Position numbers and translations under genes: made by a program | The notes under the pieces: generated by a model | The model's input: the letters and a program-made list of their open reading frames with translations, nothing else | Told to the model about the DNA's origin: nothing | The model's database searches: none | Source: Mesorhizobium atlanticum | GTDB lineage: Bacteria > Pseudomonadota > Alphaproteobacteria > Rhizobiales > Rhizobiaceae | Direction of reading: 5' to 3' | Length of the DNA stretch: 64,000 bases | NCBI RefSeq assembly: GCF_003289965.1 | Contig: NZ_QMBQ01000004.1 | Location: 1-64,000 of the forward strand | Part shown: in pieces, positions 1 to 64,000 of the stretch | Numbering within the stretch: the stretch's first letter is position 1 | Layout of the letters: the number at the start of each line of letters is the position of its first letter

Positions 1-326
1 CGGGCCTGCCGGTGATGGCATCGGCCACCCATATCGTGCCGGTGCTGGTCGGCGACCCCGAGCTCTGCAAGATGGCGAGCGACCGGCTGCTTGGCGTGCA
101 CGGCATCTATATCCAGCCGATCAACTATCCGACGGTGCCGCGCGGCACCGAGCGGCTGCGCATCACGCCGACACCGTTCCATTCGGACGCACTGATCGCC
201 GAACTGCAGGACGCGCTGGTCGAGACCTGGGATGCGCTCGGCATCCCCTATGCCGGCTCCGGCCGTCCCGCCGTCGCCAAGACCGACCGCATCATTCCGC
301 TGCTGGTGCCGAAATCAGGCGGCTGA
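1..326 (+). CDS. hemA: 5-aminolevulinate synthase, C-terminal part (5' end outside window)
   Basis: This is the last ~107 residues of an alpha-oxoamine synthase; the reading frame is open to the left edge, so the start lies outside the window. The stretch [12 protein letters not shown] followed by [18 protein letters not shown] matches the C-terminal domain of the alphaproteobacterial (Shemin-type) enzyme, which condenses glycine and succinyl-CoA to 5-aminolevulinate for haem and tetrapyrrole synthesis in the cytosol using PLP. The PLP lysine is upstream of the window. Related family members such as KBL and BioF differ in the [11 protein letters not shown] segment, so the assignment is fairly firm. 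A ~250-bp non-coding gap with GC-rich palindromes follows. Confidence 0.88.
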
Positions 327-574
327 AGTACGCGCAAAGGACGCTGTGGCAACCTCAATTTGGCGCATGATCCTTTCCGAAGATCGAATCGGTTCTTCGG
401 GGCCATGCGCGTGCTCACGGACCTGAATGTCCGCTGCGCTCCGGCCTTCGCCGGCCGAAGCGTCCATAAGCACATTCGCCCTTTGAAGGCTACGGCCGGC
501 GTAGGCCGGTTCTCGAAAATCACACCGGCTGACTCACCGGAGCGAGTTCGATCCGGGCTTCGTCGACGGCTCGG
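327..574. other. Intergenic region between convergent hemA and aminotransferase genes
   Basis: No credible gene. It contains GC-rich inverted repeats (around 440-460 and 490-512, CCGGC/GCCGG-type) that could act as bidirectional terminators between the two convergent genes or be a dispersed palindromic element. Only shadow reading frames cover it. Confidence 0.4.
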
Positions 575-1741
575 CTACACCGTCTTCATCCATTTCGCCA
601 GGCGATGCGCCGCTTCCTCGAGCTGATCGAGGCGGCGGTGGAAGCATAGTCTGAGGAAGGCTTCGCCGCCGGGACCGAAGGCGGTGCCTGGCGCCAGGCC
701 GACATTGGCATTGTCGACGATGTCGAAGGCGGCTTTTCGGGAATCGGTGAGACCGTCGACCCTGAAGAACAGGTAGAAAGCGCCCTGCGGCACGGTGAAA
801 CGCGCCTTGCCGGTGGCGCCCAGGATACCGCAGACCAGATCGCGCGCGGCCCGCGCGCGTTCCACCTGTTCGGTGATGAAGCCGTCGCCCTCGTCGAGGG
901 CGGCGACAGCGCCGCGCTGCATGAACTGGGCAACGCCCGAGGTCGAGTATTGGATCAGGTTTTCGAACACCTGCTGCAAGGCTGGATGGGTTTTGATCCA
1001 GCCTATACGCCATCCGGTCATCGCCCAGTTCTTGGAAAAACTGTTGACGAACAGGATGCGGTCCTCGGCCGTGGCGATGTCGAGGAAGGACGGCGCGCGG
1101 CCATGGCCGTAGTGGAACAACGAGTAGATCTCGTCGGCGATGATCCATAGACCCCTTGCGCGGGCAAGATCGAGGATCGCCTGGAGCGTCTCCTTGTCGG
1201 CAGTCCAACCGGTGGGGTTGGACGGCGTGTTGATGAACAACAGCTTCGTGCGCGGCGTGATCGCGGAGCCGATCTTGTCGACGTCGCAGGACCAGCCATT
1301 GCCGGACTGGTCGAGCGTGACCGGCACCGGCACAGCGCCCGCCACGCCCGCGGCGGCGGCGAAATTCGGCCAGGCGGGGGAGAGGTAGATCACCTCGTCG
1401 CCGCTGCCGGCGATCGCGTCGATGGCCAGCTGGATGGCGTGCATGCCGGATCCGGTGACGATGAACTCCTCCTCGGCGAAGGCCTTGCCGAAATGCCTGG
1501 CGTAGTAGCGCGCGAGCGCCTGCCTGAGCTCGGGAATGCCTTTCTGCCAGGTGTAGAAGGTCTCGCCACTGGCGAGCCCGCGGGCGGCGGCATCGCTGAT
1601 GAAGGAAGGTGTAGGCAGATCGCCCTCGCCGGCCCAGAGCGGGATCAGCCCTTCGCGCAAGCGGCCGTGGTTGATGACGGCGACGATGCCGCTTTCGGGT
1701 GCGGCGCGGGCTTCGGCGCGCAAGGTCTCGATCAAAGTCAT
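575..1741 (-). CDS. PLP-dependent aminotransferase, class I/II
   Basis: A 388-residue fold-type I aminotransferase, a normal length for the AspC/AlaA-like subgroup. Visible landmarks are the NTPSNPTG loop, the IIADEIY segment carrying the aspartate that pairs with the PLP pyridine nitrogen, the SFSKNWAMTGWRIGW segment with the Schiff-base lysine, and a C-terminal LRLCF segment with the substrate carboxylate-binding arginine. The family moves amino groups between an amino acid and a 2-oxo acid; the exact substrate (aspartate, alanine, aromatic) cannot be read from the sequence. It is transcribed alone, away from mscL. Cytosolic. Confidence 0.88.
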   Translation of the reverse strand: MTLIETLRAEARAAPESGIVAVINHGRLREGLIPLWAGEGDLPTPSFISDAAARGLASGETFYTWQKGIPELRQALARYYARHFGKAFAEEEFIVTGSGMHAIQLAIDAIAGSGDEVIYLSPAWPNFAAAAGVAGAVPVPVTLDQSGNGWSCDVDKIGSAITPRTKLLFINTPSNPTGWTADKETLQAILDLARARGLWIIADEIYSLFHYGHGRAPSFLDIATAEDRILFVNSFSKNWAMTGWRIGWIKTHPALQQVFENLIQYSTSGVAQFMQRGAVAALDEGDGFITEQVERARAARDLVCGILGATGKARFTVPQGAFYLFFRVDGLTDSRKAAFDIVDNANVGLAPGTAFGPGGEAFLRLCFHRRLDQLEEAAHRLAKWMKTV

Positions 1742-1794
1742 GACAAATCCGTTCTTATCCCGGCAGCGCTCATAGCAGATAGAAAAACAGAAAA

Positions 1795-1816
1795 CCCCGG
1801 CCGCCAGCGGCCGGGG
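1795..1816 (-). terminator. Rho-independent terminator of mscL
   Basis: A perfect 10-bp GC-rich inverted repeat (CCCCGGCCGC/GCGGCCGGGG) with a very tight loop. On the minus strand it is followed by a T-rich run (complement of 1781-1794), 26 bp beyond the mscL stop codon. This is a classic intrinsic terminator. Confidence 0.8.
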
Positions 1817-1842
1817 CTTTGGTCCAGAAGGCTGGCGCCACG

Positions 1843-2262
1843 TTATCTCTTGGCGAGCAGGTCGCGGATTTCGGTCAGCAGCTGCACGTCGGCCGGCGGC
1901 GGAGCCGCGGGGGCAGCGAGCTTTTCACGTTCCAGCCGCTTGCGCAGATTGTTCACCGCCTTGACCATCAGGAAAATGATGAATGCGAGGATCAGGAAGT
2001 TCAGCGCCACGGTGATGAAGTTGCCATAGGCAAAGACTGCACCTTGCTTACGCGCATCGGCCAGATTTGTGGCAGTCACATTGTGCGACAGGCCAATGAA
2101 GTAATTGGAAAAGTCGACCCCTCCGAGCGCACCGATGAAGGGCATGATGATGTCGTTGACCAAGGAATCGACAATCTTGCCGAAGGCGGCGCCGATGATG
2201 ACGCCGACGGCCAGGTCCATCACATTGCCCTTGGAAATGAATTCCTGGAATTCTTTCAGCAT
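1843..2262 (-). CDS. mscL: Large-conductance mechanosensitive channel MscL
   Basis: A 139-residue inner-membrane channel that opens under high membrane tension to release solutes on hypo-osmotic shock. The N-terminal amphipathic helix ([20 protein letters not shown]) and the first membrane helix ([20 protein letters not shown]) are the family signature. A second membrane helix ([18 protein letters not shown]) precedes the charged C-terminal bundle helix. An AGGAGG ribosome site lies 5 bp before the ATG. It is a single gene closed by its own terminator. The periplasmic loop and Pro/Ala linker lengths are within the family range. Confidence 0.95.
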
Positions 2263-2605
2263 TCGACCCTCCTTGCCATGACGGGACGCGCTACCGCCTC
2301 ACCAGTTGTCCTTCGGCGCCGACCCGAGCCCACAATAACAAAAACCCCCGGTTGCAAAACCGGAAAAACAGCGAAGGCACCGGTTTGTGTCACGCATCGT
2401 CATCAGCCGCATATGCGCCGAAAGCCGCGATGGACTTGGGCCCCGAGCTGTGGTTGCGTCAGGGCGGTCGAGCGTTTCCATCGAAATGCGCGACCGCTTT
2501 GGGTATTTGTTCTGACGCAATTCCTGACGGCAGATCGCCTGGTATTTTTTTCGGAATTGGTTGGGCAGGCCGGATGGGAGACCGGCCAGGGAGGAAGCTC
2601 AGGCC
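2263..2605. other. Non-coding region between mscL and the hybrid kinase
   Basis: Divergent promoter region of about 340 bp with no supportable gene. A short hairpin (CCGGTT/AACCGG, 2348-2363) flanked by A-rich runs is visible. The region must hold the promoters of mscL (leftward) and of the sensor kinase (rightward), but I see no strong consensus elements. Confidence 0.4.
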
Positions 2606-5600
2606 GTGCAAGGCTGGTTCGTCGTCATCATCGCGATCGCCTATGTGACGCTGCTTTTCGCCATTGCCAGCGTCGGCGACCGGCGTGCCGCCGCCTCCGG
2701 GCTCGGCCGGGCGCGGCCGTTCATCTATGCGCTCAGCCTGGCCATCTACTGCACCTCCTGGACCTTCTTCGGCTCGGTTGGCCTTTCCTCCGAGCGCGGC
2801 CTCGAATTCCTCGGCATCTATACCGGCCCGGTGCTGGTCTTCGTGTTCGGCTTCCCACTGCTCAACCGCCTGGTCCGGCTGGCGAAGAGCGAGAAGATCA
2901 CCTCGATCGCCGACTTTCTCGGCGCCCGCTACGGCAAGAGCTTCACCGTCGCGGCGATCGCGACGCTGATCGCCACGATCGGCGCGGTGCCCTATATCGC
3001 GCTGCAGCTCAAGGCGATCTCGGGCTCGGTCAGCCTGATGATCGAACACTATACCGGCTCGCCACCCTCTTTCGATCCGTTCGTCAGTGATATCTCGCTG
3101 GTGGTGGCGATGCTTTTGGCGCTGTTCGCGGTGCTGTTCGGCACCCGCCACGCCGACGCCACGGAACATCAGGACGGGCTGGTTCTGGCGGTTGCGGTCG
3201 AGACCGTGGTGAAGCTTGCCGCCTTCATAGCCATCGGCCTGATGGTCACGTTCCTGATCTTCGGCGGCCCCGGCGATATGTTCGCCAAGTTGGCCGCGAA
3301 CGGCCAGGTACGCCAGGCGATGAGCTACAATACCTCTTTAGCCACCTGGCTGGTGCTGACCACCTTGAGCGGCTTTGCCATCCTGATGCTGCCGCGGCAA
3401 TTCTATGTCACCATCGTCGAGAACCGCAGCGAGGCCGAACTGCGCACGGCGACCTGGCTGTTCCCGCTCTATCTCGTGGCGATCAACCTCTTCGTGCTGC
3501 CGATCGCCTTTGCCGGCCTGTCGCTGGTCGGCGCCAAGACCAGCAGTGACCTCTATGTCCTGTCGCTGCCGCTGCTCGGCGGCCATGACGTGCTCGCCAT
3601 GGCCGCCTTCGTCGGCGGCCTCTCGGCGGCGACCGCCATGGTGATCGTCGAAAGTGTCGCGCTGTCGATCATGATCTCCAACGATCTCATCATCCCGCTG
3701 TTCGTGCGCCGCGTGATCAAGACCAGCGCTTCGGAGAACGAGGACTGGTCGACGCTGATCCTCAACGTACGCCGCGCGTCCATCTTCATCCTGCTGTTCA
3801 TCGCGTTCCTCTATTACCGCGAGAGCACCAACAGCGCGCGGCTGTCCTCGATCGGGCTGATGTCGTTCGCGGCGATCGCGCAATTTGCGCCGGCGCTGAT
3901 CGGCGGCCTGATCTGGCGTCGCGCTAATGGCCGGGGCGCAGCGCTCGGCATGGTCGCGGGCATCGCTGTCTGGGGTTATACGCTTCTTCTGCCCTCGCTC
4001 GCCGGCCCCGGTTCCGACATGGTCGTCCATGGACTGTTCGGCTTCGAGGCGCTGAGGCCACAGGCGCTGTTCGGCACCGTCGGCGAGCCGCTGAACCATG
4101 GCGTGCTGTGGAGCCTCTCGGTCAACGCCCTGTTTTTTGTCCTCGGCTCCCTCTCCCGCGCATCCGTGCCGCTTGAGCGCATCCAGGCGGCGATCTTCGT
4201 ACCGCGCGAGGCGGGCCCGATGCCGAGTCTCAGGCGCTTCCGCACCGCCGTCACCGTCAACGATCTCAAGGACACGATCTCGCGCTATCTCGGCGTCGAG
4301 CGCACGGAGCGCTCCTTTCAGTCGTTTGAGAAGAGCGCAAGCGTTTCGCTCCACGGCAAAGAGCAAGCGAGCATGGATGTCATCCGCTTCTCGGAGCAAC
4401 TGCTGGCAAGCGCCGTCGGCTCGTCCTCGGCGCGGCTCATCCTGTCGCTGCTCTTCCGCCGCAACGACCGCGATTCCAAGGATGCCTTCAAGCTGCTCGA
4501 CGACGCCACCGAGGCGCTGCAACACAATCGCGACCTCTTACAGATCGCGCTCGACCAGATGGAGCAGGGCATCACCGTCTTCGATCGCGATTTCCGGCTG
4601 ATCTGCTGGAACCGGCAATACCGGCTGCTGTTCGACCTGCCGGACGAAATGGGCCAGGTCGGCGTGTCGCTCGACCGGATCCTGCGCCATCTCGCCGAAC
4701 GCGGCGATATTCCGGCCGACCAGCGCGTGACGATGCTCAACCGGCTGACCAGCTTCGCCGGACCATGGCAGATGGAGCTGAAGACCAGCGGGCGCATCCT
4801 GGAGCTGCGCTCCAACCCGATGCCCGACGGCGGCATCGTCGCCACCTATGCCGACATCTCCGGCCGCGTCGAGCAGGACCTGGCGCTGAAGCGGGCCAAT
4901 GAATCGCTGGAACAGCGGGTCAAGACCCGCACCATCGAACTCACCCGGGTCAACGAGGAACTGGCGCAGGCGCAGATGCTGGCCGAGGAGGCCAATCTCG
5001 GCAAGACGCGCTTCCTCGCCGCCGCCGGCCACGACATCCTGCAGCCGCTGAACGCCGCGCGGCTCTATTGCTCGTCGCTGATCGAGAAGGCCGGCAAGGG
5101 GCCGGCCGGCAAGGCGGCCATCAACATCGAGTCCTCGCTGGAATCCGTCGAAACCATCCTCGGCGCGGTGCTCGACATCTCGCGGCTCGACGCCGGCGCC
5201 ATGAAGCCGGAAGACATAGCCTTCAGCCTCGGCGGGCTGCTCGGCCAGATCGGCAATGATTTTCGCCCTTTGGCCGCCGAAAAGAAGCTCGAACTCAAGA
5301 TCATGCCGTCCTCGCTCGGCGTCATGACTGATCGCAATCTCTTGCGCCGGCTGGTCCAGAACCTGGTCTCGAACGCCATCAAATACACGCGCAAGGGCCG
5401 CATCCTTGTGGGTGTGCGGCGGCGCGGCGAACTGGCCGAGATCCAGGTGATCGACACCGGCATCGGCATCGCCGGCGACAAGCTCAACACCGTCTTCCAC
5501 GAGTTCACGCGCCTCGACGAGGGCGTGCGCGAGGCCGAGGGGCTCGGCCTTGGCCTTTCGATCGTCGACCGCATCGCCAGGGTGCTGAGGCTCGAAATCC

Positions 5601-6091
5601 GCATTTTCTCCAACCCGGGCAAAGGCACGCGCTTTTCCGTCCTGTTGCCGATCGCGGCGGTCGCGGCGCCGCCGCGTGAGATCGGCAAGGCGCCGGCCCG
5701 CTCCGCCTCGACGCTTGCCGGGCTCGAAGTGCTCTGCATCGACAATGACGCGCGCATCCTCGACGGCATGCGGCTGCTGCTCGAAGGCTGGGGCTGCCAT
5801 GTCGAGACGGCTTCGGGAGCGGGAGAGCTTGTGCGGCCCGGCGCGGCGAGGCCGGACGTCGTGCTTGCCGACTATCATCTCGACGGCGGCACCGGCCTCG
5901 ACGCGATCGCCAGGCTGCGCGCCGTCTACGGCCAGGACCTGCCCTGCGTGCTGGTCACCGCCGACCGCTCCAGCGAGGTGCGCGCCGCCGCAAGCCAGCT
6001 CGACATTCCGGTCGTCAACAAGCCGGTGAAGCCCGCCGTGCTCCGCTCGATGATGGCAAGGGTCAGGCCGCTGGCGCCGGCGGCGGAGTAG
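2606..6091 (+). CDS. Hybrid sensor histidine kinase with N-terminal sodium/solute symporter-like sensor
   Basis: I place the start at GTG 2606, because an AGGGAGG ribosome site lies ~11 bp before it; this gives 1161 residues. Residues 1-~510 are a multi-helix SSS (sodium:solute symporter)-like region. A PAS domain (~640-755) and a coiled coil follow. HisKA has the variant H-box AAGHDILQPLNAARL (His ~809). The HATPase domain has NAIKY, DTGIGI and GLGLGLSIV, and a C-terminal receiver has a phospho-acceptor Asp near 1089 (VVLADYHLD). This architecture matches the NahK/ErcS/CbrA-like family of inner-membrane hybrid kinases. The ligand is unknown. The convergent LuxR-type regulator 12 bp away is the likely partner. 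Confidence 0.9.
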   Translation: MQGWFVVIIAIAYVTLLFAIASVGDRRAAASGLGRARPFIYALSLAIYCTSWTFFGSVGLSSERGLEFLGIYTGPVLVFVFGFPLLNRLVRLAKSEKITSIADFLGARYGKSFTVAAIATLIATIGAVPYIALQLKAISGSVSLMIEHYTGSPPSFDPFVSDISLVVAMLLALFAVLFGTRHADATEHQDGLVLAVAVETVVKLAAFIAIGLMVTFLIFGGPGDMFAKLAANGQVRQAMSYNTSLATWLVLTTLSGFAILMLPRQFYVTIVENRSEAELRTATWLFPLYLVAINLFVLPIAFAGLSLVGAKTSSDLYVLSLPLLGGHDVLAMAAFVGGLSAATAMVIVESVALSIMISNDLIIPLFVRRVIKTSASENEDWSTLILNVRRASIFILLFIAFLYYRESTNSARLSSIGLMSFAAIAQFAPALIGGLIWRRANGRGAALGMVAGIAVWGYTLLLPSLAGPGSDMVVHGLFGFEALRPQALFGTVGEPLNHGVLWSLSVNALFFVLGSLSRASVPLERIQAAIFVPREAGPMPSLRRFRTAVTVNDLKDTISRYLGVERTERSFQSFEKSASVSLHGKEQASMDVIRFSEQLLASAVGSSSARLILSLLFRRNDRDSKDAFKLLDDATEALQHNRDLLQIALDQMEQGITVFDRDFRLICWNRQYRLLFDLPDEMGQVGVSLDRILRHLAERGDIPADQRVTMLNRLTSFAGPWQMELKTSGRILELRSNPMPDGGIVATYADISGRVEQDLALKRANESLEQRVKTRTIELTRVNEELAQAQMLAEEANLGKTRFLAAAGHDILQPLNAARLYCSSLIEKAGKGPAGKAAINIESSLESVETILGAVLDISRLDAGAMKPEDIAFSLGGLLGQIGNDFRPLAAEKKLELKIMPSSLGVMTDRNLLRRLVQNLVSNAIKYTRKGRILVGVRRRGELAEIQVIDTGIGIAGDKLNTVFHEFTRLDEGVREAEGLGLGLSIVDRIARVLRLEIRIFSNPGKGTRFSVLLPIAAVAAPPREIGKAPARSASTLAGLEVLCIDNDARILDGMRLLLEGWGCHVETASGAGELVRPGAARPDVVLADYHLDGGTGLDAIARLRAVYGQDLPCVLVTADRSSEVRAAASQLDIPVVNKPVKPAVLRSMMARVRPLAPAAE

Positions 6092-6103
6092 AGGCAGAAG
6101 TAG

Positions 6104-6790
6104 CTAACTTACCGGCTGCAGCGGGTCATTGCCGATCTTGGAGAGCTGGATGACCGCCTGGGTGCGGCTGTCGACGCCAAGCTTCTGCAGGATGGCCGAG
6201 ACGTGCGCCTTGATGGTGGCCTCGGAAACGCCGAGCTCATAGGCGATCTGCTTGTTGAGCAGGCCTTCCGCCAGCATGCCGAGCACGCGTGTCTGCTGCG
6301 GCGTCAGGGCCTGCAGGCGCTTGATCAGGTCGGAGATTTCCGGGTCGCGCTCGACGCCGAGCTCGATGCCGGCGGGTGCCGCGATATCGCCGGCGAGCAC
6401 GGCTTGCACCGCGGCGCGGATTTCTTCCATGCTGGCCGATTTGGAGATGAAGCCGGAGGCGCCGAGATCGAGGGCGCGGCGGATGGTGACGGGATCGTCA
6501 TGGGCCGACACCACGACCAGCGGCACCGCCGGATGGATGCCGCGCAGCGCAATCAGGCCGGAGAGGCCGCTGGCGCCCGGCATCGACAAGTCGAGCAGCA
6601 CCATGTCGATATCCTCATTGGCCAGCACCAGCGCCTTGGCGCTTTCGAAATCGCCGGCCTCATGGATGGCGGCGACGTCACCGATGCCGGCCAGCGCCTC
6701 CTTCAGCGCGCCGCGAAAAAGCGGATGGTCGTCGGCAATGACGAAAGTGTGGCCCGACGGCAAATATTCCTCCCCCGATCCCATCATCAT
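6104..6790 (-). CDS. LuxR/FixJ-family response regulator
   Basis: 228 residues: an N-terminal receiver with the DD pair (VIADDHPLF) and phospho-acceptor Asp67 (VLLDLSMPG), and a C-terminal LuxR-type helix-turn-helix (LTPQQTRVLGMLAEGLLNKQIAYELGVSEATIKAHVSAIL). It binds DNA when phosphorylated. It lies tail-to-tail with the hybrid kinase, which suggests a cognate pair. The chosen start is the first of three tandem ATG codons (6790). An alternative is a TTG ten codons in, which has a much better GGGGGAGG ribosome site. A longer upstream frame exists but lacks coding character. Confidence 0.88.
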   Translation of the reverse strand: MMMGSGEEYLPSGHTFVIADDHPLFRGALKEALAGIGDVAAIHEAGDFESAKALVLANEDIDMVLLDLSMPGASGLSGLIALRGIHPAVPLVVVSAHDDPVTIRRALDLGASGFISKSASMEEIRAAVQAVLAGDIAAPAGIELGVERDPEISDLIKRLQALTPQQTRVLGMLAEGLLNKQIAYELGVSEATIKAHVSAILQKLGVDSRTQAVIQLSKIGNDPLQPVS

Positions 6791-6951
6791 TTTCGTGCTT
6801 CTTGCGGGGACCGGAATGATTATGCGGCCGCGCGGCGCTTTTTCAAGCGGCAAAGGCCGCGCATGGGGTTTTCCCCAGGAGCGGCCGGCTGTCGTTTGCG
6901 CAATTCCGGACGGAAAACCGCTGTGCACTTTTCCTGGAATTGCGCCCCGGC

Positions 6952-7389
6952 TCAGGTCTTCTGCTGGTTCAGCTTGGCGCCGCCGTCGCCGTCTTCCTTG
7001 TCCATGTCCTTGACGATGTCCTTGAAGGTCCGGAAGAAGCGCTCCATGTAGCTCATCGTCCTGTTGAAGTCCTCTTCGCTCGGCAGTTGCGACTCCAGCC
7101 GGGCGGAGAGCGAATTCTCGAGCTTGGCGACCCGCGCATCGAGGGCCTTGACCGAATTGTCCAGCCGGTCGATCTCGTCCTGGTAGGCGGCGCGCTCGTC
7201 CGCCGCCATCTTGCAGACGAGCTGACCGGCGCGCTCCTCGCAGATCGACATGGCGCCGGTCCTCGTATCCATGCGGACATAGCCGTTGGCCGACTTCTCC
7301 AGACGGTAGTGGTCGGTTTCCTCGGAATAGGCGGAAGCGGCAACTAACGAGCAAAGCGCCGCGGGGATCAGGATGTGCTGCAGACGCAT
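6952..7389 (-). CDS. Secreted coiled-coil protein of unknown function
   Basis: 145 residues from ATG 7389, which has a GAGGA ribosome site 4 bp upstream; an upstream in-frame start is less likely. It has a typical signal peptide (MRLQHILIPAALCSLVAASAYS), so the product is probably periplasmic. The mature part has a cysteine pair (SICEERAGQLVCKM) that could form a disulfide, then a long charged helix with heptad character (~65-100), and ends in an acidic-glycine tail. I do not recognise a family. It lies upstream of and divergent from the DUF952-pyrD genes. Confidence 0.7.
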   Translation of the reverse strand: MRLQHILIPAALCSLVAASAYSEETDHYRLEKSANGYVRMDTRTGAMSICEERAGQLVCKMAADERAAYQDEIDRLDNSVKALDARVAKLENSLSARLESQLPSEEDFNRTMSYMERFFRTFKDIVKDMDKEDGDGGAKLNQQKT

Positions 7390-7500
7390 ATCGTCCTCCA
7401 TGAGCCAATGAAGACGGGCTATCACAGGTTTGCGCCGGAAATGGGGAAGAGTCGAGCTTCAAGCCTTCCCCGCTCCTTCGGTTCAGACTATAGCGCGAGA

Positions 7501-7848
7501 ATGTCTCAGATTATCTACAAGATCGCCCCCGAGGCGCTTTGGCGCGAAGCCGAAAAGAACGGGCGCTTCACCGGCGCGCCGATCGACATCGCCGACGGCT
7601 TCATCCATTTCTCCACCGCCGCGCAGGTGCGCGAGACGGCGGCGAAACATTTCGCCGGCCAGACAGGTCTGCTGCTGATCGCCATCGACGGGGAGAAGCT
7701 GGGTGACGCGCTGAAATACGAGGTGTCGCGCGGCGGCGCGCTGTTCCCGCATCTCTACACCCCCCTCGCTCTCGACGCCGTCCTTTGGGCCAAGCCTTTG
7801 CCGCTCGGCGCCGGCGGCCACGAATTCCCGGCGCTGGAGGGCGAATGA
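7501..7848 (+). CDS. DUF952 family protein
   Basis: A 115-residue small cytosolic protein. The sequence from IIYKIAP through WREAEKNGRFTGAPIDIADGFIHFS is the hallmark of DUF952, a family with an ADP-ribosyltransferase-like/NUDIX-unrelated fold and no settled function. The ATG at 7501 is preferred over an upstream in-frame codon, since similarity begins here. Its stop overlaps the pyrD start in an ATGA arrangement, so the two are translationally coupled; this gene pairing is common in Hyphomicrobiales. Confidence 0.85.
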   Translation: MSQIIYKIAPEALWREAEKNGRFTGAPIDIADGFIHFSTAAQVRETAAKHFAGQTGLLLIAIDGEKLGDALKYEVSRGGALFPHLYTPLALDAVLWAKPLPLGAGGHEFPALEGE

Positions 7849-8918
7849 GCGTGCTCGACCGGATCGGCCAGAAACTGCTTTTCTCCTTCGATCCGGAAAC
7901 CGCGCATGGCCTGTCGATCGCGGCGTTGCGCTGCGGGCTTCCGGTCGGCGCAACGGCGCCACGCGACGCGCGGCTCAAGATCAGGCTCTGCGGCCTCAAC
8001 TTCCCGAACCCGCTCGGCATGGCCGCAGGCTACGACAAGAACGCCGAAGTGCCGGACGCGCTGCTTGGGCTTGGCTTCGGCTTCGCCGAAATCGGCACCA
8101 TCACGCCGCTGCCGCAACCCGGCAATCCGAAGCCGCGCATTTTCCGGCTGACGGCGGATGAAGCGGTGATCAACCGGCTGGGCTTCAACAATGAAGGCCA
8201 TGCGGCGGCGGAAAAGCGGCTTGCCGCGCGCAAGGGGCGGCCGGGCATTGTCGGCGTCAACATCGGCGCCAACAAGGACAGCGCCGACCGCATCGCCGAC
8301 TACGAGCGCGGCGTCGCCCGCTTCGCGCCCCATGCGAGTTACCTCACCATCAACATCTCCTCGCCCAACACGCCGGGCCTGCGCAACATGCAGGCGCGCG
8401 AGCAGCTTGGCGAACTGTTGTCGCGGGTGATGGCCGCGCGTGCCGCGGCCCCTGCGCAGCCGCCCGTCTTCCTCAAGATCGCGCCGGATCTCGTCGAAGC
8501 GGAACTGGAAGACATCGCCGCCGAGACCGCCGAGAAGAAGATCGACGGCGTCATCGTCTCCAACACGACACTGTCGCGGACCGGATTGCGGAGCGGCGGC
8601 GTGGCGAATGAAACCGGCGGCCTCTCGGGAAAACCATTGTTCGAACGTTCGACCGCGGTTCTGGCCCGCATGCGCAAGCTGCTCGGACCCGACATGGCCA
8701 TTGTCGGTGTCGGCGGCGTCCACTCCACCGAGACGGCGCTTGAGAAAATCCGCGCCGGCGCGGATCTCGTCCAACTCTACACCGGCATGATCTATGCCGG
8801 GCCGGCGCTGCCGGGGCGCATCGTTGCCGGCATGGCGCGGTTCGTGGAGAGGGAGCGGCTCAAATCCATCGCAGAGCTGCGCGACAGCGGCTGCGCAAGC
8901 TGGTCCGAACGACTCTGA
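7845..8918 (+). CDS. pyrD: Dihydroorotate dehydrogenase (quinone), class 2
   Basis: A 357-residue FMN enzyme oxidising dihydroorotate to orotate with quinone as electron acceptor, the fourth step of UMP synthesis, on the inner face of the membrane. The N-terminal helical extension (RIGQKLLFSFDPETAHGLSI) that binds membrane and quinone identifies class 2. FPNPLGMAAGYDKNAE, RLGFNNEG, INISSPNTPGLR, the FLKIAPDL lysine, IVSNTT and VGGVHS are FMN and substrate motifs. It overlaps the DUF952 gene by 4 bp. Confidence 0.96.
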   Translation: MSVLDRIGQKLLFSFDPETAHGLSIAALRCGLPVGATAPRDARLKIRLCGLNFPNPLGMAAGYDKNAEVPDALLGLGFGFAEIGTITPLPQPGNPKPRIFRLTADEAVINRLGFNNEGHAAAEKRLAARKGRPGIVGVNIGANKDSADRIADYERGVARFAPHASYLTINISSPNTPGLRNMQAREQLGELLSRVMAARAAAPAQPPVFLKIAPDLVEAELEDIAAETAEKKIDGVIVSNTTLSRTGLRSGGVANETGGLSGKPLFERSTAVLARMRKLLGPDMAIVGVGGVHSTETALEKIRAGADLVQLYTGMIYAGPALPGRIVAGMARFVERERLKSIAELRDSGCASWSERL

Positions 8919-8942
8919 CGCACAGCATCGGGAGGACGGAAG

Positions 8943-9905
8943 ATGGCCGAGATCCTGAGTTCCGTCGTAGACGCGATCGGTGGAACACCACTGGTCCGGC
9001 TCGACAGGCTGACGGCGCAGGCAGGCGTCGACGGCGCAATCCTAGCCAAGCTGGAATATCTCAATCCGGGCTTTTCCAAGAAGGATCGTGCGGCGCTTGG
9101 AATAATCGAGGAGGCCGAAAGATCGGGCGCCATCAAGCCGGGACAAACGGTGGTCGAGCTTACTTCCGGAAATATGGGAACGGGACTCGCGATCATCTGC
9201 GCCGTCAGAGGTTACCCCTTCGTCGCGGTGATGTCGAAGGGCAACTCCGAAGAGCGCGCCCGCATGATGACGGCGCTCGGCGCGGAAGTGATCCTCGTGG
9301 ACCAGTTGCCGGGGTCGGTGCCGGGGCAGGTCTCGGGCGGCGATCTGGCGCTTGTCGAGCAGGCCGCAAGAGCGGTGACGGCCGAACGAGGCGCCTACCG
9401 CGCCGACCAGTTCCATCGCGCCGGGAACTGGCTTGCCCATTATCACGGAACCGGACCGGAAATCTGGGACGCCAGCCATGGCGCACTCGACGCATTCGTC
9501 GACTTCATCGGCTCGGGCGGCACCTATGCCGGGGTGACGAGGGCGCTCAAGGAACGCAATCCCCTGATCAAGTGCTTCATCGTCGAGCCCGAAGGCGCCG
9601 CGGCCGCGGCCGGCGAGACTGTCACCCAACCCGAACACCCTATTCAAGGCGGCGGCTACGCCATGCCGGACCTGGCGTTCCTGACCAACCCCCCCATCGA
9701 TGGCTATCTTCAAGTTTCCGGCGACGAAGCACGCGAGACCGCGCGCCTGCTGGCGCGCAGCGAAGGTATCTTCGCCGGCTTCTCCTCCGGAGCGAATGTG
9801 GCCGCCGCGCTGAGCCTCCTAAAGGGCGATCAAGCGGGCAAGACGATCGCCGTCGTGATTTGCGACTCCGGGCTGAAGTACCTCTCAACCGACCTCTGGA
9901 GTTGA
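8943..9905 (+). CDS. Cysteine synthase family (fold-type II PLP) protein
   Basis: A 320-residue beta-family PLP enzyme with a GGAGG ribosome site before the ATG. DAIGGTPLVRL, the catalytic-lysine region LNPGFSKKDRAAL, the substrate loop ELTSGNMGTGLAI and the glycine-rich phosphate cup GSGGTYAG are visible. Two motifs differ from typical O-acetylserine sulfhydrylases: the usual PSGSIKDR is GFSKKDR, and SGNTG is SGNMG. It may therefore use another acceptor or donor, for example as a cystathionine synthase-like or amino-acid biosynthesis enzyme. It follows pyrD by 24 bp and is probably co-transcribed. Confidence 0.85.
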   Translation: MAEILSSVVDAIGGTPLVRLDRLTAQAGVDGAILAKLEYLNPGFSKKDRAALGIIEEAERSGAIKPGQTVVELTSGNMGTGLAIICAVRGYPFVAVMSKGNSEERARMMTALGAEVILVDQLPGSVPGQVSGGDLALVEQAARAVTAERGAYRADQFHRAGNWLAHYHGTGPEIWDASHGALDAFVDFIGSGGTYAGVTRALKERNPLIKCFIVEPEGAAAAAGETVTQPEHPIQGGGYAMPDLAFLTNPPIDGYLQVSGDEARETARLLARSEGIFAGFSSGANVAAALSLLKGDQAGKTIAVVICDSGLKYLSTDLWS

Positions 9906-9943
9906 GACACGCCGGCGTCCGGCCGGAGCCGAGCAATCGGCGC

Positions 9944-11350
9944 CTAAAATGCCGTGCGCACCCTGAGCCTCAGCATCGCAAGCAAGCTCACTCCGCGCAC
10001 CAGCAGGAAGACGTGCAGCGATGCCCAGAGCCCGTTGTTGCCAAAGGCGGGCGCCAAGGTGACGAGCGCGGCGGTGAAGGCGAGGAATGACAAAAGCATC
10101 ATGTTGCGCATGTCGCGCGACCAGGTGGCGCCGATGAAGACGCCATCCATCTGAAAGGCCAGCACGCCGCTCAGCGCCGTGAAGGCTGCCCAGGGCAGAT
10201 AAATGTCGGCGACTTCGCGGACCTCCGGCGAGGTCGTGACCAGCGCCACCAGGCTCGCGCCGGCGGTCAGCAGGATAAGGCTGGCAGCGGCCGCGAGGCC
10301 AAAGCCCCAGATCAGCGTGAGCCGCACGGCCTGCCGGAAGGGAGCAGGCGCCTGCGCGCCGATGGCGCGGCCGGCCAACTGCTCGGCGGCGGTAGCAAAA
10401 CCGTCGAGGAAATAGCCGGCGAAGAGGAAGAAGTTCATCAGCACCGCATTGGCGGCAAGCGTCACCGTGCCGAACTGCGCGCCCTGCCTGGTGAACAGCG
10501 CGAAGGCGGCGAGCAGCGAGAAGGAGCGGATCATGATGTCGCGGTTGAGCGACAGCATGCGCCGGTAGGCCGGCAAATCGAGGATGCGGCGGCGCGACGG
10601 CCGCTCCAGCTTACGGAAGCGGTTGAGCACGATGGCAAGGCCGAGCAGCATGGCCAGGAACTCGCCGGTGACCGTCGCCCAGGCGACGCCGGCAACGCCC
10701 CAGCCGAGCTCGAGGCCGAGCAGGAAGCAGAGCACGATGTTGATGCCGTTGAGCACCGCCTGCAGCATCAGGCCGAGCCCGCCTTCGCCGCGTCCCAGCA
10801 CATAGCCCAATATGGCGTAGTTGATCAGCGAGAAGGGGGCGGCGAGCAGCCTGATGCGGATATAGATGGACATCGCCGAGCTGACGCGCGGCTCGGCGCC
10901 CATGAACCACTGGCCGGCCACGGCAAAGAGCGGCGAAAGAGCGGCAAGTATGATGCCCGCGACGACGGCGATCAGCACGGCGCGCCACAGCACCGCCTGC
11001 TCTTCCAGCGCATCGCCGCGCCCGAAGGCCTGGGCGACGAGACCAGTGGTGCCCGAGCGCAGGAAGTTGAAGGTGGTGAAGACGACGTCGAAGACCAGCG
11101 ATCCCGCCGCCAGGCCACCGAGAAGGGCCGCGTCGCCGAACTGGCCGACCACCGTCGTGTCGACGATGCCAAGCAGCGGCGTCGTCAGATAGGCAAGCGT
11201 CATCGGCACGGCGATCGCCAGCACCGAGCGGTTGGTGACGGCGAAAGACCTGGCGTTGGCTTGAGTCGCGTCCAAGGGGATTGCTGCCTGTTTGATTGCG
11301 GCTTGATCGAGGACCCGATGTGCCCCAGTTTGCCGGCGTGACGCAACCAC
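9944..11350 (-). CDS. MATE-family efflux transporter (DinF-like)
   Basis: Up to 468 residues and about 12 membrane helices in the inner membrane. The N-terminal core SVLAIAVPMTLAYLTTPLLGIVDTTVVGQFGD matches the DinF branch of the MATE superfamily, which exports cationic drugs or metabolites in exchange for sodium or protons. The start is uncertain. The longest frame begins at GTG 11350 and overlaps the upstream region of the divergent amidohydrolase gene; a TTG at 11275 gives 443 residues, closer to family length. Neither has a strong ribosome site. Confidence 0.88.
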   Translation of the reverse strand: MVASRRQTGAHRVLDQAAIKQAAIPLDATQANARSFAVTNRSVLAIAVPMTLAYLTTPLLGIVDTTVVGQFGDAALLGGLAAGSLVFDVVFTTFNFLRSGTTGLVAQAFGRGDALEEQAVLWRAVLIAVVAGIILAALSPLFAVAGQWFMGAEPRVSSAMSIYIRIRLLAAPFSLINYAILGYVLGRGEGGLGLMLQAVLNGINIVLCFLLGLELGWGVAGVAWATVTGEFLAMLLGLAIVLNRFRKLERPSRRRILDLPAYRRMLSLNRDIMIRSFSLLAAFALFTRQGAQFGTVTLAANAVLMNFFLFAGYFLDGFATAAEQLAGRAIGAQAPAPFRQAVRLTLIWGFGLAAAASLILLTAGASLVALVTTSPEVREVADIYLPWAAFTALSGVLAFQMDGVFIGATWSRDMRNMMLLSFLAFTAALVTLAPAFGNNGLWASLHVFLLVRGVSLLAMLRLRVRTAF

Positions 11351-11400
11351 ATCCGCCGGACTGCCAACCGAATTCCAAGCCTGGCGCAGCCCCCCGATAC

Positions 11401-12303
11401 ATGCCGCTACAGATCGTCCATCACCCCGACTATGACGCCGGCTTCGCCGTCAACCATCGCTTTCCGATGAGCAAATATCCGCTTTTGATGGAGGCCCTGC
11501 GTAGGCGCGGGCTGGCCGCGCCGGGCGCGCTTTCGATGCCGGAACCGGCGCCGGCGTCACGGCTCAAGCTTGCGCACGCAGCCGACTATGTCGACCAGGT
11601 GATCGCCTGCCAGGTGCCGGAGAGGATAGAACGAGAGATCGGCTTCCCGGTCGGCCCGCGCGTGTCGCTGCGGGCCCAGCTCGCCACGGCGGGCACCGTG
11701 CTGGCGGCCAGGCTGGCGCTGAAACACGGCATCGCCTGCAACGCCGCCGGCGGCAGTCATCACGCCAGGCGGGCGCAAGGCGCCGGCTTCTGCACCTTCA
11801 ACGATGTCGCCGTCGCCTCGTTGGCGCTGCTGGCTGAGGGCGCCGTGGAAAATGTGCTGATCGTCGATCTCGACGTGCATCAGGGCGACGGCACGGCCGA
11901 CATCCTGAAGGACGAACCGCGCGCCTTCACCTTTTCCATGCATGGCGAGCGCAACTATCCGGTGCGCAAGATCGCTTCCGATCTCGATGTCGCCTTGCCG
12001 GACGGCACCGGCGACGCCGCCTATCTCGAGCAGCTCGGCGCCATCCTGCCGGAGCTGTCCGGGCAAAGGCGTTGGGACATCGTCTTCTACAATGCCGGCG
12101 TGGATGTGCATGCCGAGGACAGGCTGGGCCGGCTGGCGCTGAGCGACGATGGCCTCAGCGCCCGCGAAGACATGGTCATCGGCCATTTTCGTAGCCACGG
12201 CGTGCCGCTGTGCGGCGTCATCGGCGGCGGCTACTCGACCGATGTGCCGGCACTCGCCGCGCGCCACGCCATGTTGTTCGAGGCTGCCTCGCGATACGCG
12301 TAA
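11401..12303 (+). CDS. Histone deacetylase-family amidohydrolase
   Basis: A 300-residue zinc amidohydrolase of the class II HDAC/acetoin utilisation/acetylpolyamine superfamily. The start is ATG 11401 rather than an upstream in-frame codon. The catalytic His pair is in GGSHHARRAQGAGFCTFNDVA, the zinc ligands are in LIVDLDVHQGDGTA, and YNAGVDVH plus the GGGYS tail complete the active site. Bacterial members deacetylate small molecules such as acetylpolyamines; the substrate here is unknown. It is divergent from the MATE gene. Confidence 0.88.
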   Translation: MPLQIVHHPDYDAGFAVNHRFPMSKYPLLMEALRRRGLAAPGALSMPEPAPASRLKLAHAADYVDQVIACQVPERIEREIGFPVGPRVSLRAQLATAGTVLAARLALKHGIACNAAGGSHHARRAQGAGFCTFNDVAVASLALLAEGAVENVLIVDLDVHQGDGTADILKDEPRAFTFSMHGERNYPVRKIASDLDVALPDGTGDAAYLEQLGAILPELSGQRRWDIVFYNAGVDVHAEDRLGRLALSDDGLSAREDMVIGHFRSHGVPLCGVIGGGYSTDVPALAARHAMLFEAASRYA

Positions 12304-12315
12304 TGCCACGCTGGG

Positions 12316-12585
12316 CTATTTCCTGTAGCTGGCGATCCGAAGCAAGATGAACACAGGAACGACGATCGCGGCGCCGAGCAGGATATAGCCGAGGAAGCGG
12401 TCGATGGCGTGGAAGCCGAGATTCCACAGATCGACGAAAAACTGGCGGATGCCGTAGAAGACGTCCATCGGCGACCAGCCGAAGGCATGCATGACGAGGC
12501 CGACGAGGAAGGAGACCACGAGCAGCTTCAGGAACACCCTGAGCGGCGTGTCGCCAAGAAAGCGCGTCAGTGCGGACAAGGCCAT
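12316..12585 (-). CDS. Small two-helix membrane protein (DUF6460-like)
   Basis: 89 residues with two predicted membrane helices (LRVFLKLLVVSFLVGLVMHAF and LGYILLGAAIVVPVFILLRI) separated by an amphipathic stretch containing GIRQFFVDLWNLG. This pattern recalls the DUF6460 family of Hyphomicrobiales inner-membrane proteins; function unknown. It is convergent with the amidohydrolase gene, with 12 bp between the stops. Confidence 0.75.
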   Translation of the reverse strand: MALSALTRFLGDTPLRVFLKLLVVSFLVGLVMHAFGWSPMDVFYGIRQFFVDLWNLGFHAIDRFLGYILLGAAIVVPVFILLRIASYRK

Positions 12586-12974
12586 TCTCCGGTTCGAGCC
12601 GCCCGATTCGGCGGCGCGGTATCAGAGATACGCACTCGGCCGTGCGCCATCAAGCGGCCCGGTTGCGGGCGCGTGCCGCCGGCAGAGCTTAATTTTGCGT
12701 AAATTCAGATGCCACAAATTGCTGAAAATAAACAGAAAAATCTTCATTTCTGCGTTCTGCGCAATGTGCGTGCAATTTTCGCCTGACAGATAGGGCCGGT
12801 CTTTCGAGCAGCGTGTCGCAACGGAAGCTCGGACCGCAAGGCAGCGCCTTGCGGCAGAGGGATTCTGTTGCCCGCGAGAGACAAACGAACCGGAGCGGCA
12901 ATCCCAGAAGCCGGCTCCATCGGTCAATCCGCGCATCGGCGCCGCCCTTGCGCATGTTTGTTGGAGTGTGGAAC
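12586..12974. other. Leader and promoter region of the outer-membrane protein gene
   Basis: About 390 bp without a supportable gene. The part 12690-12780 is strikingly AT-rich for this genome and probably holds the promoter of the downstream beta-barrel gene, leaving a long 5' leader. Short overlapping frames on both strands look like shadows. Confidence 0.4.
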
Positions 12975-13589
12975 GTGTTTTGTCGAACCAAGCTTACCCT
13001 TGCGGCGGCTTTTGCCGCCTGTCTCGGCGGGCCGGCGATGGCCGCCGACCTCTCGCCCGCCTATAACGATCCGCCCGCTTTCCAATGGAGTGGCGCTTAT
13101 GTCGGCGTCCATGGCGGAACCGCCTTCACCAGGATGCCCAATCCGTTCGCCGGTCGGAACGGCTGGAGCGGCGGCGTGCAGGCAGGCTACAACATCCAGA
13201 CCGGCCCGGCCGTGTTCGGCGCCGAGCTCGAAGGCTCCTATCTCGGTGGGGCCGAACACAATGTCGAGGGCGGCAAGATCAAGGAGAAATGGCGCGCCGC
13301 CGCCAAGGCCAAAGCCGGCCTCGCCTTCGACCAGACGCTGGTCTTCGGCACCGCCGGCATCGCCATGACCACATTCGACAAGGCAGGCGGCGTGCGCGAC
13401 ACCGACAGCCGCAAGCTCGGCTACCTGGTCGGCGCCGGCGTCGAACAGGCGTTCGCCGGCGGCCTCTCCGCCAAGATCGAGTATGACTATATCCGCACGC
13501 CCAATGTGGAAACGAGATCGGCCTTCGGCAATGCGAAGACCGATATAGGCAGCCAGGAGCTGAAGGCCGGTATCAATTACCGCTTCTAA
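12975..13589 (+). CDS. Outer-membrane beta-barrel (porin-like, Omp25/OmpA-type) protein
   Basis: 204 residues from GTG 12975, which has a GGAG site 8 bp upstream; an in-frame ATG at 12954 is the alternative. The signal peptide ends at AMA-ADLSPAY. The mature protein shows alternating strands with FQWSGAYVGVHGG near its start, repeated GxxxGYxxQ turns, and a terminal YRF aromatic C-terminus recognised by the BAM complex. Small barrels of this type (Omp25/Omp31, Ropa-like) are abundant structural proteins in Hyphomicrobiales. Confidence 0.85.
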   Translation: MFCRTKLTLAAAFAACLGGPAMAADLSPAYNDPPAFQWSGAYVGVHGGTAFTRMPNPFAGRNGWSGGVQAGYNIQTGPAVFGAELEGSYLGGAEHNVEGGKIKEKWRAAAKAKAGLAFDQTLVFGTAGIAMTTFDKAGGVRDTDSRKLGYLVGAGVEQAFAGGLSAKIEYDYIRTPNVETRSAFGNAKTDIGSQELKAGINYRF

Positions 13590-13608
13590 CTTGTGGCGCG
13601 CCGGAGAG

Positions 13609-13655
13609 CAGTTTTCCGTGGCGGCTGCCCCGCCGATCTCCACCACGGGAAACTG
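13609..13655 (+). terminator. Long hairpin after the outer-membrane protein gene
   Basis: 13-bp arms (CAGTTTTCCGTGG / CCACGGGAAACTG, one G-U pair) enclose a ~21-nt GC-rich loop, beginning 20 bp after the stop. There is no long T-run, only CCTTTCTCC, so it may be a weak terminator or an mRNA-stabilising stem. Confidence 0.45.
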
Positions 13656-13757
13656 CCTTTCTCCGACCCGCGCGGATACGGGCGGCCCAGGCGTAATGTC
13701 GATGTAATTTTCGCGGCCTAGCTGCCCGCTGCGCGTAACCATCCCAGGAATCAGATC

Positions 13758-14147
13758 ATGTTCAAGACAAGCAGGGGACGGAGCCTGGCCCTGAAGGCTT
13801 TCCTCGCCACGGCGCTCATCGGCATATCCGGCTGCGCCTCCGACATTATGAAGAACTATATCGGACAGCCGGTCGAATCCGTTGTCCTCGACTATGGCCC
13901 GCCGACCACGGTGGTCGAGCTCGGCCCAGGCGAACGCGCCTATCAGTGGCGCAAGATCTCCACCAACGTGGTCTCCGGCTCGTCGAGCGGCGAGGTCCGT
14001 CATACAAAGCACGGCACCGAATACGAGGAGACCGAGACGCCCGGCTATGTCGAGCGCCAGGAGTGTTTTTACACCTTCTACGCCCGATCGTCCGGCGGTC
14101 GCTGGTTCATCACCAATTTCCGCAAGCCGAAGCTGGAATGCGAATGA
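13758..14147 (+). CDS. Small lipoprotein of unknown function
   Basis: 129 residues with a basic N-terminus, a hydrophobic segment and the lipobox GISGC, so the product is probably anchored by lipid after signal peptidase II cleavage. The body begins MKNYIGQPVESVVLDYGPPT, a SmpA/BamE-like fold hint in which small lipoproteins carry a G-x-P-x-x-V-x-x-x-x-G-x-P pattern. A later part (ECFYTFYARSSGGRWFITNFRKPKLEC) has two cysteines. Function unknown. It lies upstream of a two-component operon but about 100 bp away. Confidence 0.72.
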   Translation: MFKTSRGRSLALKAFLATALIGISGCASDIMKNYIGQPVESVVLDYGPPTTVVELGPGERAYQWRKISTNVVSGSSSGEVRHTKHGTEYEETETPGYVERQECFYTFYARSSGGRWFITNFRKPKLECE

Positions 14148-14250
14148 GGTCAGCGCAAGCGGCGAACTGGCTCTTGCCGCGTGACAGTCGAAGCTCTACC
14201 GGGCCGGCAAGGACATCCGCAAACCGCTGCTGCGCCAACGGGATCGAAGA

Positions 14251-14925
14251 ATGCGTATCCTTCTGATCGAGGACGAGCCGGAAATGGCGTCGGTGCTCAA
14301 GACGGCGCTGGAGCGGCAGGATTTCGTCGTTGACGGGACCTCGACGCTGGCCGATGCCGAAATCATGGCAAAGGTCGGGAGCCACGACGCGATCGTGCTC
14401 GACCGCCGCCTGCCCGATGGCGAGGGCCTCGACCTCATCCCGCGACTGCGCGCGATGAATATCGATACGCCGGTGATTGCGCTGACCGCGATGGCCGGCA
14501 TCGACGACCGCGTCGGCGGGCTCAATGCCGGCGCCGACGACTATATGGTGAAACCCTTCGCCACCGAGGAGCTGGTGGCGCGGCTGCGCGCGCTGCACCG
14601 GCGGCAGTTCACCTTGCGCGCCGAGCGTATCGAGGTCGGTCGGCTCGTCTATGACTTCCGCGATCGTGAAGCGCTGGTGGCCGACAAGGCTCTCGACCTG
14701 CCCCGGCGCGAGCGCCTGGTGCTGGAAACACTGATCCGCCGACCGGGCCGTGCCGTGATGCGCCGGGCCCTGGAGGAGGCGGTCTACGCGCTGGATGACG
14801 AGATCGGCTCGAACGCGCTCGACGCGCATATCTCCAGGCTGCGCCGAAAGCTGGAAGACGCTGCCGCGGGCATCGAAATCCGCGCCATCCGCAACATCGG
14901 CTACCTGCTGAGGGCCTTGCCGTGA
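14251..14925 (+). CDS. OmpR/PhoB-family response regulator
   Basis: 224 residues. The receiver domain has the acidic pair IEDEPE, phospho-acceptor Asp51 (IVLDRRLPDG), a conserved Thr/Ala switch and Lys in MVKPFATEELVARLRAL. The C-terminal winged helix (RRERLVLETLIRRPGRAVMRRALEEAVY) binds DNA. It overlaps the kinase gene by 4 bp (GTGA), so the two are co-translated and a cognate pair. The sensed signal is unknown. Confidence 0.93.
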   Translation: MRILLIEDEPEMASVLKTALERQDFVVDGTSTLADAEIMAKVGSHDAIVLDRRLPDGEGLDLIPRLRAMNIDTPVIALTAMAGIDDRVGGLNAGADDYMVKPFATEELVARLRALHRRQFTLRAERIEVGRLVYDFRDREALVADKALDLPRRERLVLETLIRRPGRAVMRRALEEAVYALDDEIGSNALDAHISRLRRKLEDAAAGIEIRAIRNIGYLLRALP

Positions 14926-16355
14926 GGCAGCGCCGTACACGCTCGCTGCAATGGGTGCTGGTGCGGCGGCTGATCCTGCTGCAGGCGGCGATGCTTGCGA
15001 TCTTCGTCGGGCTTTGCGCCGCGGCGTTCTGGATCGCCAATCCGACGCTGCTGGTCGACAATGAGGCCGCCGTGGCGGCGCTGAAAGGCGCCGTCGAGCG
15101 CGACGTGAACGGCCGGCTGGTGGTGCGCGAGACCGAAGAACTCAAGCAATTCCGCGAGAGCTTTCCGCATGTCTGGTACATCATCCGCGACAGGACCGGG
15201 CAGAGCGTCCGCTCCGGCGCCGTGCCGGAAGTCTATGCCGGCACGCCCGGCCTTCTGCTCGATTCCGTCGAACATGCGACCCTCGACCTCAACCGCGATG
15301 ATCTGCGCCCCGAAGCCTATGTCGAGAACACCACGACCAAGGCGGGGCCGGTGCAGATCATCACCTCGACGCGCTCGTCGCGCGAACAGACGGACGGGCT
15401 GGAAGTCAACATCTCGGCGACCGTGGATGTCGCGCGCAATCCCGACGGCAGCCGCAACTGGCAGCGCGCTTTGCCGGCGCTGTCGCTGATCGTTCTGACC
15501 CTGGTGCTGCCCATCGTCCTGGTCATGGGGCTGGCCACGCTGGTGACGACACCCGCCGTTGTGCGCAGGTCTTTCGCGGGCCTGGTCGACACCGCCGACC
15601 AGGCCGCTCGCATCGACATCAACACACGCGGCATGCAGCTGCCGGTGCAACGCGTGCCGCAGGAGATCGCGCCGCTGGTCCACGCCTTCAACCAAACGCT
15701 GGCGCGCCTGGCGCAGGGCTACGACCAGCACAACCGCTTTCTGACCGACGCCGCGCATGAATTGCGCACGCCGATCGCCATCCTGCGCACGCGGGCCGAG
15801 CTTCTGACCAAGGAACCGCAGAGCGAACGTCTGCTGCAGGACATCGAGCGCCTGTCGCACCTTGCCCAGCAATTGCTCGATCATCAGATGCTGGAGCGGC
15901 CGGGCGACGAGCGCCGAAGCGTCGACCTGACCGAGCTCGGGCGCCGGGTAACCGCCGACCTCGCGCCGCTGGCGATCGAGGCCGGCTATGACCTCGCCTT
16001 CGAGCCACCAGCCGGAGCGGTTCATGTCAAGGCAAACGGCATGCAGATCGAACGCGCCCTGGCAAACCTGGTGCGCAATGCCATCGACCATGGCGGCGGC
16101 TCCGGCACGATCACGGTCGGCATCGACGGAGGCGGAGGCATCGAGGTGCGCGATGAGGGCCCGGGCATTCCGCCGGACGAGCGGGAAAATGTCTTCCAGC
16201 CCTTCTACCGCCTGCAGCCGCAGTCGCGCGGCGCCGGCCTGGGCCTCAACCTTGCCCGGCAGATCGCCGAGCTGCATGGCGGCACGGTCAGTATCCTGGG
16301 CGGTTCGGAGCGGGGCGCCCGCGTGCGCATCGAGCTGCCGGTATCGAGCTGTTGA
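14922..16355 (+). CDS. Sensor histidine kinase (HAMP, HisKA, HATPase)
   Basis: 477 residues starting at GTG within the regulator's stop. A first membrane helix (LILLQAAMLAIFVGLCAAAFWI) is followed by a ~140-residue periplasmic sensor, a second helix (LSLIVLTLVLPIVLVMGLATLV), HAMP, HisKA with the phospho-accepting His279 in DAAHELRTPIAILR, and HATPase with NAIDHGG, DEGPGIP and GAGLGLNLA. It is the inner-membrane partner of the upstream OmpR-type regulator. The sensor region shows no named domain. The tRNA-Gly used by the prophage follows 76 bp downstream. Confidence 0.92.
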   Translation: MRQRRTRSLQWVLVRRLILLQAAMLAIFVGLCAAAFWIANPTLLVDNEAAVAALKGAVERDVNGRLVVRETEELKQFRESFPHVWYIIRDRTGQSVRSGAVPEVYAGTPGLLLDSVEHATLDLNRDDLRPEAYVENTTTKAGPVQIITSTRSSREQTDGLEVNISATVDVARNPDGSRNWQRALPALSLIVLTLVLPIVLVMGLATLVTTPAVVRRSFAGLVDTADQAARIDINTRGMQLPVQRVPQEIAPLVHAFNQTLARLAQGYDQHNRFLTDAAHELRTPIAILRTRAELLTKEPQSERLLQDIERLSHLAQQLLDHQMLERPGDERRSVDLTELGRRVTADLAPLAIEAGYDLAFEPPAGAVHVKANGMQIERALANLVRNAIDHGGGSGTITVGIDGGGGIEVRDEGPGIPPDERENVFQPFYRLQPQSRGAGLGLNLARQIAELHGGTVSILGGSERGARVRIELPVSSC

Positions 16356-16431
16356 TGGCCCGCTTGCGCGGAACATCAGGTCTGCTTTGCCGATTGCTTG
16401 CAGCCCGGGCCTCATGGTAACGAGGGCGCGC

Positions 16432-16505
16432 GCGGGTATGATGTAATGGTAGCCTGTCAGCTTCCCAAGCTGAACGCGCGGGTTCGATTCCCGCTACCCG
16501 CTCCA
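16432..16505 (+). tRNA. tRNA-Gly (anticodon CCC)
   Basis: The full cloverleaf is visible: acceptor arms GCGGGTA/TACCCGC (16432-16438/16495-16501), D-arm, anticodon stem TCAGC/GCTGA around the loop TTCCCAA (anticodon CCC), T-arm GCGGG-TTCGATT-CCCGC, and encoded CCA at 16503-16505. The 3' 47 bases form attL of the prophage. Integration restored the gene, so it should stay functional. Confidence 0.96.
16459..16505 (+). repeat. attL (tRNA-Gly 3' half)
   Basis: 47 bases from the anticodon stem to the CCA end, identical to 61644-61690. Flanking bases differ on both sides, which sets the exact core limits. Confidence 0.93.
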
Positions 16506-16554
16506 CCTTGCAGCGCAACGCCTTGATCACTATCCCGGCGTTGGCAAACTAAGG

Positions 16555-16577
16555 CCGTTTTACCGCCAGTTTTACAG
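16555..16577 (+). other. Putative integrase arm-binding sites, attL side
   Basis: Two direct copies of GTTTTAC (16557-16563 and 16569-16575), spaced 12 bp, lie 52 and 64 bp inside the core. The same heptamer occurs twice just inside attR, so these are candidate arm-type sites for the tyrosine integrase. Confidence 0.4.
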
Positions 16578-16655
16578 CCATCGTTCTCCGTTTGAGCCTG
16601 CGACCCACGACAACCAAAGGTCGATTAATAAAATATGAACATTTGGCAGCGTTCA

Positions 16656-16680
16656 ATTTGCGACAAAAAATGTCGCAAAT
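16656..16680. repeat. Perfect 10-bp inverted repeat near attL
   Basis: ATTTGCGACA and TGTCGCAAAT are separated by five A. It lies in AT-rich DNA between attL and the first prophage gene. It could be a protein-binding site (excision or integration factor) or a hairpin ending transcription from the protease gene. Confidence 0.5.
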
Positions 16681-16795
16681 GGGAAATTTTTGATATCTGT
16701 TTATCAAAAGTTAACGATTTATTTACGTCGACTCTTGATGTCTTAGCGCTAGTTGGCAATATGCCAGACTGAGGGAACCGGGGCTGAGCACTACT

Positions 16796-17032
16796 ATGGA
16801 CACTACGCACGAAACTTTGAAGTACGGTGTCGCGGGGCCCATAACGATTGCCAAGCAGAAAATCTCGACAATCATTCTTGTGACGCCAGCACAGGTCGGC
16901 GAACTCCGGTCCACCCCCCAAGGTGTGGACACCGCTGCACCAAACCGCCGCTACAGGGATTGTGCTGGCAAGGAGTTGCCGGTCGATTCGGGCACAACCT
17001 TGGGTAAAGTGGCTCACGCTGCTGGCGTGTGA
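16796..17032 (+). CDS. Doubtful small ORF near attL
   Basis: 78 codons beginning MDTTHETLKYGVAGPITIAK. The composition looks protein-like (no long basic or Ser/Arg runs), but there is no good ribosome site close to the ATG, and it overlaps the 3' end of the convergent protease gene by 19 bp. A competing minus-strand frame covers the same DNA. It may equally be non-coding; the region 16506-16795 holds no gene. Confidence 0.25.
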   Translation: MDTTHETLKYGVAGPITIAKQKISTIILVTPAQVGELRSTPQGVDTAAPNRRYRDCAGKELPVDSGTTLGKVAHAAGV

Positions 17033-18084
17033 GTCCATCCCTGTTTCAGACTCTCTTCGCGTATCATCGGCTCGAAAACGCTTTGATGCCCGTATACAAC
17101 TAGACGCTTCTTGACATCGTATGAGCTTGACAGTCGTGCTGTTTCCACTGCTGCGAATTTTAGGTCATGTACAACGCTTGTTCCCAAGGGTATTCCAGCG
17201 TTCTGAGGTGGCGCAGCAGGATTGATCGGCACAGGCGCCGGGGTGCTTGCAAACAGCTCACTCACGGGATCGAACGCCTCGGAGTTTTTGAACTCAACCT
17301 CGAAATCGAGATAAAGCTGCCAAATTAGTTCCTCCAATTGCGGTTGCGGATTTTCCGCGACCTGAAGCCCGAGGTCTCTGGCCTCTTTTCGGTTGATTGG
17401 ATGGCCGTGAAAATAGAGCTTCGACGCCAGCGTTTCGATTATTTCGTCTATCTTGTGCTTGCTCGTCTCTTCGCTCATGTGCGTCAAAAGAATTTTTCTA
17501 GCGATCATCCTGCTCTGCGAAATGAACCGCTCGACATTTCCGATCGCCAGGGGGTGTACCTTCTGAGATAGAATCTCGACCGCCTTTACGAGTTCGTCCT
17601 CATGTCTAATACCAACTGTGTCCCTCACAAACGAGACGTAAGCCTTGACGTCTTCAACACTGATGCCAAGTCGCTGATTAGTCTGAGGATCAAGTGGGTT
17701 GAAGTCATTCGTGACCGTAGGATCGATCGGACCCATCTCCGCAAACGGATGCATAACAATCTCATCGGCGCCGAGCGCCAGCATCGTGGCCGCGCTATAC
17801 GCTCGATATGGCAGTATGACGCCTATAACGTCGGAAAACTCTCTAAGGAGCGAAATGAGACGCCACGGAACGGTTCCGTTTCCCCCATTGCTGCACAAAA
17901 ATACGTCAATCTTTTTCGCCGGCCGCTCGGGGAGGAGTCTGAGATGGTCAAAAAATACTCTTACGGCGTCTTGCGCCATTGACGCCTGAAGATTAGGGCG
18001 CACGCTTGTCAGATAGCATATGACTTTTGAACCTCGAAGCTTTTCAATTTCCTCAATGATAACCTTACGCTCTGCAAACGCCAT
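17014..18084 (-). CDS. SDH-type Clp-fold serine protease
   Basis: 356 residues from ATG 18084 (GGGG site upstream; an in-frame TTG lies at 18105). The segment DVFLCSNGGNG, then ILPYRAYSAATMLALGADEIVM and MGPIDPTV, matches the serine dehydrogenase proteinase (SDH/SppA-like) ClpP-fold family. Ser97 in YRAYSAATM is the predicted nucleophile and the Gly-rich loop the oxyanion site. No membrane helix is seen, so it is probably cytosolic. It sits between the integrase and attL, a typical cargo position, in DNA of lower GC than the phage genes. A role in host exclusion is possible but not shown. Confidence 0.75.
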   Translation of the reverse strand: MAFAERKVIIEEIEKLRGSKVICYLTSVRPNLQASMAQDAVRVFFDHLRLLPERPAKKIDVFLCSNGGNGTVPWRLISLLREFSDVIGVILPYRAYSAATMLALGADEIVMHPFAEMGPIDPTVTNDFNPLDPQTNQRLGISVEDVKAYVSFVRDTVGIRHEDELVKAVEILSQKVHPLAIGNVERFISQSRMIARKILLTHMSEETSKHKIDEIIETLASKLYFHGHPINRKEARDLGLQVAENPQPQLEELIWQLYLDFEVEFKNSEAFDPVSELFASTPAPVPINPAAPPQNAGIPLGTSVVHDLKFAAVETARLSSSYDVKKRLVVYGHQSVFEPMIREESLKQGWTHTPAA

Positions 18085-18206
18085 GGACTGCCCCAGATGT
18101 TTCAAGTCGACTCATGCCCAACTGCAGAAAGACACTTTTAAGTGCTGAATGTAAAGCAGCATCCATGCTGCACTGCATCAGGGTAGCGAGGAAAATAATC
18201 GATCTA

Positions 18207-19226
18207 TCAGGTCGACATTGTCTGGTTGAGCCGTCTTATCCGCTCCTTGATCGCGGCGCCGCGGCTGACGTAGCGGCGTATGATGCGGGAGACGGTTTCT
18301 TCCTCCCAAGCCATGATCTCGGCGATCTCGCGCTCGGTAAGGCCCGCGGTGTAGAACTTCGTGCAGGCGGTGCCGCGCAGGTCGTGAAAGTTGAGGTTTT
18401 CGCCTTCAGGCCAAGCGTCCTTCTTCGCCTTCACGAATGAGCTGCCGAGGCCGTCCTTGACCCACGGCCGGCCTTTGCTCGATGTGAGGATCACTGGCGA
18501 GCGGCGCGGGATCCTGGCCAGCACGTTGCGCAGCGCGTCGTAAAGCGGGATCACCGCCTCCCGCCGGTGCTTGCTCTTGCCGGTCGTGATTGTGATCGCG
18601 TCCTCGCCGACATGTGACCAGGACAGGCGGATCAAGTCTCCGACGCGCAGGCCTGTGTGAGCGGCGAGGTCAACCGCGAAAGCGACCTCCTTCGAGCAGA
18701 CGGCCTTCAGCCGCGCGATATCGGCGTCGGTCCAGATAATCTCCGAGCGCGAGCCGGAATAGAGCTGCTTGATGCCTTCGCACGGGTTAGAGGCGATCGC
18801 GCCGCGGTCGACCTCGAAGGAGAGCACGCGCGACAGCACCTGCATGCCATAGTCGGCGGCGCGCGGCGTATCGGCGTATTTCGCGCGCCACGCCCGGATC
18901 CTCGGCCTGATCTTCTCAGGCCGGTCAAACTGGCGCACAGACAGCGCGCCGAAATGGTCGGCGATGCGGTCGAGCCACGGACCCCAATTGCGCCGCGTCG
19001 ATTCGGCGAGCTTCTTGTAATCGGCGCTGGCGCGATAGCGGATGATCGAGGCGCTGAACTTGTTGCTGTCCGGCGCCGCGCGACTGGCGATTGCCTCGTT
19101 ATAGGAGTCCTGAAACGCCGGTGTACCCGGCTCGCCCTTGATGGCCGGGCCGCCGCGCCAGGCGTAGTAGTAGACTTTGCCCTTGGCCTTGACGGTGTGA
19201 AGGCCCTTCAGTTCAACCATGACCAT
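18207..19226 (-). CDS. int: Tyrosine recombinase (prophage integrase)
   Basis: 339 residues from ATG 19226 (a second ATG at 19220). The N-terminal SAM-like core-binding domain is ~60-150 and the catalytic domain ~165-335. Catalytic residues visible are Arg194 (HTGLRVGD), Lys217/219, His281 and Arg284 (NFHDLRGT), Trp307 where many enzymes have a second His, and nucleophile Tyr319 (IIRRYVSRG). It integrates and excises the prophage at the tRNA-Gly core. It overlaps the preceding small gene by 14 bp. Confidence 0.93.
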   Translation of the reverse strand: MVMVELKGLHTVKAKGKVYYYAWRGGPAIKGEPGTPAFQDSYNEAIASRAAPDSNKFSASIIRYRASADYKKLAESTRRNWGPWLDRIADHFGALSVRQFDRPEKIRPRIRAWRAKYADTPRAADYGMQVLSRVLSFEVDRGAIASNPCEGIKQLYSGSRSEIIWTDADIARLKAVCSKEVAFAVDLAAHTGLRVGDLIRLSWSHVGEDAITITTGKSKHRREAVIPLYDALRNVLARIPRRSPVILTSSKGRPWVKDGLGSSFVKAKKDAWPEGENLNFHDLRGTACTKFYTAGLTEREIAEIMAWEEETVSRIIRRYVSRGAAIKERIRRLNQTMST

Positions 19227-19413
19227 GCTTCGCGTCGAACTCCGCCAGCTCGCGATCAAGGTCATCTTCATCAGCATTGGCGGGTTTCGTAAAGTGCCAG
19301 CGGTGTGTGCCGTCCGGCAGCACGTCGAGCGTGCACGGCTCGACCCCGGCCTGCCGGAGGGCGCACAAGGCCTTGACTAAGTCGTTTGGGCGAAGAGATA
19401 TGCGCTTGCTCAT
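19213..19413 (-). CDS. Small protein co-encoded with the integrase
   Basis: 66 residues from ATG 19413, with GGGGG 8 bp upstream. It starts MSKRISLRPNDLVKALCALRQAG and ends in an acidic helix rich in Asp/Glu. Its position directly before int in the same operon is where excisionases or integrase cofactors often lie, but no winged-helix motif is clear. Function unknown. Confidence 0.6.
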   Translation of the reverse strand: MSKRISLRPNDLVKALCALRQAGVEPCTLDVLPDGTHRWHFTKPANADEDDLDRELAEFDAKHGHG

Positions 19414-19490
19414 TACCATTTCCCCCACAACAAATGCTTGCGTCGCCCGAAGTCATTTGCGAAGTCGTTGCTGTAGTGGGGAGAGCGCCG

Positions 19491-20810
19491 ATGAACGCAG
19501 AAACTTACAATCTGATCCGATCGATACTTGGATCTAAGACTTACGATCCTGGCGGCGCCAACTCTCGCGAAGCGACAAATCTTTATCAAAAAGAGCAGGC
19601 CCAAATTTATCGCAAGATTGCGGCTGCATTCGCCAGCCATATGCAAGCTGTGACGACTGAGACCGGGACCACCTCGGCAGTCCGCACATTCACCGACCAG
19701 CTTGTCGCTCAAGCGACTGCGAACGCACCTGCCGAGGTCCGTGTCGTTGAAGGCCAAAGTGTTCTCAGCGCTGCCATTCCAGTAGTGACAAACGCGGACT
19801 TGGAAAGAGTTGCAGAAAGCTTGAAGGGCAGAACGGCCGGGCCCGACGGGCGGTTCGATGATTTGATGAGCGCATTCACGGCGGGAGTTCTGTTTGAGAT
19901 GCGCGACTTCGTGCGGCCGCAAAGTCAAATACCCTTCCCTGTTCCAACAGAACTCGCCAGCTATGCGGCATGGCGAGCGTTGGAAGAGGCTCCGCTTGAC
20001 CGCTCGGGGTCCATCGCCAAGCAAATGAGCAACCTTGCCGCCGTATCGACCGGGCTCCAGAGCGACCTGAGGAGCCAAATGGCTGCCTCGGCGGCTAGGT
20101 TGGAACAGACCATCGAGACGTTGACATCTCGGGCGAACCACGCACTTGAAGCGGCCGAAACGGCTGCCAAACAGGCAGGTGAATTTGACAGCCAAGCCAA
20201 GGATCTGCGTCAGAAAATCGACGACTTCTCCGTCGATATCGACGCGAGGACCGTTGATGCTGAATCGAAGCTCAACAGTTTTCTGGATGCGGCGAAAACT
20301 CGCTCGACCTACCAGGGCATCAGAATCTACTGGACGGACCGGGCCAACGCAGCATGGTGGGCTCTCGCGCTCTCTGGGGCGGTACTGTTTCTCCTCCTCG
20401 TCGCTATTCCGGCATTCGCTATATGGGAAAACGATGCGGTAATTGCGTTGCTCAAACACCTGACCGAAGCGGCCGGCGTTGACGTAGCAAACCAACAGAA
20501 CCCGGTTGTGTTGACCATAGCAACCGTTAGCCGGCTGGTGATCGTCACCATTCCACTCGCACTCTACTTCTGGCTCATCAAGCTTGTGGTGAGGTTCAAC
20601 ATTCGGTCGATGTTGCTTATGGATGATGCTAGGCAGCGCGCCACTATTATCGAGACGTACTACAAAATGATCGAACAAGGTGGAGCTACAGTCGAAGACC
20701 GTGCCCTGATCCTGCAAGCGCTTTGCCGGCCGGCCCCGGGCCATGGTGGCGACAGCGTCGACCCTCCCAACTTCACCGAGGTTATCGACAAGGCAATGGG
20801 CAGACATTAG
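19491..20810 (+). CDS. Membrane protein with coiled coil, DUF6161-like
   Basis: 439 residues from ATG 19491 (GGGGAG site 7 bp upstream). There is an N-terminal soluble part of ~200 residues and a long coiled coil (~205-270, repeated Ala/Gln/Lys). Two membrane helices (~288-312 and ~345-365) are followed by a conserved-looking tail: LMDDARQRATIIETYYKMI, then DRALILQALCRPAPGHG. The helix pair plus this tail resembles DUF6161; that is a recollection, not a search result. It is antisense to the flanking leftward phage operon, its stop overlaps the next gene's stop, and GC is lower. Probably a moron; function unknown. Confidence 0.65.
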   Translation: MNAETYNLIRSILGSKTYDPGGANSREATNLYQKEQAQIYRKIAAAFASHMQAVTTETGTTSAVRTFTDQLVAQATANAPAEVRVVEGQSVLSAAIPVVTNADLERVAESLKGRTAGPDGRFDDLMSAFTAGVLFEMRDFVRPQSQIPFPVPTELASYAAWRALEEAPLDRSGSIAKQMSNLAAVSTGLQSDLRSQMAASAARLEQTIETLTSRANHALEAAETAAKQAGEFDSQAKDLRQKIDDFSVDIDARTVDAESKLNSFLDAAKTRSTYQGIRIYWTDRANAAWWALALSGAVLFLLLVAIPAFAIWENDAVIALLKHLTEAAGVDVANQQNPVVLTIATVSRLVIVTIPLALYFWLIKLVVRFNIRSMLLMDDARQRATIIETYYKMIEQGGATVEDRALILQALCRPAPGHGGDSVDPPNFTEVIDKAMGRH

Positions 20811-21007
20811 CGCAGCCCCACATAGAGCAGGCCAACGCCGATCAAGGCGGTGGCGATCATCAGGCAGATCAGGATGCGGCGGGCGGTTTTCGATTCCGCC
20901 GGCCTGTCGTCGATGCAATCGTCGCCGCAGAGGCAATCCGGCCAGCGGCGGCAGATGAAGAGCACCTTACCTTCGTGCCTCTTGAACGTTGTCTGATGCT
21001 TTATCAT
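20807..21007 (-). CDS. Small membrane protein with cysteine motif
   Basis: 66 residues from ATG 21007, which overlaps the stop of the preceding gene (ATGA). The N-terminal half has a cysteine cluster (ICRRWPDCLCGDDC) and the C-terminus one membrane helix (RILICLMIATALIGVGLLYVGL). Probably an inner-membrane protein expressed early from PL. No family recognised. Confidence 0.6.
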   Translation of the reverse strand: MIKHQTTFKRHEGKVLFICRRWPDCLCGDDCIDDRPAESKTARRILICLMIATALIGVGLLYVGLR

Positions 21008-21270
21008 GGCAGCAGCCATCCGAGCGCGAGGAATGGCGTGGCGAAGGTGATCAGACATGCGAAGACGAGACCTGCCGGGCCGTCGCCGCCGATCGCGGCG
21101 ATGACCTTGGCGGGATCGGTCGCGCGGCTGAGGTCGGTCAGGATCTCGGACGGGCGACGCCGCGCCATGAGCTGGCGCGCAATCCACGCCTCGTGCTCAG
21201 GCGATTTGGCTGCTTCGGCGATCAGCCTCTCGGCGACGGCCCATGGAGGCAACTGCGCGGTTGTCCGCAT
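21004..21270 (-). CDS. Hypothetical phage protein with C-terminal membrane helix
   Basis: 88 residues starting MRTTAQLPPWAVAERLIAE. It has a helical charged N-terminal part and a C-terminal hydrophobic stretch (LVFACLITFATPFLALGWLL). It is coupled to the next gene by a 4-bp overlap and lies in the leftward operon below PL. Function unknown. Confidence 0.6.
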   Translation of the reverse strand: MRTTAQLPPWAVAERLIAEAAKSPEHEAWIARQLMARRRPSEILTDLSRATDPAKVIAAIGGDGPAGLVFACLITFATPFLALGWLLP

Positions 21271-21275
21271 GGCCG

Positions 21276-21509
21276 TCAGGCCACGCGGCGGACGGCGCGC
21301 GAGCGGGCAAGGTTGCACGCCTCGCGTCCGTGCTGCTCGATCTCTTCTAACGTGAAGCTGGTGTGCTCGAAAAGCACGTCCTTGGTGACGGCGATGCCGT
21401 TCATGCCAAGTTCGAGAACGCGGTCGGCCATGCGCTCGACAAGGGTTTTCTCGACCAAGGCCGTCTTGGGCGGCTTCGGCATGGTTTCGTGCAGCGCGTA
21501 AGCGATCAT
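21276..21509 (-). CDS. Hypothetical protein, first gene of the leftward operon
   Basis: 77 residues from ATG 21509 with a GGAGA ribosome site. It is a helical, charged cytosolic protein (MPKPPKTALVEKTLVERMADRVLELGMNG). It is the first gene after promoter PL and its two operators, so it should be repressed in the lysogen. No family recognised. Confidence 0.65.
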   Translation of the reverse strand: MIAYALHETMPKPPKTALVEKTLVERMADRVLELGMNGIAVTKDVLFEHTSFTLEEIEQHGREACNLARSRAVRRVA

Positions 21510-21544
21510 GTGTCTATCTCCGCTCGCGGAATGCGAGTGGAGGC

Positions 21545-21574
21545 AAATCTTTCCCATTATGGGGAATGTGTCAA
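21545..21574 (-). promoter_or_regulatory. Leftward early promoter (PL-like)
   Basis: On the minus strand a perfect TTGACA (21574-21569) is followed, after 17-18 bp, by AAGATT/AGATTT. One operator covers the -35 and another fills the spacer, the same layout as at the rightward promoter. Confidence 0.65.
21550..21566. promoter_or_regulatory. Repressor operator OL1-like
   Basis: 17-bp palindromic site TTTCCC-N5-GGGGAA in the spacer of the PL-like promoter. Confidence 0.7.
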
Positions 21575-21589
21575 CCCCAAAATGGGGAA
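21573..21589. promoter_or_regulatory. Repressor operator OL2-like
   Basis: 17-bp site AACCCC-N5-GGGGAA overlapping the PL-like -35; 23 bp centre-to-centre from the neighbouring operator, about two helical turns. Confidence 0.65.
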
Positions 21590-21591
21590 TA

Positions 21592-22155
21592 TCAGCGTGG
21601 CGACATGTGCGTGACTTTCGCCGCCCAAACGAGCTCAACGTCCTCGATCGGACTCTCAGTCTGTGAGTGGAGGTTATAATAGCCAGGACGCGGACCGCGC
21701 ATCAGCTTCTTGACCAAGACTCGTCCATCGACCGTCTCGCAGATCACAACCTTGCCGACGAGATCAGGCGTTACGGGATTGCGGACCTCGTCATAGTACA
21801 CAAGCCATTGGTTGAAGAATGAACCAAGCGAATCGCCGCGTACTTCCAACGCCACTGTCTTCTCGTTGCCTTCGGGCGGCATTGGAACCTCATCCAATGG
21901 ACCTTGGGCGTCGACGTAGAAGTGAGCAGCTGCGCCGGCGCCGACGTATCCAAGCACCGGAACCGTCAACTCTTCCATAATGGCGGAGGGCTGCACGCCA
22001 AACGCTTTGGCGGCCCGAGCCATATAATCCGCCGTTAGCCGACGCTCTCCTCGCTCCAGCTTGATGAACTGGCCGCGGGACACTCCCATCGCCTGGGCGG
22101 CCTGGTCGTGTGTCCAGCCCGCTTCTTCGCGCAGTTCTTTGAGCCTGTTTCCCAT
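21592..22155 (-). CDS. Phage repressor, HTH plus S24 (LexA/CI-like) peptidase domain
   Basis: 187 residues from ATG 22155. An N-terminal helix-turn-helix (RLKELREEAGWTHDQAAQAMGVSRGQFIKLERGER) is followed by a LexA-fold domain with a probable cleavage site Ala73-Gly74 (GYVGAG), nucleophile Ser109 (VRGDSLG) and Lys149/150 (VLVKKL). This is the CI-type repressor that keeps the lysogen, and it should self-cleave on RecA activation. Five matching operators flank it, one overlapping its own start codon, which implies autoregulation. The longer upstream frame crosses the operators and is not used. Confidence 0.9.
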   Translation of the reverse strand: MGNRLKELREEAGWTHDQAAQAMGVSRGQFIKLERGERRLTADYMARAAKAFGVQPSAIMEELTVPVLGYVGAGAAAHFYVDAQGPLDEVPMPPEGNEKTVALEVRGDSLGSFFNQWLVYYDEVRNPVTPDLVGKVVICETVDGRVLVKKLMRGPRPGYYNLHSQTESPIEDVELVWAAKVTHMSPR

Positions 22156-22164
22156 AGCGGGGAA
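22148..22164. promoter_or_regulatory. Repressor operator over the repressor start codon
   Basis: 17-bp site TTTCCC-N5-GGGGAA spanning the repressor ATG (22153-22155); binding would block the gene's own transcription or early elongation. Confidence 0.6.
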
Positions 22165-22191
22165 AGTGGCATGAGAGTGAAGTTGCTGTCG

Positions 22192-22208
22192 TTCCCCATA
22201 TTGGGGTT
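22192..22208. promoter_or_regulatory. Repressor operator OR2-like
   Basis: 17-bp site TTCCCC-N5-GGGGTT overlapping the -35 of the rightward promoter. Confidence 0.7.
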
Positions 22209-22236
22209 GACAATGTTCCCCGGATTGGGGAAGTAT
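22207..22236 (+). promoter_or_regulatory. Rightward early promoter (PR-like)
   Basis: Perfect TTGACA at 22207-22212, an 18-bp spacer and AAGTAT at 22231-22236, just upstream of the Cro-like gene. Operators overlap the -35 and fill the spacer. Confidence 0.72.
22216..22232. promoter_or_regulatory. Repressor operator OR1-like
   Basis: 17-bp site TTCCCC-N5-GGGGAA inside the PR-like spacer; 24 bp centre-to-centre from the upstream site. Confidence 0.72.
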
Positions 22237-22246
22237 CCGCGCCATT

Positions 22247-22471
22247 ATGAAGCTCTCTGAATTCATGCGCATGAATGACCTGTCTCCTGACGCGCTGGCG
22301 GCGCTCTTGGGCGACGTCTCTGCGTCTGGTGTTCGTAAATGGGCCAACGAAGAGCGCATTCCGCGCAAGGATCAGATTGAGCGCATCGTTGAAATCACCG
22401 ACGGCCAGGTGATGCCAAACGACTTCTTCAGCATCCCCGAGCGCTTCGTAACGCGAGAGGTGGCCGCATGA
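22247..22471 (+). CDS. Cro-like HTH regulator
   Basis: 74 residues. MKLSEFMRMNDLSPDALAAL, then SASGVRKWANEERIPRKDQIERI, is an XRE/Cro-type helix-turn-helix covering nearly the whole protein. It is the first gene of the rightward operon from the PR-like promoter and divergent from the repressor, the canonical Cro position. It probably competes for the same operators during lytic growth. It overlaps the next gene by 4 bp. Confidence 0.82.
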   Translation: MKLSEFMRMNDLSPDALAALLGDVSASGVRKWANEERIPRKDQIERIVEITDGQVMPNDFFSIPERFVTREVAA

Positions 22472-22839
22472 GCCTGCTCGCCTCCGCCGATTTCAACGAT
22501 CGTCTGGTTCCACGTTCCGCGCCGGCCCTCTCCCAAGAGCCTGACCGCGCGACCTCCTGCCCGTTCACCGCGGGGCAGGACCAGACCGCGCCGCTTGCAA
22601 CGGAGCCATGCGACGGCGCGGTCGCCCTTTCTGAAGCCTCGCGATTCATCCTGTCGCTGATCGCCGCCTATCGCGGGCGTGGCGAGGTCGAGGCGCTGGC
22701 ATGGGCTATTGCCGAAGGCGGCAACGCGATCGGCGTGCCCGCCCTGCTCGCGCGCGGCGCCGACGACATCGAGGATCTTGCCGACGTGCCGGGCTACGCC
22801 CGCTGGGCGGCGAACCGATTCAGGAGCGGCGGACCATGA
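22468..22839 (+). CDS. Hypothetical early phage protein
   Basis: 123 residues, ATGA-coupled to the Cro-like gene. The N-terminal half is Pro/Ala-rich and probably disordered. The C-terminal half is helical (ASRFILSLIAAYRGRGEVEALAWAIAEGG). No recognised domain; probably a small early regulator or host-takeover protein. Confidence 0.6.
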   Translation: MSLLASADFNDRLVPRSAPALSQEPDRATSCPFTAGQDQTAPLATEPCDGAVALSEASRFILSLIAAYRGRGEVEALAWAIAEGGNAIGVPALLARGADDIEDLADVPGYARWAANRFRSGGP

Positions 22840-22897
22840 AGACATCGAACTGCGGACCTCCGTGAGGGACTGGCCCGCAACCTGACTCCGAAAAACC

Positions 22898-22914
22898 TTT
22901 CCCGCCACGGGAAA
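22898..22914. promoter_or_regulatory. Operator-like palindrome before the CII-like gene
   Basis: TTTCCC-N5-GGGAAA, the same 17-bp frame as the repressor operators but with one G fewer on the right arm. It may be a weak sixth operator, or half of a leader hairpin. Confidence 0.4.
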
Positions 22915-22917
22915 CGA

Positions 22918-22935
22918 CGCCGGGATTTCCCGGCG
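22918..22935 (+). terminator. Hairpin in the leader of the CII-like gene
   Basis: 8-bp GC-rich inverted repeat (CGCCGGGA/TCCCGGCG) with a tiny loop, followed ten bases later by CCTTTTG. It looks like an attenuator or early terminator (tR1-like) between the Cro operon and the downstream regulator. Confidence 0.45.
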
Positions 22936-22966
22936 CGGGAACCTTTTGTGCCTGAGGAGGCCCACG

Positions 22967-23449
22967 ATGGTACCGAACGCGAATGCCCGCCACTTCCTGC
23001 TCAAGGCCAAGCAGCGCGACCTGATCGCCGCCGCCGGCGGTATCGAGCGCGCCGCCTTGGTCTGCTCCTATGGAAAGTCGACAGTCGGCCGCTGGGCCAA
23101 TGCCGACAGCACGGAGCTGATGCCGCTCGACGCGATGTTCGCGCTCGAGGAGGAAACCGGCCGCTTCGACATGAGCGAAGCCATCATCACCGCGCGGGGG
23201 CGCCGCCTGGCCGAAGTCGAGACGACAGCCGCCAATGGCAACATCATGACGGCCCATGCCGAGACGGTCGTGCGCATGGGCGAGCTGATGACGGAAGGCG
23301 CGCTCGCCTTCGCCGATGGCGAACTGACGCCGTCTGAAAGCGCGCAGATCGACCGCTCGCTCGCCAAGCTCAACAACGCCATCGGCGAATACCGCAAGGT
23401 GCTTGCCGGCGCCAAGGCCGCCGGCGGGCTGAAGGTCGTGGGCGACTGA
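22967..23449 (+). CDS. CII-like phage regulatory protein
   Basis: 160 residues from ATG 22967 (GAGGAGG 6 bp upstream). The N-terminal segment DLIAAAGGIERAALVCSYGKSTVGRWANAD, then LMPLDAMFALEEETG, fits an XRE-like DNA-binding domain of the phage CII/Cp76-type family. The C-terminal half is helical and may oligomerise. Its position two genes after Cro supports a role in the lysis-lysogeny choice. The stop overlaps the next start by one base. Confidence 0.68.
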   Translation: MVPNANARHFLLKAKQRDLIAAAGGIERAALVCSYGKSTVGRWANADSTELMPLDAMFALEEETGRFDMSEAIITARGRRLAEVETTAANGNIMTAHAETVVRMGELMTEGALAFADGELTPSESAQIDRSLAKLNNAIGEYRKVLAGAKAAGGLKVVGD

Positions 23450-23817
23450 TGAATTCGCCGCTCGCCCGCCGCGACCTCATTCGCGAAAGGATCATGGCCT
23501 GTGTCGAGGTGACCGACACCGGCTACGAGACGCCGTGCCACATCTGGACCGGCTCGGATTCCGGCGACGGACGCGGCGGCGGCTATCCGCGCATGAAGCT
23601 GAACGACCGCACATGCGCGGCGCATATCGTGAGCTTCACCAACGAGTTCGGCTACGTGCCGCGCAACAAGCAGATCGACCACAAATGCCGGCAGCGGCTG
23701 TGCGTCAATCCCGACCATCTGGAGATGGTCAGCCATATCGAGAACCAGAAGCGGCGCGACGCCGCGAACGGCGTGGTGCGCCGCAAGCGCAAGCGCCGGA
23801 AGGCGGTGGCGGCATGA
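23449..23817 (+). CDS. HNH endonuclease family protein
   Basis: 122 residues. It has the HNH_3-type pattern: RMKLNDRTCAAHIVSFTNEFG, NKQIDHKCRQRLCVNPDHLEMVSHIEN, with the catalytic His in QIDHKC and the Asn-Pro-Asp-His ligand set. The C-terminal tail is very basic (RRKRKRRK) and suits DNA binding. Probably a phage or free-standing homing-type nuclease. It overlaps the next gene by 4 bp. Confidence 0.8.
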   Translation: MNSPLARRDLIRERIMACVEVTDTGYETPCHIWTGSDSGDGRGGGYPRMKLNDRTCAAHIVSFTNEFGYVPRNKQIDHKCRQRLCVNPDHLEMVSHIENQKRRDAANGVVRRKRKRRKAVAA

Positions 23818-25031
23818 GCGACCTGCAGGCGCATCCGCTGGCCGAGCTGTTCCCGATGCTTTCCGAAACGGAGATCGGCGAGCTGGCCGACGATATCGTG
23901 ACTTATGGCCAGCGCGAGCCAATCGTGCTGCTCGACGGCAAGGTGCTGGACGGGCGCAACCGGCTGGCCGCCTGCCGCTTCGCCGATGTCGAGCCGCGCT
24001 TCGTCGATTACGAAGGCGATGATCCACTCGGCTTCGTGCTTTCGCTCAACCTGCATCGCCGGCACCTGACCGAAAGCCAACGCGCCATGGTGGCGGCGCA
24101 GATCGTCGACTGGGAACGCGGCATCAACCAGCATACGGGAGGGTCTGCAAATTTGCAGACCCGCGAAGCTGCGCGCCGGCTGTCAATTTCCGAGCGCGCC
24201 GTAGCAGCCGCCAAGCGCATCCGCGACCATGGCGCCGGCGAGCTCGTCGAGGCGATCCGCGAGGGCCGCGTTTCCGTGCATGCCGGCGAGGCGATCTCCG
24301 ACCTTGCGTTGGAAGCGCAGCGCGAAGTGCTGGCACGCGAAGAGAAAGAGATCATCGCCAAGGCGAAGGCGATCCGTGAGGCGCGGCAGAAGATGCGCCA
24401 CACTGTGCGCTTGGCGCACATGGATTTCGTCGCCGAGAAAGGCCGCGCCTCGGCACCGGCCAAGCTCGCGCGCCTCTATCCGGTCTACTATGCCGATCCA
24501 CCCTGGCGCTTCGGTGTGCGCTCGGAAGTGACCGGGCGCGAGAAGAGCGCGGAGAACCATTATCCGACGCTGACGACCGACGAGATTTGCGCGCTGCTGG
24601 CAGGTCTCATCGGCGGCGATCATCCGGCCGTCTGCTTCCTGTGGGCCACAAACCCGATGCTGCTCGACGCGCTTCGCGTGCTCGAAGCGTGCGGCTTCAC
24701 CTATGTGCATCACTGGATCTGGGACAAGGAAGTCGCCGGCACCGGCTATTGGGGCCGCGACCGCCACGAGCTGCTGCTGATCGGCCGCCGCGGCGACATC
24801 GCCGCGCCCTTGCCTGGCACCCAGCCTGAAACCGTCCATCGCGAGCGTAAGGGCAAGCATTCGGCCAAGCCAGATTTTTTCGCCGAGCAAATCGAGAAGC
24901 TGTTTCCCGGTGTGGCACGGCTGGAGCTTTTCGCGCGACGCGCGCGTCCGGGCTGGGACCATTGGGGCTTTGAAGCGTCACCGCCGGAGACGGCAAAGGA
25001 GCAGTGCGCCAGAAAGGCTGAGGCGGCATGA
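23814..25031 (+). CDS. ParB-like domain fused to MT-A70 adenine methyltransferase
   Basis: 405 residues. Residues 1-~100 form a ParB/Srx nuclease-like domain (YGQREPIVLLDGKVLDGRNR, then LGFVLSLNLHRRHLTESQRAM). A KorB-like helical DNA-binding stretch (~105-200) is followed by an MT-A70 N6-adenine methyltransferase with the DPPW motif (Asp228) and SAM-binding segments. It probably modifies phage DNA against host restriction, with the ParB part targeting DNA. A second, unrelated adenine methylase lies 1.1 kb downstream. Its 3' end meets an antisense moron. Confidence 0.85.
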   Translation: MSDLQAHPLAELFPMLSETEIGELADDIVTYGQREPIVLLDGKVLDGRNRLAACRFADVEPRFVDYEGDDPLGFVLSLNLHRRHLTESQRAMVAAQIVDWERGINQHTGGSANLQTREAARRLSISERAVAAAKRIRDHGAGELVEAIREGRVSVHAGEAISDLALEAQREVLAREEKEIIAKAKAIREARQKMRHTVRLAHMDFVAEKGRASAPAKLARLYPVYYADPPWRFGVRSEVTGREKSAENHYPTLTTDEICALLAGLIGGDHPAVCFLWATNPMLLDALRVLEACGFTYVHHWIWDKEVAGTGYWGRDRHELLLIGRRGDIAAPLPGTQPETVHRERKGKHSAKPDFFAEQIEKLFPGVARLELFARRARPGWDHWGFEASPPETAKEQCARKAEAA

Positions 25032-25033
25032 AC

Positions 25034-26038
25034 TTACTGCTTTTGACCAGATTTCCTCTGAGAGGGCGGCGGCTTCCCGACCAAGAAATGGTCCGACCAC
25101 TCGATAGGTCGATCCCCGATGATCGTGGGTGGTCTTTCTGGATCGAACCAGTTTTGAGCCTTACGCAAATCTGGGACGGCAACGTCACCGATAGTTGCTC
25201 CAGAAAAATCACAACTACCAAAGTCGTGGCCCGAAAAATTGTCCACGCTACGAATTGTGCAGGTCCTGAATTTGCAACGAACGAACCAACCGTTCACCGC
25301 CACTGCGCTTCTAATAAAAAGGCAGTCGAGAAACCAAATTTCGTCGCTCGGCCCGACTTCCACCTCGGCTCTCCGAAAAGTCCCATCGTCGTAGATAGCC
25401 CCCGCTACGCCCCTTACGATGCGCCAATTCGTGGGCTTCTGCCGGCCCGTGTCAGTGAATTCGGTTTCAAACTCAAGTTTGCGTTCTGCCCGCAAGCCGG
25501 TCTTGAGCCAGGACTTTTCCAAAGCGGCGATAGCAAGCTGCACCCCAGTGTTTGTGTGACTTGTCTTGCCGCGTTCCTCAACAAAATCCGCGATCAAGTT
25601 CATCGCCTCAATAGCAAAAGGCGAGTTCGGTGTGGTGGCAACTGCCTGGAGCGTCACCAGTCCAGCGCTAACGTGGGATCGCTTGCCGGGCTCGGCCAGC
25701 AATTCTGCTCCCTTTTGGAGCCGCAGTGCCAAGTTATTCTCGTCCGTTGCGGCGATCTGAGCGGAAAGTTTGTCAATCTGGATGCGTTGCAACTTAGCCT
25801 GTTGAGTGGAGATCAGCCCGCGCCACACCACGGTGCAGAATGTCACCAAAGTGACCCCGAGCGCTCCGGCGCTACCAGCCATCTGAACTCGGCGAAGCAT
25901 GGCCTCGTCATCGGGCGCGGCAAGTATCCATGGGAGGAAAAAAGAGCAAGCGATCGGAGTGATAATTGCGAGAGCAATCGCCAATGCTTGCCAGGTCTGA
26001 GCAGTCTCCCAGAAATTCTCGTCGTTTTGTTCAGTCAT
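25034..26038 (-). CDS. Membrane protein with degenerate pentapeptide-like C-terminus (moron)
   Basis: 334 residues from ATG 26038. Two N-terminal membrane helices (~11-32 and ~47-68), a linker with the AELLAEPGKRSHVSAGLVTLQAVA segment typical of membrane-anchored pentapeptide-repeat proteins, and a C-terminal run of five-residue-spaced Phe/Cys/Leu (FLDCLFIRSAVAV, CKFRTCTIRS, GSCDFSGATIGD). It is antisense to all neighbours, with its stop 2 bp from the methylase stop, and of lower GC. It resembles the second moron at 28716-29738 in layout, not in close sequence. Function unknown; superinfection exclusion is one possibility. Confidence 0.65.
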   Translation of the reverse strand: MTEQNDENFWETAQTWQALAIALAIITPIACSFFLPWILAAPDDEAMLRRVQMAGSAGALGVTLVTFCTVVWRGLISTQQAKLQRIQIDKLSAQIAATDENNLALRLQKGAELLAEPGKRSHVSAGLVTLQAVATTPNSPFAIEAMNLIADFVEERGKTSHTNTGVQLAIAALEKSWLKTGLRAERKLEFETEFTDTGRQKPTNWRIVRGVAGAIYDDGTFRRAEVEVGPSDEIWFLDCLFIRSAVAVNGWFVRCKFRTCTIRSVDNFSGHDFGSCDFSGATIGDVAVPDLRKAQNWFDPERPPTIIGDRPIEWSDHFLVGKPPPSQRKSGQKQ

Positions 26039-26097
26039 ACTGGATGCCCCCGCCGCAAAGGGCATAACATGCCTGGTGGCGGCTTGGCGAGGGCGTC

Positions 26098-26988
26098 ATG
26101 AACGCCCCCACTCGTCCCGTTCTTCGCTGGCATGGCGGCAAGTGGAAGCTCGCGCCGTGGATCATCGGTTTCTTCCCCGCGCACAAGATCTATGTCGAGC
26201 CTTTCGGCGGCGGCGGCAGCGTGCTGATGCGAAAGCCCCGTTCCTACGGTGAGATCTACAATGATCTCGACGACGAGGTCGTCACCCTATTCCGCGTTCT
26301 GCGCGACCGCGCCTCGGCTGCTGAGCTTGAGCGCCTTCTTCGATTGACGCCCTTCGCGCGCGGCGAATTCAAGGGCGCATACCAGCCGTCCGAGGATCCG
26401 ATCGAGCGTTCGCGCCGGCTGTTGGTGCGCTCGTATATGGGCTTCGGCAGCAACGCGCATGCCAGTCAGCACAAAGGCCATCGCTCAACCGGCTTTCGAT
26501 CGAACTCGAACCGCTCCGGCACGACGCCGGCGCAGGATTGGGCGAACTATCCCGACGTGCTTGCGGCGATGGTGGCGCGCCTCGCCGGCGTTGTGATTGA
26601 GAACCGCGATGCCAAGGTGGTGATGGCGCAGCACGACAGCGGCGAGACGCTGCATTACGTCGACCCGCCGTATCTGCCCGAAACTCGAGCTCGGGGAAAC
26701 CGCTACGATCTCGCATGGCGCATGTACCGGCACGAACTTAGCCGGAACGATCATGCCGCGCTGCTCGCCTTCCTGGCTGATCTCAAAGGCATGGTCATTC
26801 TCTCCGGCTATCCGGATCCGCTCTATGACGATGCGCTGACCAACTGGCGCCGGATTGAGACAAAGGCGTTTGCCGACGGCGCTCGCGAGCGCGTTGAAGT
26901 TCTGTGGCTCAACCCCGCATGTGCAGCCGCACTTGACGCTCGCGCTTCCGGTGCCGGCGCACCGCTTTTCGCAAGGATGACAGCATGA
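26098..26988 (+). CDS. DNA adenine methylase (Dam/D12 class)
   Basis: 296 residues. N-terminal RWHGGKWKLAPWI and VEPFGGGGSVLMRK form the SAM-binding motif, and HYVDPPYLPETR (Asp189) is the catalytic DPPY. This D12-class alpha enzyme methylates adenine N6; GATC is common for the class, but the target is not readable here. In a phage it protects DNA or times packaging and replication. It overlaps the next gene by 4 bp. Confidence 0.9.
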   Translation: MNAPTRPVLRWHGGKWKLAPWIIGFFPAHKIYVEPFGGGGSVLMRKPRSYGEIYNDLDDEVVTLFRVLRDRASAAELERLLRLTPFARGEFKGAYQPSEDPIERSRRLLVRSYMGFGSNAHASQHKGHRSTGFRSNSNRSGTTPAQDWANYPDVLAAMVARLAGVVIENRDAKVVMAQHDSGETLHYVDPPYLPETRARGNRYDLAWRMYRHELSRNDHAALLAFLADLKGMVILSGYPDPLYDDALTNWRRIETKAFADGARERVEVLWLNPACAAALDARASGAGAPLFARMTA

Positions 26989-27266
26989 GCGCTCCGTCCT
27001 TCTCGCCCGCGATGCTGCAGCTCTTCCTATATGCCCGGTGCGTCGCCGCGCATGCGCGCACACCCCGCCTGAAATTCCAGACTGCCGCCGAGCGCGAGAA
27101 GACCCGGCTGCGCAAGCTGGCGTGTGTGACTGTCAACCAGATGCATTCGGCCTGGATGGGCCGGCTGCCAACGCCCGAACCGCGCGCGCGGCTTTGGGCG
27201 GTGCTCGGTCATTTCCCGTCCGACTTCGGCGTAGTGCTCACCCATGGAGGGCAGGAGCATGGCTGA
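26985..27266 (+). CDS. Hypothetical early phage protein
   Basis: 93 residues, ATGA-coupled to the methylase. A basic, helical protein (LKFQTAAEREKTRLRKLACVTVNQ). No domain recognised. The end overlaps the start region of the next HTH gene. Confidence 0.55.
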   Translation: MSAPSFSPAMLQLFLYARCVAAHARTPRLKFQTAAEREKTRLRKLACVTVNQMHSAWMGRLPTPEPRARLWAVLGHFPSDFGVVLTHGGQEHG

Positions 27267-27579
27267 AATCGCCTTCCACCGCTTCGCCGACGCATTTCAG
27301 CAGCGCCTCGATCATCTCGGCTATTCGCTGCGCAAGGCCGAGGACGTCTGGCCGGAAACGGACCGGGCGATGCTGTCGCGCGCCATAAACGGCAAGACGC
27401 TGTCGGCCGGCAACTACCTCTTGCTTTGCGAGTATGCCGGCCTCGACCCATACCTCTATCTCGGGCGCAACCCGCGCCGCCGCACGACGGTAAAAACCAT
27501 TTTAGATCATATGGTTACACCATCTGACAAACGTGAAACGCGTGACGAGATCGCGCGCATGAGGGTCAATTCCAGATGA
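27259..27579 (+). CDS. HTH (Cro/CI-like) protein
   Basis: 106 residues from ATG 27259 (GGAGG 8 bp upstream). FADAFQQRLDHLGYSLRKAEDV and AMLSRAINGKTLSAGNYLLL fit a small XRE-type helix-turn-helix with an extended C-terminus. A likely early regulator or DNA-binding accessory protein. It overlaps the next gene by 4 bp within a tightly coupled run. Confidence 0.6.
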   Translation: MAEIAFHRFADAFQQRLDHLGYSLRKAEDVWPETDRAMLSRAINGKTLSAGNYLLLCEYAGLDPYLYLGRNPRRRTTVKTILDHMVTPSDKRETRDEIARMRVNSR

Positions 27580-27869
27580 CGCATTCCACCGAAAGCCTCG
27601 ACCCGCACGTAAAGGCGATGCGCGACGCCGAGGACGATGCCGCGCGCGCCAATGTGCTGCTTTCCGCGCCCGTGTTCACGCTGATGCGCTGGCGCACGAC
27701 CTTCGTCACCTATTGCCGCCGCGCCGCCTTCCGCGAGGGCGAGCACTACCTCGACATGCTGGCCGAGACGCTGTCGAAGCCGCGCCATCGCGGCAATCTC
27801 GGCGGCACCATGCCGATGTCGGGTGCAACGGCAACGCTGCTCGGAATTCTGGAAAGGTCGAGCAGATGA
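27576..27869 (+). CDS. Hypothetical early phage protein
   Basis: 97 residues, coupled by ATGA overlaps on both sides. A charged helical N-terminus, a central RWRTTFVTYCRRAAFREGEHYLD segment and a Gly/Met-rich end. No recognised family. Confidence 0.55.
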   Translation: MTHSTESLDPHVKAMRDAEDDAARANVLLSAPVFTLMRWRTTFVTYCRRAAFREGEHYLDMLAETLSKPRHRGNLGGTMPMSGATATLLGILERSSR

Positions 27870-28165
27870 CCGCGCCCGTCGAAAACCAGATCGAGGGCAA
27901 GCTTGCGCGGAAGCTGGCGCCGGTCGTGCGCGAGATGCTGCTTGCCGAAGTGGAGCGGCTGGCGGCAGCGAAAATCGCCGCGAAGCCGAAGGCCAGCACG
28001 GCCGACGAGATCATCATGGAGGCCTGCCGGCTGGTTGCTCGAACGGTCGACCGGCTGGAGGATGCAAAATACACCAAGCGCGAGATTGCTGCGCGACGCG
28101 AGCTGGAAAAGGCCGCGCTCGATCTCGGGCGCGCCATGCGCAAATTCGGGCGGATGCCGCCATGA
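27866..28165 (+). CDS. Hypothetical early phage protein, helical
   Basis: 99 residues, almost entirely predicted helix rich in Ala, Glu, Lys and Arg (KLARKLAPVVREMLLAEVERL). It may be a small DNA- or protein-binding adaptor. Translationally coupled to both neighbours. Confidence 0.55.
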   Translation: MTAPVENQIEGKLARKLAPVVREMLLAEVERLAAAKIAAKPKASTADEIIMEACRLVARTVDRLEDAKYTKREIAARRELEKAALDLGRAMRKFGRMPP

Positions 28166-28713
28166 ACGCGCATACGCTCTCACCTGACGCCGCCAAGCTG
28201 AAGGCCATCAAGGTAGCGATCGACGCGCTTGGGCCGTGCGACTGGACGCGCGCGCATGATGAGAAGGGCGCGCTCATCGAGGCATGCGGCGACTATGGCG
28301 AGCGCTATGTGCTTGCCCGCTTCGGCGATCACGCCAGCGTCGACGAGGTCGCCTTTGTCTGCGCGGCGCCCGATACGGTGCGTTTCCTTCTACGCCTTCT
28401 GACGCGTGCGTTTTCCGAGATTCATGAACTGCGCGGCGAACCGGTGCGCCGGAACAAGCCGGCCGGCGAGCCTGCCACGGACAAGAACTTCGCGGCCGAA
28501 TGCTGGATGAAATGCCAGGACGCGCGCTTCAAGGTCTACCTCGAAGAGCGGCACGGGCTGGAACGGCCGCTGACGGATGACCGGGTGGCGCAGCGCGTGC
28601 GCTCGCTCCTCGGCGTCACCTCACGAAAACAACTCAACGATGGCGGGGAACCGGCCGACGCGTGGAAAGCGCTGCGGGCAGACTTCGCCGCATGGCTGAA
28701 GGCGGGACGATGA
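28162..28713 (+). CDS. Hypothetical early phage protein
   Basis: 183 residues from ATG 28162, overlapping the previous stop. The N-terminal part includes ALGPCDWTRAHDEKGALIEACGD, and the C-terminal region a HGLERPLTDDRVAQRVRSLLG stretch suggestive of a helical nucleic-acid-binding domain. Its place before the replication-type gene suggests a replication or recombination accessory, but nothing diagnostic is seen. The stop is 2 bp from the stop of the antisense moron. Confidence 0.55.
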   Translation: MNAHTLSPDAAKLKAIKVAIDALGPCDWTRAHDEKGALIEACGDYGERYVLARFGDHASVDEVAFVCAAPDTVRFLLRLLTRAFSEIHELRGEPVRRNKPAGEPATDKNFAAECWMKCQDARFKVYLEERHGLERPLTDDRVAQRVRSLLGVTSRKQLNDGGEPADAWKALRADFAAWLKAGR

Positions 28714-28715
28714 AG

Positions 28716-29738
28716 TTAGTTATGGGACCACGTTTTCAGCCAATTAGGGAAGCTCGTTGGTCGAAAAGCCTCGGGAAATTTGGCCTTGGCCTGGTCCGTG
28801 GTCAATCGGCGACAGAGATCGACTCTCACTGTCGGAAGTATCCCCTCAAGGCTTGGTCGCTGACCCAATGGAAGTGGTTTTCCAGCTTTATCTTTGGGCG
28901 GATCGCAAAGTGTTATCTTGTCCAGCGCCGGCTGAGCGAGGGGCGTTGCCGCTTCGTAGGGTCCAAAAGGACCGGGCAACTTCTTCGTTCCAGATCTAAG
29001 CGGAGGTTTGTCTGCCCACGCAAAGAGCCGTCCCTTGATGGTATCGCCCGGCCAGTTGAGAGTCGCGCCAGAAACGTCGCAAAGATCTATGGTGGGCGGT
29101 TTGCCAGAGGGGATCAGCGTGGTCTCTATCAAGCTGCATCCGACGATTTTGGCGTCATCGAACCTGCCGGTGATATAAGAATCTCGGGCTTCGAGATTGT
29201 TGAATTCAGTACGACTGAAATCGACTTCCCGAAGCGAAAAGTCTGTGAATTTCGCACCATAGAAGGCCGCATCGCTGAAGTCGATTTTGGACATGTCAAC
29301 GTTCCAATAGAACTCTTGCGAACTTGGTCCAGCGAATTCAACGTCGGAGAAGATAACCGCCCGTGTACATCTTCCTTTTTCATCATCCCAACCTCCGAGG
29401 GTCTTGCACGACAGGTCCACCCCGGTAAGGTCCTTGTCCTGGTTGACCAAATAGGTCAGCGCCGCTCCCTTTCCGGTGTTGCCGCCGGCAGGACGGAGCA
29501 AAACTTCCCACGCACGTGCCTTGGCATCCTCGGCCTTCACCAATCGATCGGCCGCCCGGTCTGCAAAATCGGCTCGAATTTGCAAGGCCGTGAGCAAAAG
29601 GACGATAAAGCCGGCTACCGCCGCCAAATTGGCCAAAATCTTGAAGATAGCCCTGGTCTCAATGAACTTGACGGTGGGGCCTGCCAGACTTTCGACAAAT
29701 GCGTCGAAGCGCCCCAACGCTTTAAAGACGTAGCCCAT
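28716..29738 (-). CDS. Membrane-anchored pentapeptide-repeat protein (moron)
   Basis: 340 residues from ATG 29738 (AGGGG ribosome site); a GTG at 29810 is an in-frame alternative. One membrane helix (ILANLAAVAGFIVLLLTAL), then RAWEVLLRPAGGNTGKGAALTYL, a segment common in membrane pentapeptide proteins. A clear run of pentapeptides follows (LTGVDLS, KIDFSDAAFYGAKFTDFSLREVDFSRTEF), which should fold as a right-handed beta-helix. The C-terminus is a separate Pro-rich part. Antisense, lower GC, stop 2 bp from the neighbour. A probable moron; target unknown. Confidence 0.72.
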   Translation of the reverse strand: MGYVFKALGRFDAFVESLAGPTVKFIETRAIFKILANLAAVAGFIVLLLTALQIRADFADRAADRLVKAEDAKARAWEVLLRPAGGNTGKGAALTYLVNQDKDLTGVDLSCKTLGGWDDEKGRCTRAVIFSDVEFAGPSSQEFYWNVDMSKIDFSDAAFYGAKFTDFSLREVDFSRTEFNNLEARDSYITGRFDDAKIVGCSLIETTLIPSGKPPTIDLCDVSGATLNWPGDTIKGRLFAWADKPPLRSGTKKLPGPFGPYEAATPLAQPALDKITLCDPPKDKAGKPLPLGQRPSLEGILPTVRVDLCRRLTTDQAKAKFPEAFRPTSFPNWLKTWSHN

Positions 29739-29827
29739 TTCACCCGCCCCTCTTCCTCGCTCAGAATAACCAGAGAACTGTTTCGTGGTCGAGCATCTGA
29801 GATCTGTCACGACCAGGGCGGTGGCAT

Positions 29828-30952
29828 ATGACCGGTCCTCGCCTTTCGATCATTCCGGCCCGCGCGGCGACCGACAGGGCGCTGAAGCCGCGCGACCTGC
29901 AGGTGCTGTGCGTGCTTGGGCGCCATACTGACGATCTCGGCTGGTGCCGCAAGAGCCAGGTCAAGATGGCCGATGAGATGGGCTGCGCGCGCGCGACCGT
30001 ATTCGAGGCGATCGAGCGGCTGGTCAAGGCCGGCTACCTTGAGCGCTATGTGCAGGAAGAGCAGAACGGTCGCGACAGCCCGCATGTCTATCGCGTCATC
30101 CTCGATCCGAAACACCTCGATCCTGGCAGCGTGCGCGAGGTCGATTCCAGTGCGGATTACCCCTCCCGGCAGGCCGGCACCCCTGCCGGTATATCGGCAC
30201 CCCCTGCCGGTCCAGAACCGGCACCCCCTGCCGGTCCAGAACCGGCACCTAAGAACGACCCTCTTAGAACGTCGATTCAGAACGAATCCGAGAGAGAGCG
30301 CACGCGCGAGGAAGAAAAGGCAATCGAGCGCTGGCTGAAGAAGGCGCATCCGAACTGGCCGAGCTACATCAGCGACAGCGGGCCGAAGGCGCTGGCCGAG
30401 GCGCGCAAGCTGACCGAGGCGGAGCGCGACATGGCCGCCGATCGCATGGGCGATTACGTGGCCAGCGCCAAGGTCGGCGGCCGGACGGTGATTTGCACCT
30501 TCGCTGTGTATCTCGCTGAGAAGCGCTGGGAGAAGCTGCCGCCGAAGGCCGCGCCGGCTGCCGAGGCTGAGGATTATGCGCCGCCTTTCGGACCGGTGTG
30601 GATGGCGTGGGTGCTGGGCCACATGCTGGACGGTCCGACTAATCCGGCGGCGACCGCTTTCGCTGAGCGGTGGCCGCATCTGTTCAAGCTGTTCGGCATG
30701 GCGCGCCAAGGGCGCGGCTATCGCTTCGGCGAGCGCTGGCATGCACTGAAGGGCCAGATGGTCGCCGTGCCTGTGGACATACCGCTGTGGAACGACTGGA
30801 AGGCCTGTTTCCAACAACGCGGCTGGCCATGGCTGCCTGACCCTGGCCGCGTGGCCTACTTCCCGGTTGGCGGACCGGACGGACTGGCAGCATTCGAAAA
30901 GGCGGTACGAGGAACATCTGATGATGGCGATCGGCAGCAAGCGGCTGAGTGA
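29828..30952 (+). CDS. Winged-helix protein, probable replication initiator
   Basis: 374 residues. The N-terminal winged helix (LKPRDLQVLCVLGRHTDDLGWCRKSQVKMADEMGCARATVFEAIERLVKAGYLER) resembles phage replication O-type and other wHTH initiators. A Pro/Ala/Gly linker (~116-142) is encoded by iteron-like DNA repeats. The C-terminal domain (~170-360) is unrecognised. No helicase or primase is visible in the prophage, so host machinery would be loaded through a protein of this kind. It is the last early gene before the NusG-like gene, which overlaps it by 32 bp. Confidence 0.62.
   Translation: MTGPRLSIIPARAATDRALKPRDLQVLCVLGRHTDDLGWCRKSQVKMADEMGCARATVFEAIERLVKAGYLERYVQEEQNGRDSPHVYRVILDPKHLDPGSVREVDSSADYPSRQAGTPAGISAPPAGPEPAPPAGPEPAPKNDPLRTSIQNESERERTREEEKAIERWLKKAHPNWPSYISDSGPKALAEARKLTEAERDMAADRMGDYVASAKVGGRTVICTFAVYLAEKRWEKLPPKAAPAAEAEDYAPPFGPVWMAWVLGHMLDGPTNPAATAFAERWPHLFKLFGMARQGRGYRFGERWHALKGQMVAVPVDIPLWNDWKACFQQRGWPWLPDPGRVAYFPVGGPDGLAAFEKAVRGTSDDGDRQQAAE
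30174..30249. repeat. Iteron-like repeats inside the winged-helix gene
   Basis: Three CCGGCA/TGCCGG palindromes with 4-5 C between the arms (30174-30189, 30195-30210, 30218-30234) plus a half unit at 30242-30247. Two of them form an exact 24-bp tandem (30196-30219, 30220-30243). Somewhat AT-richer DNA follows. The placement resembles the origin inside lambda gene O. Confidence 0.55.
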
Positions 30953-31607
30953 CGGTGAGCGTGCCTGGGTCGATCCCTCGACAGGCGAGATCATCAACGT
31001 CGACCGCGCATGGCAGAAAAGCGACAGGCGAATCGCATTGCGCCGGCGAGAGCAGGCGCTGCTTGCCGCGGCAGGAATGGATGGCCCGGAAGCGCATTGG
31101 TATGTGCTCCGGGTCGAGGATCGGGCCGACATTGCTGTGGATAAGTCGCTTGAAGATGCCAATGTCGAGCGCGTCATGCTGCACACGGAAGTCGAACCGA
31201 AGCGCCGTGGCGGTCGCAAACACCAGTCGCTCGAGCCGGTCCGCCTGCCATCCTTTCCCGGCTACATCTTCGTGAAAGTGGTGTCCTGCCCAGTGACATG
31301 GGCAGGGCTTCGCACCATCAAAAGCGTGCTCGGTCCAATAGGAGGATGCGACAATCCAAGCCCTGTCAGCGAGCAGGAAATCGTGAAGTTTCAAGCCCGT
31401 ATCGCGCAGGATCCGGAAGCGATCCGGCTGCTCACCAACGCGCTAAAGGCAGGCGACAAGGTGGCGATCGACAGCGGTCCGTTCGCCGGCTTCGAGGCTG
31501 TGGTCCTGATGCTCGGCGACAAGCGCAAGGTATCGGTCGAAGTGGACATCTTCGGTCGCAAGACGGCCATCGGCTTCGACCTTGCAGAAGTCACGAAACT
31601 GGATTAG
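30921..31607 (+). CDS. NusG-like transcription antitermination factor
   Basis: 228 residues from ATG 30921 (GAGGAA site). A ~55-residue N-terminal extension precedes a NusG N-terminal fold (HWYVLRVEDRADI, then LPSFPGYIFVKV) and a C-terminal KOW module (KAGDKVAIDSGPFAGFEAVVLML, then RKVSVEVDIFGRKTAIGF). NusG/RfaH paralogs bind the RNA polymerase clamp and prevent pausing and termination. Lying just ahead of the late operon, it could act as the late antiterminator in place of a Q protein. Confidence 0.8.
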   Translation: MMAIGSKRLSDGERAWVDPSTGEIINVDRAWQKSDRRIALRRREQALLAAAGMDGPEAHWYVLRVEDRADIAVDKSLEDANVERVMLHTEVEPKRRGGRKHQSLEPVRLPSFPGYIFVKVVSCPVTWAGLRTIKSVLGPIGGCDNPSPVSEQEIVKFQARIAQDPEAIRLLTNALKAGDKVAIDSGPFAGFEAVVLMLGDKRKVSVEVDIFGRKTAIGFDLAEVTKLD

Positions 31608-31672
31608 CGAGTCTCCCCCAGGACGAGCTGAAAGAGTCGCACGCCGAGAGGTGGACCGCGCCATCAGCCCCA

Positions 31673-31694
31673 GGTGAAGCACCCCAGCTTCACC
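31673..31694 (+). terminator. Hairpin between the NusG-like and HNH genes
   Basis: 8-bp stem GGTGAAGC/GCTTCACC with a 6-base loop, directly before the probable HNH start at 31698. It lacks a T-run, so it may be a pause or put-like site for antitermination, or a translation-control stem, rather than a plain terminator. Confidence 0.4.
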
Positions 31695-31697
31695 GCA

Positions 31698-32012
31698 ATG
31701 GAAAAGATTCCAGACACAATGAGCAGCGACGCAGCGCCATGGCGGCGCTGGTACAAGACCGTGCGATGGCAGCGGCTGCGCGAGCGCATCCTGCTTCGCG
31801 ACATGTACACCTGCCGCAAGACTGGCGTGCTGCTGATAGGCAAGCACCCTGCACCGAACAGTCCGGTCATCCACCACGACAAAGAGCATCGCGGCAACGA
31901 AGCTCTGTTCTGGGATGAGACCAACCTGATGGCTGTCTCCAAGGAATGGCACGACAGCGAAGCGCAGAAGGCAGAGCAGGCAACCCTGCAGCAGCGCGGC
32001 GTTTGGTATTGA
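31698..32012 (+). CDS. HNH endonuclease, terminase-associated
   Basis: 104 residues from ATG 31698; GTG 31674 and ATG 31719 are alternatives. The HNH signature is WRRWYKTVRWQRLRERILLRD, CRKTGVLLI, the His pair in VIHHDKEHRGN and NLMAVSKEWHD. HNH proteins next to terminase genes take part in specific cos cleavage in HK97-type phages (family knowledge). The late gene order supports this role. Confidence 0.8.
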   Translation: MEKIPDTMSSDAAPWRRWYKTVRWQRLRERILLRDMYTCRKTGVLLIGKHPAPNSPVIHHDKEHRGNEALFWDETNLMAVSKEWHDSEAQKAEQATLQQRGVWY

Positions 32013-32096
32013 CGGTCGACCAGAGGGGGTGGGCCGAAAGTCTGGAGCCCCCTCGCCGCTGGACCCGCGTCCCCCACATTCGGAGATTTTTTTTCG

Positions 32097-32576
32097 ATGG
32101 AGCCGAATTTTGACCTCTTCGGTCATCCGGTTCGTGAGGGCTTCGGTAACCGCGGCCGTCCGCCGTATGAGCCGACCGAAAAAGATCGCAACAAAGTCAA
32201 GCTCTTGCTCGCTTTGGGCTGGGCAAACCAGCGGATTGCCAATGCGCTCGGCGTCTCGCCGGCGACGTTGAAGCGGTATTTTAGAGCCGACATGAAGGAC
32301 CGCGACGCCATGCGCGATCGGCTCGATGCTCGCCGCTTCGAGATCGCCTTCGAGCAGGCGAATGCCGGCAACGTCACCGCCTTGCGCGAACTGGGCGTCA
32401 TGATCGACCGCAACGACCGCATGTCGATCGAGGCCTCGATGGGCAAGGGACGCGACGAGGACAGGCCAGAGAAGGTCGGCAAGAAGGTCGTCGACGAACA
32501 GCGTGCACACGCGGCCGACGCCGACCTGATGGCCGAGCTGGAAAGCGAAGCGGCAACGCAGAATGCTCGCCATTGA
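32097..32576 (+). CDS. Terminase small subunit (DNA recognition)
   Basis: 159 residues. A helix-turn-helix (RNKVKLLLALGWANQRIANALGVSPATLKRYFR) sits near the N-terminus after a short acidic lead, with a helical C-terminal oligomerisation part. This suits recognition of the packaging site. It lies immediately before and overlaps TerL. The 84-bp gap upstream holds a GAGGGGG/CCCCCTC inverted repeat (32023-32054) that may belong to the cos region. Confidence 0.8.
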   Translation: MEPNFDLFGHPVREGFGNRGRPPYEPTEKDRNKVKLLLALGWANQRIANALGVSPATLKRYFRADMKDRDAMRDRLDARRFEIAFEQANAGNVTALRELGVMIDRNDRMSIEASMGKGRDEDRPEKVGKKVVDEQRAHAADADLMAELESEAATQNARH

Positions 32577-34272
32577 GGCGCCACCGCGCTTCGCCTGCCC
32601 GGATTGGTGGGAGCGCATTCAGGCCGGACAGACGCCGATGGCGGATGTTCCGGTCAACCAGGACAAGGCGGCGAAGGCGCTGGCCTTCTTCAATCGACTG
32701 AAGCTGCCGGACGTGCCCGGCAACCCGCCGCTGGCACAGGCCTGCGGCGAGTGGTTCCGCGAAATCCTGGTCGCCTTCCTCGCCAGCGAGGATCCGGCGA
32801 CGAAACAGCGCCTGGTCTGGGAACTGCTCTGCATGGTTCCCAAGAAGAACTCGAAAACGACTTACGTCGCCGCGCTCGGCCTGACGGCACTATTCATGGA
32901 GGAAGCGCCGAACCGGCAGATGCTGATCGTGGCGCCGAGCCAGAACATCTCGGAACGGTGCTTCGACCAGGCGCAGGGCATGATCCGGCTCGATACCCGG
33001 CTCGATGCCATCTTCAAGGTGCAGGATCACCTGAAGTGCATCACCCGGCACAAGACCGGCACAAAACTCGACGTGAAGACCTTCGACACCTCGATCGTCA
33101 CGGGCGAAATCCCGATCTTGACGATCATCGACGAGCTGCACGAACTCGGCAAGAAGCCGAAGGCCGCCGCCGTCATGCAACAGATACGCGGCGGCGGCAT
33201 CACCATGCAGGGCGGCCAGGTCCTGATGATCACGACCCAGTCGGACGAACAGCCGGCCGGAATATGGAAGACGGAACTCGACAAGGCTCGACGGATACGT
33301 GACGGCAAGGGCGGGCGCTCGCCAATCCTGTTGCCGGTGCTCTACGAGTTCCCGGCCGACCTGCAACGCGACCAGGGCTACTGGCGCGATCGACGTCACT
33401 GGAAGTACCTGCTGCCGAACATCGGGCGCTCGATCAGCCCGCAGCGCCTGATCGATGACTACGAAAACAACGGCTCGGCAACCAAGGAAGCCGAGCAGAT
33501 CTGGGCCAGCCAGCATCTCAACATCGAGATCGGCGTCGGCCTCGCCGGCGATGGATGGCGCGGCGCCGAGTATTGGGACCTTCGCGCCGACGAGACGCTG
33601 ACGCTGGAATCGCTGGTCGAGCGATCGGAGGTGGCAGTCGTCGGCGCCGACGGCGGCGGCCTGGACGATCTCTTTGGCGTTTGCGTCATTGGCCGTGAGA
33701 AAGTGACGCGACGCTGGCTAGTCTGGACTCATGCTTTCGCGCATCCAAAAGTGCTCGAGGTGCGCAAGGAGATCGCGCCGCGGCTGCTGGATTTCGAGGC
33801 GGAAGGTTCTCTCGCCTTCTGCGAGGTCTCGCAGTACATCGAGCGGATCGCGGCGATCGCTGCACAGGTGCGCGATGCCGGCCTGCTGCCTGAGAAAAAC
33901 GCCGTCGGCTTCGATCCGAACAACATCGCCGCTTTCGTCGACGCGCTGGCGCTCAAGAAGATCGAGGGCCTGATGCTGCACCGGCTGCGCCAGGGCCCGG
34001 CGCTTTCGCCGGCGCTGTGGGGTCTTGAGCACAAGCTGAGCGACGACACGATCAGCCACGACGGGTCCGACATGATGCGCTGGTCAGTCGGCAACGTGAA
34101 GATCGAGGTCAAGGGCAACGGCAACATGGCCACGAAGCAAGCCGCCGGCCGCACCAAGATAGACCCAGTGATCGCCATGCTGTGCGCGGCGATCCTGATG
34201 AGCTGGAACCCCGAAGCGTCGCCTGAAGGCAACATGGGCGATTACTTCAAATCCCTGGCAGGTGCCGCTTGA
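32563..34272 (+). CDS. Terminase large subunit
   Basis: 569 residues. An ATPase domain with a variant Walker A (MVPKKNSKTTYVAALGL), the adjacent VAPSQNISERCFDQAQGMI segment, and Walker B PILTIIDELHELG. A RNase H-fold nuclease domain follows (VVGADGGGLDDLFGVCVIG and later Asp residues). This motor packages DNA into proheads and cuts it at the cos or pac site. It belongs to the HK97/P27-like TerL group. Its start overlaps TerS. Confidence 0.92.
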   Translation: MLAIEAPPRFACPDWWERIQAGQTPMADVPVNQDKAAKALAFFNRLKLPDVPGNPPLAQACGEWFREILVAFLASEDPATKQRLVWELLCMVPKKNSKTTYVAALGLTALFMEEAPNRQMLIVAPSQNISERCFDQAQGMIRLDTRLDAIFKVQDHLKCITRHKTGTKLDVKTFDTSIVTGEIPILTIIDELHELGKKPKAAAVMQQIRGGGITMQGGQVLMITTQSDEQPAGIWKTELDKARRIRDGKGGRSPILLPVLYEFPADLQRDQGYWRDRRHWKYLLPNIGRSISPQRLIDDYENNGSATKEAEQIWASQHLNIEIGVGLAGDGWRGAEYWDLRADETLTLESLVERSEVAVVGADGGGLDDLFGVCVIGREKVTRRWLVWTHAFAHPKVLEVRKEIAPRLLDFEAEGSLAFCEVSQYIERIAAIAAQVRDAGLLPEKNAVGFDPNNIAAFVDALALKKIEGLMLHRLRQGPALSPALWGLEHKLSDDTISHDGSDMMRWSVGNVKIEVKGNGNMATKQAAGRTKIDPVIAMLCAAILMSWNPEASPEGNMGDYFKSLAGAA

Positions 34273-35495
34273 AGCTCTTTCGCAAGATGGCCGACATGGT
34301 GGTTCGCGCGCTCACGGTGCGGGAGCCGGACGGCTGGTATCCGGCCGGGCAGATCGGCGATGCCGGCGAGCCCGTGACAGGTAGCAACGCGCTCGCACTC
34401 TCCGCGGTCTGGGGATGCGTCAATCTGCTGGCCGGCACGATCTCGTCGCTGCCTCTGATGCTCTATCGGACCTTGGCAGACGGCACGCGGGAAGTCGCCA
34501 GGGATCATCCCCTCTATCGGCTGCTGCATGACAGCCCTAACTTCGATCAGACCGCGGTCGACTTCTGGGACTTCATGGCCTCGTCGATCGAGTTATGGGG
34601 CAACGCCTATGCGCGGCAACTCCGCGGATCGACCGCTATCGCCGCGCTGGTGCCGGTGCGTCCCGACCTGGTGTCGGTCCGCCGCCTGGTCAACGGCACG
34701 CTCGAATATCGGTGGTCATATGAAGGCCGGGCGTATGTCGAGACCGATCAGACGATGCTGCACATTCGCGGCCCGGGCGGCGACCCGCTCGGCGGCATGT
34801 CGACACTGCATTTCGGTCGCCACGCCTTCTCGCTTGCTCGCGCGACGGACAAGGCGGCCGGGAAGACTTTCGCCAACGGCCTGCGCCCATCCGGCGGCCT
34901 GAAGTTCGATAAGTGGCTGACGCAGGATCAGCGCGACATCGCGGAAAAGAAGATCGCCGACAAGATCGGCGCCGACAACGCCGGCAAGCCTCTGGTGCTC
35001 GAAGGCGGCACGGACTGGGTGCAGTTCACCCTGAAACCGGAAGACGCGCAGATGCTCGAATCGCGCGCGTTTTCGGTCGAGGAGATTTGCCGCTTCTTCG
35101 GCGTGCCACCGGTCATGATCGGCCACACATCGAAAACCACAAGCTGGCCGACCGGCGTCGAACAGCAGGGCCTGATCCTGCAGAAGTTCACGCTGCGCCG
35201 TCGTCTGAAGCGCATCGAACAAGCGCTCGAAAAGCAGTTGCTGACGCCGCAGGACAGGGCTGACGGCATCTCGATCGAGTTCAACCTCGAAGGCCTGCTG
35301 CGCGCCGACAGCGCCGGCCGCTCCGCCTTCTACAAGGACATGACCTCGATCGGCGCCATGACCATCAACGAGGTCCGCATGCGCGAGAACATGCCGAAGG
35401 TCGAGGGCGGGGACGTGCCGCGCATGCAGATGCAGAACATCCCCATCACGGCTGATCCGGCCGACCAACAGAACCTGATCGGAGGTCCGAAATGA
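34269..35495 (+). CDS. Phage portal protein, HK97 family
   Basis: 408 residues starting at TTG within the TerL stop (TTGA overlap). ALSAVWGCVNLLAGTISSLPLMLYR and HPLYRLLHDSPNF are typical N-terminal portal features, and EEICRFFGVPPVMIGH with the helical end are typical of the HK97 family. Twelve copies form the vertex ring for DNA entry and the packaging motor. It overlaps the protease gene by 4 bp. Confidence 0.93.
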   Translation: MKLFRKMADMVVRALTVREPDGWYPAGQIGDAGEPVTGSNALALSAVWGCVNLLAGTISSLPLMLYRTLADGTREVARDHPLYRLLHDSPNFDQTAVDFWDFMASSIELWGNAYARQLRGSTAIAALVPVRPDLVSVRRLVNGTLEYRWSYEGRAYVETDQTMLHIRGPGGDPLGGMSTLHFGRHAFSLARATDKAAGKTFANGLRPSGGLKFDKWLTQDQRDIAEKKIADKIGADNAGKPLVLEGGTDWVQFTLKPEDAQMLESRAFSVEEICRFFGVPPVMIGHTSKTTSWPTGVEQQGLILQKFTLRRRLKRIEQALEKQLLTPQDRADGISIEFNLEGLLRADSAGRSAFYKDMTSIGAMTINEVRMRENMPKVEGGDVPRMQMQNIPITADPADQQNLIGGPK

Positions 35496-36157
35496 AGACG
35501 AAGGATTTCGCCCTGCAGGTCAAGGACCTGTCGGATGACGGCACATTCGAGGGCTACGGCTCGATCTTCGGGAACGTCGATTCCTACGGCGAAAAGGTGA
35601 TGCCTGGCGCCTTCGTCGAAAGCCTCGCCCGCCACAAGCGCGAGGGCAGCAATGTGCTCATGCTGTGGAACCACGATATCTACCAGCCGATCGGCGTCTG
35701 GGAAGACCTTGCGGAAGACGCGAAAGGCCTGTGGGGCAAGGGCCGGTTCCTGCTCGACATACAGCGCGCCCGCGAGGTGCACACGCTCGCCAAGAACAAG
35801 GCCATCGGCGGCCTGTCGATCGGCTACAAGGAGGAGGAAGCCGACCAGGAACAGGCTGTGCGCCTGCTCAAGAAGCTCAGCCTCTACGAGATCAGCCCGG
35901 TCACCTTTCCGGCGAACCGCCGGGCGCGGATCGAGGCAGTCAAATCCGAGCGCATGGATGAATTCGCCCGCCGGCTACGCGATGGCGACCCCATGCCCGT
36001 CAAAGATTTCGAGGACATCCTGCGCGAGGCAGGCGTCCCCAAAGCCATGGCCGTACAGATCGCCTCTGTCGGCTATGCGAAGGCCATTCGGAGCGAGTCC
36101 GAGGGCAGCAAGGCGAAAGAACCGGCCGCATTCCTGCAGGCGCTCCTGCGCGGCTGA
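35492..36157 (+). CDS. Prohead protease, HK97 family (U35)
   Basis: 221 residues. It has the herpes-protease-like fold with GYGSIFGNVDSYGEKVMPGAF near the start, the catalytic His in VLMLWNHD and the catalytic Ser in AIGGLSIGYK. It cleaves the capsid's N-terminal delta domain during maturation. ATGA-coupled to the portal gene. Confidence 0.92.
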   Translation: MKTKDFALQVKDLSDDGTFEGYGSIFGNVDSYGEKVMPGAFVESLARHKREGSNVLMLWNHDIYQPIGVWEDLAEDAKGLWGKGRFLLDIQRAREVHTLAKNKAIGGLSIGYKEEEADQEQAVRLLKKLSLYEISPVTFPANRRARIEAVKSERMDEFARRLRDGDPMPVKDFEDILREAGVPKAMAVQIASVGYAKAIRSESEGSKAKEPAAFLQALLRG

Positions 36158-36187
36158 TCACTCACCAACTGTTCGAAGGACATCGTT

Positions 36188-37487
36188 ATGATCAAGAACC
36201 ACCGCATTGTCGCGGGCGGCATTGCTTTGCTCGCCTGCTCCGCCATCGGCCCCCGCATCGCGTTTGAAAAGCCGAACGAAGGCCGCGAAGGCGTCGACGT
36301 CGAAACCCTGGCCAAAGAGGTCAAGGAGAAGTTTCAGAAGGCGCTCGACGACGTCAAGGCGATCGCCGAGGAGGCCCTTGGCAAGGCCAAGGCCGGCGAG
36401 GATCTGACCAAGTCCACCAAGGAAAAAGCCGACCAGGCGCTGACCAAGATGAACGGTCTGAACGAGCAGCTCACCACGCTCGAGCAGAAGATCGCCCGCG
36501 AAGGCCCAAAGGACGATCAGAAGGCCAAGTCGTTCGGCGAGCAGTTCGTCGAGGCCGAGAGCGTCAAGTCGTGGCTGGCCAGCTCGCCGAGCAAGGGCAA
36601 GACCGATCTGCGGATCAAGGCAACGCTTACGTCGGCGACGACCGATACGGCCGGCGCCGTCGGCGACGCCATCGCGCCGACCCGTTTGCCTGGCATCCTG
36701 CCGCTGCCGCAGCGCCGCCTGACCGTCCGCGACCTGATCTCGACCGGCCGCATGGACGGCAGCACGCTGGAATACGTCAAGGGAAACCGGCTTCACCAAC
36801 AATGCCGGCATGGTGGCGGAAGGCACCTCGAAGCCGTCTTCGGACATCAAGCTCGACCTGATGACGACTTCGGCAAAGGTCATCGCGCACTGGATGAAGG
36901 CCTCGCGCCAGGTGCTCGAAGACATTTCGCAGCTTCGCTCCATGATCGACCAGCGCCTGATCTATGGTCTTGCCTACAAGGAAGAGTCCCAGATTTTGAA
37001 CGGTGACGGCACCGGCCAGAATCTCAACGGCATCATTCCGCAGGCAACCGCATATTCGGCGCCGATCTCCCTGGCGGACATGACGATGATCGATGTGCTT
37101 CGCCTCGCAATGCTGCAGGCGGCGTTGGCTGAGTACCCGGCCACCGGCCATGTCCTCAACCCGATCGACTGGACCTATATCGAGACCCAGAAGGACGATA
37201 TCGGCCGTTACATCATCGGCAACCCGCAGGGCTCGATCACGCCCACGCTGTGGGGCCTGCCCGTGGTGCAGACGCAGTCGATGACCGTCCGCAAGTTCCT
37301 GACCGGTGCGTTCAAGCTCGGTGCGCAGATTTTCGACCGTTGGGATGCGCGTGTCGAGGCTGGCTTCGAGAACGACGACTTCACCAAGAACCTCATCACG
37401 ATCCTTGGCGAAGAGCGCGTCGCGCTCGCCGTCTATCGCCCGGAATCCTTCATCTATGGCGATTTCGACACCGCGCTCGCGGCCTGA
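36188..37487 (+). pseudogene. Major capsid protein, HK97 family, one-base frameshift
   Basis: The reading frame from ATG 36188 encodes a helical delta (scaffold) domain and the capsid start, through DAIAPTRLPGILPLPQRRLTVRDLI to GSTLEYVKG. It then loses all similarity, ending at 37006. The rest of the HK97-fold protein (FTNNAGMVAEGTSKP, through to QTQSMTVRKFLTGAFKLGAQIFDRWD) continues in another frame to 37487. Removing one G from the GGG at 36781-36783 restores EYVKETGFTNNAG, the expected sequence. So this is either a recent inactivating insertion, a homopolymer sequencing error, or less likely a programmed +1 shift. The intact gene would be 432 codons. Confidence 0.9.
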
Positions 37488-37510
37488 TCGAGGGAGTTCG
37501 GCTGATCAAG

Positions 37511-37534
37511 GCGGGCGGCATCAAAGCCGCCCGC
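37511..37534 (+). terminator. Hairpin after the capsid gene
   Basis: Perfect 9-bp stem GCGGGCGGC/GCCGCCCGC with a 6-base loop, 23 bp after the capsid stop. There is no T-run, so it is probably a partial terminator or mRNA stabiliser lowering expression of downstream genes relative to capsid. Confidence 0.45.
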
Positions 37535-37557
37535 TCTATCAACCGAAGGAGGTCGCA

Positions 37558-37779
37558 ATGGCTGAAAAGCTGCAATGGAAAGTCCTGCGGGGCCATGAAG
37601 GCGACCGCATCTACAAGGAAGGCGATACCCGCGAGGGCACCCGGGCCGAGCTTGGCCACCTTGAAGGCAAGACGCTGGAATTGATTGGCCCGGTTAAGGC
37701 TGAGAAGGCGGAGCCGGCGTCGAAGAACAAGGCCGAGGGCGCCGCGCCCGCGAACAAGGCCGCGAAACGGCGGAAATAG
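37558..37779 (+). CDS. Small phage protein with Ala/Lys-rich tail
   Basis: 73 residues from ATG 37558 (AGGAGG site). It has a compact N-terminal part (LQWKVLRGHEGDRIYKEGD) and a Lys/Ala-rich C-terminal tail. Position after the capsid suggests a head accessory or decoration-related protein. No family recognised. Confidence 0.6.
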   Translation: MAEKLQWKVLRGHEGDRIYKEGDTREGTRAELGHLEGKTLELIGPVKAEKAEPASKNKAEGAAPANKAAKRRK

Positions 37780-37836
37780 CTCCGTCGGCACCCGGCGCTC
37801 ATCTCCCAGGGCGCCATAACTCCCGAGAGGAAAAAC

Positions 37837-38199
37837 ATGCGTCGCTACAAGGTAGCCATCACCACCGCTGCCGACGGCAGCGCCACGGCCTACACGCCGC
37901 GGCTGTCCGGCAAAATTCACAGCATCCAGTATGTGAAGACCGATTTTGCGAACGGCGTCGGCTTCACAGTCACGTCCGAAGCGACCGGCGAGAGCATCTG
38001 GGCAGAGGCCGCCGTCAACGCGTCGGCTGTGCGCTACCCGCGCGCGCCGACGCATACGCAGGCTGGCGCCGCCGCGCTCTTCGCTGCCGGCGGCACTGCC
38101 GTGCAGGACAAGATCGGTCTCGGCAACGATCGAGTGAAGATTGTCGTTGCAGCCGGCGGCAATGCCAAATCCGGCACCGTGCACGTTCTGGTCGACTGA
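37837..38199 (+). CDS. Hypothetical head-associated protein
   Basis: 120 residues with a beta-rich pattern (YKVAITTAADGSATAYTPRLSGKIHSIQYVKT) and a C-terminal VKIVVAAGGNAKSGTVHVLVD. Proteins of this type follow the capsid gene in Hyphomicrobiales siphoviruses and may be decoration or adaptor proteins; this rests on position only. GAGAGG ribosome site. Confidence 0.6.
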   Translation: MRRYKVAITTAADGSATAYTPRLSGKIHSIQYVKTDFANGVGFTVTSEATGESIWAEAAVNASAVRYPRAPTHTQAGAAALFAAGGTAVQDKIGLGNDRVKIVVAAGGNAKSGTVHVLVD

Positions 38200-38201
38200 T
38201 C

Positions 38202-38771
38202 ATGCTCGCACCTGTCCGCATCGAGGATCCGGAAGACACGCCCGTCTCGCTCGACGACGTGAAGCTGCATTGCCGCGTCGATTTCGACGATGACGACGTG
38301 CTTCTGGAAGCGTTCCTCGATGCGGCCACGGCACACATGGAAAAGATGCTTGACATAGCGCTTGTCACCCAGACCTGGCGGCAGGACTTCGACAGCTTCA
38401 AATGCCTGCGACTGGTCAAGGGGCGCGCGCAGAGTGAAGGCCTGGTCGTCGAATATTGGGACAGCGCCAACGCCGAGCAGACACTTCCCGGCCCGACATA
38501 TCGTATGCTTGTCGATAGCGTTGGGCCGTATGTTGCGATCGCGCCCGGATCGACCTGGCCGCAGGTCTATTGCCGGCCGGATGCGGTGTCCGTGTCCTAT
38601 GTCGCCGGCAGCTCCCCGGAAGGCGTGCCGGCGGCGCTGAAGGCGGCGATCCTGCTGCACGTTGCTCACCTCTATCAGAACCGCGAGGCAGTCACCGTCG
38701 ACGCGGTCTCGAATTTCCTGCCGCTCGGCTACGAGGCCCTGATCTGGCCCTTCAAGAAGGTTGGTCTCTGA
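38202..38771 (+). CDS. Head-tail connector protein (gp6-like)
   Basis: 189 residues. The N-terminal EDTPVSLDDVKLHCRVDFDDDDVLLEAFLDAATAHMEKML is the hallmark of the HK97 gp6/SPP1 gp15-like adaptor, and the C-terminal AILLHVAHLYQNREAV helix completes it. It forms the ring under the portal. One-base overlap with the next gene. Confidence 0.85.
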   Translation: MLAPVRIEDPEDTPVSLDDVKLHCRVDFDDDDVLLEAFLDAATAHMEKMLDIALVTQTWRQDFDSFKCLRLVKGRAQSEGLVVEYWDSANAEQTLPGPTYRMLVDSVGPYVAIAPGSTWPQVYCRPDAVSVSYVAGSSPEGVPAALKAAILLHVAHLYQNREAVTVDAVSNFLPLGYEALIWPFKKVGL

Positions 38772-38980
38772 TGTGGGTCCGCTTCATCGCCGACTTCGAC
38801 TTCTCTCCGGCTGCGCACGGCTGCCGGAGCACCACGGCCTACAAGGCCGGCATGGTGCTGAACGTCACCCGTGAATGCGCCGACAAGGCGATCGACGCCG
38901 GCAAGGCAGTCGCCGGCCGCAAGCCGCGCAAGGACGCACCCTTCGAGGAAGTGAGCGATGCGCAAGCCGACGGCCGGTGA
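38771..38980 (+). CDS. Hypothetical small phage protein
   Basis: 69 residues starting MWVRFIADFDFSPAAHGCRS. KPKKD-like basic and acidic patches lie at the end, and it overlaps the next gene by 23 bp. Small proteins of this kind (beginning M-x-V-x-F-x-x-D-F) lie between connector genes in several alphaproteobacterial phages. Function unknown. Confidence 0.6.
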   Translation: MWVRFIADFDFSPAAHGCRSTTAYKAGMVLNVTRECADKAIDAGKAVAGRKPRKDAPFEEVSDAQADGR

Positions 38981-39302
38981 ACTCCTCTATAACGTCGCCT
39001 TCGACAAGAAGGGCGCGGCATCCGACGGCGCCGGCGGCACCACGACGGCCTTTACCGAACAGTTCTCCTGCCGCGCCGCCTATGTGCATCTGCGCGGCGG
39101 AGAGAGCGTTCAGGCGGCTCGCCTCCAAGGTCAGCACCCGCAGGTGATCCGCGTGCGGTCATCGTCTCACACACGCGGCGTGACGACCGACTGGCGGATC
39201 CGCGACAAGCGCACCGGCGATGTCTTCAACATCCGCGACATCACGCCGGGCCTCGACCGGCAGTTCATCGATTTCCTGTGCCAAAAGGGCGTTGCGCCGT
39301 GA
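38958..39302 (+). CDS. Head closure / head-tail adaptor protein (gp16-like)
   Basis: 114 residues of mostly beta structure. ELLYNVAFDKKGAASDGAGG near the start and RIRDKRTGDVFNIRDITPGLDR at the end match the SPP1 gp16/HK97 gp7 stopper family. It closes the connector after packaging. The stop overlaps the next start (GTGA). Confidence 0.82.
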   Translation: MRKPTAGELLYNVAFDKKGAASDGAGGTTTAFTEQFSCRAAYVHLRGGESVQAARLQGQHPQVIRVRSSSHTRGVTTDWRIRDKRTGDVFNIRDITPGLDRQFIDFLCQKGVAP

Positions 39303-39817
39303 AGATCAAGGGCAAGGATAAGTTTCTGGCGCAAATCGCCGCGCTGCCGCAAGCCTTGCGCAACGAAGTGCGCGCGGCGCTCGAAACGTCGGCCGAAGAG
39401 ATGGTCGATCTCGCAAAGCGCTTTGCGCCCGTCGACAGCGGCGCCCTGAAGAACAGCATCAGCTACAGCTTTGGCGCCTTCACGCCGGAAAACGCGAATG
39501 TTCGCGGCGTCGAAACCTCGGGCGGCAATGCGCGTGCCGCCAAGGGCGAAGCCGGCCTGGCCGTGACCGTGCATGCCGGCGACGCGAAAGCCTGGTATGC
39601 CTCACTCGTCGAGTTCGGCACCGCGGCTCACACCATCAAGCCGAAGCAGCCAGGCGGCGTGCTCGGCTTCAATGGGACCGCCGTCGAGGAGGTGCACCAT
39701 CCCGGCGCATCGGCGCGTCCTTTCTTCTTCCCCGCCTATCGCCTGTCCCGGCAGCGGGCCAAGTCGCGCCTGTCGCGTTCGATCCGCAATGGCGCAAAGA
39801 AGGCCTTCAGCAAATGA
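39299..39817 (+). CDS. HK97 gp10-family tail protein
   Basis: 172 residues from GTG 39299. The family core is visible: EEMVDLAKRFAPVDSGALKNSI, AWYASLVEFGTAAHTI, and HPGASARPFFFPAYRLSR. HK97 gp10-like proteins act as neck or tail completion factors. Coupled to both neighbours by 4-bp overlaps. Confidence 0.88.
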   Translation: MKIKGKDKFLAQIAALPQALRNEVRAALETSAEEMVDLAKRFAPVDSGALKNSISYSFGAFTPENANVRGVETSGGNARAAKGEAGLAVTVHAGDAKAWYASLVEFGTAAHTIKPKQPGGVLGFNGTAVEEVHHPGASARPFFFPAYRLSRQRAKSRLSRSIRNGAKKAFSK

Positions 39818-40203
39818 TCGGCGCCGAGTTCCAGAAAGCACAGTTCGCCGCTTTGAATGGAGCGACAGATGCGGGCGCCAACGTCTTTGACCAGGTGCCG
39901 GAAGAAAATCCGTTTCCGCGCATCACCATCGGTGACGAGCAGGTGATCGACGACACCAACACCTGCCAGGCCGCCTGGGAGGTCTTTTCGGACGTCCACT
40001 GCTGGTCGCGTCCGGAGAGCGGATCAAAGATCGAGGTCAAGACGATCGCCGCGCAAGTCGTGACGGCCGTGCTCGGCATCACAGAGGTCGCCGGCTTCAC
40101 GCTTGTGTCGATCGCGCATCAGACGACGCGGTTTTTCCGCGATCCGGACGGCCTGACTGAGCATGCCGTCGTTTCCTTCCGGGCCTTGATAGACCCGGCC
40201 TAA
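39814..40203 (+). CDS. DUF3168 tail terminator protein
   Basis: 129 residues. NVFDQVPEENPFPRITIGDEQV and the ending FFRDPDGLTEHAVVSFRALID match DUF3168, the tail-terminator (lambda gpU-like) family found in GTA and many siphoviruses. It caps the tail tube at the head side. Confidence 0.85.
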   Translation: MIGAEFQKAQFAALNGATDAGANVFDQVPEENPFPRITIGDEQVIDDTNTCQAAWEVFSDVHCWSRPESGSKIEVKTIAAQVVTAVLGITEVAGFTLVSIAHQTTRFFRDPDGLTEHAVVSFRALIDPA

Positions 40204-40239
40204 CCCGGCCCGGATGGGCGCAACCAAGGAGAGACCACC

Positions 40240-40677
40240 ATGGCACCTGTGCCTCGCGTTACGGGGTCGAAGCTGCTCGTCCAGATCGGCGACGGCGCTA
40301 CGCCCGAAAACTTCGACCATGACTGCCTGATCAACACCAAGCGCGGCGTCAAGTTCACGTCGGAAACCAACGAAACGGTCATGCCTGATTGCAACAATCC
40401 GGAGGATCCGGCGTGGAAGTCGGTCACCAAGGACGGCTTGCAAGCGACGATCTCCGGTGCCGGCATGCTCTATGCCGCATCGCTCGGCAAATGGTGGGCC
40501 TGGTACAACAGCGACGACGCCAAGAATATCCGCTTCAACGTCACGCCGGCCGGCTACTGGCAGGGCGCATTCAAGCTGACCGATTTCGAAGTGACCGCCG
40601 ACGGCAACAAGGACACCGCCACCACGACCCAGACGTTGGTGTCGGACGGCCCGGTCACCTGGACGCCGAACCCCTGA
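40240..40677 (+). CDS. Major tail tube protein
   Basis: 145 residues. PRVTGSKLLVQIGDG and VKFTSETNETVMPDCNNPEDPAW, with the C-terminal FEVTADGNKDTATTTQTLVSDG, match the TP901-1/GTA-type tube family. Repeated hexamers form the tail lumen. GGAGAG site upstream; one-base overlap with the tail chaperone gene. Confidence 0.85.
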   Translation: MAPVPRVTGSKLLVQIGDGATPENFDHDCLINTKRGVKFTSETNETVMPDCNNPEDPAWKSVTKDGLQATISGAGMLYAASLGKWWAWYNSDDAKNIRFNVTPAGYWQGAFKLTDFEVTADGNKDTATTTQTLVSDGPVTWTPNP

Positions 40678-41084
40678 TGACCCGGCACGGTGCAATCGAT
40701 CTGGAATGGGCGGGAGGTTCGCACACCTTCCGCCTGGGGCTTGCCGAGATCGAGGAGTTGGAAGCGACCGTCGATATGTCGGTGTTCCTGCTCTACGCGG
40801 CCATGAACGCGCAGGTGCCTTTCGCCCGGCTGAAGCATTATTCCGAGACGATCCGGCTTGGCCTCATGGGCGGCGGCATGAAGCCGGTCGAGGCGCGGCT
40901 GCTGGTCAAGCGCTATGTCGACGAGCGTCCGCTTGTCGAAAGCGTGGCGCTTGGCGAGGTCATCCTGCGGGCCGCGATGGAGCGCGTTCACGCGCCGTCG
41001 CTGGAGGATGATGCGCCGGGGGAACAGAAGGCGCCGAAGTCAAACGGCTCGACTTCGGCGCCATCTACGGCAACGCCGCCCTGA
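40677..41084 (+). CDS. Tail assembly chaperone, first frame (GTA gp10-like)
   Basis: 135 residues. GAIDLEWAGGSHTFRLGLAEIEELEATVD, then ARLLVKRYVDERPLVESVALGEVILRAAM, fit the GTA-type tail chaperone family (Phage_TAC). The last ~25 residues (SNGSTSAPSTATPP) look non-conserved. The -1 frame below them is protein-like (KRLDFGAIYGNAALMGI), so a G/GT-style -1 frameshift is likely. The exact slip site is unclear; GGGGGAA at 41018-41024 is the best candidate. Confidence 0.78.
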   Translation: MTRHGAIDLEWAGGSHTFRLGLAEIEELEATVDMSVFLLYAAMNAQVPFARLKHYSETIRLGLMGGGMKPVEARLLVKRYVDERPLVESVALGEVILRAAMERVHAPSLEDDAPGEQKAPKSNGSTSAPSTATPP

Positions 41085-41239
41085 TGGGTATTCCGGACGC
41101 CGGCGCGCTGTCGCTCGGCCAGTGGACCGCAATCGTCAAGGCATGGAACGCGGCGCACGCGTCGGAAGACACGCCGCCGGCACCGCCGACCGTGGATGAA
41201 TTCGAGCTCGCCTATGCCAGGGCGAGAGGATTGCACTAG
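41084..41239 (+). CDS. Tail assembly chaperone, second frame (T part)
   Basis: 51 residues if started at the ATG overlapping the upstream stop (TGATG), or the C-terminal part of a frameshift fusion that begins further upstream in the -1 frame. ALSLGQWTAIVKAWNAAH, then VDEFELAYARARGLH, resembles the short GTA chaperone that follows gp10. It directly precedes the tape measure gene, as the lambda T domain does. Confidence 0.6.
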   Translation: MGIPDAGALSLGQWTAIVKAWNAAHASEDTPPAPPTVDEFELAYARARGLH

Positions 41240-41257
41240 CCTGGATGTGAGGTTCTA

Positions 41258-43246
41258 ATGGCGATCGAAGCCGAACGGCTGCTTGCCATCTTCGAAGCGA
41301 AGTTCGACGCGCTCGACAAGGCTATTGCCAAGTCTCGCGCAGCGGCAAACCAGAACTTCGCCGACATCGAGGCCTCGGGCACGCGAGCGGAGAACGCGCT
41401 CGCACGCGTCGGCTCTCGTGGCACTCCCGGCTTCGACAAGCTGTCGAAGTCGATCCAGAACACGAAAGTCCAAACCGGCAACCTGGCGGCGCAGCTCAAC
41501 GACATCGGCGTTCAGCTCGCCGGCGGGCAGTCGCCATTCCTGGTAGCCATCCAGCAGGGAACCCAAATCCAGCAGGCCCTTGGCGAAGCCGGCGCCAAGG
41601 GCGCTGTCTCCGCTATCGGGGGAGCCTTCGCCTCCTTGGTCAATCCCGTCGGGCTCGCCACCATCGCGCTTATCACGCTTGGTGGCGCCGCCATCCAGTA
41701 TTTTGCTTCGCTGGCAACCGGTGGCGAGAAATCGGAAGAGACGCTGAAGCGTGAAGCCGATCTCATCCAGAAGGTTGCATCGCAATGGGGCGCGGCACTG
41801 CCGGCGCTCAAGGCCTATGCCGATGAGCAGGCCAGGCTTGCAGATCAGCAGGACAAGCTGAACGCTCTCATCGCGGCCCGAGAAACGTCAGGTCAGCCGC
41901 TTGTGCAGGGTTTCGCCGATGCTACTGCGGAGATCGCCGACCTTCAGGACAAGCTCAACACGCTCGGCCAGAACGCCGCCGCGCAGGAGCTGCGCGACAA
42001 GTTCGAAGAACTGAGAAAACAGGTCGAGAACGGCTCTGTCACACAGCAGGACTTCAACGATGTCATCGACGCGTCGAAGGCGACGTTTGCCGACGCCAAG
42101 ATCAACGGTGACAGCTTCATCGTTATGCTGGAAAGCCTGGCCGGGCGAGCGGCGGCGTTAATTCCAACCATGGCTTCGCTCGCGGGCGAGGTAGACAAGG
42201 TGTTCGGCGGCGCCGGTTCTCCGAATGGCCGATCGCCGACGGGCAAGACCGGCGGTTACGATCCTCGCTTCAACTTGCCTGACACTGCCCCGACCCCGGA
42301 CAGCGCTCCGAACCGCGAAGATGTCCTCGCCGCGCAGGACAAGGCGGCGGCGGCTGCTGCCCGGCGCGCCAGCCGGCAGCAGAAGCTGACGGCCGACGAC
42401 CGGATCAACGAGGATATCCAGTCGATAAAGGACCGCACCGCCGCGCTCGAGCAGGAAGGGTCGATGCTCGGCCTCTCCTTCGAGGAACAGCAGCGCCGCA
42501 AGGTCGCGCTCGACCTCGAACAGCAAGCCCTGAAGCAGCTCCGCGAGGAGGCGATCCGCAAGGGACAGACCGATCTCGATTCGATCCACCTGTCTCCGCA
42601 GCAGGTGGCCGCCATCAACGAGGTGGCGGACGCTTACGCCAAGCAGGCAGAGCAGTTGCGGCAGGCGCGCGAACAGCAAGCGCTGCAGCGTGACCTGCTT
42701 CAGGGCGCCTTCAGCGACCTGCGCAGCGCCCTCGAGGACGGCAAGCTGGACTGGAAAGATGTCGGCGATATCGCCATCAACGCGCTCGACAAGATCATCG
42801 ACAAGATCGAGAACGATCTGATCGACGCCATCCTGCAGGCCAATAGCGCTGCCGGCGGCAATGGCATCCTCGGAAGCCTGTTCGGTCTTTTGAGCGGTGG
42901 CAGCAGCGGCGGCGGGGGCCTGTCCTGGTTGGACGATCTTTTCCGGGCTTCGGGCGGTCCAGTGCAGGCCGGCAGGCCCTACATCGTCGGCGAGAAGCGA
43001 CCGGAACTCTTCGTGCCGAACAGGTCTGGCACCATCCTGCCGTCAGTTCCCTCTGTCCAGAACGCCGGCGTCAGCGCTGGCGCTTCGCCCGTCAGTCTTG
43101 TGTTTGCGCCGCAGGTCAATGGTGGCTCGGGCGCGGATCCGGACGCGACCATCAACCAGCTCCGCAAGTTCCTCGACAAGGAATTCCTGCCGCGCACGCT
43201 GAAGGCTCTGCGCCAGGCCAAGACGCTTGGAATGAGCGTGTCCTGA
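41258..43246 (+). CDS. Tail length tape measure protein
   Basis: 662 residues with a coiled-coil N-terminus, a hydrophobic central stretch (VNPVGLATIALITLGGAAIQYF), long helices rich in Ala, Gln, Asp and Lys (~360-480), and the typical end ASGGPVQAGRPYIVGEKRPELFVP. At about 1.5 angstrom per residue it would specify a tail near 100 nm. It is the largest helical gene of the tail operon. Confidence 0.9.
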   Translation: MAIEAERLLAIFEAKFDALDKAIAKSRAAANQNFADIEASGTRAENALARVGSRGTPGFDKLSKSIQNTKVQTGNLAAQLNDIGVQLAGGQSPFLVAIQQGTQIQQALGEAGAKGAVSAIGGAFASLVNPVGLATIALITLGGAAIQYFASLATGGEKSEETLKREADLIQKVASQWGAALPALKAYADEQARLADQQDKLNALIAARETSGQPLVQGFADATAEIADLQDKLNTLGQNAAAQELRDKFEELRKQVENGSVTQQDFNDVIDASKATFADAKINGDSFIVMLESLAGRAAALIPTMASLAGEVDKVFGGAGSPNGRSPTGKTGGYDPRFNLPDTAPTPDSAPNREDVLAAQDKAAAAAARRASRQQKLTADDRINEDIQSIKDRTAALEQEGSMLGLSFEEQQRRKVALDLEQQALKQLREEAIRKGQTDLDSIHLSPQQVAAINEVADAYAKQAEQLRQAREQQALQRDLLQGAFSDLRSALEDGKLDWKDVGDIAINALDKIIDKIENDLIDAILQANSAAGGNGILGSLFGLLSGGSSGGGGLSWLDDLFRASGGPVQAGRPYIVGEKRPELFVPNRSGTILPSVPSVQNAGVSAGASPVSLVFAPQVNGGSGADPDATINQLRKFLDKEFLPRTLKALRQAKTLGMSVS

Positions 43247-43854
43247 TGGCGATCGCTCTTCCCGCCGTCGGCTTCCAGCCTGCCTATCCGCAGTTGGTGG
43301 AATCCGTGTCCGTGTCGCGCTCGGGCACCAAGGCCATGGCGTTCGTCGAATATGCCGACGCCTATTGGTCGATCCAGATGCGCACCAAGCCGCTGAAGGC
43401 TTCCGAACGCCTGCTTGTCGAGGCCTTCAAGGATGCCTGCCGCGGCGGACTGAAGACCGTGCTCTACACGCCGAAGCACATGTGTTTGCCGCGCGCCTAT
43501 TGGGGCGATGCCGGCAACGCCGCGCTCGCCAATGCCGGCAACCTGGTTTCGATCACCGGCAACCAGCTTGCCATCAACAGCGTCGACAACGGTCTGACGC
43601 TTGGTGCCGGCGATCTGATTTCTGCGACAGTCGGCGATTACAACTCGTTGTTCCGCATCCAGTCGGGCGGCGTCGCCGCCGGCAACGCCATCACGATCAC
43701 GGTCGAGCCTGCCGTGCCGAGCTATATTGCGGCCGGCGCCGTCATCACCTTCAAGAACCCTATCGCCAACATGCGATTGCTGCCCGGCTCGTTTTCCATT
43801 CCGGACGAGCCGAAGCCGGTCGCGACCTTCACGCTGGTGGAAATCCCGAAATGA
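43246..43854 (+). CDS. Tail tip protein of unknown family (distal-tail position)
   Basis: 202 residues, beta-rich. It starts MAIALPAVGFQPAYPQLVESVSVSRSG and includes AYWSIQMRTKPLKASERLLVEAF. The gene occupies the place after the tape measure where distal-tail proteins lie. I do not recognise a named family. The next gene starts inside its stop (ATGA). Confidence 0.65.
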   Translation: MAIALPAVGFQPAYPQLVESVSVSRSGTKAMAFVEYADAYWSIQMRTKPLKASERLLVEAFKDACRGGLKTVLYTPKHMCLPRAYWGDAGNAALANAGNLVSITGNQLAINSVDNGLTLGAGDLISATVGDYNSLFRIQSGGVAAGNAITITVEPAVPSYIAAGAVITFKNPIANMRLLPGSFSIPDEPKPVATFTLVEIPK

Positions 43855-44417
43855 GCTTTCCGACGCGCCTGCAGGAAGTGTTGAGCGAAGGCCGGGCGGT
43901 GATCCGCTCGGGCATCAAGATCGCCTGCACGACCGGCACATATGGCTTCTGGAACGGCAAGGGCGATATCATTGTCGACGGCCTGGTCTATTGGCCGAAC
44001 ACGCTGATCACCGTTTCCGAGCCGGTCTATGGCCTCGGCACGGCGGCTTCCACCTTCACAGTCGAACTCGTCGCCAAGCGCGACTCCGGCCTCGCGCCGG
44101 ACAAGCTGTTGCTGATCGAGCAGGAAGGCTACAAGGACGCCCCGATCACCGGTTTCGATTTCTACTTCGATCCCGACGATCGCTCATTCCTGCATGCCGA
44201 GCCGGGGCCTTACGGCTTCATCGACACGATCGACCATTCGCGCGAGAACGGCGAGAAGAAGCTGATCGCCAATGTGCGCTCCGGCGCCATCGCCAATCAC
44301 CGTGACGGCTATCGTACCGCCAGCCACGAAGACCAGCAGCTCGTCTCACCGGGCGACGACTTCTTCCAATACGCCAGCACCGTGAAGCACGAAGTTTTCG
44401 ACATCAAGTTCGATTGA
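43851..44417 (+). CDS. Tail baseplate protein, possibly DUF2163-like
   Basis: 188 residues with IVDGLVYWPNTLITVSEP early and ISHSRENG-like beta hairpins (IDTIDHSRENGEKKLIANVRSGA) late. In the GTA layout this place is held by the DUF2163 hub protein that precedes a cell-wall peptidase; the sequence match is only loose. Coupled to both neighbours. Confidence 0.55.
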   Translation: MSFPTRLQEVLSEGRAVIRSGIKIACTTGTYGFWNGKGDIIVDGLVYWPNTLITVSEPVYGLGTAASTFTVELVAKRDSGLAPDKLLLIEQEGYKDAPITGFDFYFDPDDRSFLHAEPGPYGFIDTIDHSRENGEKKLIANVRSGAIANHRDGYRTASHEDQQLVSPGDDFFQYASTVKHEVFDIKFD

Positions 44418-44848
44418 GCCGCATCATGCTTCAACTCGTCCGGGTTCCCGATTGGGACCGCCGTCTTGCGCGCCTCGTGTCGTCGATCGGCGTCGAGGCC
44501 GGCATATGGGGTCAGTCCGACTGTCTGATGACGGCCGCCGCCGGCATCGAGGCCGTCACGGGCATCGATATCATGAAGCCCTGGCGAGGTCGCTACAGGA
44601 GCGAAGCCGGCGCCGCCCGCCTGATGCGTAAGGAAGGCTGCGAAACCGTCGAGGATGTGCTCGGCACCTTCTTCGGCCTGCCGGAAGTGGGCCGGCTGCT
44701 AGCGATGCGCGGCGATGTCGGCGTGGTCGAGAGTGGCGGGCAGCTTTGCTGCGGCTTTCTCTGCGACCGCGGCTTCCTGGTCCGCACCGAGTCGGGCCGG
44801 ATCCTGTTACCGCAAACCGCAATCAAGACTGCGTTCAAGGTCGGCTAA
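44414..44848 (+). CDS. DUF6950-like protein, NlpC/P60 position
   Basis: 144 residues from TTG 44414 within the previous stop; ATG 44426 is an alternative. WGQSDCLMTAAAGIEAVTGID contains the Asp-Cys pair at which NlpC/P60-type peptidases place their catalytic Cys, and the rest is short (GDVGVVESGGQLCCGFLCD). In GTA and HK97-like tails this slot holds a peptidoglycan peptidase used in DNA entry; catalysis here is not assured. Confidence 0.65.
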   Translation: MSRIMLQLVRVPDWDRRLARLVSSIGVEAGIWGQSDCLMTAAAGIEAVTGIDIMKPWRGRYRSEAGAARLMRKEGCETVEDVLGTFFGLPEVGRLLAMRGDVGVVESGGQLCCGFLCDRGFLVRTESGRILLPQTAIKTAFKVG

Positions 44849-44851
44849 CCG

Positions 44852-47566
44852 ATGTCGTTCCTTGTCCCGATCTTCGCGGCGGTGACTTCGGCCATCAGCG
44901 GTGTCGCAAGCTGGTTTGGCGGCTCGGCGATCCTGTCCGGCCTTGCGCGTTTCGGTCTCGGGCTTGCCGCCAAATACGCGCTCGGCGCGGTTCTCGGCAA
45001 CCAGCAGAAGGCGCAGGCGCAGGCCTCTCAGCTCGACACGACCTATGGCGAGGATCTGGCGCGGAGCGTCGCCCTGGGGATGGTTGGGACAGCCGGGCAT
45101 CTCGTGTACCGGAACGCCTATGGCTCCGGCAATCGCAAGGTGCAGGACGTCTACATCCTGTCGCACTTCCAGATCACCGACGTTACGCGGGTCCGCTACA
45201 AGGGCGCTTGGCACAATCTCGACCCGGTCGCGGACGCCACCAAGGGCCGCAAGATCCTCGACATCGACTCCGACGTCTGGGTGAAGATCTACAAGGGCAC
45301 TATGGACCAGGCGGCCGATCCCGGCCTGATTGACAAGGCCAATCCGATGGGACGCTGGACTATCAACCATCGCGGCGCTGGCATTGCCTATGCGGTTGTC
45401 ACGAACTACCTCAACCGCGAGCATCTGACATCACCCTGGAATGCCTTCTTCGAGGTCAAGGGCGCGCCGCTCTATGACTGGCGCAAGGATAGCTCGATCG
45501 GCGGCAGCGGCTCGCATCGTTGGAATGATCACACCACGTGGGAATTCAGCGAAAACCCGATGCTTATGGCCTATGGGCTTGAGCGCGGTTTTTTCAACGG
45601 CGCTGAGATGATGGTCGGCAAGGGCGCCCCCGCGTCCCGCTTGCCCATCGCCGAATGGACGATGGCCGCCAACATCTGCGACGAGACGCTCGGCGATCCG
45701 CTGGCGCCGCGTTATACAGCCGGCGTCATCGCGGCGGCCGGATCCGGTGTCACCCACGACCAGAACATCCAGCCGCTGCTGGAAGCTTGCGCGGCGACCT
45801 GGGTCGACGATGCGACCGGTGAGTATCCGATCGTCGGGGCTGCGCAGTCGACGGTGATGACCTTCACCGACGACGACATCATGGTCGACGAGCCGTTCCG
45901 TTTCTCGGTCAAGCGCACCAAGTCAGAACTCATCAACACGCTTGCCGGCACCTATCTCGATCCGTCGAAGTTCTATGAGCAAACGCCGTTCGCGGTGCGC
46001 ATCGACGCCGTCGCGCTTGCGGAGGAGGGCGAGCGGCTTGCGGTGTCGGTTCCTTACGGCGCCGTGAATCGGTCGGTGGTCGCCGATCGCCTCGCCGATA
46101 TTGCCTTCAAGGCCAGCCGCTACCAGGGCAACGGCGAGATATGCATCCACCCGAAATTCCTGGCCGAGGCGAAACCCGGACGGTGGGTCGAATGGGATTC
46201 CTCGGAATTTGGCGACCGCACCTTCCAGATCGTCGAGAAGCGGCTCGGGCCGTTCGGTGACAAGGCGGCGCGCAACATCTACCTCACACTGCAGGAAGTC
46301 GGCGAAGGCATCTTCGACAGCACCGCCTATGTCACGATTCCGGGCGACCCCGTGTTGCCAGGGCCTCCAGATTATGCGGTGACCGCGGCCAACTTTCGTG
46401 CTGTCGCCGTACTGTTGCAGGTCGCCAACTCGACGACGCAAAAGTCGGCGCTCCGCTTCTCATGGGACGCGTTCGACGATGTGACTGTCACGGCCGTGGA
46501 TGTCGAGTATCGGCCGCACGCGGTGGCTGTGACCGTGTCGATCGCCGATCCATGCGTGATCACCTGGCCGAGCCACAGCCTCTCCGCCGGCGACATCTTC
46601 TACCTCGATACTAGCGGGAACCTGCCGACCGGGCTTACGGCCAACAGCCCGCTCTATGTGAAGGATGTTCTTTCGCCAGCGCAGTTCACTGCATCACTGA
46701 CGCCCGGCGGGGATGTGATCGCCACGACCGGCACCCAGGACGGCGTTCACAACGGTTATGTCGACAGCATCGTGAAGCGCGCTGAGGTGCCTGTCCAGGT
46801 GCTGACAGTGAATGAGGGTATCCTGCCGAACAAGCAGTTCCTCTATCGCCACCGCATCATCACCTCGCCGCCGCGCACGACATTCTTCACCAACTGGAAC
46901 GCGATCAACACGCTTGCGGAGACTTCCGACGTCTCGGTCGGTCTCGCTCAGCAGCAGCAGGACATGATCAACTATCTGGCCAGCTTGTCGGCCGGGCTAC
47001 AGGAGTTCCGGGCCAAACTGGCGCAGCTCGCAGCTGCCAATGCCGAAGCGGCCGGCCGCCAGGTCTTGGATCAATCCGTTGCCGTGCGCTTCCAGAACGC
47101 GACCGCGTCGGCCTTGACCGAACTGGACACCAGCATCACGGAAATCAACGGCGTGTTGACCGCGCAGGCGAGCGCGATCACGGCCGTTCAAGCGTCGGTT
47201 GGGCTGATCTCGGCGGACGGCCTGTTCCAGATCGTCGCTCAGGCCGGGAGCGGTGACGTTGTCTCGCGCATGGTAGCTCAGGTGCGAGCTACGACAGGTT
47301 CCGCCTGGGTCGATGCGGGCTGGGTCATGGAAGCCGGCTTCACCGGCGGAAATCCCGCGGCGCCGTTCTCCAATTTCGTCGTCAAGGCAAACAAGTTCGT
47401 GGTGACCGACGGCACCAACAGCGGAACGCCGCTGACGTTTGAGAGCGGTCAGTTAAAGCTGCTGGTCGCCAACATCGGAACGGTGATCGCTGGTCTCCTG
47501 AAGTCCCCCGACAACCTTTTCCAGATCACCCTCGCGGACGGAAAAATCGAGTGGTTTGACCCGTAA
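44852..47566 (+). CDS. Tail tip / host specificity protein (gpJ-like)
   Basis: 904 residues. An N-terminal hydrophobic lead (SFLVPIFAAVTSAISGVASWF) and a DUF6950-adjacent hub region precede fibronectin-like beta segments (~500-640). A C-terminal helical stretch (SALTELDTSITEINGVLTAQASAITAVQASV) matches the DUF1983-type central tail fibre end. It forms the tail tip and contacts the receptor. Largest single gene of the tail. One-base overlap with the next gene. Confidence 0.85.
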   Translation: MSFLVPIFAAVTSAISGVASWFGGSAILSGLARFGLGLAAKYALGAVLGNQQKAQAQASQLDTTYGEDLARSVALGMVGTAGHLVYRNAYGSGNRKVQDVYILSHFQITDVTRVRYKGAWHNLDPVADATKGRKILDIDSDVWVKIYKGTMDQAADPGLIDKANPMGRWTINHRGAGIAYAVVTNYLNREHLTSPWNAFFEVKGAPLYDWRKDSSIGGSGSHRWNDHTTWEFSENPMLMAYGLERGFFNGAEMMVGKGAPASRLPIAEWTMAANICDETLGDPLAPRYTAGVIAAAGSGVTHDQNIQPLLEACAATWVDDATGEYPIVGAAQSTVMTFTDDDIMVDEPFRFSVKRTKSELINTLAGTYLDPSKFYEQTPFAVRIDAVALAEEGERLAVSVPYGAVNRSVVADRLADIAFKASRYQGNGEICIHPKFLAEAKPGRWVEWDSSEFGDRTFQIVEKRLGPFGDKAARNIYLTLQEVGEGIFDSTAYVTIPGDPVLPGPPDYAVTAANFRAVAVLLQVANSTTQKSALRFSWDAFDDVTVTAVDVEYRPHAVAVTVSIADPCVITWPSHSLSAGDIFYLDTSGNLPTGLTANSPLYVKDVLSPAQFTASLTPGGDVIATTGTQDGVHNGYVDSIVKRAEVPVQVLTVNEGILPNKQFLYRHRIITSPPRTTFFTNWNAINTLAETSDVSVGLAQQQQDMINYLASLSAGLQEFRAKLAQLAAANAEAAGRQVLDQSVAVRFQNATASALTELDTSITEINGVLTAQASAITAVQASVGLISADGLFQIVAQAGSGDVVSRMVAQVRATTGSAWVDAGWVMEAGFTGGNPAAPFSNFVVKANKFVVTDGTNSGTPLTFESGQLKLLVANIGTVIAGLLKSPDNLFQITLADGKIEWFDP

Positions 47567-48006
47567 TGGTTGGCGCAAACAAGGGCTACCTCAAGACATC
47601 CGGCAGTTCGAAACGGCTGCGGTTTGTGATGGATGGATACGATGCGACCGATGAAACGGTCCCTCCGAACAAGGTCATCTTCGACAGCCAGGACATCGGA
47701 ACACTGTCCGTTCTCGAAGTGGGCTCGTACACTTGGCTCAACGTCAAGGATACGGGCGGCATGGTGAAGGTTCGCACCTGGAACTATGGCTTCTGTCCGC
47801 TCTGCCTGTTTCAGTGGTCAACAGCAGACGATAGCTACACCTGGCGCACCAATATTCAGTTTTGCGAGGAAGCCGGGGCAGATCAGCTTATCAAGGTGGC
47901 CATGGATGGTATTTATGTGAGCGCCATCTTCAGTTACTTCACAGTCTACCCGCGCTTCGACCTGTTCTGGACCGCCTTCGGCATAGACGCAAGAGACGGT
48001 AGCTGA
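47566..48006 (+). CDS. Small tail tip protein A, unknown function
   Basis: 146 residues, Tyr/Trp/Phe-rich and predicted beta (SYTWLNVKDTGGMVKVRTWNYGFCPLCLFQW). It starts one base inside the gpJ-like stop. It is one of three consecutive ~150-residue genes of similar style and somewhat lower GC than the tail core. Probably a tip or receptor-binding component. No family recognised. Confidence 0.6.
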   Translation: MVGANKGYLKTSGSSKRLRFVMDGYDATDETVPPNKVIFDSQDIGTLSVLEVGSYTWLNVKDTGGMVKVRTWNYGFCPLCLFQWSTADDSYTWRTNIQFCEEAGADQLIKVAMDGIYVSAIFSYFTVYPRFDLFWTAFGIDARDGS

Positions 48007-48007
48007 C

Positions 48008-48472
48008 ATGACGACCAGGCGCGGAATCATTCAGTTCAAGCCGGGCGTTGAGAAAGTGCGTATCTCCGTGCCGGGTGTCGACGTGGACGCGGCCGGTACG
48101 ACACAGTTCCTACTGCACGAGGCGGCGCTTTATTCCCAGCCGTACTTCGCTGGGTTCGTGGCCTGTCCCTTCGCCGGCAACACGAGCACCGGGTATCTGG
48201 AGCAGAGTGTCGACGTTACCGTGCCAGACGTGACGGCCGATCCTATTGTGATGCACTGGATCGTTGACTCCGACGGTCTCATCTCATTCCCGTGCCAGAA
48301 GGCTACCGGGCCGGGGAACAGCGGAGGCGGCTTCGCCATCAACTCATTCTACGCGAGAACCAGAGTCATAAGCTCCGTATTAGTCAGGGTGAAATTCGTG
48401 AAGCCTGACACCAGCAGACGTTCTCCGCAGGGTGCATATTTGATCTTGATGCGGAAGCCAGACCTGACATGA
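48008..48472 (+). CDS. Small tail tip protein B, unknown function
   Basis: 154 residues. RRGIIQFKPGVEKVRISVPGVDVDAAG is followed by a beta-sandwich-like body ending SRRSPQGAYLILMRKPDLT. It begins 2 bp after protein A and is ATGA-coupled to protein C. N-terminal style (basic lead, KPG turn) is shared with C. Function unknown. Confidence 0.6.
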   Translation: MTTRRGIIQFKPGVEKVRISVPGVDVDAAGTTQFLLHEAALYSQPYFAGFVACPFAGNTSTGYLEQSVDVTVPDVTADPIVMHWIVDSDGLISFPCQKATGPGNSGGGFAINSFYARTRVISSVLVRVKFVKPDTSRRSPQGAYLILMRKPDLT

Positions 48473-48915
48473 CCAGGGTTCGGATTGACAAGAACGGCAT
48501 CGCTATTGCCAAGGAGGGCTACGATGTCGACACCGCTCCTTTGAGCAAGATGCAGTTCTCGCCGTTGTTCGGCGCAATGCGTCTGGCCATGAAGGGCATG
48601 GTCACAGTTGCCGACTATTCCGGCTACATGAGCGATATCTATCGCCGCGCTATCGTAGTGTTCCCGACAGCATTCCCGAAGCCTCCAATCGTAATGGTGG
48701 CAGGACAGAGAAGCGATGGGTCAACTGATCAAACCGTATTGCTCGGCACAGCCGCTTCTGACCAGAGCAATAGAGCTTGGCACGAACCTGTATATCAGAT
48801 CGTAACCTCGACCACTCAGTTCGAGTTCTACCTGGACAAGAGTACCTGGGGCAACAACCCATCTCGGACCCTGAACTGGCGCTACTGGGTTTTCCGCAAT
48901 ACCATCGAAGACTGA
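48469..48915 (+). CDS. Small tail tip protein C, unknown function
   Basis: 148 residues. RIDKNGIAIAKEGYDVDTAPLSKMQFSP is a motif I recall at the start of small phage proteins beside gpJ. A beta-rich body follows (IVVFPTAFPKPPIVMVAGQRSDG, then NWRYWVFRNTIED). Probably a tip or receptor-binding protein. Confidence 0.6.
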   Translation: MTRVRIDKNGIAIAKEGYDVDTAPLSKMQFSPLFGAMRLAMKGMVTVADYSGYMSDIYRRAIVVFPTAFPKPPIVMVAGQRSDGSTDQTVLLGTAASDQSNRAWHEPVYQIVTSTTQFEFYLDKSTWGNNPSRTLNWRYWVFRNTIED

Positions 48916-48992
48916 CCGTCCTCAGCGCGCCTGCGCGCCCCGCCTCACAATCCGAGCCTTTTGCCTCCCTTCAGAGCTTCTAGGGGACTTCC

Positions 48993-51362
48993 ATGACTTT
49001 GATCTATTCGGACGGCACGGTCTCCGTGACCAACGGCGATGCCAATGTTTCCGGCACCGGCACCGCCTGGGCCGTTTCTGGCATTGCCGGCGGCTTGTTC
49101 TCTTGCAACGGCCTGTCGGTCCCTATCGCGTCGGTCACGGACGACTCCACATTGGTTCTTGCCTATGTGTGGCCGGGCGCCAGTGGCGCAGCACAAATCT
49201 ATGCGATCCAGCGCGAGAACAGCGTCGCAGCGAATATCGTCGACGTCTATGACAAGCTGAGCCAAGTTCTGCGGCAGCTGGCGCTGGCCGGCATCCATCC
49301 AAGCGCTGTTGGCACGATTGCCGAGCGTAACGCGCTCACCCTCGGTGTGAGCGACAAGGATTTCATCTTTCTCTACCTGGAGATCGGTTTCGATCTCGCT
49401 TTCTATCGTTGGACCGGCACCGCTTGGCAGGGTCCATTTGCGCTCAAGGGCGCCGACGGTCCGCCGGGGCAGTCTGCGCCCGGCGCGTCCGGCTATCGCT
49501 TCCGATACAGCACGACGACAACCGCCGCGGATCCCGGCTCGGGCAAACTGCGCTTCAACAACCCGACGCTCAGCTCGGCGACCGCGCTGTACCTGAGCGA
49601 GACGACGGACCAGTCGCAGGGCGTCGCTGCCTACATCGCCGCCTGGTTCGGTTCGGGCTCAACCATCAAGGGCACGTTGCGCCTGATCAAGGAGCTCGAC
49701 CCTTCGGTCTTCGCCATCTTCAACATCACCGGATCGCTGACGGACAATGGGACGTGGGATACGGTTACCGTGGTCCATCTCGCAAGCTCCGGCGCGCTCG
49801 TCGACAACGACTTGGTTCGCATCGAGTTCGTGCGCACCGGTGATGTCGGCAACACTGGGCCAGCGGCCGCGCCGATTTTCACCTATTCCACGACCACGGC
49901 TGATGCCGATCCTGGCAGCGGCGTCTTCCGGTTCGACAATGCAACTCTGGCCTCTGCCACGAAGGCGTATGTCGACAACCTGAATGCCGGTGGCAGCGAC
50001 AGCAGTGCCTGGCTGGATTCGTTCGACGACGCAACATCGGTTGTGAAGGGTGTTCTGATCCTGCAGTGCACGACGACCGTTGGTGTTGGCGGCGCCTTCT
50101 ATGTCACCGGGACCGTGGGCAACGGCACCGGCTACCGCAAGCTGTCTTTGACGCCGATCGCGACCTGGGGGGTCTGGGCGAACGGGCAGACGTTCTCTTG
50201 GATGTTCACCCGGACCGGCGACAAGGGTGATCCGGTCGGCTATCGGATGGCGTTCTCGACCACAACGACCGATGCCGACCCCGGCAATGGCATAGTGCAA
50301 GCCAACAACACGACATTCGCGTCGGTGACACAGCTGTTTGTCGACAACCTGGATGCAACTGGGGCGACCATCACCGCGTTTCTCGACAGCTTTGACGACT
50401 CGACGACGACGGCTAACCGCGGCCGGCTTCGCCTCTCGTCTGCTGCTGATCCCACGATCTATCAGGAATACATCGTCACTGGAGTGGTTGTTGACGGTAC
50501 TGGCTATCGGAAGGTGCCGGTAACGCCCGTGGCGTCGGCCGGCGCCCTAGCGAACGGTTTGGGCATCGTTGTCACATTCTGGCGCACGGGCGACAAAGGC
50601 GCCGATGGGACCGGAACGGGCGATGTCAGTGGCCCAGGCGTTTCGGTTGCCGATCGTATTGCGGTGTTCAACGGCACCACCGGTAAATTGATCAAAGATG
50701 GCGGCGCTCTTGTGTCGGATTTGGCACCGAAAGCCAATGCCACGTTTACCGGCACGTTTGATATCCCGGCCAATGCGCTTGCGCTGTCTCGACTCGTCGA
50801 TAGCGCCGCGCTGTCAGTGCTCGGCCGCTCGGCCAACTCGTCGGGCCCGCGCGCGGACATCGCGGCCGGCGCGGACGATACCCTGCTGCGGCGCGTGTCG
50901 TCAGCGCTCGGCTTCGGGCAGTTAACGGCGGGCATGGTTCCGGCTGGCATCCTGACCTATGCCATGCTCGCGTCAGGGGCCATCGCCAGCAACAGCGAGT
51001 TCCAGCTTGGCACCGCGTCAAAGCTCCTAAGCGCCGCCGCGCTCAAGAGCACCGTTGCGTACCAGGCATTGACCGATGCGGCGACGATCACGTGGGATAT
51101 GTCACTTGGCAACAACGGTTCTGTCGCGCTCGCCGGCAACCGCACCATGGGCAATCCGACGAATGCCAATCCGCTTTTCGGCTTCGTCTGGAAGATCACC
51201 GCCACGACCTCGACCAGGACTCTGGACAAAGGGACAAACTACGTTCTTGCCGCGGGCGTAGAGAGCTTCCCGATCAGCATCGCCACGACTGAAACGGTCT
51301 TCATCATCGGCTTTGTCGACACGTCAAGCCGGATCGTCATCACCGGCGTCATCCGCACCTAA
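48993..51362 (+). CDS. Tail fibre protein with three internal repeats
   Basis: 789 residues. The N-terminal attachment part (~1-160) resembles other phage fibre bases (AERNALTLGVSDKDFIFLYLE). Three ~120-residue repeats follow at ~167-290, ~292-415 and ~415-535, each opening with (F/Y)STTTxADPGxG, with the common (Y/L)VDNL and ending RTGDxG. After a glycine-rich linker, the C-terminal ~250 residues (ALAGNRTMGNPTNANP) form a shaft and tip. A probable trimeric receptor-binding fibre with collagen-like GxxGxxG turns. Confidence 0.82.
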   Translation: MTLIYSDGTVSVTNGDANVSGTGTAWAVSGIAGGLFSCNGLSVPIASVTDDSTLVLAYVWPGASGAAQIYAIQRENSVAANIVDVYDKLSQVLRQLALAGIHPSAVGTIAERNALTLGVSDKDFIFLYLEIGFDLAFYRWTGTAWQGPFALKGADGPPGQSAPGASGYRFRYSTTTTAADPGSGKLRFNNPTLSSATALYLSETTDQSQGVAAYIAAWFGSGSTIKGTLRLIKELDPSVFAIFNITGSLTDNGTWDTVTVVHLASSGALVDNDLVRIEFVRTGDVGNTGPAAAPIFTYSTTTADADPGSGVFRFDNATLASATKAYVDNLNAGGSDSSAWLDSFDDATSVVKGVLILQCTTTVGVGGAFYVTGTVGNGTGYRKLSLTPIATWGVWANGQTFSWMFTRTGDKGDPVGYRMAFSTTTTDADPGNGIVQANNTTFASVTQLFVDNLDATGATITAFLDSFDDSTTTANRGRLRLSSAADPTIYQEYIVTGVVVDGTGYRKVPVTPVASAGALANGLGIVVTFWRTGDKGADGTGTGDVSGPGVSVADRIAVFNGTTGKLIKDGGALVSDLAPKANATFTGTFDIPANALALSRLVDSAALSVLGRSANSSGPRADIAAGADDTLLRRVSSALGFGQLTAGMVPAGILTYAMLASGAIASNSEFQLGTASKLLSAAALKSTVAYQALTDAATITWDMSLGNNGSVALAGNRTMGNPTNANPLFGFVWKITATTSTRTLDKGTNYVLAAGVESFPISIATTETVFIIGFVDTSSRIVITGVIRT

Positions 51363-51377
51363 GGGAGCACCCCGCAC

Positions 51378-51809
51378 ATGTCTATCATCGTTTGCAAGAT
51401 CGACGACGTTTGGCAGGAGTGGCACGGCTACCGCACCGTGCAGAAGATGGTCTCGACCTATACCGCCGTCTATGGCGATGGTCGCCAAGTCGAGACGCAA
51501 TGCGATCCTTACCCGATAGAGGTGCAGATCGATGGCGATCGTCTTCAGGAGATTTACGACCAAGGCATCTGGTCGCTCGAAGAGGTTGAGGCTGTCGGCG
51601 CCAAGATAGCCCTGCCGTTCGAGGTGCCGGAGGGCATGCAGATTGTCGGCGACCCAACCTATGCTGACGTTGATGGCATTGTACGGCAGATGTTCGCAAT
51701 CGAAGCGGTTCCGCCGGCTCCGCCAGAACCATCACCAGAGCAGAAGCTCGATCGGCTCCTCGGCGAATACGGTCTGACCAAGGAAGATCTGCGGGGCCTT
51801 CTGGCATGA
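51378..51809 (+). CDS. Tail fibre-associated protein
   Basis: 143 residues following the fibre by 15 bp. It has a Tyr-rich beta N-terminus and a helical Pro/Glu-rich C-terminus (EPSPEQKLDRLLGEYGLTKEDLRGLL), a layout like fibre assembly chaperones. No family certain. ATGA-coupled to the next gene. Confidence 0.6.
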   Translation: MSIIVCKIDDVWQEWHGYRTVQKMVSTYTAVYGDGRQVETQCDPYPIEVQIDGDRLQEIYDQGIWSLEEVEAVGAKIALPFEVPEGMQIVGDPTYADVDGIVRQMFAIEAVPPAPPEPSPEQKLDRLLGEYGLTKEDLRGLLA

Positions 51810-52573
51810 TCACGTTGCCGCCTCCGGCAGAGTTTTGGCTTCCGCCAAAGCCGGCGATTATCCGTCATGCTCCGGACATCAAAGTTCCGGACCTAAAACA
51901 TGGCATCTTGCCAGGCATTGCGCCGAAACTGGCGTCTAACGCGCCCTTGGCGGCCAGCTACGTGACGAATGCAACCGATTCCAGTGCCGCCACGACATAT
52001 ACTTTTTCAAACCACGCAATCGGCGCGGCTGCGACCAATCGATATATACTGGTCCAGGTGAGCGGCACCGTATCAGCCGTTTCTAGGAACATCACGAGCA
52101 TTACCGTTGGGGGGAGCACGCCAACGACATTGGCCACCACCAGCGGAACCACTCAGCGTGGGTGCCAAGGGTTCTACATAATCTCAATCCCGACTGGCAC
52201 CACGGCAACTACCGTGGTGACGTTTGACGGCAGCATGCAGTGTGCGCAGCTTTCGGTTTGGAGATTGACGGGGCTTTCGTCGCTTACCGCTGTGGACACC
52301 CAATACGTTGAAAGCAGCAGCACCACCAATCTCAGCTGTACCATCAACGTCAAGAACGGCGGCGCGATCTTTGCCGGATCGGTCAACAGAGGCAACTTGC
52401 CGACGCAGACGTGGAGCGGCGCAAACAAAGAGAACGGCGCCGTCGTCAACACTTTCACATTCTCGTCAGCAGACGCGACGGGCCTCGCGGCTCAGACCGG
52501 CAGGGCAGTTTCGATAGCGTGGTCTGGCGGCTCGGGCTTTCAGGGCACTTTGCTAGCGGTTTCTCTGAGATAG
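51806..52573 (+). CDS. Probable receptor-binding or secreted tail protein
   Basis: 255 residues. The N-terminus MITLPPPAEFWLPPKPAIIR is followed by a Ser/Thr/Ala-rich, all-beta body (ATTYTFSNHAIGAAATNRYILVQVSG, TTVVTFDGSM). The style suits an exposed beta-sandwich (Ig-like) tip domain. Last gene of the rightward tail operon; the next gene is convergent. Confidence 0.6.
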   Translation: MITLPPPAEFWLPPKPAIIRHAPDIKVPDLKHGILPGIAPKLASNAPLAASYVTNATDSSAATTYTFSNHAIGAAATNRYILVQVSGTVSAVSRNITSITVGGSTPTTLATTSGTTQRGCQGFYIISIPTGTTATTVVTFDGSMQCAQLSVWRLTGLSSLTAVDTQYVESSSTTNLSCTINVKNGGAIFAGSVNRGNLPTQTWSGANKENGAVVNTFTFSSADATGLAAQTGRAVSIAWSGGSGFQGTLLAVSLR

Positions 52574-52585
52574 CCAGGGCACGAC

Positions 52586-52870
52586 CTAGTCGAACGGCTT
52601 GGTGGCCCATTGGTTAACGTTGCGTTTGCCCCATCGTGACCTGTCCGGGTTCAAGTACGCAATCGGCTCGGGGTGGGGCAGAGGGGTGTCCAACGTCTCC
52701 ACTGCCGAGTCATCCCCTTCGAACAACACCCCATCATCCCAAAGCACCCGGATTTTTGGGCCATCGTACCACTGAACGGTTCCGTACTGCGTCACGTAAC
52801 GCAGAGGGTTAACCTCGGCAACGACCTGCTTGACACGGTCGCCATCTTCGAAAACGCGGCGCGCAGCCAT
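52586..52870 (-). CDS. Small hypothetical protein, minus strand
   Basis: 94 residues. YVTQYGTVQWYDGPKIRVLWDDGV looks like a small SH3/Tudor-type barrel. The end (DRSRWGKRNVNQWATKPFD) is basic and aromatic. Leftward in a rightward region, together with the glycosyltransferase upstream, so probably lysogeny cargo. Function unknown. Confidence 0.55.
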   Translation of the reverse strand: MAARRVFEDGDRVKQVVAEVNPLRYVTQYGTVQWYDGPKIRVLWDDGVLFEGDDSAVETLDTPLPHPEPIAYLNPDRSRWGKRNVNQWATKPFD

Positions 52871-52967
52871 CTGCCCAAGAACTCCCTAGATTCGCGTTCG
52901 GGATAGCAGATTGACCGAGGCTAAGCCAGATGCGGTCGCCGCCGCGCGCCCGCTCAGCGGTAGCGCA

Positions 52968-53789
52968 TCATTTCATTGGGTAGCCGCAAAGACCCATCAT
53001 CTCGCCAAGTGGAGAGCCTTCAGGGATCGCGCCGCCATCCAGCCTTCTCCTCAGCATTCGGTCGAACAGATGAACACAGAGTGTGCGAGGCGTAACGACA
53101 TCGGACAGGGATAGTTCAGGGTCAAGCAACAACGAGACTTGGCCATAGTGGACTGGGTAGAAGACATCGATCGTCGCGGCGTGATGGTTGAGACCGGCCT
53201 TGCCAAGGAAATATGTGATCGCCTCGGGGCCAAGCTTACCCCACTGATAGTGAGAGATATGGATAGGCAGACCAATCGCTTTGCGTAAACGGTGCTGACG
53301 CTGCTTCTTCTTACTAAGCCACGGGGCGATGTAGAAGGGATCGTTGGTCATCGTCAGCGCTTCACGCAGCACATCGCTATTCGCGGGCAATTTCAGCACG
53401 GCGTTGTTTATTTCAACATCGCTTTGGTATCCAAATATGTAGTCGCGCTGCGGGATCGGCTTCAGGCAGAACACATCGCAGTCGATGTAAACCCCCAAGC
53501 CGGCTTCCAATATCTTTAGCCTGTAGAAATTCGAGAATAGGGCGGGGCTACCATTCGATTTGTAGTAGACGACCCGCTCCTTCGGCATCAACGCTGAAGC
53601 GTCGAATGTCTCAACTTCCGGCGGCACGTTCCGCGGGGCACCATAGCAGTGAAGCCGCACGCGGTGGCCGGCAAGCGCAAAGGAGCGCAGACAGGCGGCA
53701 TTTATGTCGTCAAGGGCGTTTCCAATCCAAAGAGCGTTAACGACGGGCTCGATGGAAGTCGCGGGTCTCTGCCGTTCGCTTTCTATCAT
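52968..53789 (-). CDS. Glycosyltransferase, DXD-type (GT32-like), phage cargo
   Basis: 273 residues from ATG 53789; a longer upstream frame runs into the divergent endolysin promoter. VVNALWIGNALDDINAACLRSFALAGHRV and GVYIDCDVFCLKPI (the DXD metal and nucleotide-sugar site) match capsular/LPS GT32-type glycosyltransferases. No signal peptide is seen. In prophages such genes often alter O-antigen and block superinfection, but no such activity is shown here. Reverse orientation between tail and lysis modules fits a moron. Confidence 0.78.
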   Translation of the reverse strand: MIESERQRPATSIEPVVNALWIGNALDDINAACLRSFALAGHRVRLHCYGAPRNVPPEVETFDASALMPKERVVYYKSNGSPALFSNFYRLKILEAGLGVYIDCDVFCLKPIPQRDYIFGYQSDVEINNAVLKLPANSDVLREALTMTNDPFYIAPWLSKKKQRQHRLRKAIGLPIHISHYQWGKLGPEAITYFLGKAGLNHHAATIDVFYPVHYGQVSLLLDPELSLSDVVTPRTLCVHLFDRMLRRRLDGGAIPEGSPLGEMMGLCGYPMK

Positions 53790-53865
53790 CTTGTTCGCCC
53801 GGTTTTGAATTCGCGGCAGGGTTAGCACTTCAACTTCATCAATCCAACAACCCAAGAGGTCACCC

Positions 53866-55053
53866 ATGGACACTTCGTTCAAGGGCGCAGCCGTGCGCCT
53901 GAAGGACATCGACATTCCGCGCATCGGCGCCGAGATCGGCGTTGGCGAGGATGAGTTGCACGCCTTCATGCAGGTCGAGGCGGCAGGCTCCGGGTTCGAC
54001 GCGGTCGGCCGGCCGAAGATGCTGTTCGAGCCGCATGTCTTCTACAGGCTGCTCGGCAAGGGCTCGAAGCGCGATGCCGCTGTCAGCGCTGGTCTCGCCT
54101 ATCCGAAATGGGGAGCGAAGCCCTATCCGAAGGACAGCTATCCGAGGCTGATCAGGGCGATGGCGATCGACGAGACGATCGCGCTGATGTCTGCCTCTTG
54201 GGGCCTGACCCAGATCCTCGGCGAAAATCACCGCGACGCCGGCTACACCTCGCCGCAAGTCATGGTTTCGGCCTTCATGGCGTCGGAAGACAATCACCTC
54301 GAGGCGACGGTGCGCGTGCTCGTCGCCTGGAAGATCGACGACGATCTGCGGGCGCACCGCTGGCCGGTGATCGCCAGGACGTGGAACGGTCCTGGGTACA
54401 AGCAGAACGGCTACGATACGAAGATGGCGGCTGCCTTTGCCAAGTGGCAGGGCATCCGAGATACGCCCTTTGGGCCGCAGGATGCGCCGGCGGCTGCCGC
54501 TGCCCAGACGCCGGCTGCCGATGTCGCGGCCTCACCGGCCGTCGACAAGGCCACGATCGAGCGCGTGCAGCAGCAGCTCAAGGATCTCGGCTTTACCGAG
54601 GTCGGCGGCATCGACGGCAAGATCGGCACGATGACGGCGACGGCCATCCGCGCCTTCCGCGCCGAAAACGGTCTGCCGTCCGGCGACGGCATCGACGACG
54701 AACTGCTGCTTGCGCTGCAGAAGGCCAAGCCGCGCGTCATCGCGCCGGAGCGCGAGAACGCGCCGCCGTATGTGGTGCGCGACAAGGTGCCGGAAGCAAG
54801 GACAAGCTGGCTGACCAAGATCGGCGCCTTCTTCACCGGCATCTTCGCCCTGGTCGGCAGCTTCTTCGACGGCGTCATCGGCAATCTGGGTGCTGCCAGC
54901 GGCTACATCCAGCCGGTCAAGGATGCCGCCGGCGACGTGCCCGGCTGGGTCTGGATGCTGGCGATCGCCGGCGTCGCCGGCGGGCTCTTCCTCGTCGCGA
55001 GCCACGGCGAAAAGAAGAGCATCGAAGCGTTCCAGACCGGGGCGCGACGCTGA
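53866..55053 (+). CDS. Endolysin: N-acetylmuramidase, PG-binding domain, membrane helices
   Basis: 395 residues. The N-terminal DUF3380-type muramidase (~1-195) has the catalytic Glu38 in FMQVEAAGSGFDAVGRPKMLFEPH. An Ala/Pro linker and a PG_binding_1 domain (~225-285, VQQQLKDLGFTEVGGIDGKIGTMTATAIRAFRAENGL) follow. Two C-terminal hydrophobic segments (~320-375) could anchor it in the membrane. The lytic enzyme cuts the glycan backbone at the end of infection. The anchor is unusual for a soluble endolysin. One-base overlap with the next gene. Confidence 0.88.
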   Translation: MDTSFKGAAVRLKDIDIPRIGAEIGVGEDELHAFMQVEAAGSGFDAVGRPKMLFEPHVFYRLLGKGSKRDAAVSAGLAYPKWGAKPYPKDSYPRLIRAMAIDETIALMSASWGLTQILGENHRDAGYTSPQVMVSAFMASEDNHLEATVRVLVAWKIDDDLRAHRWPVIARTWNGPGYKQNGYDTKMAAAFAKWQGIRDTPFGPQDAPAAAAAQTPAADVAASPAVDKATIERVQQQLKDLGFTEVGGIDGKIGTMTATAIRAFRAENGLPSGDGIDDELLLALQKAKPRVIAPERENAPPYVVRDKVPEARTSWLTKIGAFFTGIFALVGSFFDGVIGNLGAASGYIQPVKDAAGDVPGWVWMLAIAGVAGGLFLVASHGEKKSIEAFQTGARR

Positions 55054-55187
55054 TGGGCGGCGGCGGCAACAATCCGGATTTCTGGGCCGATCTCGCGCTC
55101 GACGTCCTGTGCAGCCGCAAATCCGCCCTGGCAGCGATTTTCGGTCTCGGCCTGCTCATCGGCTTTGCCGCGGGACGACTGCTATGA
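55053..55187 (+). CDS. Tiny membrane protein in the lysis module
   Basis: 44 residues, ATG inside the endolysin stop. One membrane helix (SALAAIFGLGLLIGFAAGRLL) follows a short Gly/Asn/Asp lead. It may be a holin-like or anti-holin-like protein. Too short for certainty. Confidence 0.5.
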   Translation: MGGGGNNPDFWADLALDVLCSRKSALAAIFGLGLLIGFAAGRLL

Positions 55188-55477
55188 GCTTCATCATCAC
55201 GCCCATCGCTGGCCGGCTCGGCGTCGGCCGATTTGCGGCCGGCGCGATCGCATGGGCTGTCATCGCCCTCATCGCCGGCAGCGCGATTGCCGGCGGCTAT
55301 CACCTCATCAAGCAACGCGGCGCCGACGAGCTGCGCGCCAGGATCGAAAAGGAAAATCAGGATGCGATTCGCAAAGGCATTGAGGCCGGCCGGTCTCTTG
55401 ATGATTGCCTTGCCGCTGGCGGGGTGTGGGACTTCCGGCGTCAGCGATGTTCCGGCCCTGCGCTTGGCCATCGGTAG
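55184..55477 (+). CDS. Probable inner-membrane spanin (Rz-like)
   Basis: 97 residues with one N-terminal membrane helix (AGAIAWAVIALIAGSAIAGGYHLI), then a charged helical part (RGADELRARIEKENQDAIRKG) and a C-terminal Cys pair. It overlaps in another frame a lipoprotein gene starting inside it, the arrangement of Rz/Rz1 pairs. Shorter than a typical Rz. ATGA-coupled to the previous gene. Confidence 0.55.
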   Translation: MSFIITPIAGRLGVGRFAAGAIAWAVIALIAGSAIAGGYHLIKQRGADELRARIEKENQDAIRKGIEAGRSLDDCLAAGGVWDFRRQRCSGPALGHR

Positions 55478-55631
55478 CAGCCTGGCCGGCGCACAGGGCA
55501 AGACGCTCGCCGATCAGAACAAGATTGACAAGACGATGGCGCCCGGCTGCGCGGTCGGCCTCTATACACCGGCCGAATGCGACCGCCACACCAAGGCCAG
55601 CGCCGATCGGCGCGCCGAACTGAAATCCTAG
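55362..55631 (+). CDS. Outer-membrane lipoprotein, probable Rz1-type spanin
   Basis: 89 residues from ATG 55362 (AAGGA site) in a different frame from the upstream gene. It has a signal and lipobox (PAGLLMIALPLAGC), then a mature part with two cysteines. Overlap with the upstream membrane protein gene suggests a two-component spanin. Unlike classical Rz1 it is not strongly Pro-rich. Confidence 0.55.
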   Translation: MRFAKALRPAGLLMIALPLAGCGTSGVSDVPALRLAIGSSLAGAQGKTLADQNKIDKTMAPGCAVGLYTPAECDRHTKASADRRAELKS

Positions 55632-55650
55632 CAGTGCATAGGGCGGGGAC

Positions 55651-55992
55651 ATGTCGCAAAGCAGCGTCGAGCGCACGCTCGGAATTCTATTGGGGAAGCT
55701 TGAGGCGATCGAAGATCGGCTTGAGCGAGCCGACGAGAGCCGGGCCAGCATTCACAGGCGGCTCGACGAAGTCGTAATGCGCACCACGCATCTCGAAGCG
55801 GACGTGTCCTCGGTCAAGGCGAAGACAGAAGCTATCCAGTCGGTCACCGATGACGTTGTAACCTTGCGCAGCCAGGCGCAGGGCGCCGGCACGCTCGGCC
55901 GCTGGCTGATCCGGATCGGCATCGGCGTGGTGGGCGCCGCTGGCTGGCTGATCAGCGTTTACACCTACCTGACCGGCAAGCCGCCGCCATAA
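55651..55992 (+). CDS. DUF1515-like coiled-coil membrane protein (XhlA-like)
   Basis: 113 residues. A coiled coil (LEAIEDRLERADESRASIHRRLDEV, then LEADVSSVKAKTEAIQSVTDDV) is followed by a C-terminal membrane helix (WLIRIGIGVVGAAGWLISVYTYL). It recalls DUF1515 and XhlA-type hemolysin/holin-associated proteins in lysis modules. GGGCGGGG ribosome site. A holin function is plausible. Confidence 0.65.
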   Translation: MSQSSVERTLGILLGKLEAIEDRLERADESRASIHRRLDEVVMRTTHLEADVSSVKAKTEAIQSVTDDVVTLRSQAQGAGTLGRWLIRIGIGVVGAAGWLISVYTYLTGKPPP

Positions 55993-56020
55993 CAATCCGC
56001 GCCCGGCGGATCCGGGGATC

Positions 56021-56278
56021 TCACGATTTCAGGCCGATCGGCTGACGGTCCTTTGCAATGCGCGAGCCCACGCGTCTCCTGGCGCGTGGGCTTTTTGCTG
56101 TCCGGCGCATGGCATGGCCTGGTGTTTCGTGCAGCATGACCTGGCGAAGATCGCGCATGTCGACCGGCTTTCCGCATGTCGGACAGGTGTAGAAGTACCT
56201 GCGCTCGTCGACGACGTCGCCACCGGCTCGCTTGCCTCTGATCGGCGGCCCTACCGTGAAATCCCGTACCATAACCAT
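56021..56278 (-). CDS. Small zinc-ribbon-like protein
   Basis: 85 residues from ATG 56278 (a second ATG at 56272). RYFYTCPTCGKPVDMRDLRQVMLHETPGH has one CPTC knuckle and a nearby His that could bind zinc. The tail is Arg-rich. A longer frame upstream is a shadow of the ligase gene. Divergent from the ligase. Confidence 0.5.
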   Translation of the reverse strand: MVMVRDFTVGPPIRGKRAGGDVVDERRYFYTCPTCGKPVDMRDLRQVMLHETPGHAMRRTAKSPRARRRVGSRIAKDRQPIGLKS

Positions 56279-56356
56279 TCTCACATACAATTTTGCTAAA
56301 ATGCCCGGAACCGGACCGCTGCACGCGGCTTGAGTCGCGGTTGTTGGGATGTGTTT

Positions 56357-57241
56357 ATGCGTAACGCCGTCGAGCATCTGAAGTTCACCAAGCCGATGGA
56401 GCCGGAGCGGTTCGACAATCCGCCTGCGGGCGCCGAGTGGAGCCACGAAATCAAATTCGACGGCTACCGGACGCAGGTTATCAAGGATGCCGACGGCATC
56501 CGTCTCTACACCAAGGGCGGCATTGACTGGACGGCAAAATACCGGCCGCTCGCCGCGGAAGCCGGGAAGCTGAACGCGGAGAGCTTCATCATCGAGGGCG
56601 AGACGATCGTGCTCAATGAGAAGGGCCTGTCGGACTTCCATGCGCTCCGCTCGGCCATCACGCGCCGGCCGCAAGATCTCTATCTCGTCGCCTTCGATCT
56701 TCTCCACCTTAACGGCCACGATTTGCGTGACATGCCGCTCAAGGACAGGCGCGAGGTGCTGCAGGCGCTTGTTCCAGCCGGCGGGCGCATCCAGTTCAGC
56801 GAGGCGCTGCCTGGCACGGGCGACGCCGTCTATCATCTCGCCTGCGAGGCAAACCACGAAGGCATCGTCTCGAAGCGGCTGGACAGCGTCTATCGCAGCG
56901 GCCCGACGACGATCTGGCGCAAGATCAAATGCTTCGATGAGAAGGTGATGGAGATCATCGGCGTGCAGCGCGAGCGCGGCAAGCCGGCGATGGTGTTGAT
57001 GGCCGACAAGGGCCGCTACATGGGCGGCGCCTTCGTCACCTTCAAGGCAGACAAGCGGCAGGCGCTATGGGATCGGGTGCAGGGCAAGGTCGGCGCCCCG
57101 CCGCCGAAGGGCCTCAAAAAGCAAAAGGCGGAATGGCTGAAGCCGGGCCTTTCAGGCAGAGTGCGGTTCTTGAAGGGCGAAGAGACGCTTCGCCACGCAA
57201 TGCTGCGCGATTTCTGGGAGGATGACGATGGCCGTGGCTAA
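56357..57241 (+). CDS. ATP-dependent DNA ligase
   Basis: 294 residues from ATG 56357. The adenylation motif SHEIKFDGYRTQ has the lysine nucleophile (Lys33), and FIIEGETIVLN, LVAFDLLHLNG, EGIVSKRLD and WRKIKC are motifs III, IIIa, IV and V. It resembles the ligase domain of LigD-type enzymes without polymerase or nuclease. It seals nicks using ATP. In this element it may serve replication or repair of phage DNA. Confidence 0.9.
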   Translation: MRNAVEHLKFTKPMEPERFDNPPAGAEWSHEIKFDGYRTQVIKDADGIRLYTKGGIDWTAKYRPLAAEAGKLNAESFIIEGETIVLNEKGLSDFHALRSAITRRPQDLYLVAFDLLHLNGHDLRDMPLKDRREVLQALVPAGGRIQFSEALPGTGDAVYHLACEANHEGIVSKRLDSVYRSGPTTIWRKIKCFDEKVMEIIGVQRERGKPAMVLMADKGRYMGGAFVTFKADKRQALWDRVQGKVGAPPPKGLKKQKAEWLKPGLSGRVRFLKGEETLRHAMLRDFWEDDDGRG

Positions 57242-57449
57242 GAAAGACCAGGAGCGCGTCACCTATGCCTGGATGTATGGCCAGCAGGCGCGCAAGGAAG
57301 GCAAGGAACGGGTCGTGCCGGACTATTGGGCCGAGTACGCGGAAGCGTGGCTGCAGGGCTTCGACGGCGTGCCGCTCGGCAGCGAGCCGAAGCCGGTGAG
57401 TGATCAGCTAGAGACCGAGCTAGACGACAGCGCCGTGTCGAAGCCCTAA
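57222..57449 (+). CDS. Hypothetical acidic protein after the ligase
   Basis: 75 residues overlapping the ligase 3' end. AYAWMYGQQARKEGKERVVPDYWAEYAEAWLQGFD-like helical content with an acidic tail (LETELDDS). Coupled to the ligase. Function unknown. Confidence 0.55.
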   Translation: MTMAVAKKDQERVTYAWMYGQQARKEGKERVVPDYWAEYAEAWLQGFDGVPLGSEPKPVSDQLETELDDSAVSKP

Positions 57450-57485
57450 TTCAGCGATTCCCGAGCGGCCGCACATTGTGCGTGC

Positions 57486-57749
57486 TCACTCCATGTCAGG
57501 TACGTCGCCGCTCACAAACAGCGTCTCTGGGGGACCGTAGTCACCGAGAGCCGGATCGGCGTTCCGGCTCCACGCGATCACGCCAGCGTGCTTGCCAGCA
57601 AGTGTCTTCGCAATTCGGATTGCCCGCTCTTCGCTTTGCTGATCGGCCGGGCCGTACATGGGAAACAGTTCACCATCCTCGCCGCGATCAAATGCGACCA
57701 CAACAATCAGCTTCGGCTTTCTCTGCTCCGGAAGGATGTGGGTAGACAT
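57486..57749 (-). CDS. Hypothetical protein of rhizobial type
   Basis: 87 residues: KPKLIVVVAFDRGEDGELFPMYGP, then SEERAIRIAKTLAGKHAGVIAWSRNADPALGDYGPPETLFVSGDVPDME. Short proteins with this pattern are familiar in Hyphomicrobiales but have no known role. Minus strand, divergent from the next gene. Confidence 0.6.
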   Translation of the reverse strand: MSTHILPEQRKPKLIVVVAFDRGEDGELFPMYGPADQQSEERAIRIAKTLAGKHAGVIAWSRNADPALGDYGPPETLFVSGDVPDME

Positions 57750-57907
57750 CTAGGGGACTTTCTCAGTTGAGCGGCACTGATCCCGCTTAAGGCACGACGT
57801 TCAATTCCAGCGCCGCCTGGCGCTTCGGCTCTATAGCCTTAGGGGTGGCGCCCCTGGCATCCATCACAAAGGCCATGACTGGCTCCCTGCGACTATCAGG
57901 CCTTAGT

Positions 57908-57922
57908 GAACGAAAAGAGAAC
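57908..57922. promoter_or_regulatory. LexA (SOS) box
   Basis: GAAC-N7-GAAC, the exact alphaproteobacterial LexA site (reverse of GTTC-N7-GTTC), with an A-rich spacer like that of recA-type boxes. It lies 55 bp before ATG 57977. Confidence 0.7.
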
Positions 57923-57928
57923 GAAAGA

Positions 57929-57946
57929 GTCAAGAGACCTCTTGAC
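57929..57946. repeat. 18-bp palindrome beside the LexA box
   Basis: GTCAAGAG/CTCTTGAC separated by 2 bases, 6 bp after the LexA box. It may be a second regulator site or part of the promoter and leader. Confidence 0.45.
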
Positions 57947-57976
57947 CGGGCAGGAATATGTTCCTCATTTCAGCAT

Positions 57977-58294
57977 ATGCCGGAACAACCCGAGAAGTGG
58001 CCGAGAGGTGCCACGTGGACCCTGATGCATGCCCATGATGCAGGGCAGGTGGCCGGCATCCGTTGCGGCAAATGCAATATCAGACGCTTCTACAAGCCGA
58101 ACGAGCTGCGCGAGGTCATCGGTAACGTCACGATCGATGAAGTTCGGGAAAAGGTTCGGTGCCAGAAATGTGGCAGCCGCGAGTGGATGGACGCCGAGCT
58201 CTTCCATCCAACCGGAGAACAGGCGCACACGATCCGATATCGGCGCCTGGTCCAGATCCGATGGGAGAAGCGGGTGATCTGGCGGGATGAGTGA
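57977..58294 (+). CDS. Zinc-ribbon-like protein under a LexA box
   Basis: 105 residues from ATG 57977; the longer frame from 57845 would cover the LexA box. Two knuckles, IRCGKCNIRRFYKP and VRCQKCGSREWMD, suggest one zinc site. The N-terminus is Trp- and Pro-rich. The LexA box upstream implies DNA-damage induction. Homologues I recall are near SOS or imuAB-type genes in rhizobia. Function unknown. Confidence 0.62.
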   Translation: MPEQPEKWPRGATWTLMHAHDAGQVAGIRCGKCNIRRFYKPNELREVIGNVTIDEVREKVRCQKCGSREWMDAELFHPTGEQAHTIRYRRLVQIRWEKRVIWRDE

Positions 58295-58330
58295 CACATA
58301 GCTCGCTTTGGCCCGGCAAAGCGCATTGCC

Positions 58331-60679
58331 TTAGCGTATTTGCAGCAGCCACTGGAATTGCGCAAACTGTAGTGGGAAGTCGCGGGCAAAATACCGAACC
58401 ACCTTCGGATTTTCCAGGATCCGGCCCAAATAACCATGAGCCGCGACGAGGCCGAGAGCCCGAACACCATGGGTGGCCACGGCGTTTAGAAACTCATGGG
58501 TCACTTCACCAAATTCAGCCTCCATCGATATGACTTGGGCCGCCTTGATGCCGTGGAACCGCTTCCGCCGCGCCGAGGGATCGGCAAGGTGGGATCGCGG
58601 CGTTAGTGCGACAAGGGTCTTGGCGAAGTCGGCCCTCACGCTACCCAAAGCCAGCATGATCTTTGCCATCTCAATCTGCCTGTCGGAGCTAACCTCGCGC
58701 AAGTAAGAAAAGATGATCGGAGGAACAACGCAGTTCTCGAGCAAGCCGAGAGCGTCGGCGCAAATTCCTTCAATCTGGTGCGCTGCAAGCGGGCGTTCCG
58801 CCCTCATCAGCGCGAGATGGGACGGCGGGATCGTTTCCATCAGCATGCTCGGCATCGTCTCGATCCCCTCGCTCTTCAGCAACTCTCGAAATGCTTTGAC
58901 GGTCATCAATTGGCGCATAGCCTGGGCTGTTCTGTCCCAGTGCTTTCGCAGTTCGTTCGTTGATGTCACGAAGCGACGCATTCGCATGCGTTCATGGCTA
59001 AAGTTTCTCAGCAAAACGTACCCGCGCAGAGGGTTCGACGGCTCAGGTGCATGCTTGAGACCGGCGAAATGGCGACCAGGGCTGCCGATACCGCGATGGA
59101 GCTGACGCATCGTCGGTGGGCTGATTTGGTCAGGCGCACGCCTGGCCATGGCCACCAGAATATCCAGTGTGGCAAACAAGAAGCTATCGAGCGGGCAGCC
59201 ATTCTCTGCCTTAAGGACGTGGAAGACACGCTTCGCCTCATTCCCCGGCAAAATGAGGAAGTCGCGTATCGCGGTATCGTCAGGCTGCATCCTGATCAAT
59301 ACCGACAAGTCAGCCCCCGCCAATCTCCTCCTTCTGAACGCCCAGCGCGGGTATCCGTGCCGTGAGAGGCGACAGCGCGCGATCCAGATCGCAACCGTGA
59401 ATTCGCCGTTTACCGTGACGAGCTTACTGTCCGGGTCATATCGAGCCGAACCGCCCGCGTCCTCTATCGCTGCCGCCAGCTCATGGATGACTTCCTGCCT
59501 CCGGTCACGAAGATCAACATTGACCTCGATATAATCGTAGTTGTGCAGTGGCTGATACCCGATCCGCCGATATACTTCGGCGAGTGTCCGGAAGCGCCGT
59601 TTCAATCGGGAGCTCGAGGGACAACCGCGGGCCGCGTTGATTATCCTCCCCGACAGCGCTCCTTTCCTTTTGAGAAGTTTGGCCAAAGGAGCCAGCATCT
59701 GACTGTCGGTCATACGGAACAGACGCGCCTTTGCCTCGACCTGGGCACGATCGAACAACTCGGGGCTGACAATTGGCGCGGATGCATTCTCGACGCGGAT
59801 CCAGGCGCTAGCGGGATTGCGGGTCCGCTGACTTGTCAGCCTGCTGCTGGAGCGGTTCCAGATGACGTTGCCGATGTATTTCTCATGCGTCAGAACCGTC
59901 TTCACCGAACGGATCGACCAGGGCCGGTCGTGATCCGTTACCATCCCGCGGGCGTTGAGCGCGTTGGCGATCTCCCTCTTCGTCTTTCCCTTGTTTACAA
60001 ATTGGTCGAAAATCCATCGGACCGTCTCAAGCTCCTCTGGCGGACCGAGCACCCTGACCACGCGGTCCGATGCAAGGCTTTTGCACTCTGTTCGCTTCAG
60101 GATGCCTTTGGGTTCACCCGACCGGTCCACTAGCAGACGCCGGAAGCCATAGCCCGGCGCCGCACCTCCGCGGAATCCCATTTGAATGATCCGGCTCTGG
60201 CCGATGAAGCACCTCTGCGAAAGCATGCGACTGTACTCGGCGGCCATCGTCCGCTTGATAGCTTTGAGCACGTCAGAGCCGATGGTTCCGTCATTTGCGA
60301 ACTGCTCGGCGCAAAATTCGATCCGCACTCCAGCCGACTGGCATCTATATTCGTAGGATGCGCTTTCATCGACGTTTTGAAATCGACCCCAGCGACTGAC
60401 GTCGTAGACCACTACCGTCTCAAAATCTGCGAACCCGTTTTCCACATCGAACAGCAGCTTTTGTAAGCCCGGGCGCCCTTGAAGACTGAGCCCGCTACGG
60501 CCCGGGTCCTCATATGTCGCGACAATGTCATACCCCATGATGTCCGCATAACTGCGGATCGCATCCTTTTGGTTCTCAAGTGAGTAGATTTGCTGATCGG
60601 TGGACATGCGAAGATATTGAGCCGCACGGCCTCGTCGCCTCGCTGTTGGAGGGCCGTGGGCCGTTCCAGACTTGTCCAT
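58331..60679 (-). CDS. Large serine recombinase fused to a RepB-like partition C-terminus
   Basis: 782 residues from ATG 60679; a GTG at 60703 is possible. The N-terminal resolvase domain (~20-165) has AQYLRMSTDQQIYSLENQ (nucleophile Ser in RMST) and SRWGR. A Recombinase domain (~190-290) and an unassigned middle (~330-580) follow. The C-terminus (~590-782) matches the RepB plasmid-partition domain (PF07506): ENCVVPPIIFSYLREVSSDR, the RQIEMAKIM helix and AAHGYLGRILENPKVVRYFA. Resolvase-type enzymes cut and rejoin at att sites. What the partition-like part does here is unknown. Confidence 0.83.
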   Translation of the reverse strand: MDKSGTAHGPPTARRRGRAAQYLRMSTDQQIYSLENQKDAIRSYADIMGYDIVATYEDPGRSGLSLQGRPGLQKLLFDVENGFADFETVVVYDVSRWGRFQNVDESASYEYRCQSAGVRIEFCAEQFANDGTIGSDVLKAIKRTMAAEYSRMLSQRCFIGQSRIIQMGFRGGAAPGYGFRRLLVDRSGEPKGILKRTECKSLASDRVVRVLGPPEELETVRWIFDQFVNKGKTKREIANALNARGMVTDHDRPWSIRSVKTVLTHEKYIGNVIWNRSSSRLTSQRTRNPASAWIRVENASAPIVSPELFDRAQVEAKARLFRMTDSQMLAPLAKLLKRKGALSGRIINAARGCPSSSRLKRRFRTLAEVYRRIGYQPLHNYDYIEVNVDLRDRRQEVIHELAAAIEDAGGSARYDPDSKLVTVNGEFTVAIWIARCRLSRHGYPRWAFRRRRLAGADLSVLIRMQPDDTAIRDFLILPGNEAKRVFHVLKAENGCPLDSFLFATLDILVAMARRAPDQISPPTMRQLHRGIGSPGRHFAGLKHAPEPSNPLRGYVLLRNFSHERMRMRRFVTSTNELRKHWDRTAQAMRQLMTVKAFRELLKSEGIETMPSMLMETIPPSHLALMRAERPLAAHQIEGICADALGLLENCVVPPIIFSYLREVSSDRQIEMAKIMLALGSVRADFAKTLVALTPRSHLADPSARRKRFHGIKAAQVISMEAEFGEVTHEFLNAVATHGVRALGLVAAHGYLGRILENPKVVRYFARDFPLQFAQFQWLLQIR

Positions 60680-60744
60680 CGCCTTGCACCGTCGTGCCGG
60701 CACTTTAAACTAGCGGGCGACAGCCTGCCGGCAAGAGGAACGGA

Positions 60745-61005
60745 ATGCGCCAGTACGTCGGCTTGATCCACAAAGAGGACGCCAGCGATTACGGAGTGTC
60801 CTTTCCTGACTTCCCCGGGGTCGTTACGGCTGGCGCAAGTCTCGGCGAGGCGCGCGAGTTAGCCGAACAAGCTCTCGCCTTCCATGTAGAGGGGCTGATT
60901 TACGATGGCGAGGCTGTTCCTGACCCCACTTCCCTCAAGAAGGTCCTGGCAGACGCAGCTGGTGAGGAACTTACGACCATCATGATTCCACTTAGGACCC
61001 TGTGA
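60745..61005 (+). CDS. HicB-like antitoxin, no HicA partner seen
   Basis: 86 residues with the HicB core: YVGLIHKEDASDYGVSFPDFPGVVTAGASLGEARELAEQALAFHVEGL. HicB normally pairs with the small RNase toxin HicA, with which it forms an operon. No HicA reading frame is visible on either side. It is divergent from the serine recombinase. Either an orphan antitoxin or a stand-alone RNase-fold regulator. Confidence 0.8.
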   Translation: MRQYVGLIHKEDASDYGVSFPDFPGVVTAGASLGEARELAEQALAFHVEGLIYDGEAVPDPTSLKKVLADAAGEELTTIMIPLRTL

Positions 61006-61171
61006 ACGCCTTTCCTCTTTGGCAACCATGGCGATCAACTGCCGGGAAACCGTGATTCACTTCGTGAGCGACCTCCGCCGCCGTTCCGCCGCAATGCGCC
61101 CGCACTTGGGCGAAATTGCCCCTGTTTTCAACCTGTTGTCATTTCCCTGGGGCTTCAGAGGAGTTCTAGTG

Positions 61172-61492
61172 ATGATCATCAAGAAGGCGATTCTGGCCGT
61201 GCTTATGACCGCGGCCCTTGCCGGTTGCGAGACGCAGACCGAAGGCCAGCAGCGGGCCACCACAGGCGCTCTGATTGGCGGCGCTGGCGGCGCCCTCGTC
61301 GGCCAGGCGATCGGCGGCAACACCAAGAGCACGGTGATTGGCGCCGCAAGCGGTGCGCTGCTCGGCGCCGTCGTCGGCAGCGCCACCACCCCGCAGGAGC
61401 CGCGCGGCCGTCAGCTCTGCCGTTACCAGGACCGCTACGGCCGCATCTACACCGCGCCCTGCGACGACCGCTATTACAACGGCGATTATTGA
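61172..61492 (+). CDS. Glycine-zipper lipoprotein (17-kDa antigen type)
   Basis: 106 residues from ATG 61172 (AGAGGAG site). It has a lipobox (LMTAALAGC), then a Gly-zipper (GALIGGAGGALVGQAIGG, GAASGALLGAVVGS) and an Arg/Tyr-rich end. Such lipoproteins lie in the outer membrane. The gene sits inside the att repeats but looks like a host gene in style. It ends in a strong terminator. Confidence 0.8.
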   Translation: MIIKKAILAVLMTAALAGCETQTEGQQRATTGALIGGAGGALVGQAIGGNTKSTVIGAASGALLGAVVGSATTPQEPRGRQLCRYQDRYGRIYTAPCDDRYYNGDY

Positions 61493-61507
61493 TCGAGGTC
61501 CGACGGG

Positions 61508-61538
61508 GGGAGACCGGCGCTTTGAGCGCCGGTCTCCC
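61508..61538 (+). terminator. Intrinsic terminator of the glycine-zipper gene
   Basis: Perfect 14-bp GC-rich stem with a 3-base loop, followed by GCCCGTTTTC. 15 bp after the stop codon. Confidence 0.85.
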
Positions 61539-61550
61539 GCCCGTTTTCGA

Positions 61551-61613
61551 CCGTTTTACAAATGCGCTGTAACCTATTGATTTATCTAGAGCCGATTTTG
61601 CCCTGTTTTACAG
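61551..61613 (+). other. Putative integrase arm-binding sites, attR side
   Basis: GTTTTAC at 61553-61559 and 61605-61611, direct repeats matching those inside attL. The nearer lies 32 bp before the attR core. Confidence 0.4.
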
Positions 61614-61643
61614 GCAAGCGGTTGGAATCCCGCGAAAAGCGCT

Positions 61644-61690
61644 AGCTTCCCAAGCTGAACGCGCGGGTTCGATTCCCGCTACCCGCTCCA
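61644..61690 (+). repeat. attR (copy of the tRNA-Gly 3' half)
   Basis: 47 bp identical to 16459-16505. The upstream acceptor and D-arm are missing here, so this is a tRNA remnant and not a functional gene. It marks the right end of the prophage. Confidence 0.93.
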
Positions 61691-61833
61691 GTTCGTGCAA
61701 GGCTCCAAGCCCTGATTTCGGCATGCTTCCGTTCACGTGGGAGCCATCTTGGGCGCGCCGGCGAAAAACCCAGAGCCGCATGAGCTACAGCTTGCGGTTG
61801 TTGCACCAGTCGCGGACGTATAAAAAGCGAAGC

Positions 61834-62754
61834 ATGCCACGCACCCTATCGAAATATACTGTCCGTGAATGGTTGAGGTTACGGCCGTTGGTCGACCGCA
61901 AGAATCATGCGCGCTACCAGATTCGCGAACGGCTTGCGCTGGCAAGGCACGCCGGCCCTATGGCCCTTCCCCATATCCGTAGCCAGAAAGTTCTGATTAC
62001 GATCAGCTTCAACGATCCCCAGGTGATCGAGTGGCAGATCAAGTTGATCGCCAGACATATCCCTCACGCAATTCACATCATTGCCGACAACTCGGATGAC
62101 CTTGCCGCAAGGACCGCCATCCAGCACATTTGTACGTCGACCGACCTAGCCTACGTCGCGGTGCCCGGAAACCCCTGGGCGAAGGGAAAGCCCGACGGCA
62201 GTAGATCGCACGGATACGCCCTCAATTGGGCATGGGAGAACATCGCTCTGGCGAACAAACCGTCGATGGTAGCATTTCTCGACCACGACATTTTCCCGAT
62301 TCAGAAAACCGACCCTTTCAGATTGCTAGTCAGCGCCACTGTAGCAGGCGCGGTAATGACCCGTCCGGATGGTCGTTGGTATCTGTGGCCGGGTTTCGCC
62401 TTGTTCAACCTCGACAGGCTCACCACAACCCGGCTCAACTTCGGCAAGGATTGGCTGGATAGCCTCGACACTGGCGGCTTGAACTGGAGCCGGGTCTATT
62501 ATCATCTTAACGAAGGTGAACTCTGCAAGGCCAACTCTGATCGGCTGCCGATCTCGGACAATATCCCATTCGAAGAAGCATATTTTGAGCGAATTGACGG
62601 TTGGATCCATGAATGCGGTACAACGTCCGCCCTTATTGAGCCCGCGCGCCGACGTTTCTTGACCGAGCTCAAGCGCCGCCACACGATAGAGATTTTGGCG
62701 AAATCAGACCTCGATGATAAACTTGAAACGAACTCAACCAACCTTGCGCCGTAA
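61834..62754 (+). CDS. Glycosyltransferase-like protein, host flank
   Basis: 306 residues from ATG 61834 (weak ribosome site; longer in-frame start at 61723). QKVLITISFNDPQVIEWQIKL and AIHIIADNSDDLAARTAIQHI resemble a GT-A nucleotide-binding start, and MVAFLDHDIFPIQK is a DXD-like motif. No signal peptide is seen. It may add sugars to surface polysaccharide. Outside attR, in AT-richer DNA. Confidence 0.65.
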   Translation: MPRTLSKYTVREWLRLRPLVDRKNHARYQIRERLALARHAGPMALPHIRSQKVLITISFNDPQVIEWQIKLIARHIPHAIHIIADNSDDLAARTAIQHICTSTDLAYVAVPGNPWAKGKPDGSRSHGYALNWAWENIALANKPSMVAFLDHDIFPIQKTDPFRLLVSATVAGAVMTRPDGRWYLWPGFALFNLDRLTTTRLNFGKDWLDSLDTGGLNWSRVYYHLNEGELCKANSDRLPISDNIPFEEAYFERIDGWIHECGTTSALIEPARRRFLTELKRRHTIEILAKSDLDDKLETNSTNLAP

Positions 62755-62796
62755 TAAATTGTTCTATTGTTTATAAACACTTAATCTGGTTACAAA

Positions 62797-64000
62797 ATGC
62801 AAGTAGCGATACGTAGAAGAATCGAGAAATGGCGTCGGAAATTTCGCTGGAAGTACTATCCATCCATTATCGATCCACGAACTCATAGCTATTTGGATGT
62901 TGCTGCATTCCGAGGGGGAAAGCTCGGCAATGTTGCGTTGGCCGATGAATTCAGTTCAGCTATCGACAGAATGACGCTGTACACCTTTTACTATATCGGC
63001 GCCGACTGGGATGAGGCGGGAATACAAGCGAAATCGCCACCTCCACCCAGGCAGAAAATTGCCTTGTGTATAGATGCAGGGGATATCACTTCAAAAGTCT
63101 TTGATGACGCCATGGAGGTGCTTGAGCGAACAGCTGTCGCTTTTGTCAAATTCAAAGCCTCAAATCTTTCGCAGGATCAGGATATATATTTCGGCCTATT
63201 GCAAAGGCTAATATCTGCTGGCCTCATTCCTGTCTTTCGAGATCAGGAGTTCGGCGACTCCCAGTGCAATGTAGTTTTTGCCCATACCGACGTTGCGCGA
63301 GAATTATGGCCGACGCCTTCCTATGATAGGCAGGAAAGGGTCCCAGTGCTGATACCATGTTTCAATAACCCTACATACTGTAGCTTGATGCTGGATCAAC
63401 TGTGGGGTACAGGCTTTGAAGATATCCGCTTCGTGGACAACGCTTCAACCAGCGCTCAAATGCATGATTGGTTGCGGAGGGAGGACGCGCGCCGCAAAAT
63501 CATAAAACTGAGCGATAACATAGGACCAAACAAATCGATAAATAGGCTGAAGCAAGATCTTCCAAGGCATTTCTGCGTTACCGACCCTGATATCCTTTTT
63601 AACGCTCGCCTGCCGGCCAACTTTCTTACAGAACTGATTAACTTAACCGGGCGACATGCTGTTGGAAAAGCCGGCTTCGCCCTGGATATCTCACGAAGCC
63701 ACTTGTTTACGGGAAAGACGTTAGTCAACCGTGACAATACAATTCAGAAATGGGAAGAACAGTTCTGGTCAAAGCCACTCCATTTCACCGATGAAGGCGA
63801 TAGGGTTTTTGAGGCCCACATCGATACGACTTTTTGCGTTATCGACCAGAAATTCTATCGGCCCTCCAAGCCCTACGATGCGGTGAGAGTAGCAGGTCGG
63901 TACACGGCCACCCACCTGCCGTGGGAAGGACGAACACAGGTCCCTGTGGACGAAAAGGAAGTTTACGCTCGCACGCAACGCCATTCGAACTACGGAAATT
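62797..64000 (+). CDS. GT2-family glycosyltransferase, 3' end outside window
   Basis: An open frame of 401 codons runs from ATG 62797 to the window edge without a stop. Residues 1-~180 are unassigned. ERVPVLIPCFNNPTYCSLML, then IRFVDNAST and the DXD-like FCVTDPDILFN, identify a family 2 GT-A glycosyltransferase. The GC content is well below the host average, pointing to horizontal origin. The pair with the previous gene may belong to a surface-polysaccharide cluster continuing to the right. Confidence 0.75.
   Translation, partial: MQVAIRRRIEKWRRKFRWKYYPSIIDPRTHSYLDVAAFRGGKLGNVALADEFSSAIDRMTLYTFYYIGADWDEAGIQAKSPPPPRQKIALCIDAGDITSKVFDDAMEVLERTAVAFVKFKASNLSQDQDIYFGLLQRLISAGLIPVFRDQEFGDSQCNVVFAHTDVARELWPTPSYDRQERVPVLIPCFNNPTYCSLMLDQLWGTGFEDIRFVDNASTSAQMHDWLRREDARRKIIKLSDNIGPNKSINRLKQDLPRHFCVTDPDILFNARLPANFLTELINLTGRHAVGKAGFALDISRSHLFTGKTLVNRDNTIQKWEEQFWSKPLHFTDEGDRVFEAHIDTTFCVIDQKFYRPSKPYDAVRVAGRYTATHLPWEGRTQVPVDEKEVYARTQRHSNYGN

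Follow-up and report, generated by a model that had tools for sequence, protein, structure and literature searches.

A serine recombinase fused to a RepB-like protein in a Mesorhizobium prophage, with a proposed accessory role for the RepB-like part

We found that the minus strand of the window (the whole 64,000-nucleotide stretch of Mesorhizobium atlanticum contig NZ_QMBQ01000004.1 analysed here) carries a single gene in which a large serine recombinase runs in frame into a RepB-like protein. Judged by its relatives, most of which are encoded by two or three genes, this fusion is a derived state. The pairing of the two proteins, together with their fusion, suggests that recombinase and RepB act jointly in moving DNA and not in the sharing-out of plasmids, and fusion, gene overlap and co-evolution indirectly support a coupling of RepB to recombination. 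We propose, with confidence that is evenly balanced, that RepB serves a mobile serine-recombinase module as its accessory or directionality subunit and that it is fused to the enzyme in this case.

The gene occupies 58331-60703 and comprises 790 codons from a GTG at 60703 to the stop at 58331; an alternative ATG at 60679 gives 782 codons. An earlier sequence-only reading had given no strand, and the plus strand of the same coordinates contains many stops in the frame translated. That reading had described one continuous gene with a resolvase and recombinase module and a RepB C-terminus, and Pfam bore this out with three significant domains, all far over their cut-offs. These are Resolvase (PF00239; 60209-60622, residues 28-165 counted from the GTG, E 9.5e-23), Recombinase (PF07508; 59729-60040, residues 222-325, E 5.8e-24) and RepB (PF07506; 58355-58783, residues 641-783, E 4.6e-26). 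The RepB match, whose significance in a profile search had been a point in doubt, covered profile positions 44-185 of 185 with a score of 92.4 bits, the cut-off being 30. A PHROGs search likewise assigned residues 11-332 (counted from the ATG) to an integrase family (E 2.2e-60). The R-M-S motif of the Resolvase domain was invariant in all ten aligned recombinases, and its serine is presumably the catalytic one. Residues 341-531 (59111-59683) form a recombinase C-terminal module without a Pfam match and with a poor structure model (pLDDT 53.9 for the recombinase). At this place in the C-terminal half, other large serine recombinases usually, though not universally, have a zinc ribbon; the sequence-only reading had seen none in the fused protein, and the Pfam scan likewise returned no such family at E <= 1. 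The fusion point is the former RepB start codon, an ATG at 59108-59110 (residue 532) in frame with the recombinase. The RepB-like part that follows (58334-59110, residues 532-790) gave a structure model with a pLDDT of 75.2, and a Foldseek comparison of this model with the PDB returned nothing at E <= 0.001 (best E 0.87).

The relatives of this gene are predominantly split. Each of the best seven of 182 matching plasmid records is annotated with two genes, a recombinase and a RepB C-terminal domain protein, and the two genes overlap shortly in three of these seven. This overlapping or abutting operon form was seen on plasmids of Mesorhizobium, Agrobacterium, Pseudomonas, Roseomonas and Paraburkholderia. 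More distant plasmids, such as pAt of Agrobacterium fabrum C58, carry a recombinase followed by two RepB genes, labelled in the annotation as a recombinase family protein and RepB C-terminal domain proteins. All ten genome-contig loci found by pattern had recombinase and RepB in two frames (one, L003, ends at a contig end). Among 146 genomes of the genus, 115 matched PF07506 and 74 matched the fused protein at 1e-20, some of the latter only via other recombinases. We took 72 distinct places among the matches listed as a same-genus census, which is not a total, and dropped three with a broken recombinase (L110, L111 and L112). The 69 cassettes kept comprised 56 with recombinase and RepB, nine with recombinase and two RepBs, three fused and one without RepB (L094). 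A broken relative in G028 lies outside the census, as does the excluded locus of G138 (L040), where we noted a 502-residue frame (6042-7550, minus strand) that joins the recombinase C-terminal module to RepB without a catalytic domain. No further stop-free recombinase frame running into RepB occurred among the listed matches of an order sample (41 of 397 genomes matched at E <= 1e-40, members of the own genus among them) and an overlapping phylum sample (398 genomes, 37 matching), with two candidates scored per genome. Viral contigs yielded no relative by pattern, and the one record of a phage collection that covers at least 80% of the query is of the three-gene type and comes from a contig that is unverified. 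The plasmid relatives and the census thus replace the view of the fused protein as a class of its own with that of a fusion derived from an operon of separate genes.

Among the three-gene loci we also observed a divergent small protein, of a size typical of regulators, upstream of the recombinase; of 24 loci listed, 11 have it (L016, L041, L106, L109, L119-L121, L123, L124, L127 and L128). By eye these proteins share a motif, K-T...W-T-G-A...R...W-L...G-P...H-L, and three representatives had no Pfam match.

Upstream of the fused gene, a divergent HicB-like antitoxin gene (60745-61005, plus strand), which has a match at 34 of the 62 places with a two-gene or fused cassette, is followed by the leader (61021-61168) and coding sequence (61169-61492, both plus strand) of a YMGG-like glycine-zipper gene. 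The latter belongs to the core genes of the genus, with matches in 143 of 146 genomes (E <= 1e-20), and each of the 62 two-gene or fused places, counting broken copies and L094, had a zipper match nearby, partial in a few cases. The leader is conserved over about 148 bp, and the sequence to its left varies between groups in the 43 loci aligned. Beyond the zipper gene, the flanks of 37 of the 43 loci fell into one single-linkage cluster, the window lying outside those loci. We compared 20 presumed empty loci with 20 occupied ones plus L038, L042 and the window. Conservation of the leader ended sharply at about -148, but most cassette-free pairs showed the same edge, so it may be a promoter edge. 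The leader with its gene (61021-61492) could mark a hot spot of insertion, or the leader could serve regulation. No clean junction was found in the empty and occupied pairs at the zipper gene, and three "empty" loci held kept or apparent cassette fragments (L170, L175 and L171), which in L170 (G001) and L171 (G137) are probably deletion remnants. A scan of 105 loci for the leader core found one copy in 79, none in 26 and two in none; the window's own genome has two copies, one per zipper gene. The constant neighbour and the sharp edge thus leave an attachment site at the zipper gene as no more than a candidate, the edge being non-specific, some "empty" loci holding fragments and a second core copy being absent. 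At the other end, 14 diverse cassettes shared no clear motif 3' of RepB relative to shuffled sequence. The k-mers that barely exceeded this background, each present in 4 to 6 of the 14 cassettes, fit a conserved convergent neighbour gene in some. Behind the fused gene such a convergent gene (57845-58294, plus strand) has, by eye, paired cysteines, and visual inspection showed similar DNA following RepB in L042, L052, L058 and L086.

The copy in the window lies inside a tailed-phage prophage of 45 kb (16432-61690) in tRNA-Gly(ccc). A 47-bp attachment-type repeat, the 3' part of the tRNA gene, marks the right prophage end at 61644-61690 and has an exact partner at 16459-16505. Besides an integrase (18207-19277, minus strand), judged by eye to be tyrosine-type, and a repressor (21592-22368, minus strand), the prophage encodes a terminase, portal, protease, tape measure, tail fibres and endolysin; a gene at 56330-57241 (plus strand) resembles an ATP-dependent DNA ligase by eye. 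A 3.2-kb stretch (58323-61495) with the fused, HicB-like and zipper genes is common to the window and a second species (G075) at 90%, and the flanks of this stretch showed no match between the two in the sequence compared. G075 has the stretch at a site that is occupied, on contig C3 of the genome to which the window belongs, by a split cassette, so the prophage carries a second copy as cargo.

We next asked how closely the parts of the cassette vary together, using distance correlations over 58 two-gene or fused cassettes with 2000 permutations. Recombinase and RepB correlated at 0.871, and recombinase and glycine-zipper gene at 0.104; no permutation reached either value, so the link to the zipper gene is weak but not nil. 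As a control, the zipper gene and its own leader correlated at 0.622. The zipper gene is short and its two halves correlated at 0.321 only, so the low value of 0.104 is partly noise. The tight correlation within the pair and the weak one with the zipper gene imply that recombinase and RepB co-evolve and move together, and that differing pairs have come to adjoin the same core gene. This pattern fits a module replaced or inserted at a constant place, and homologous exchange would explain it equally well.

It is unlikely, in our estimate, that RepB merely regulates transcription of the module by binding an operator upstream of the recombinase and takes no part in strand exchange, in which case the fusion would unite a regulator with an enzyme. 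The divergent genes and short intergenic region upstream of the recombinase would suit such a regulator, and DNA binding is a general property of the RepB family. However, the three-gene loci often already have the divergent regulator-size protein described above, and RepB correlated slightly more closely with the C-terminal part of the recombinase than with the catalytic part (0.832 versus 0.803), small as this difference is.

To place the RepB part among its relatives, we built profile models separately from the first and the second RepBs of three-gene operons (14 of each) and ran them on 59 two-gene or fused RepBs. The second-RepB model scored higher in all 59 (median 114.4 versus 40.3), and the RepB of the window scored 104.5 with it and 27.5 with the first-RepB model. 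By these scores the RepB half of the fused protein traces back to the second of the two RepBs in a three-gene operon. The first RepBs of pAt and p12939-PER both matched ParB_N (PF02195), and the second RepB of pAt did so only weakly, under the cut-off; Pfam gave no match to it in the window protein or in the RepBs of L013, L014 and L042.

These findings bear on the idea that RepB is a partition or maintenance protein of the excised circle or of a host plasmid, the fusion coupling recombination with maintenance, which we regard as improbable. The name of PF07506 stems from plasmid partition, many copies are on plasmids, as the matching plasmid records attest, and the first RepB of both three-gene operons tested has ParB_N. 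Against this, ParB_N went unmatched in the fused RepB and in all three RepBs tested from two-gene cassettes, and the Mesorhizobium copies adjoin a core gene. The sequence-only reading had raised maintenance of the excised circle, and also a tethering of recombination sites; both are conjectural. ParB partition works by a nucleotide clamp, and a clamp-type role is unlikely for the fused RepB because the ParB_N match is absent. Furthermore, no ParA-like gene was noticed from open reading frames or annotation directly beside the module in the window and seven annotated plasmid regions. Neither repA nor repC was noticed among the open reading frames beside the fused gene, the neighbours being the HicB-like gene, the glycine-zipper gene and short frames without Pfam matches. 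The earlier label "partition-type" therefore does not hold as a statement of function; with neither ParB_N nor a ParA-like neighbour noticed, it is a family label and not a likely role.

The fused frame is shared between species. G075, whose sequence is listed as one contig, has the same frame as the window, with 92.6% protein identity over 789 residues and no net gap, and the two form one clade in the recombinase tree (support 100/100). Over 790 codons the pair had a dN/dS of 0.237, with 0.224 for the recombinase half, 0.215 for the RepB half and 0.263 for residues 530-790. In 61 split control pairs, which are mutually non-independent, the medians were 0.142 for the recombinase and 0.261 for RepB, and the fused-pair recombinase value lies near the top of the control range (0.094-0.253). 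Both halves of the fused gene are under purifying selection. The former RepB start ATG persists in the fused genes without a ribosome-binding site ahead of it: its duplex energies with the 16S tail were +1.2 and +2.2. Taking the best RepB start within 45 bases in 54 of the 56 two-gene loci (the other two had no candidate start), the median was -6.5 and none was weaker than -1.7. About a quarter of these split signals are weak too (upper quartile -3.05 versus a background median of -2.5). The best start of the fused genes in the same 45-base range reached -3.6, 39 bases upstream, still weaker than the split median. On these grounds it is likely, although not proven, that the fused gene makes a real one-chain protein.

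A third fused case (L039/L045, in G005) is sister to a split copy elsewhere in the recombinase tree (100/95), from which its junction differs by one extra G in a G-run. Either a slip of recent date or an error in sequencing may have produced this frame, and only one secure fusion origin was therefore counted.

The same data weigh on the view that an indel joined the two frames of a neutral or decaying gene and that nothing depends on the fusion, which we hold to be quite improbable. Most RepB-bearing cassettes (65 of 68) are split, copies with stops or deletions exist, the G005 case is one G from its split sister and may be an error, the stem branch leading to the fused pair is long (0.39), and the junction segment (residues 523-560) had a dN/dS of 0.559, on eight changes only. 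However, two species have the same fused frame, with a dN/dS of about 0.2 in each half and no net gap. The sequence-only reading had named separate genes with a stop lost only here as the outcome that would undo its claim, and had asked for conservation of the junction. The relatives are indeed two genes and most cassettes are split, but the frame is not confined to the window. Single-base indels are a common assembly error and G005 looks like one, but an artefact in the window is hardly credible, since a separate genome whose frame is fused in the same way, with 93% protein identity, largely refutes it; with it falls the explanation by a stray lost stop.

We therefore return to the accessory-subunit proposal. 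RepB would bind DNA near the recombination sites and touch the recombinase, and would steer synapsis or direction, that is, integration versus excision; the fusion would set recombinase and RepB at one to one. The recombinase would insert, remove or exchange the module itself beside the glycine-zipper gene. A broader version, which we offer only tentatively, is that across Pseudomonadota the RepB-like proteins govern the direction or synapsis of large serine recombinases and so form a new class of factors. The window would then hold a natural one-chain recombinase and directionality factor, an evolutionary equivalent of the engineered integrase-RDF fusions, in a lineage whose partner protein shed the ParB nucleotide-binding domain, splitting DNA docking from partition.

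The fused gene is evidence of the "Rosetta stone" kind that serine recombinases and RepB-like proteins, a common pairing undescribed in the literature searched, work as one machine. If RepB controls direction, this would explain RepB-labelled genes beside recombinases without ParA, and natural recombinases that come ready-fused would be on offer as tools. For dissecting the role of each part, the two-gene, three-gene and fused forms make a ready set. The sequence-only reading knew of no description of such a fusion, and at the level of titles and the beginnings of abstracts we likewise found no report of the pairing or fusion in the open PMC literature. PMC11137137 contains both RepB and serine recombinase, and the term RepB is absent from the main text, so far as covered, of a survey of Mesorhizobium mobile elements.

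Among known systems, the fused protein resembles large serine recombinases, or serine integrases, in its significant PF00239 and PF07508 matches and its R-M-S motif. It differs in having a Pfam-less C-terminal module instead of a zinc ribbon, and the system differs in its RepB-like partner, adjoining or fused. With repABC RepB it shares the significant PF07506 match, but it lies behind a recombinase, without a ParB_N match and with no repA or repC neighbour noticed. The three-gene operon, exemplified by pAt, has a homologous recombinase, and the RepB of the window is closer to the second RepB of such operons; in the window, however, the first RepB and any ParB_N match are absent and the remaining two genes are fused. 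PDB entry 9dxd, by its name alone, describes one chain of YokA plus YotN, and would be alike in joining a recombinase and an accessory protein. Engineered phiC31 and Bxb1 integrase-RDF fusions also place recombinase and accessory protein in one chain, and according to PMC5737554 they act as unitary enzymes. By analogy, a one-chain architecture of this type can work, RepB as RDF being our proposal; those fusions are laboratory-made, whereas that of the window is natural and its partner is RepB-like.
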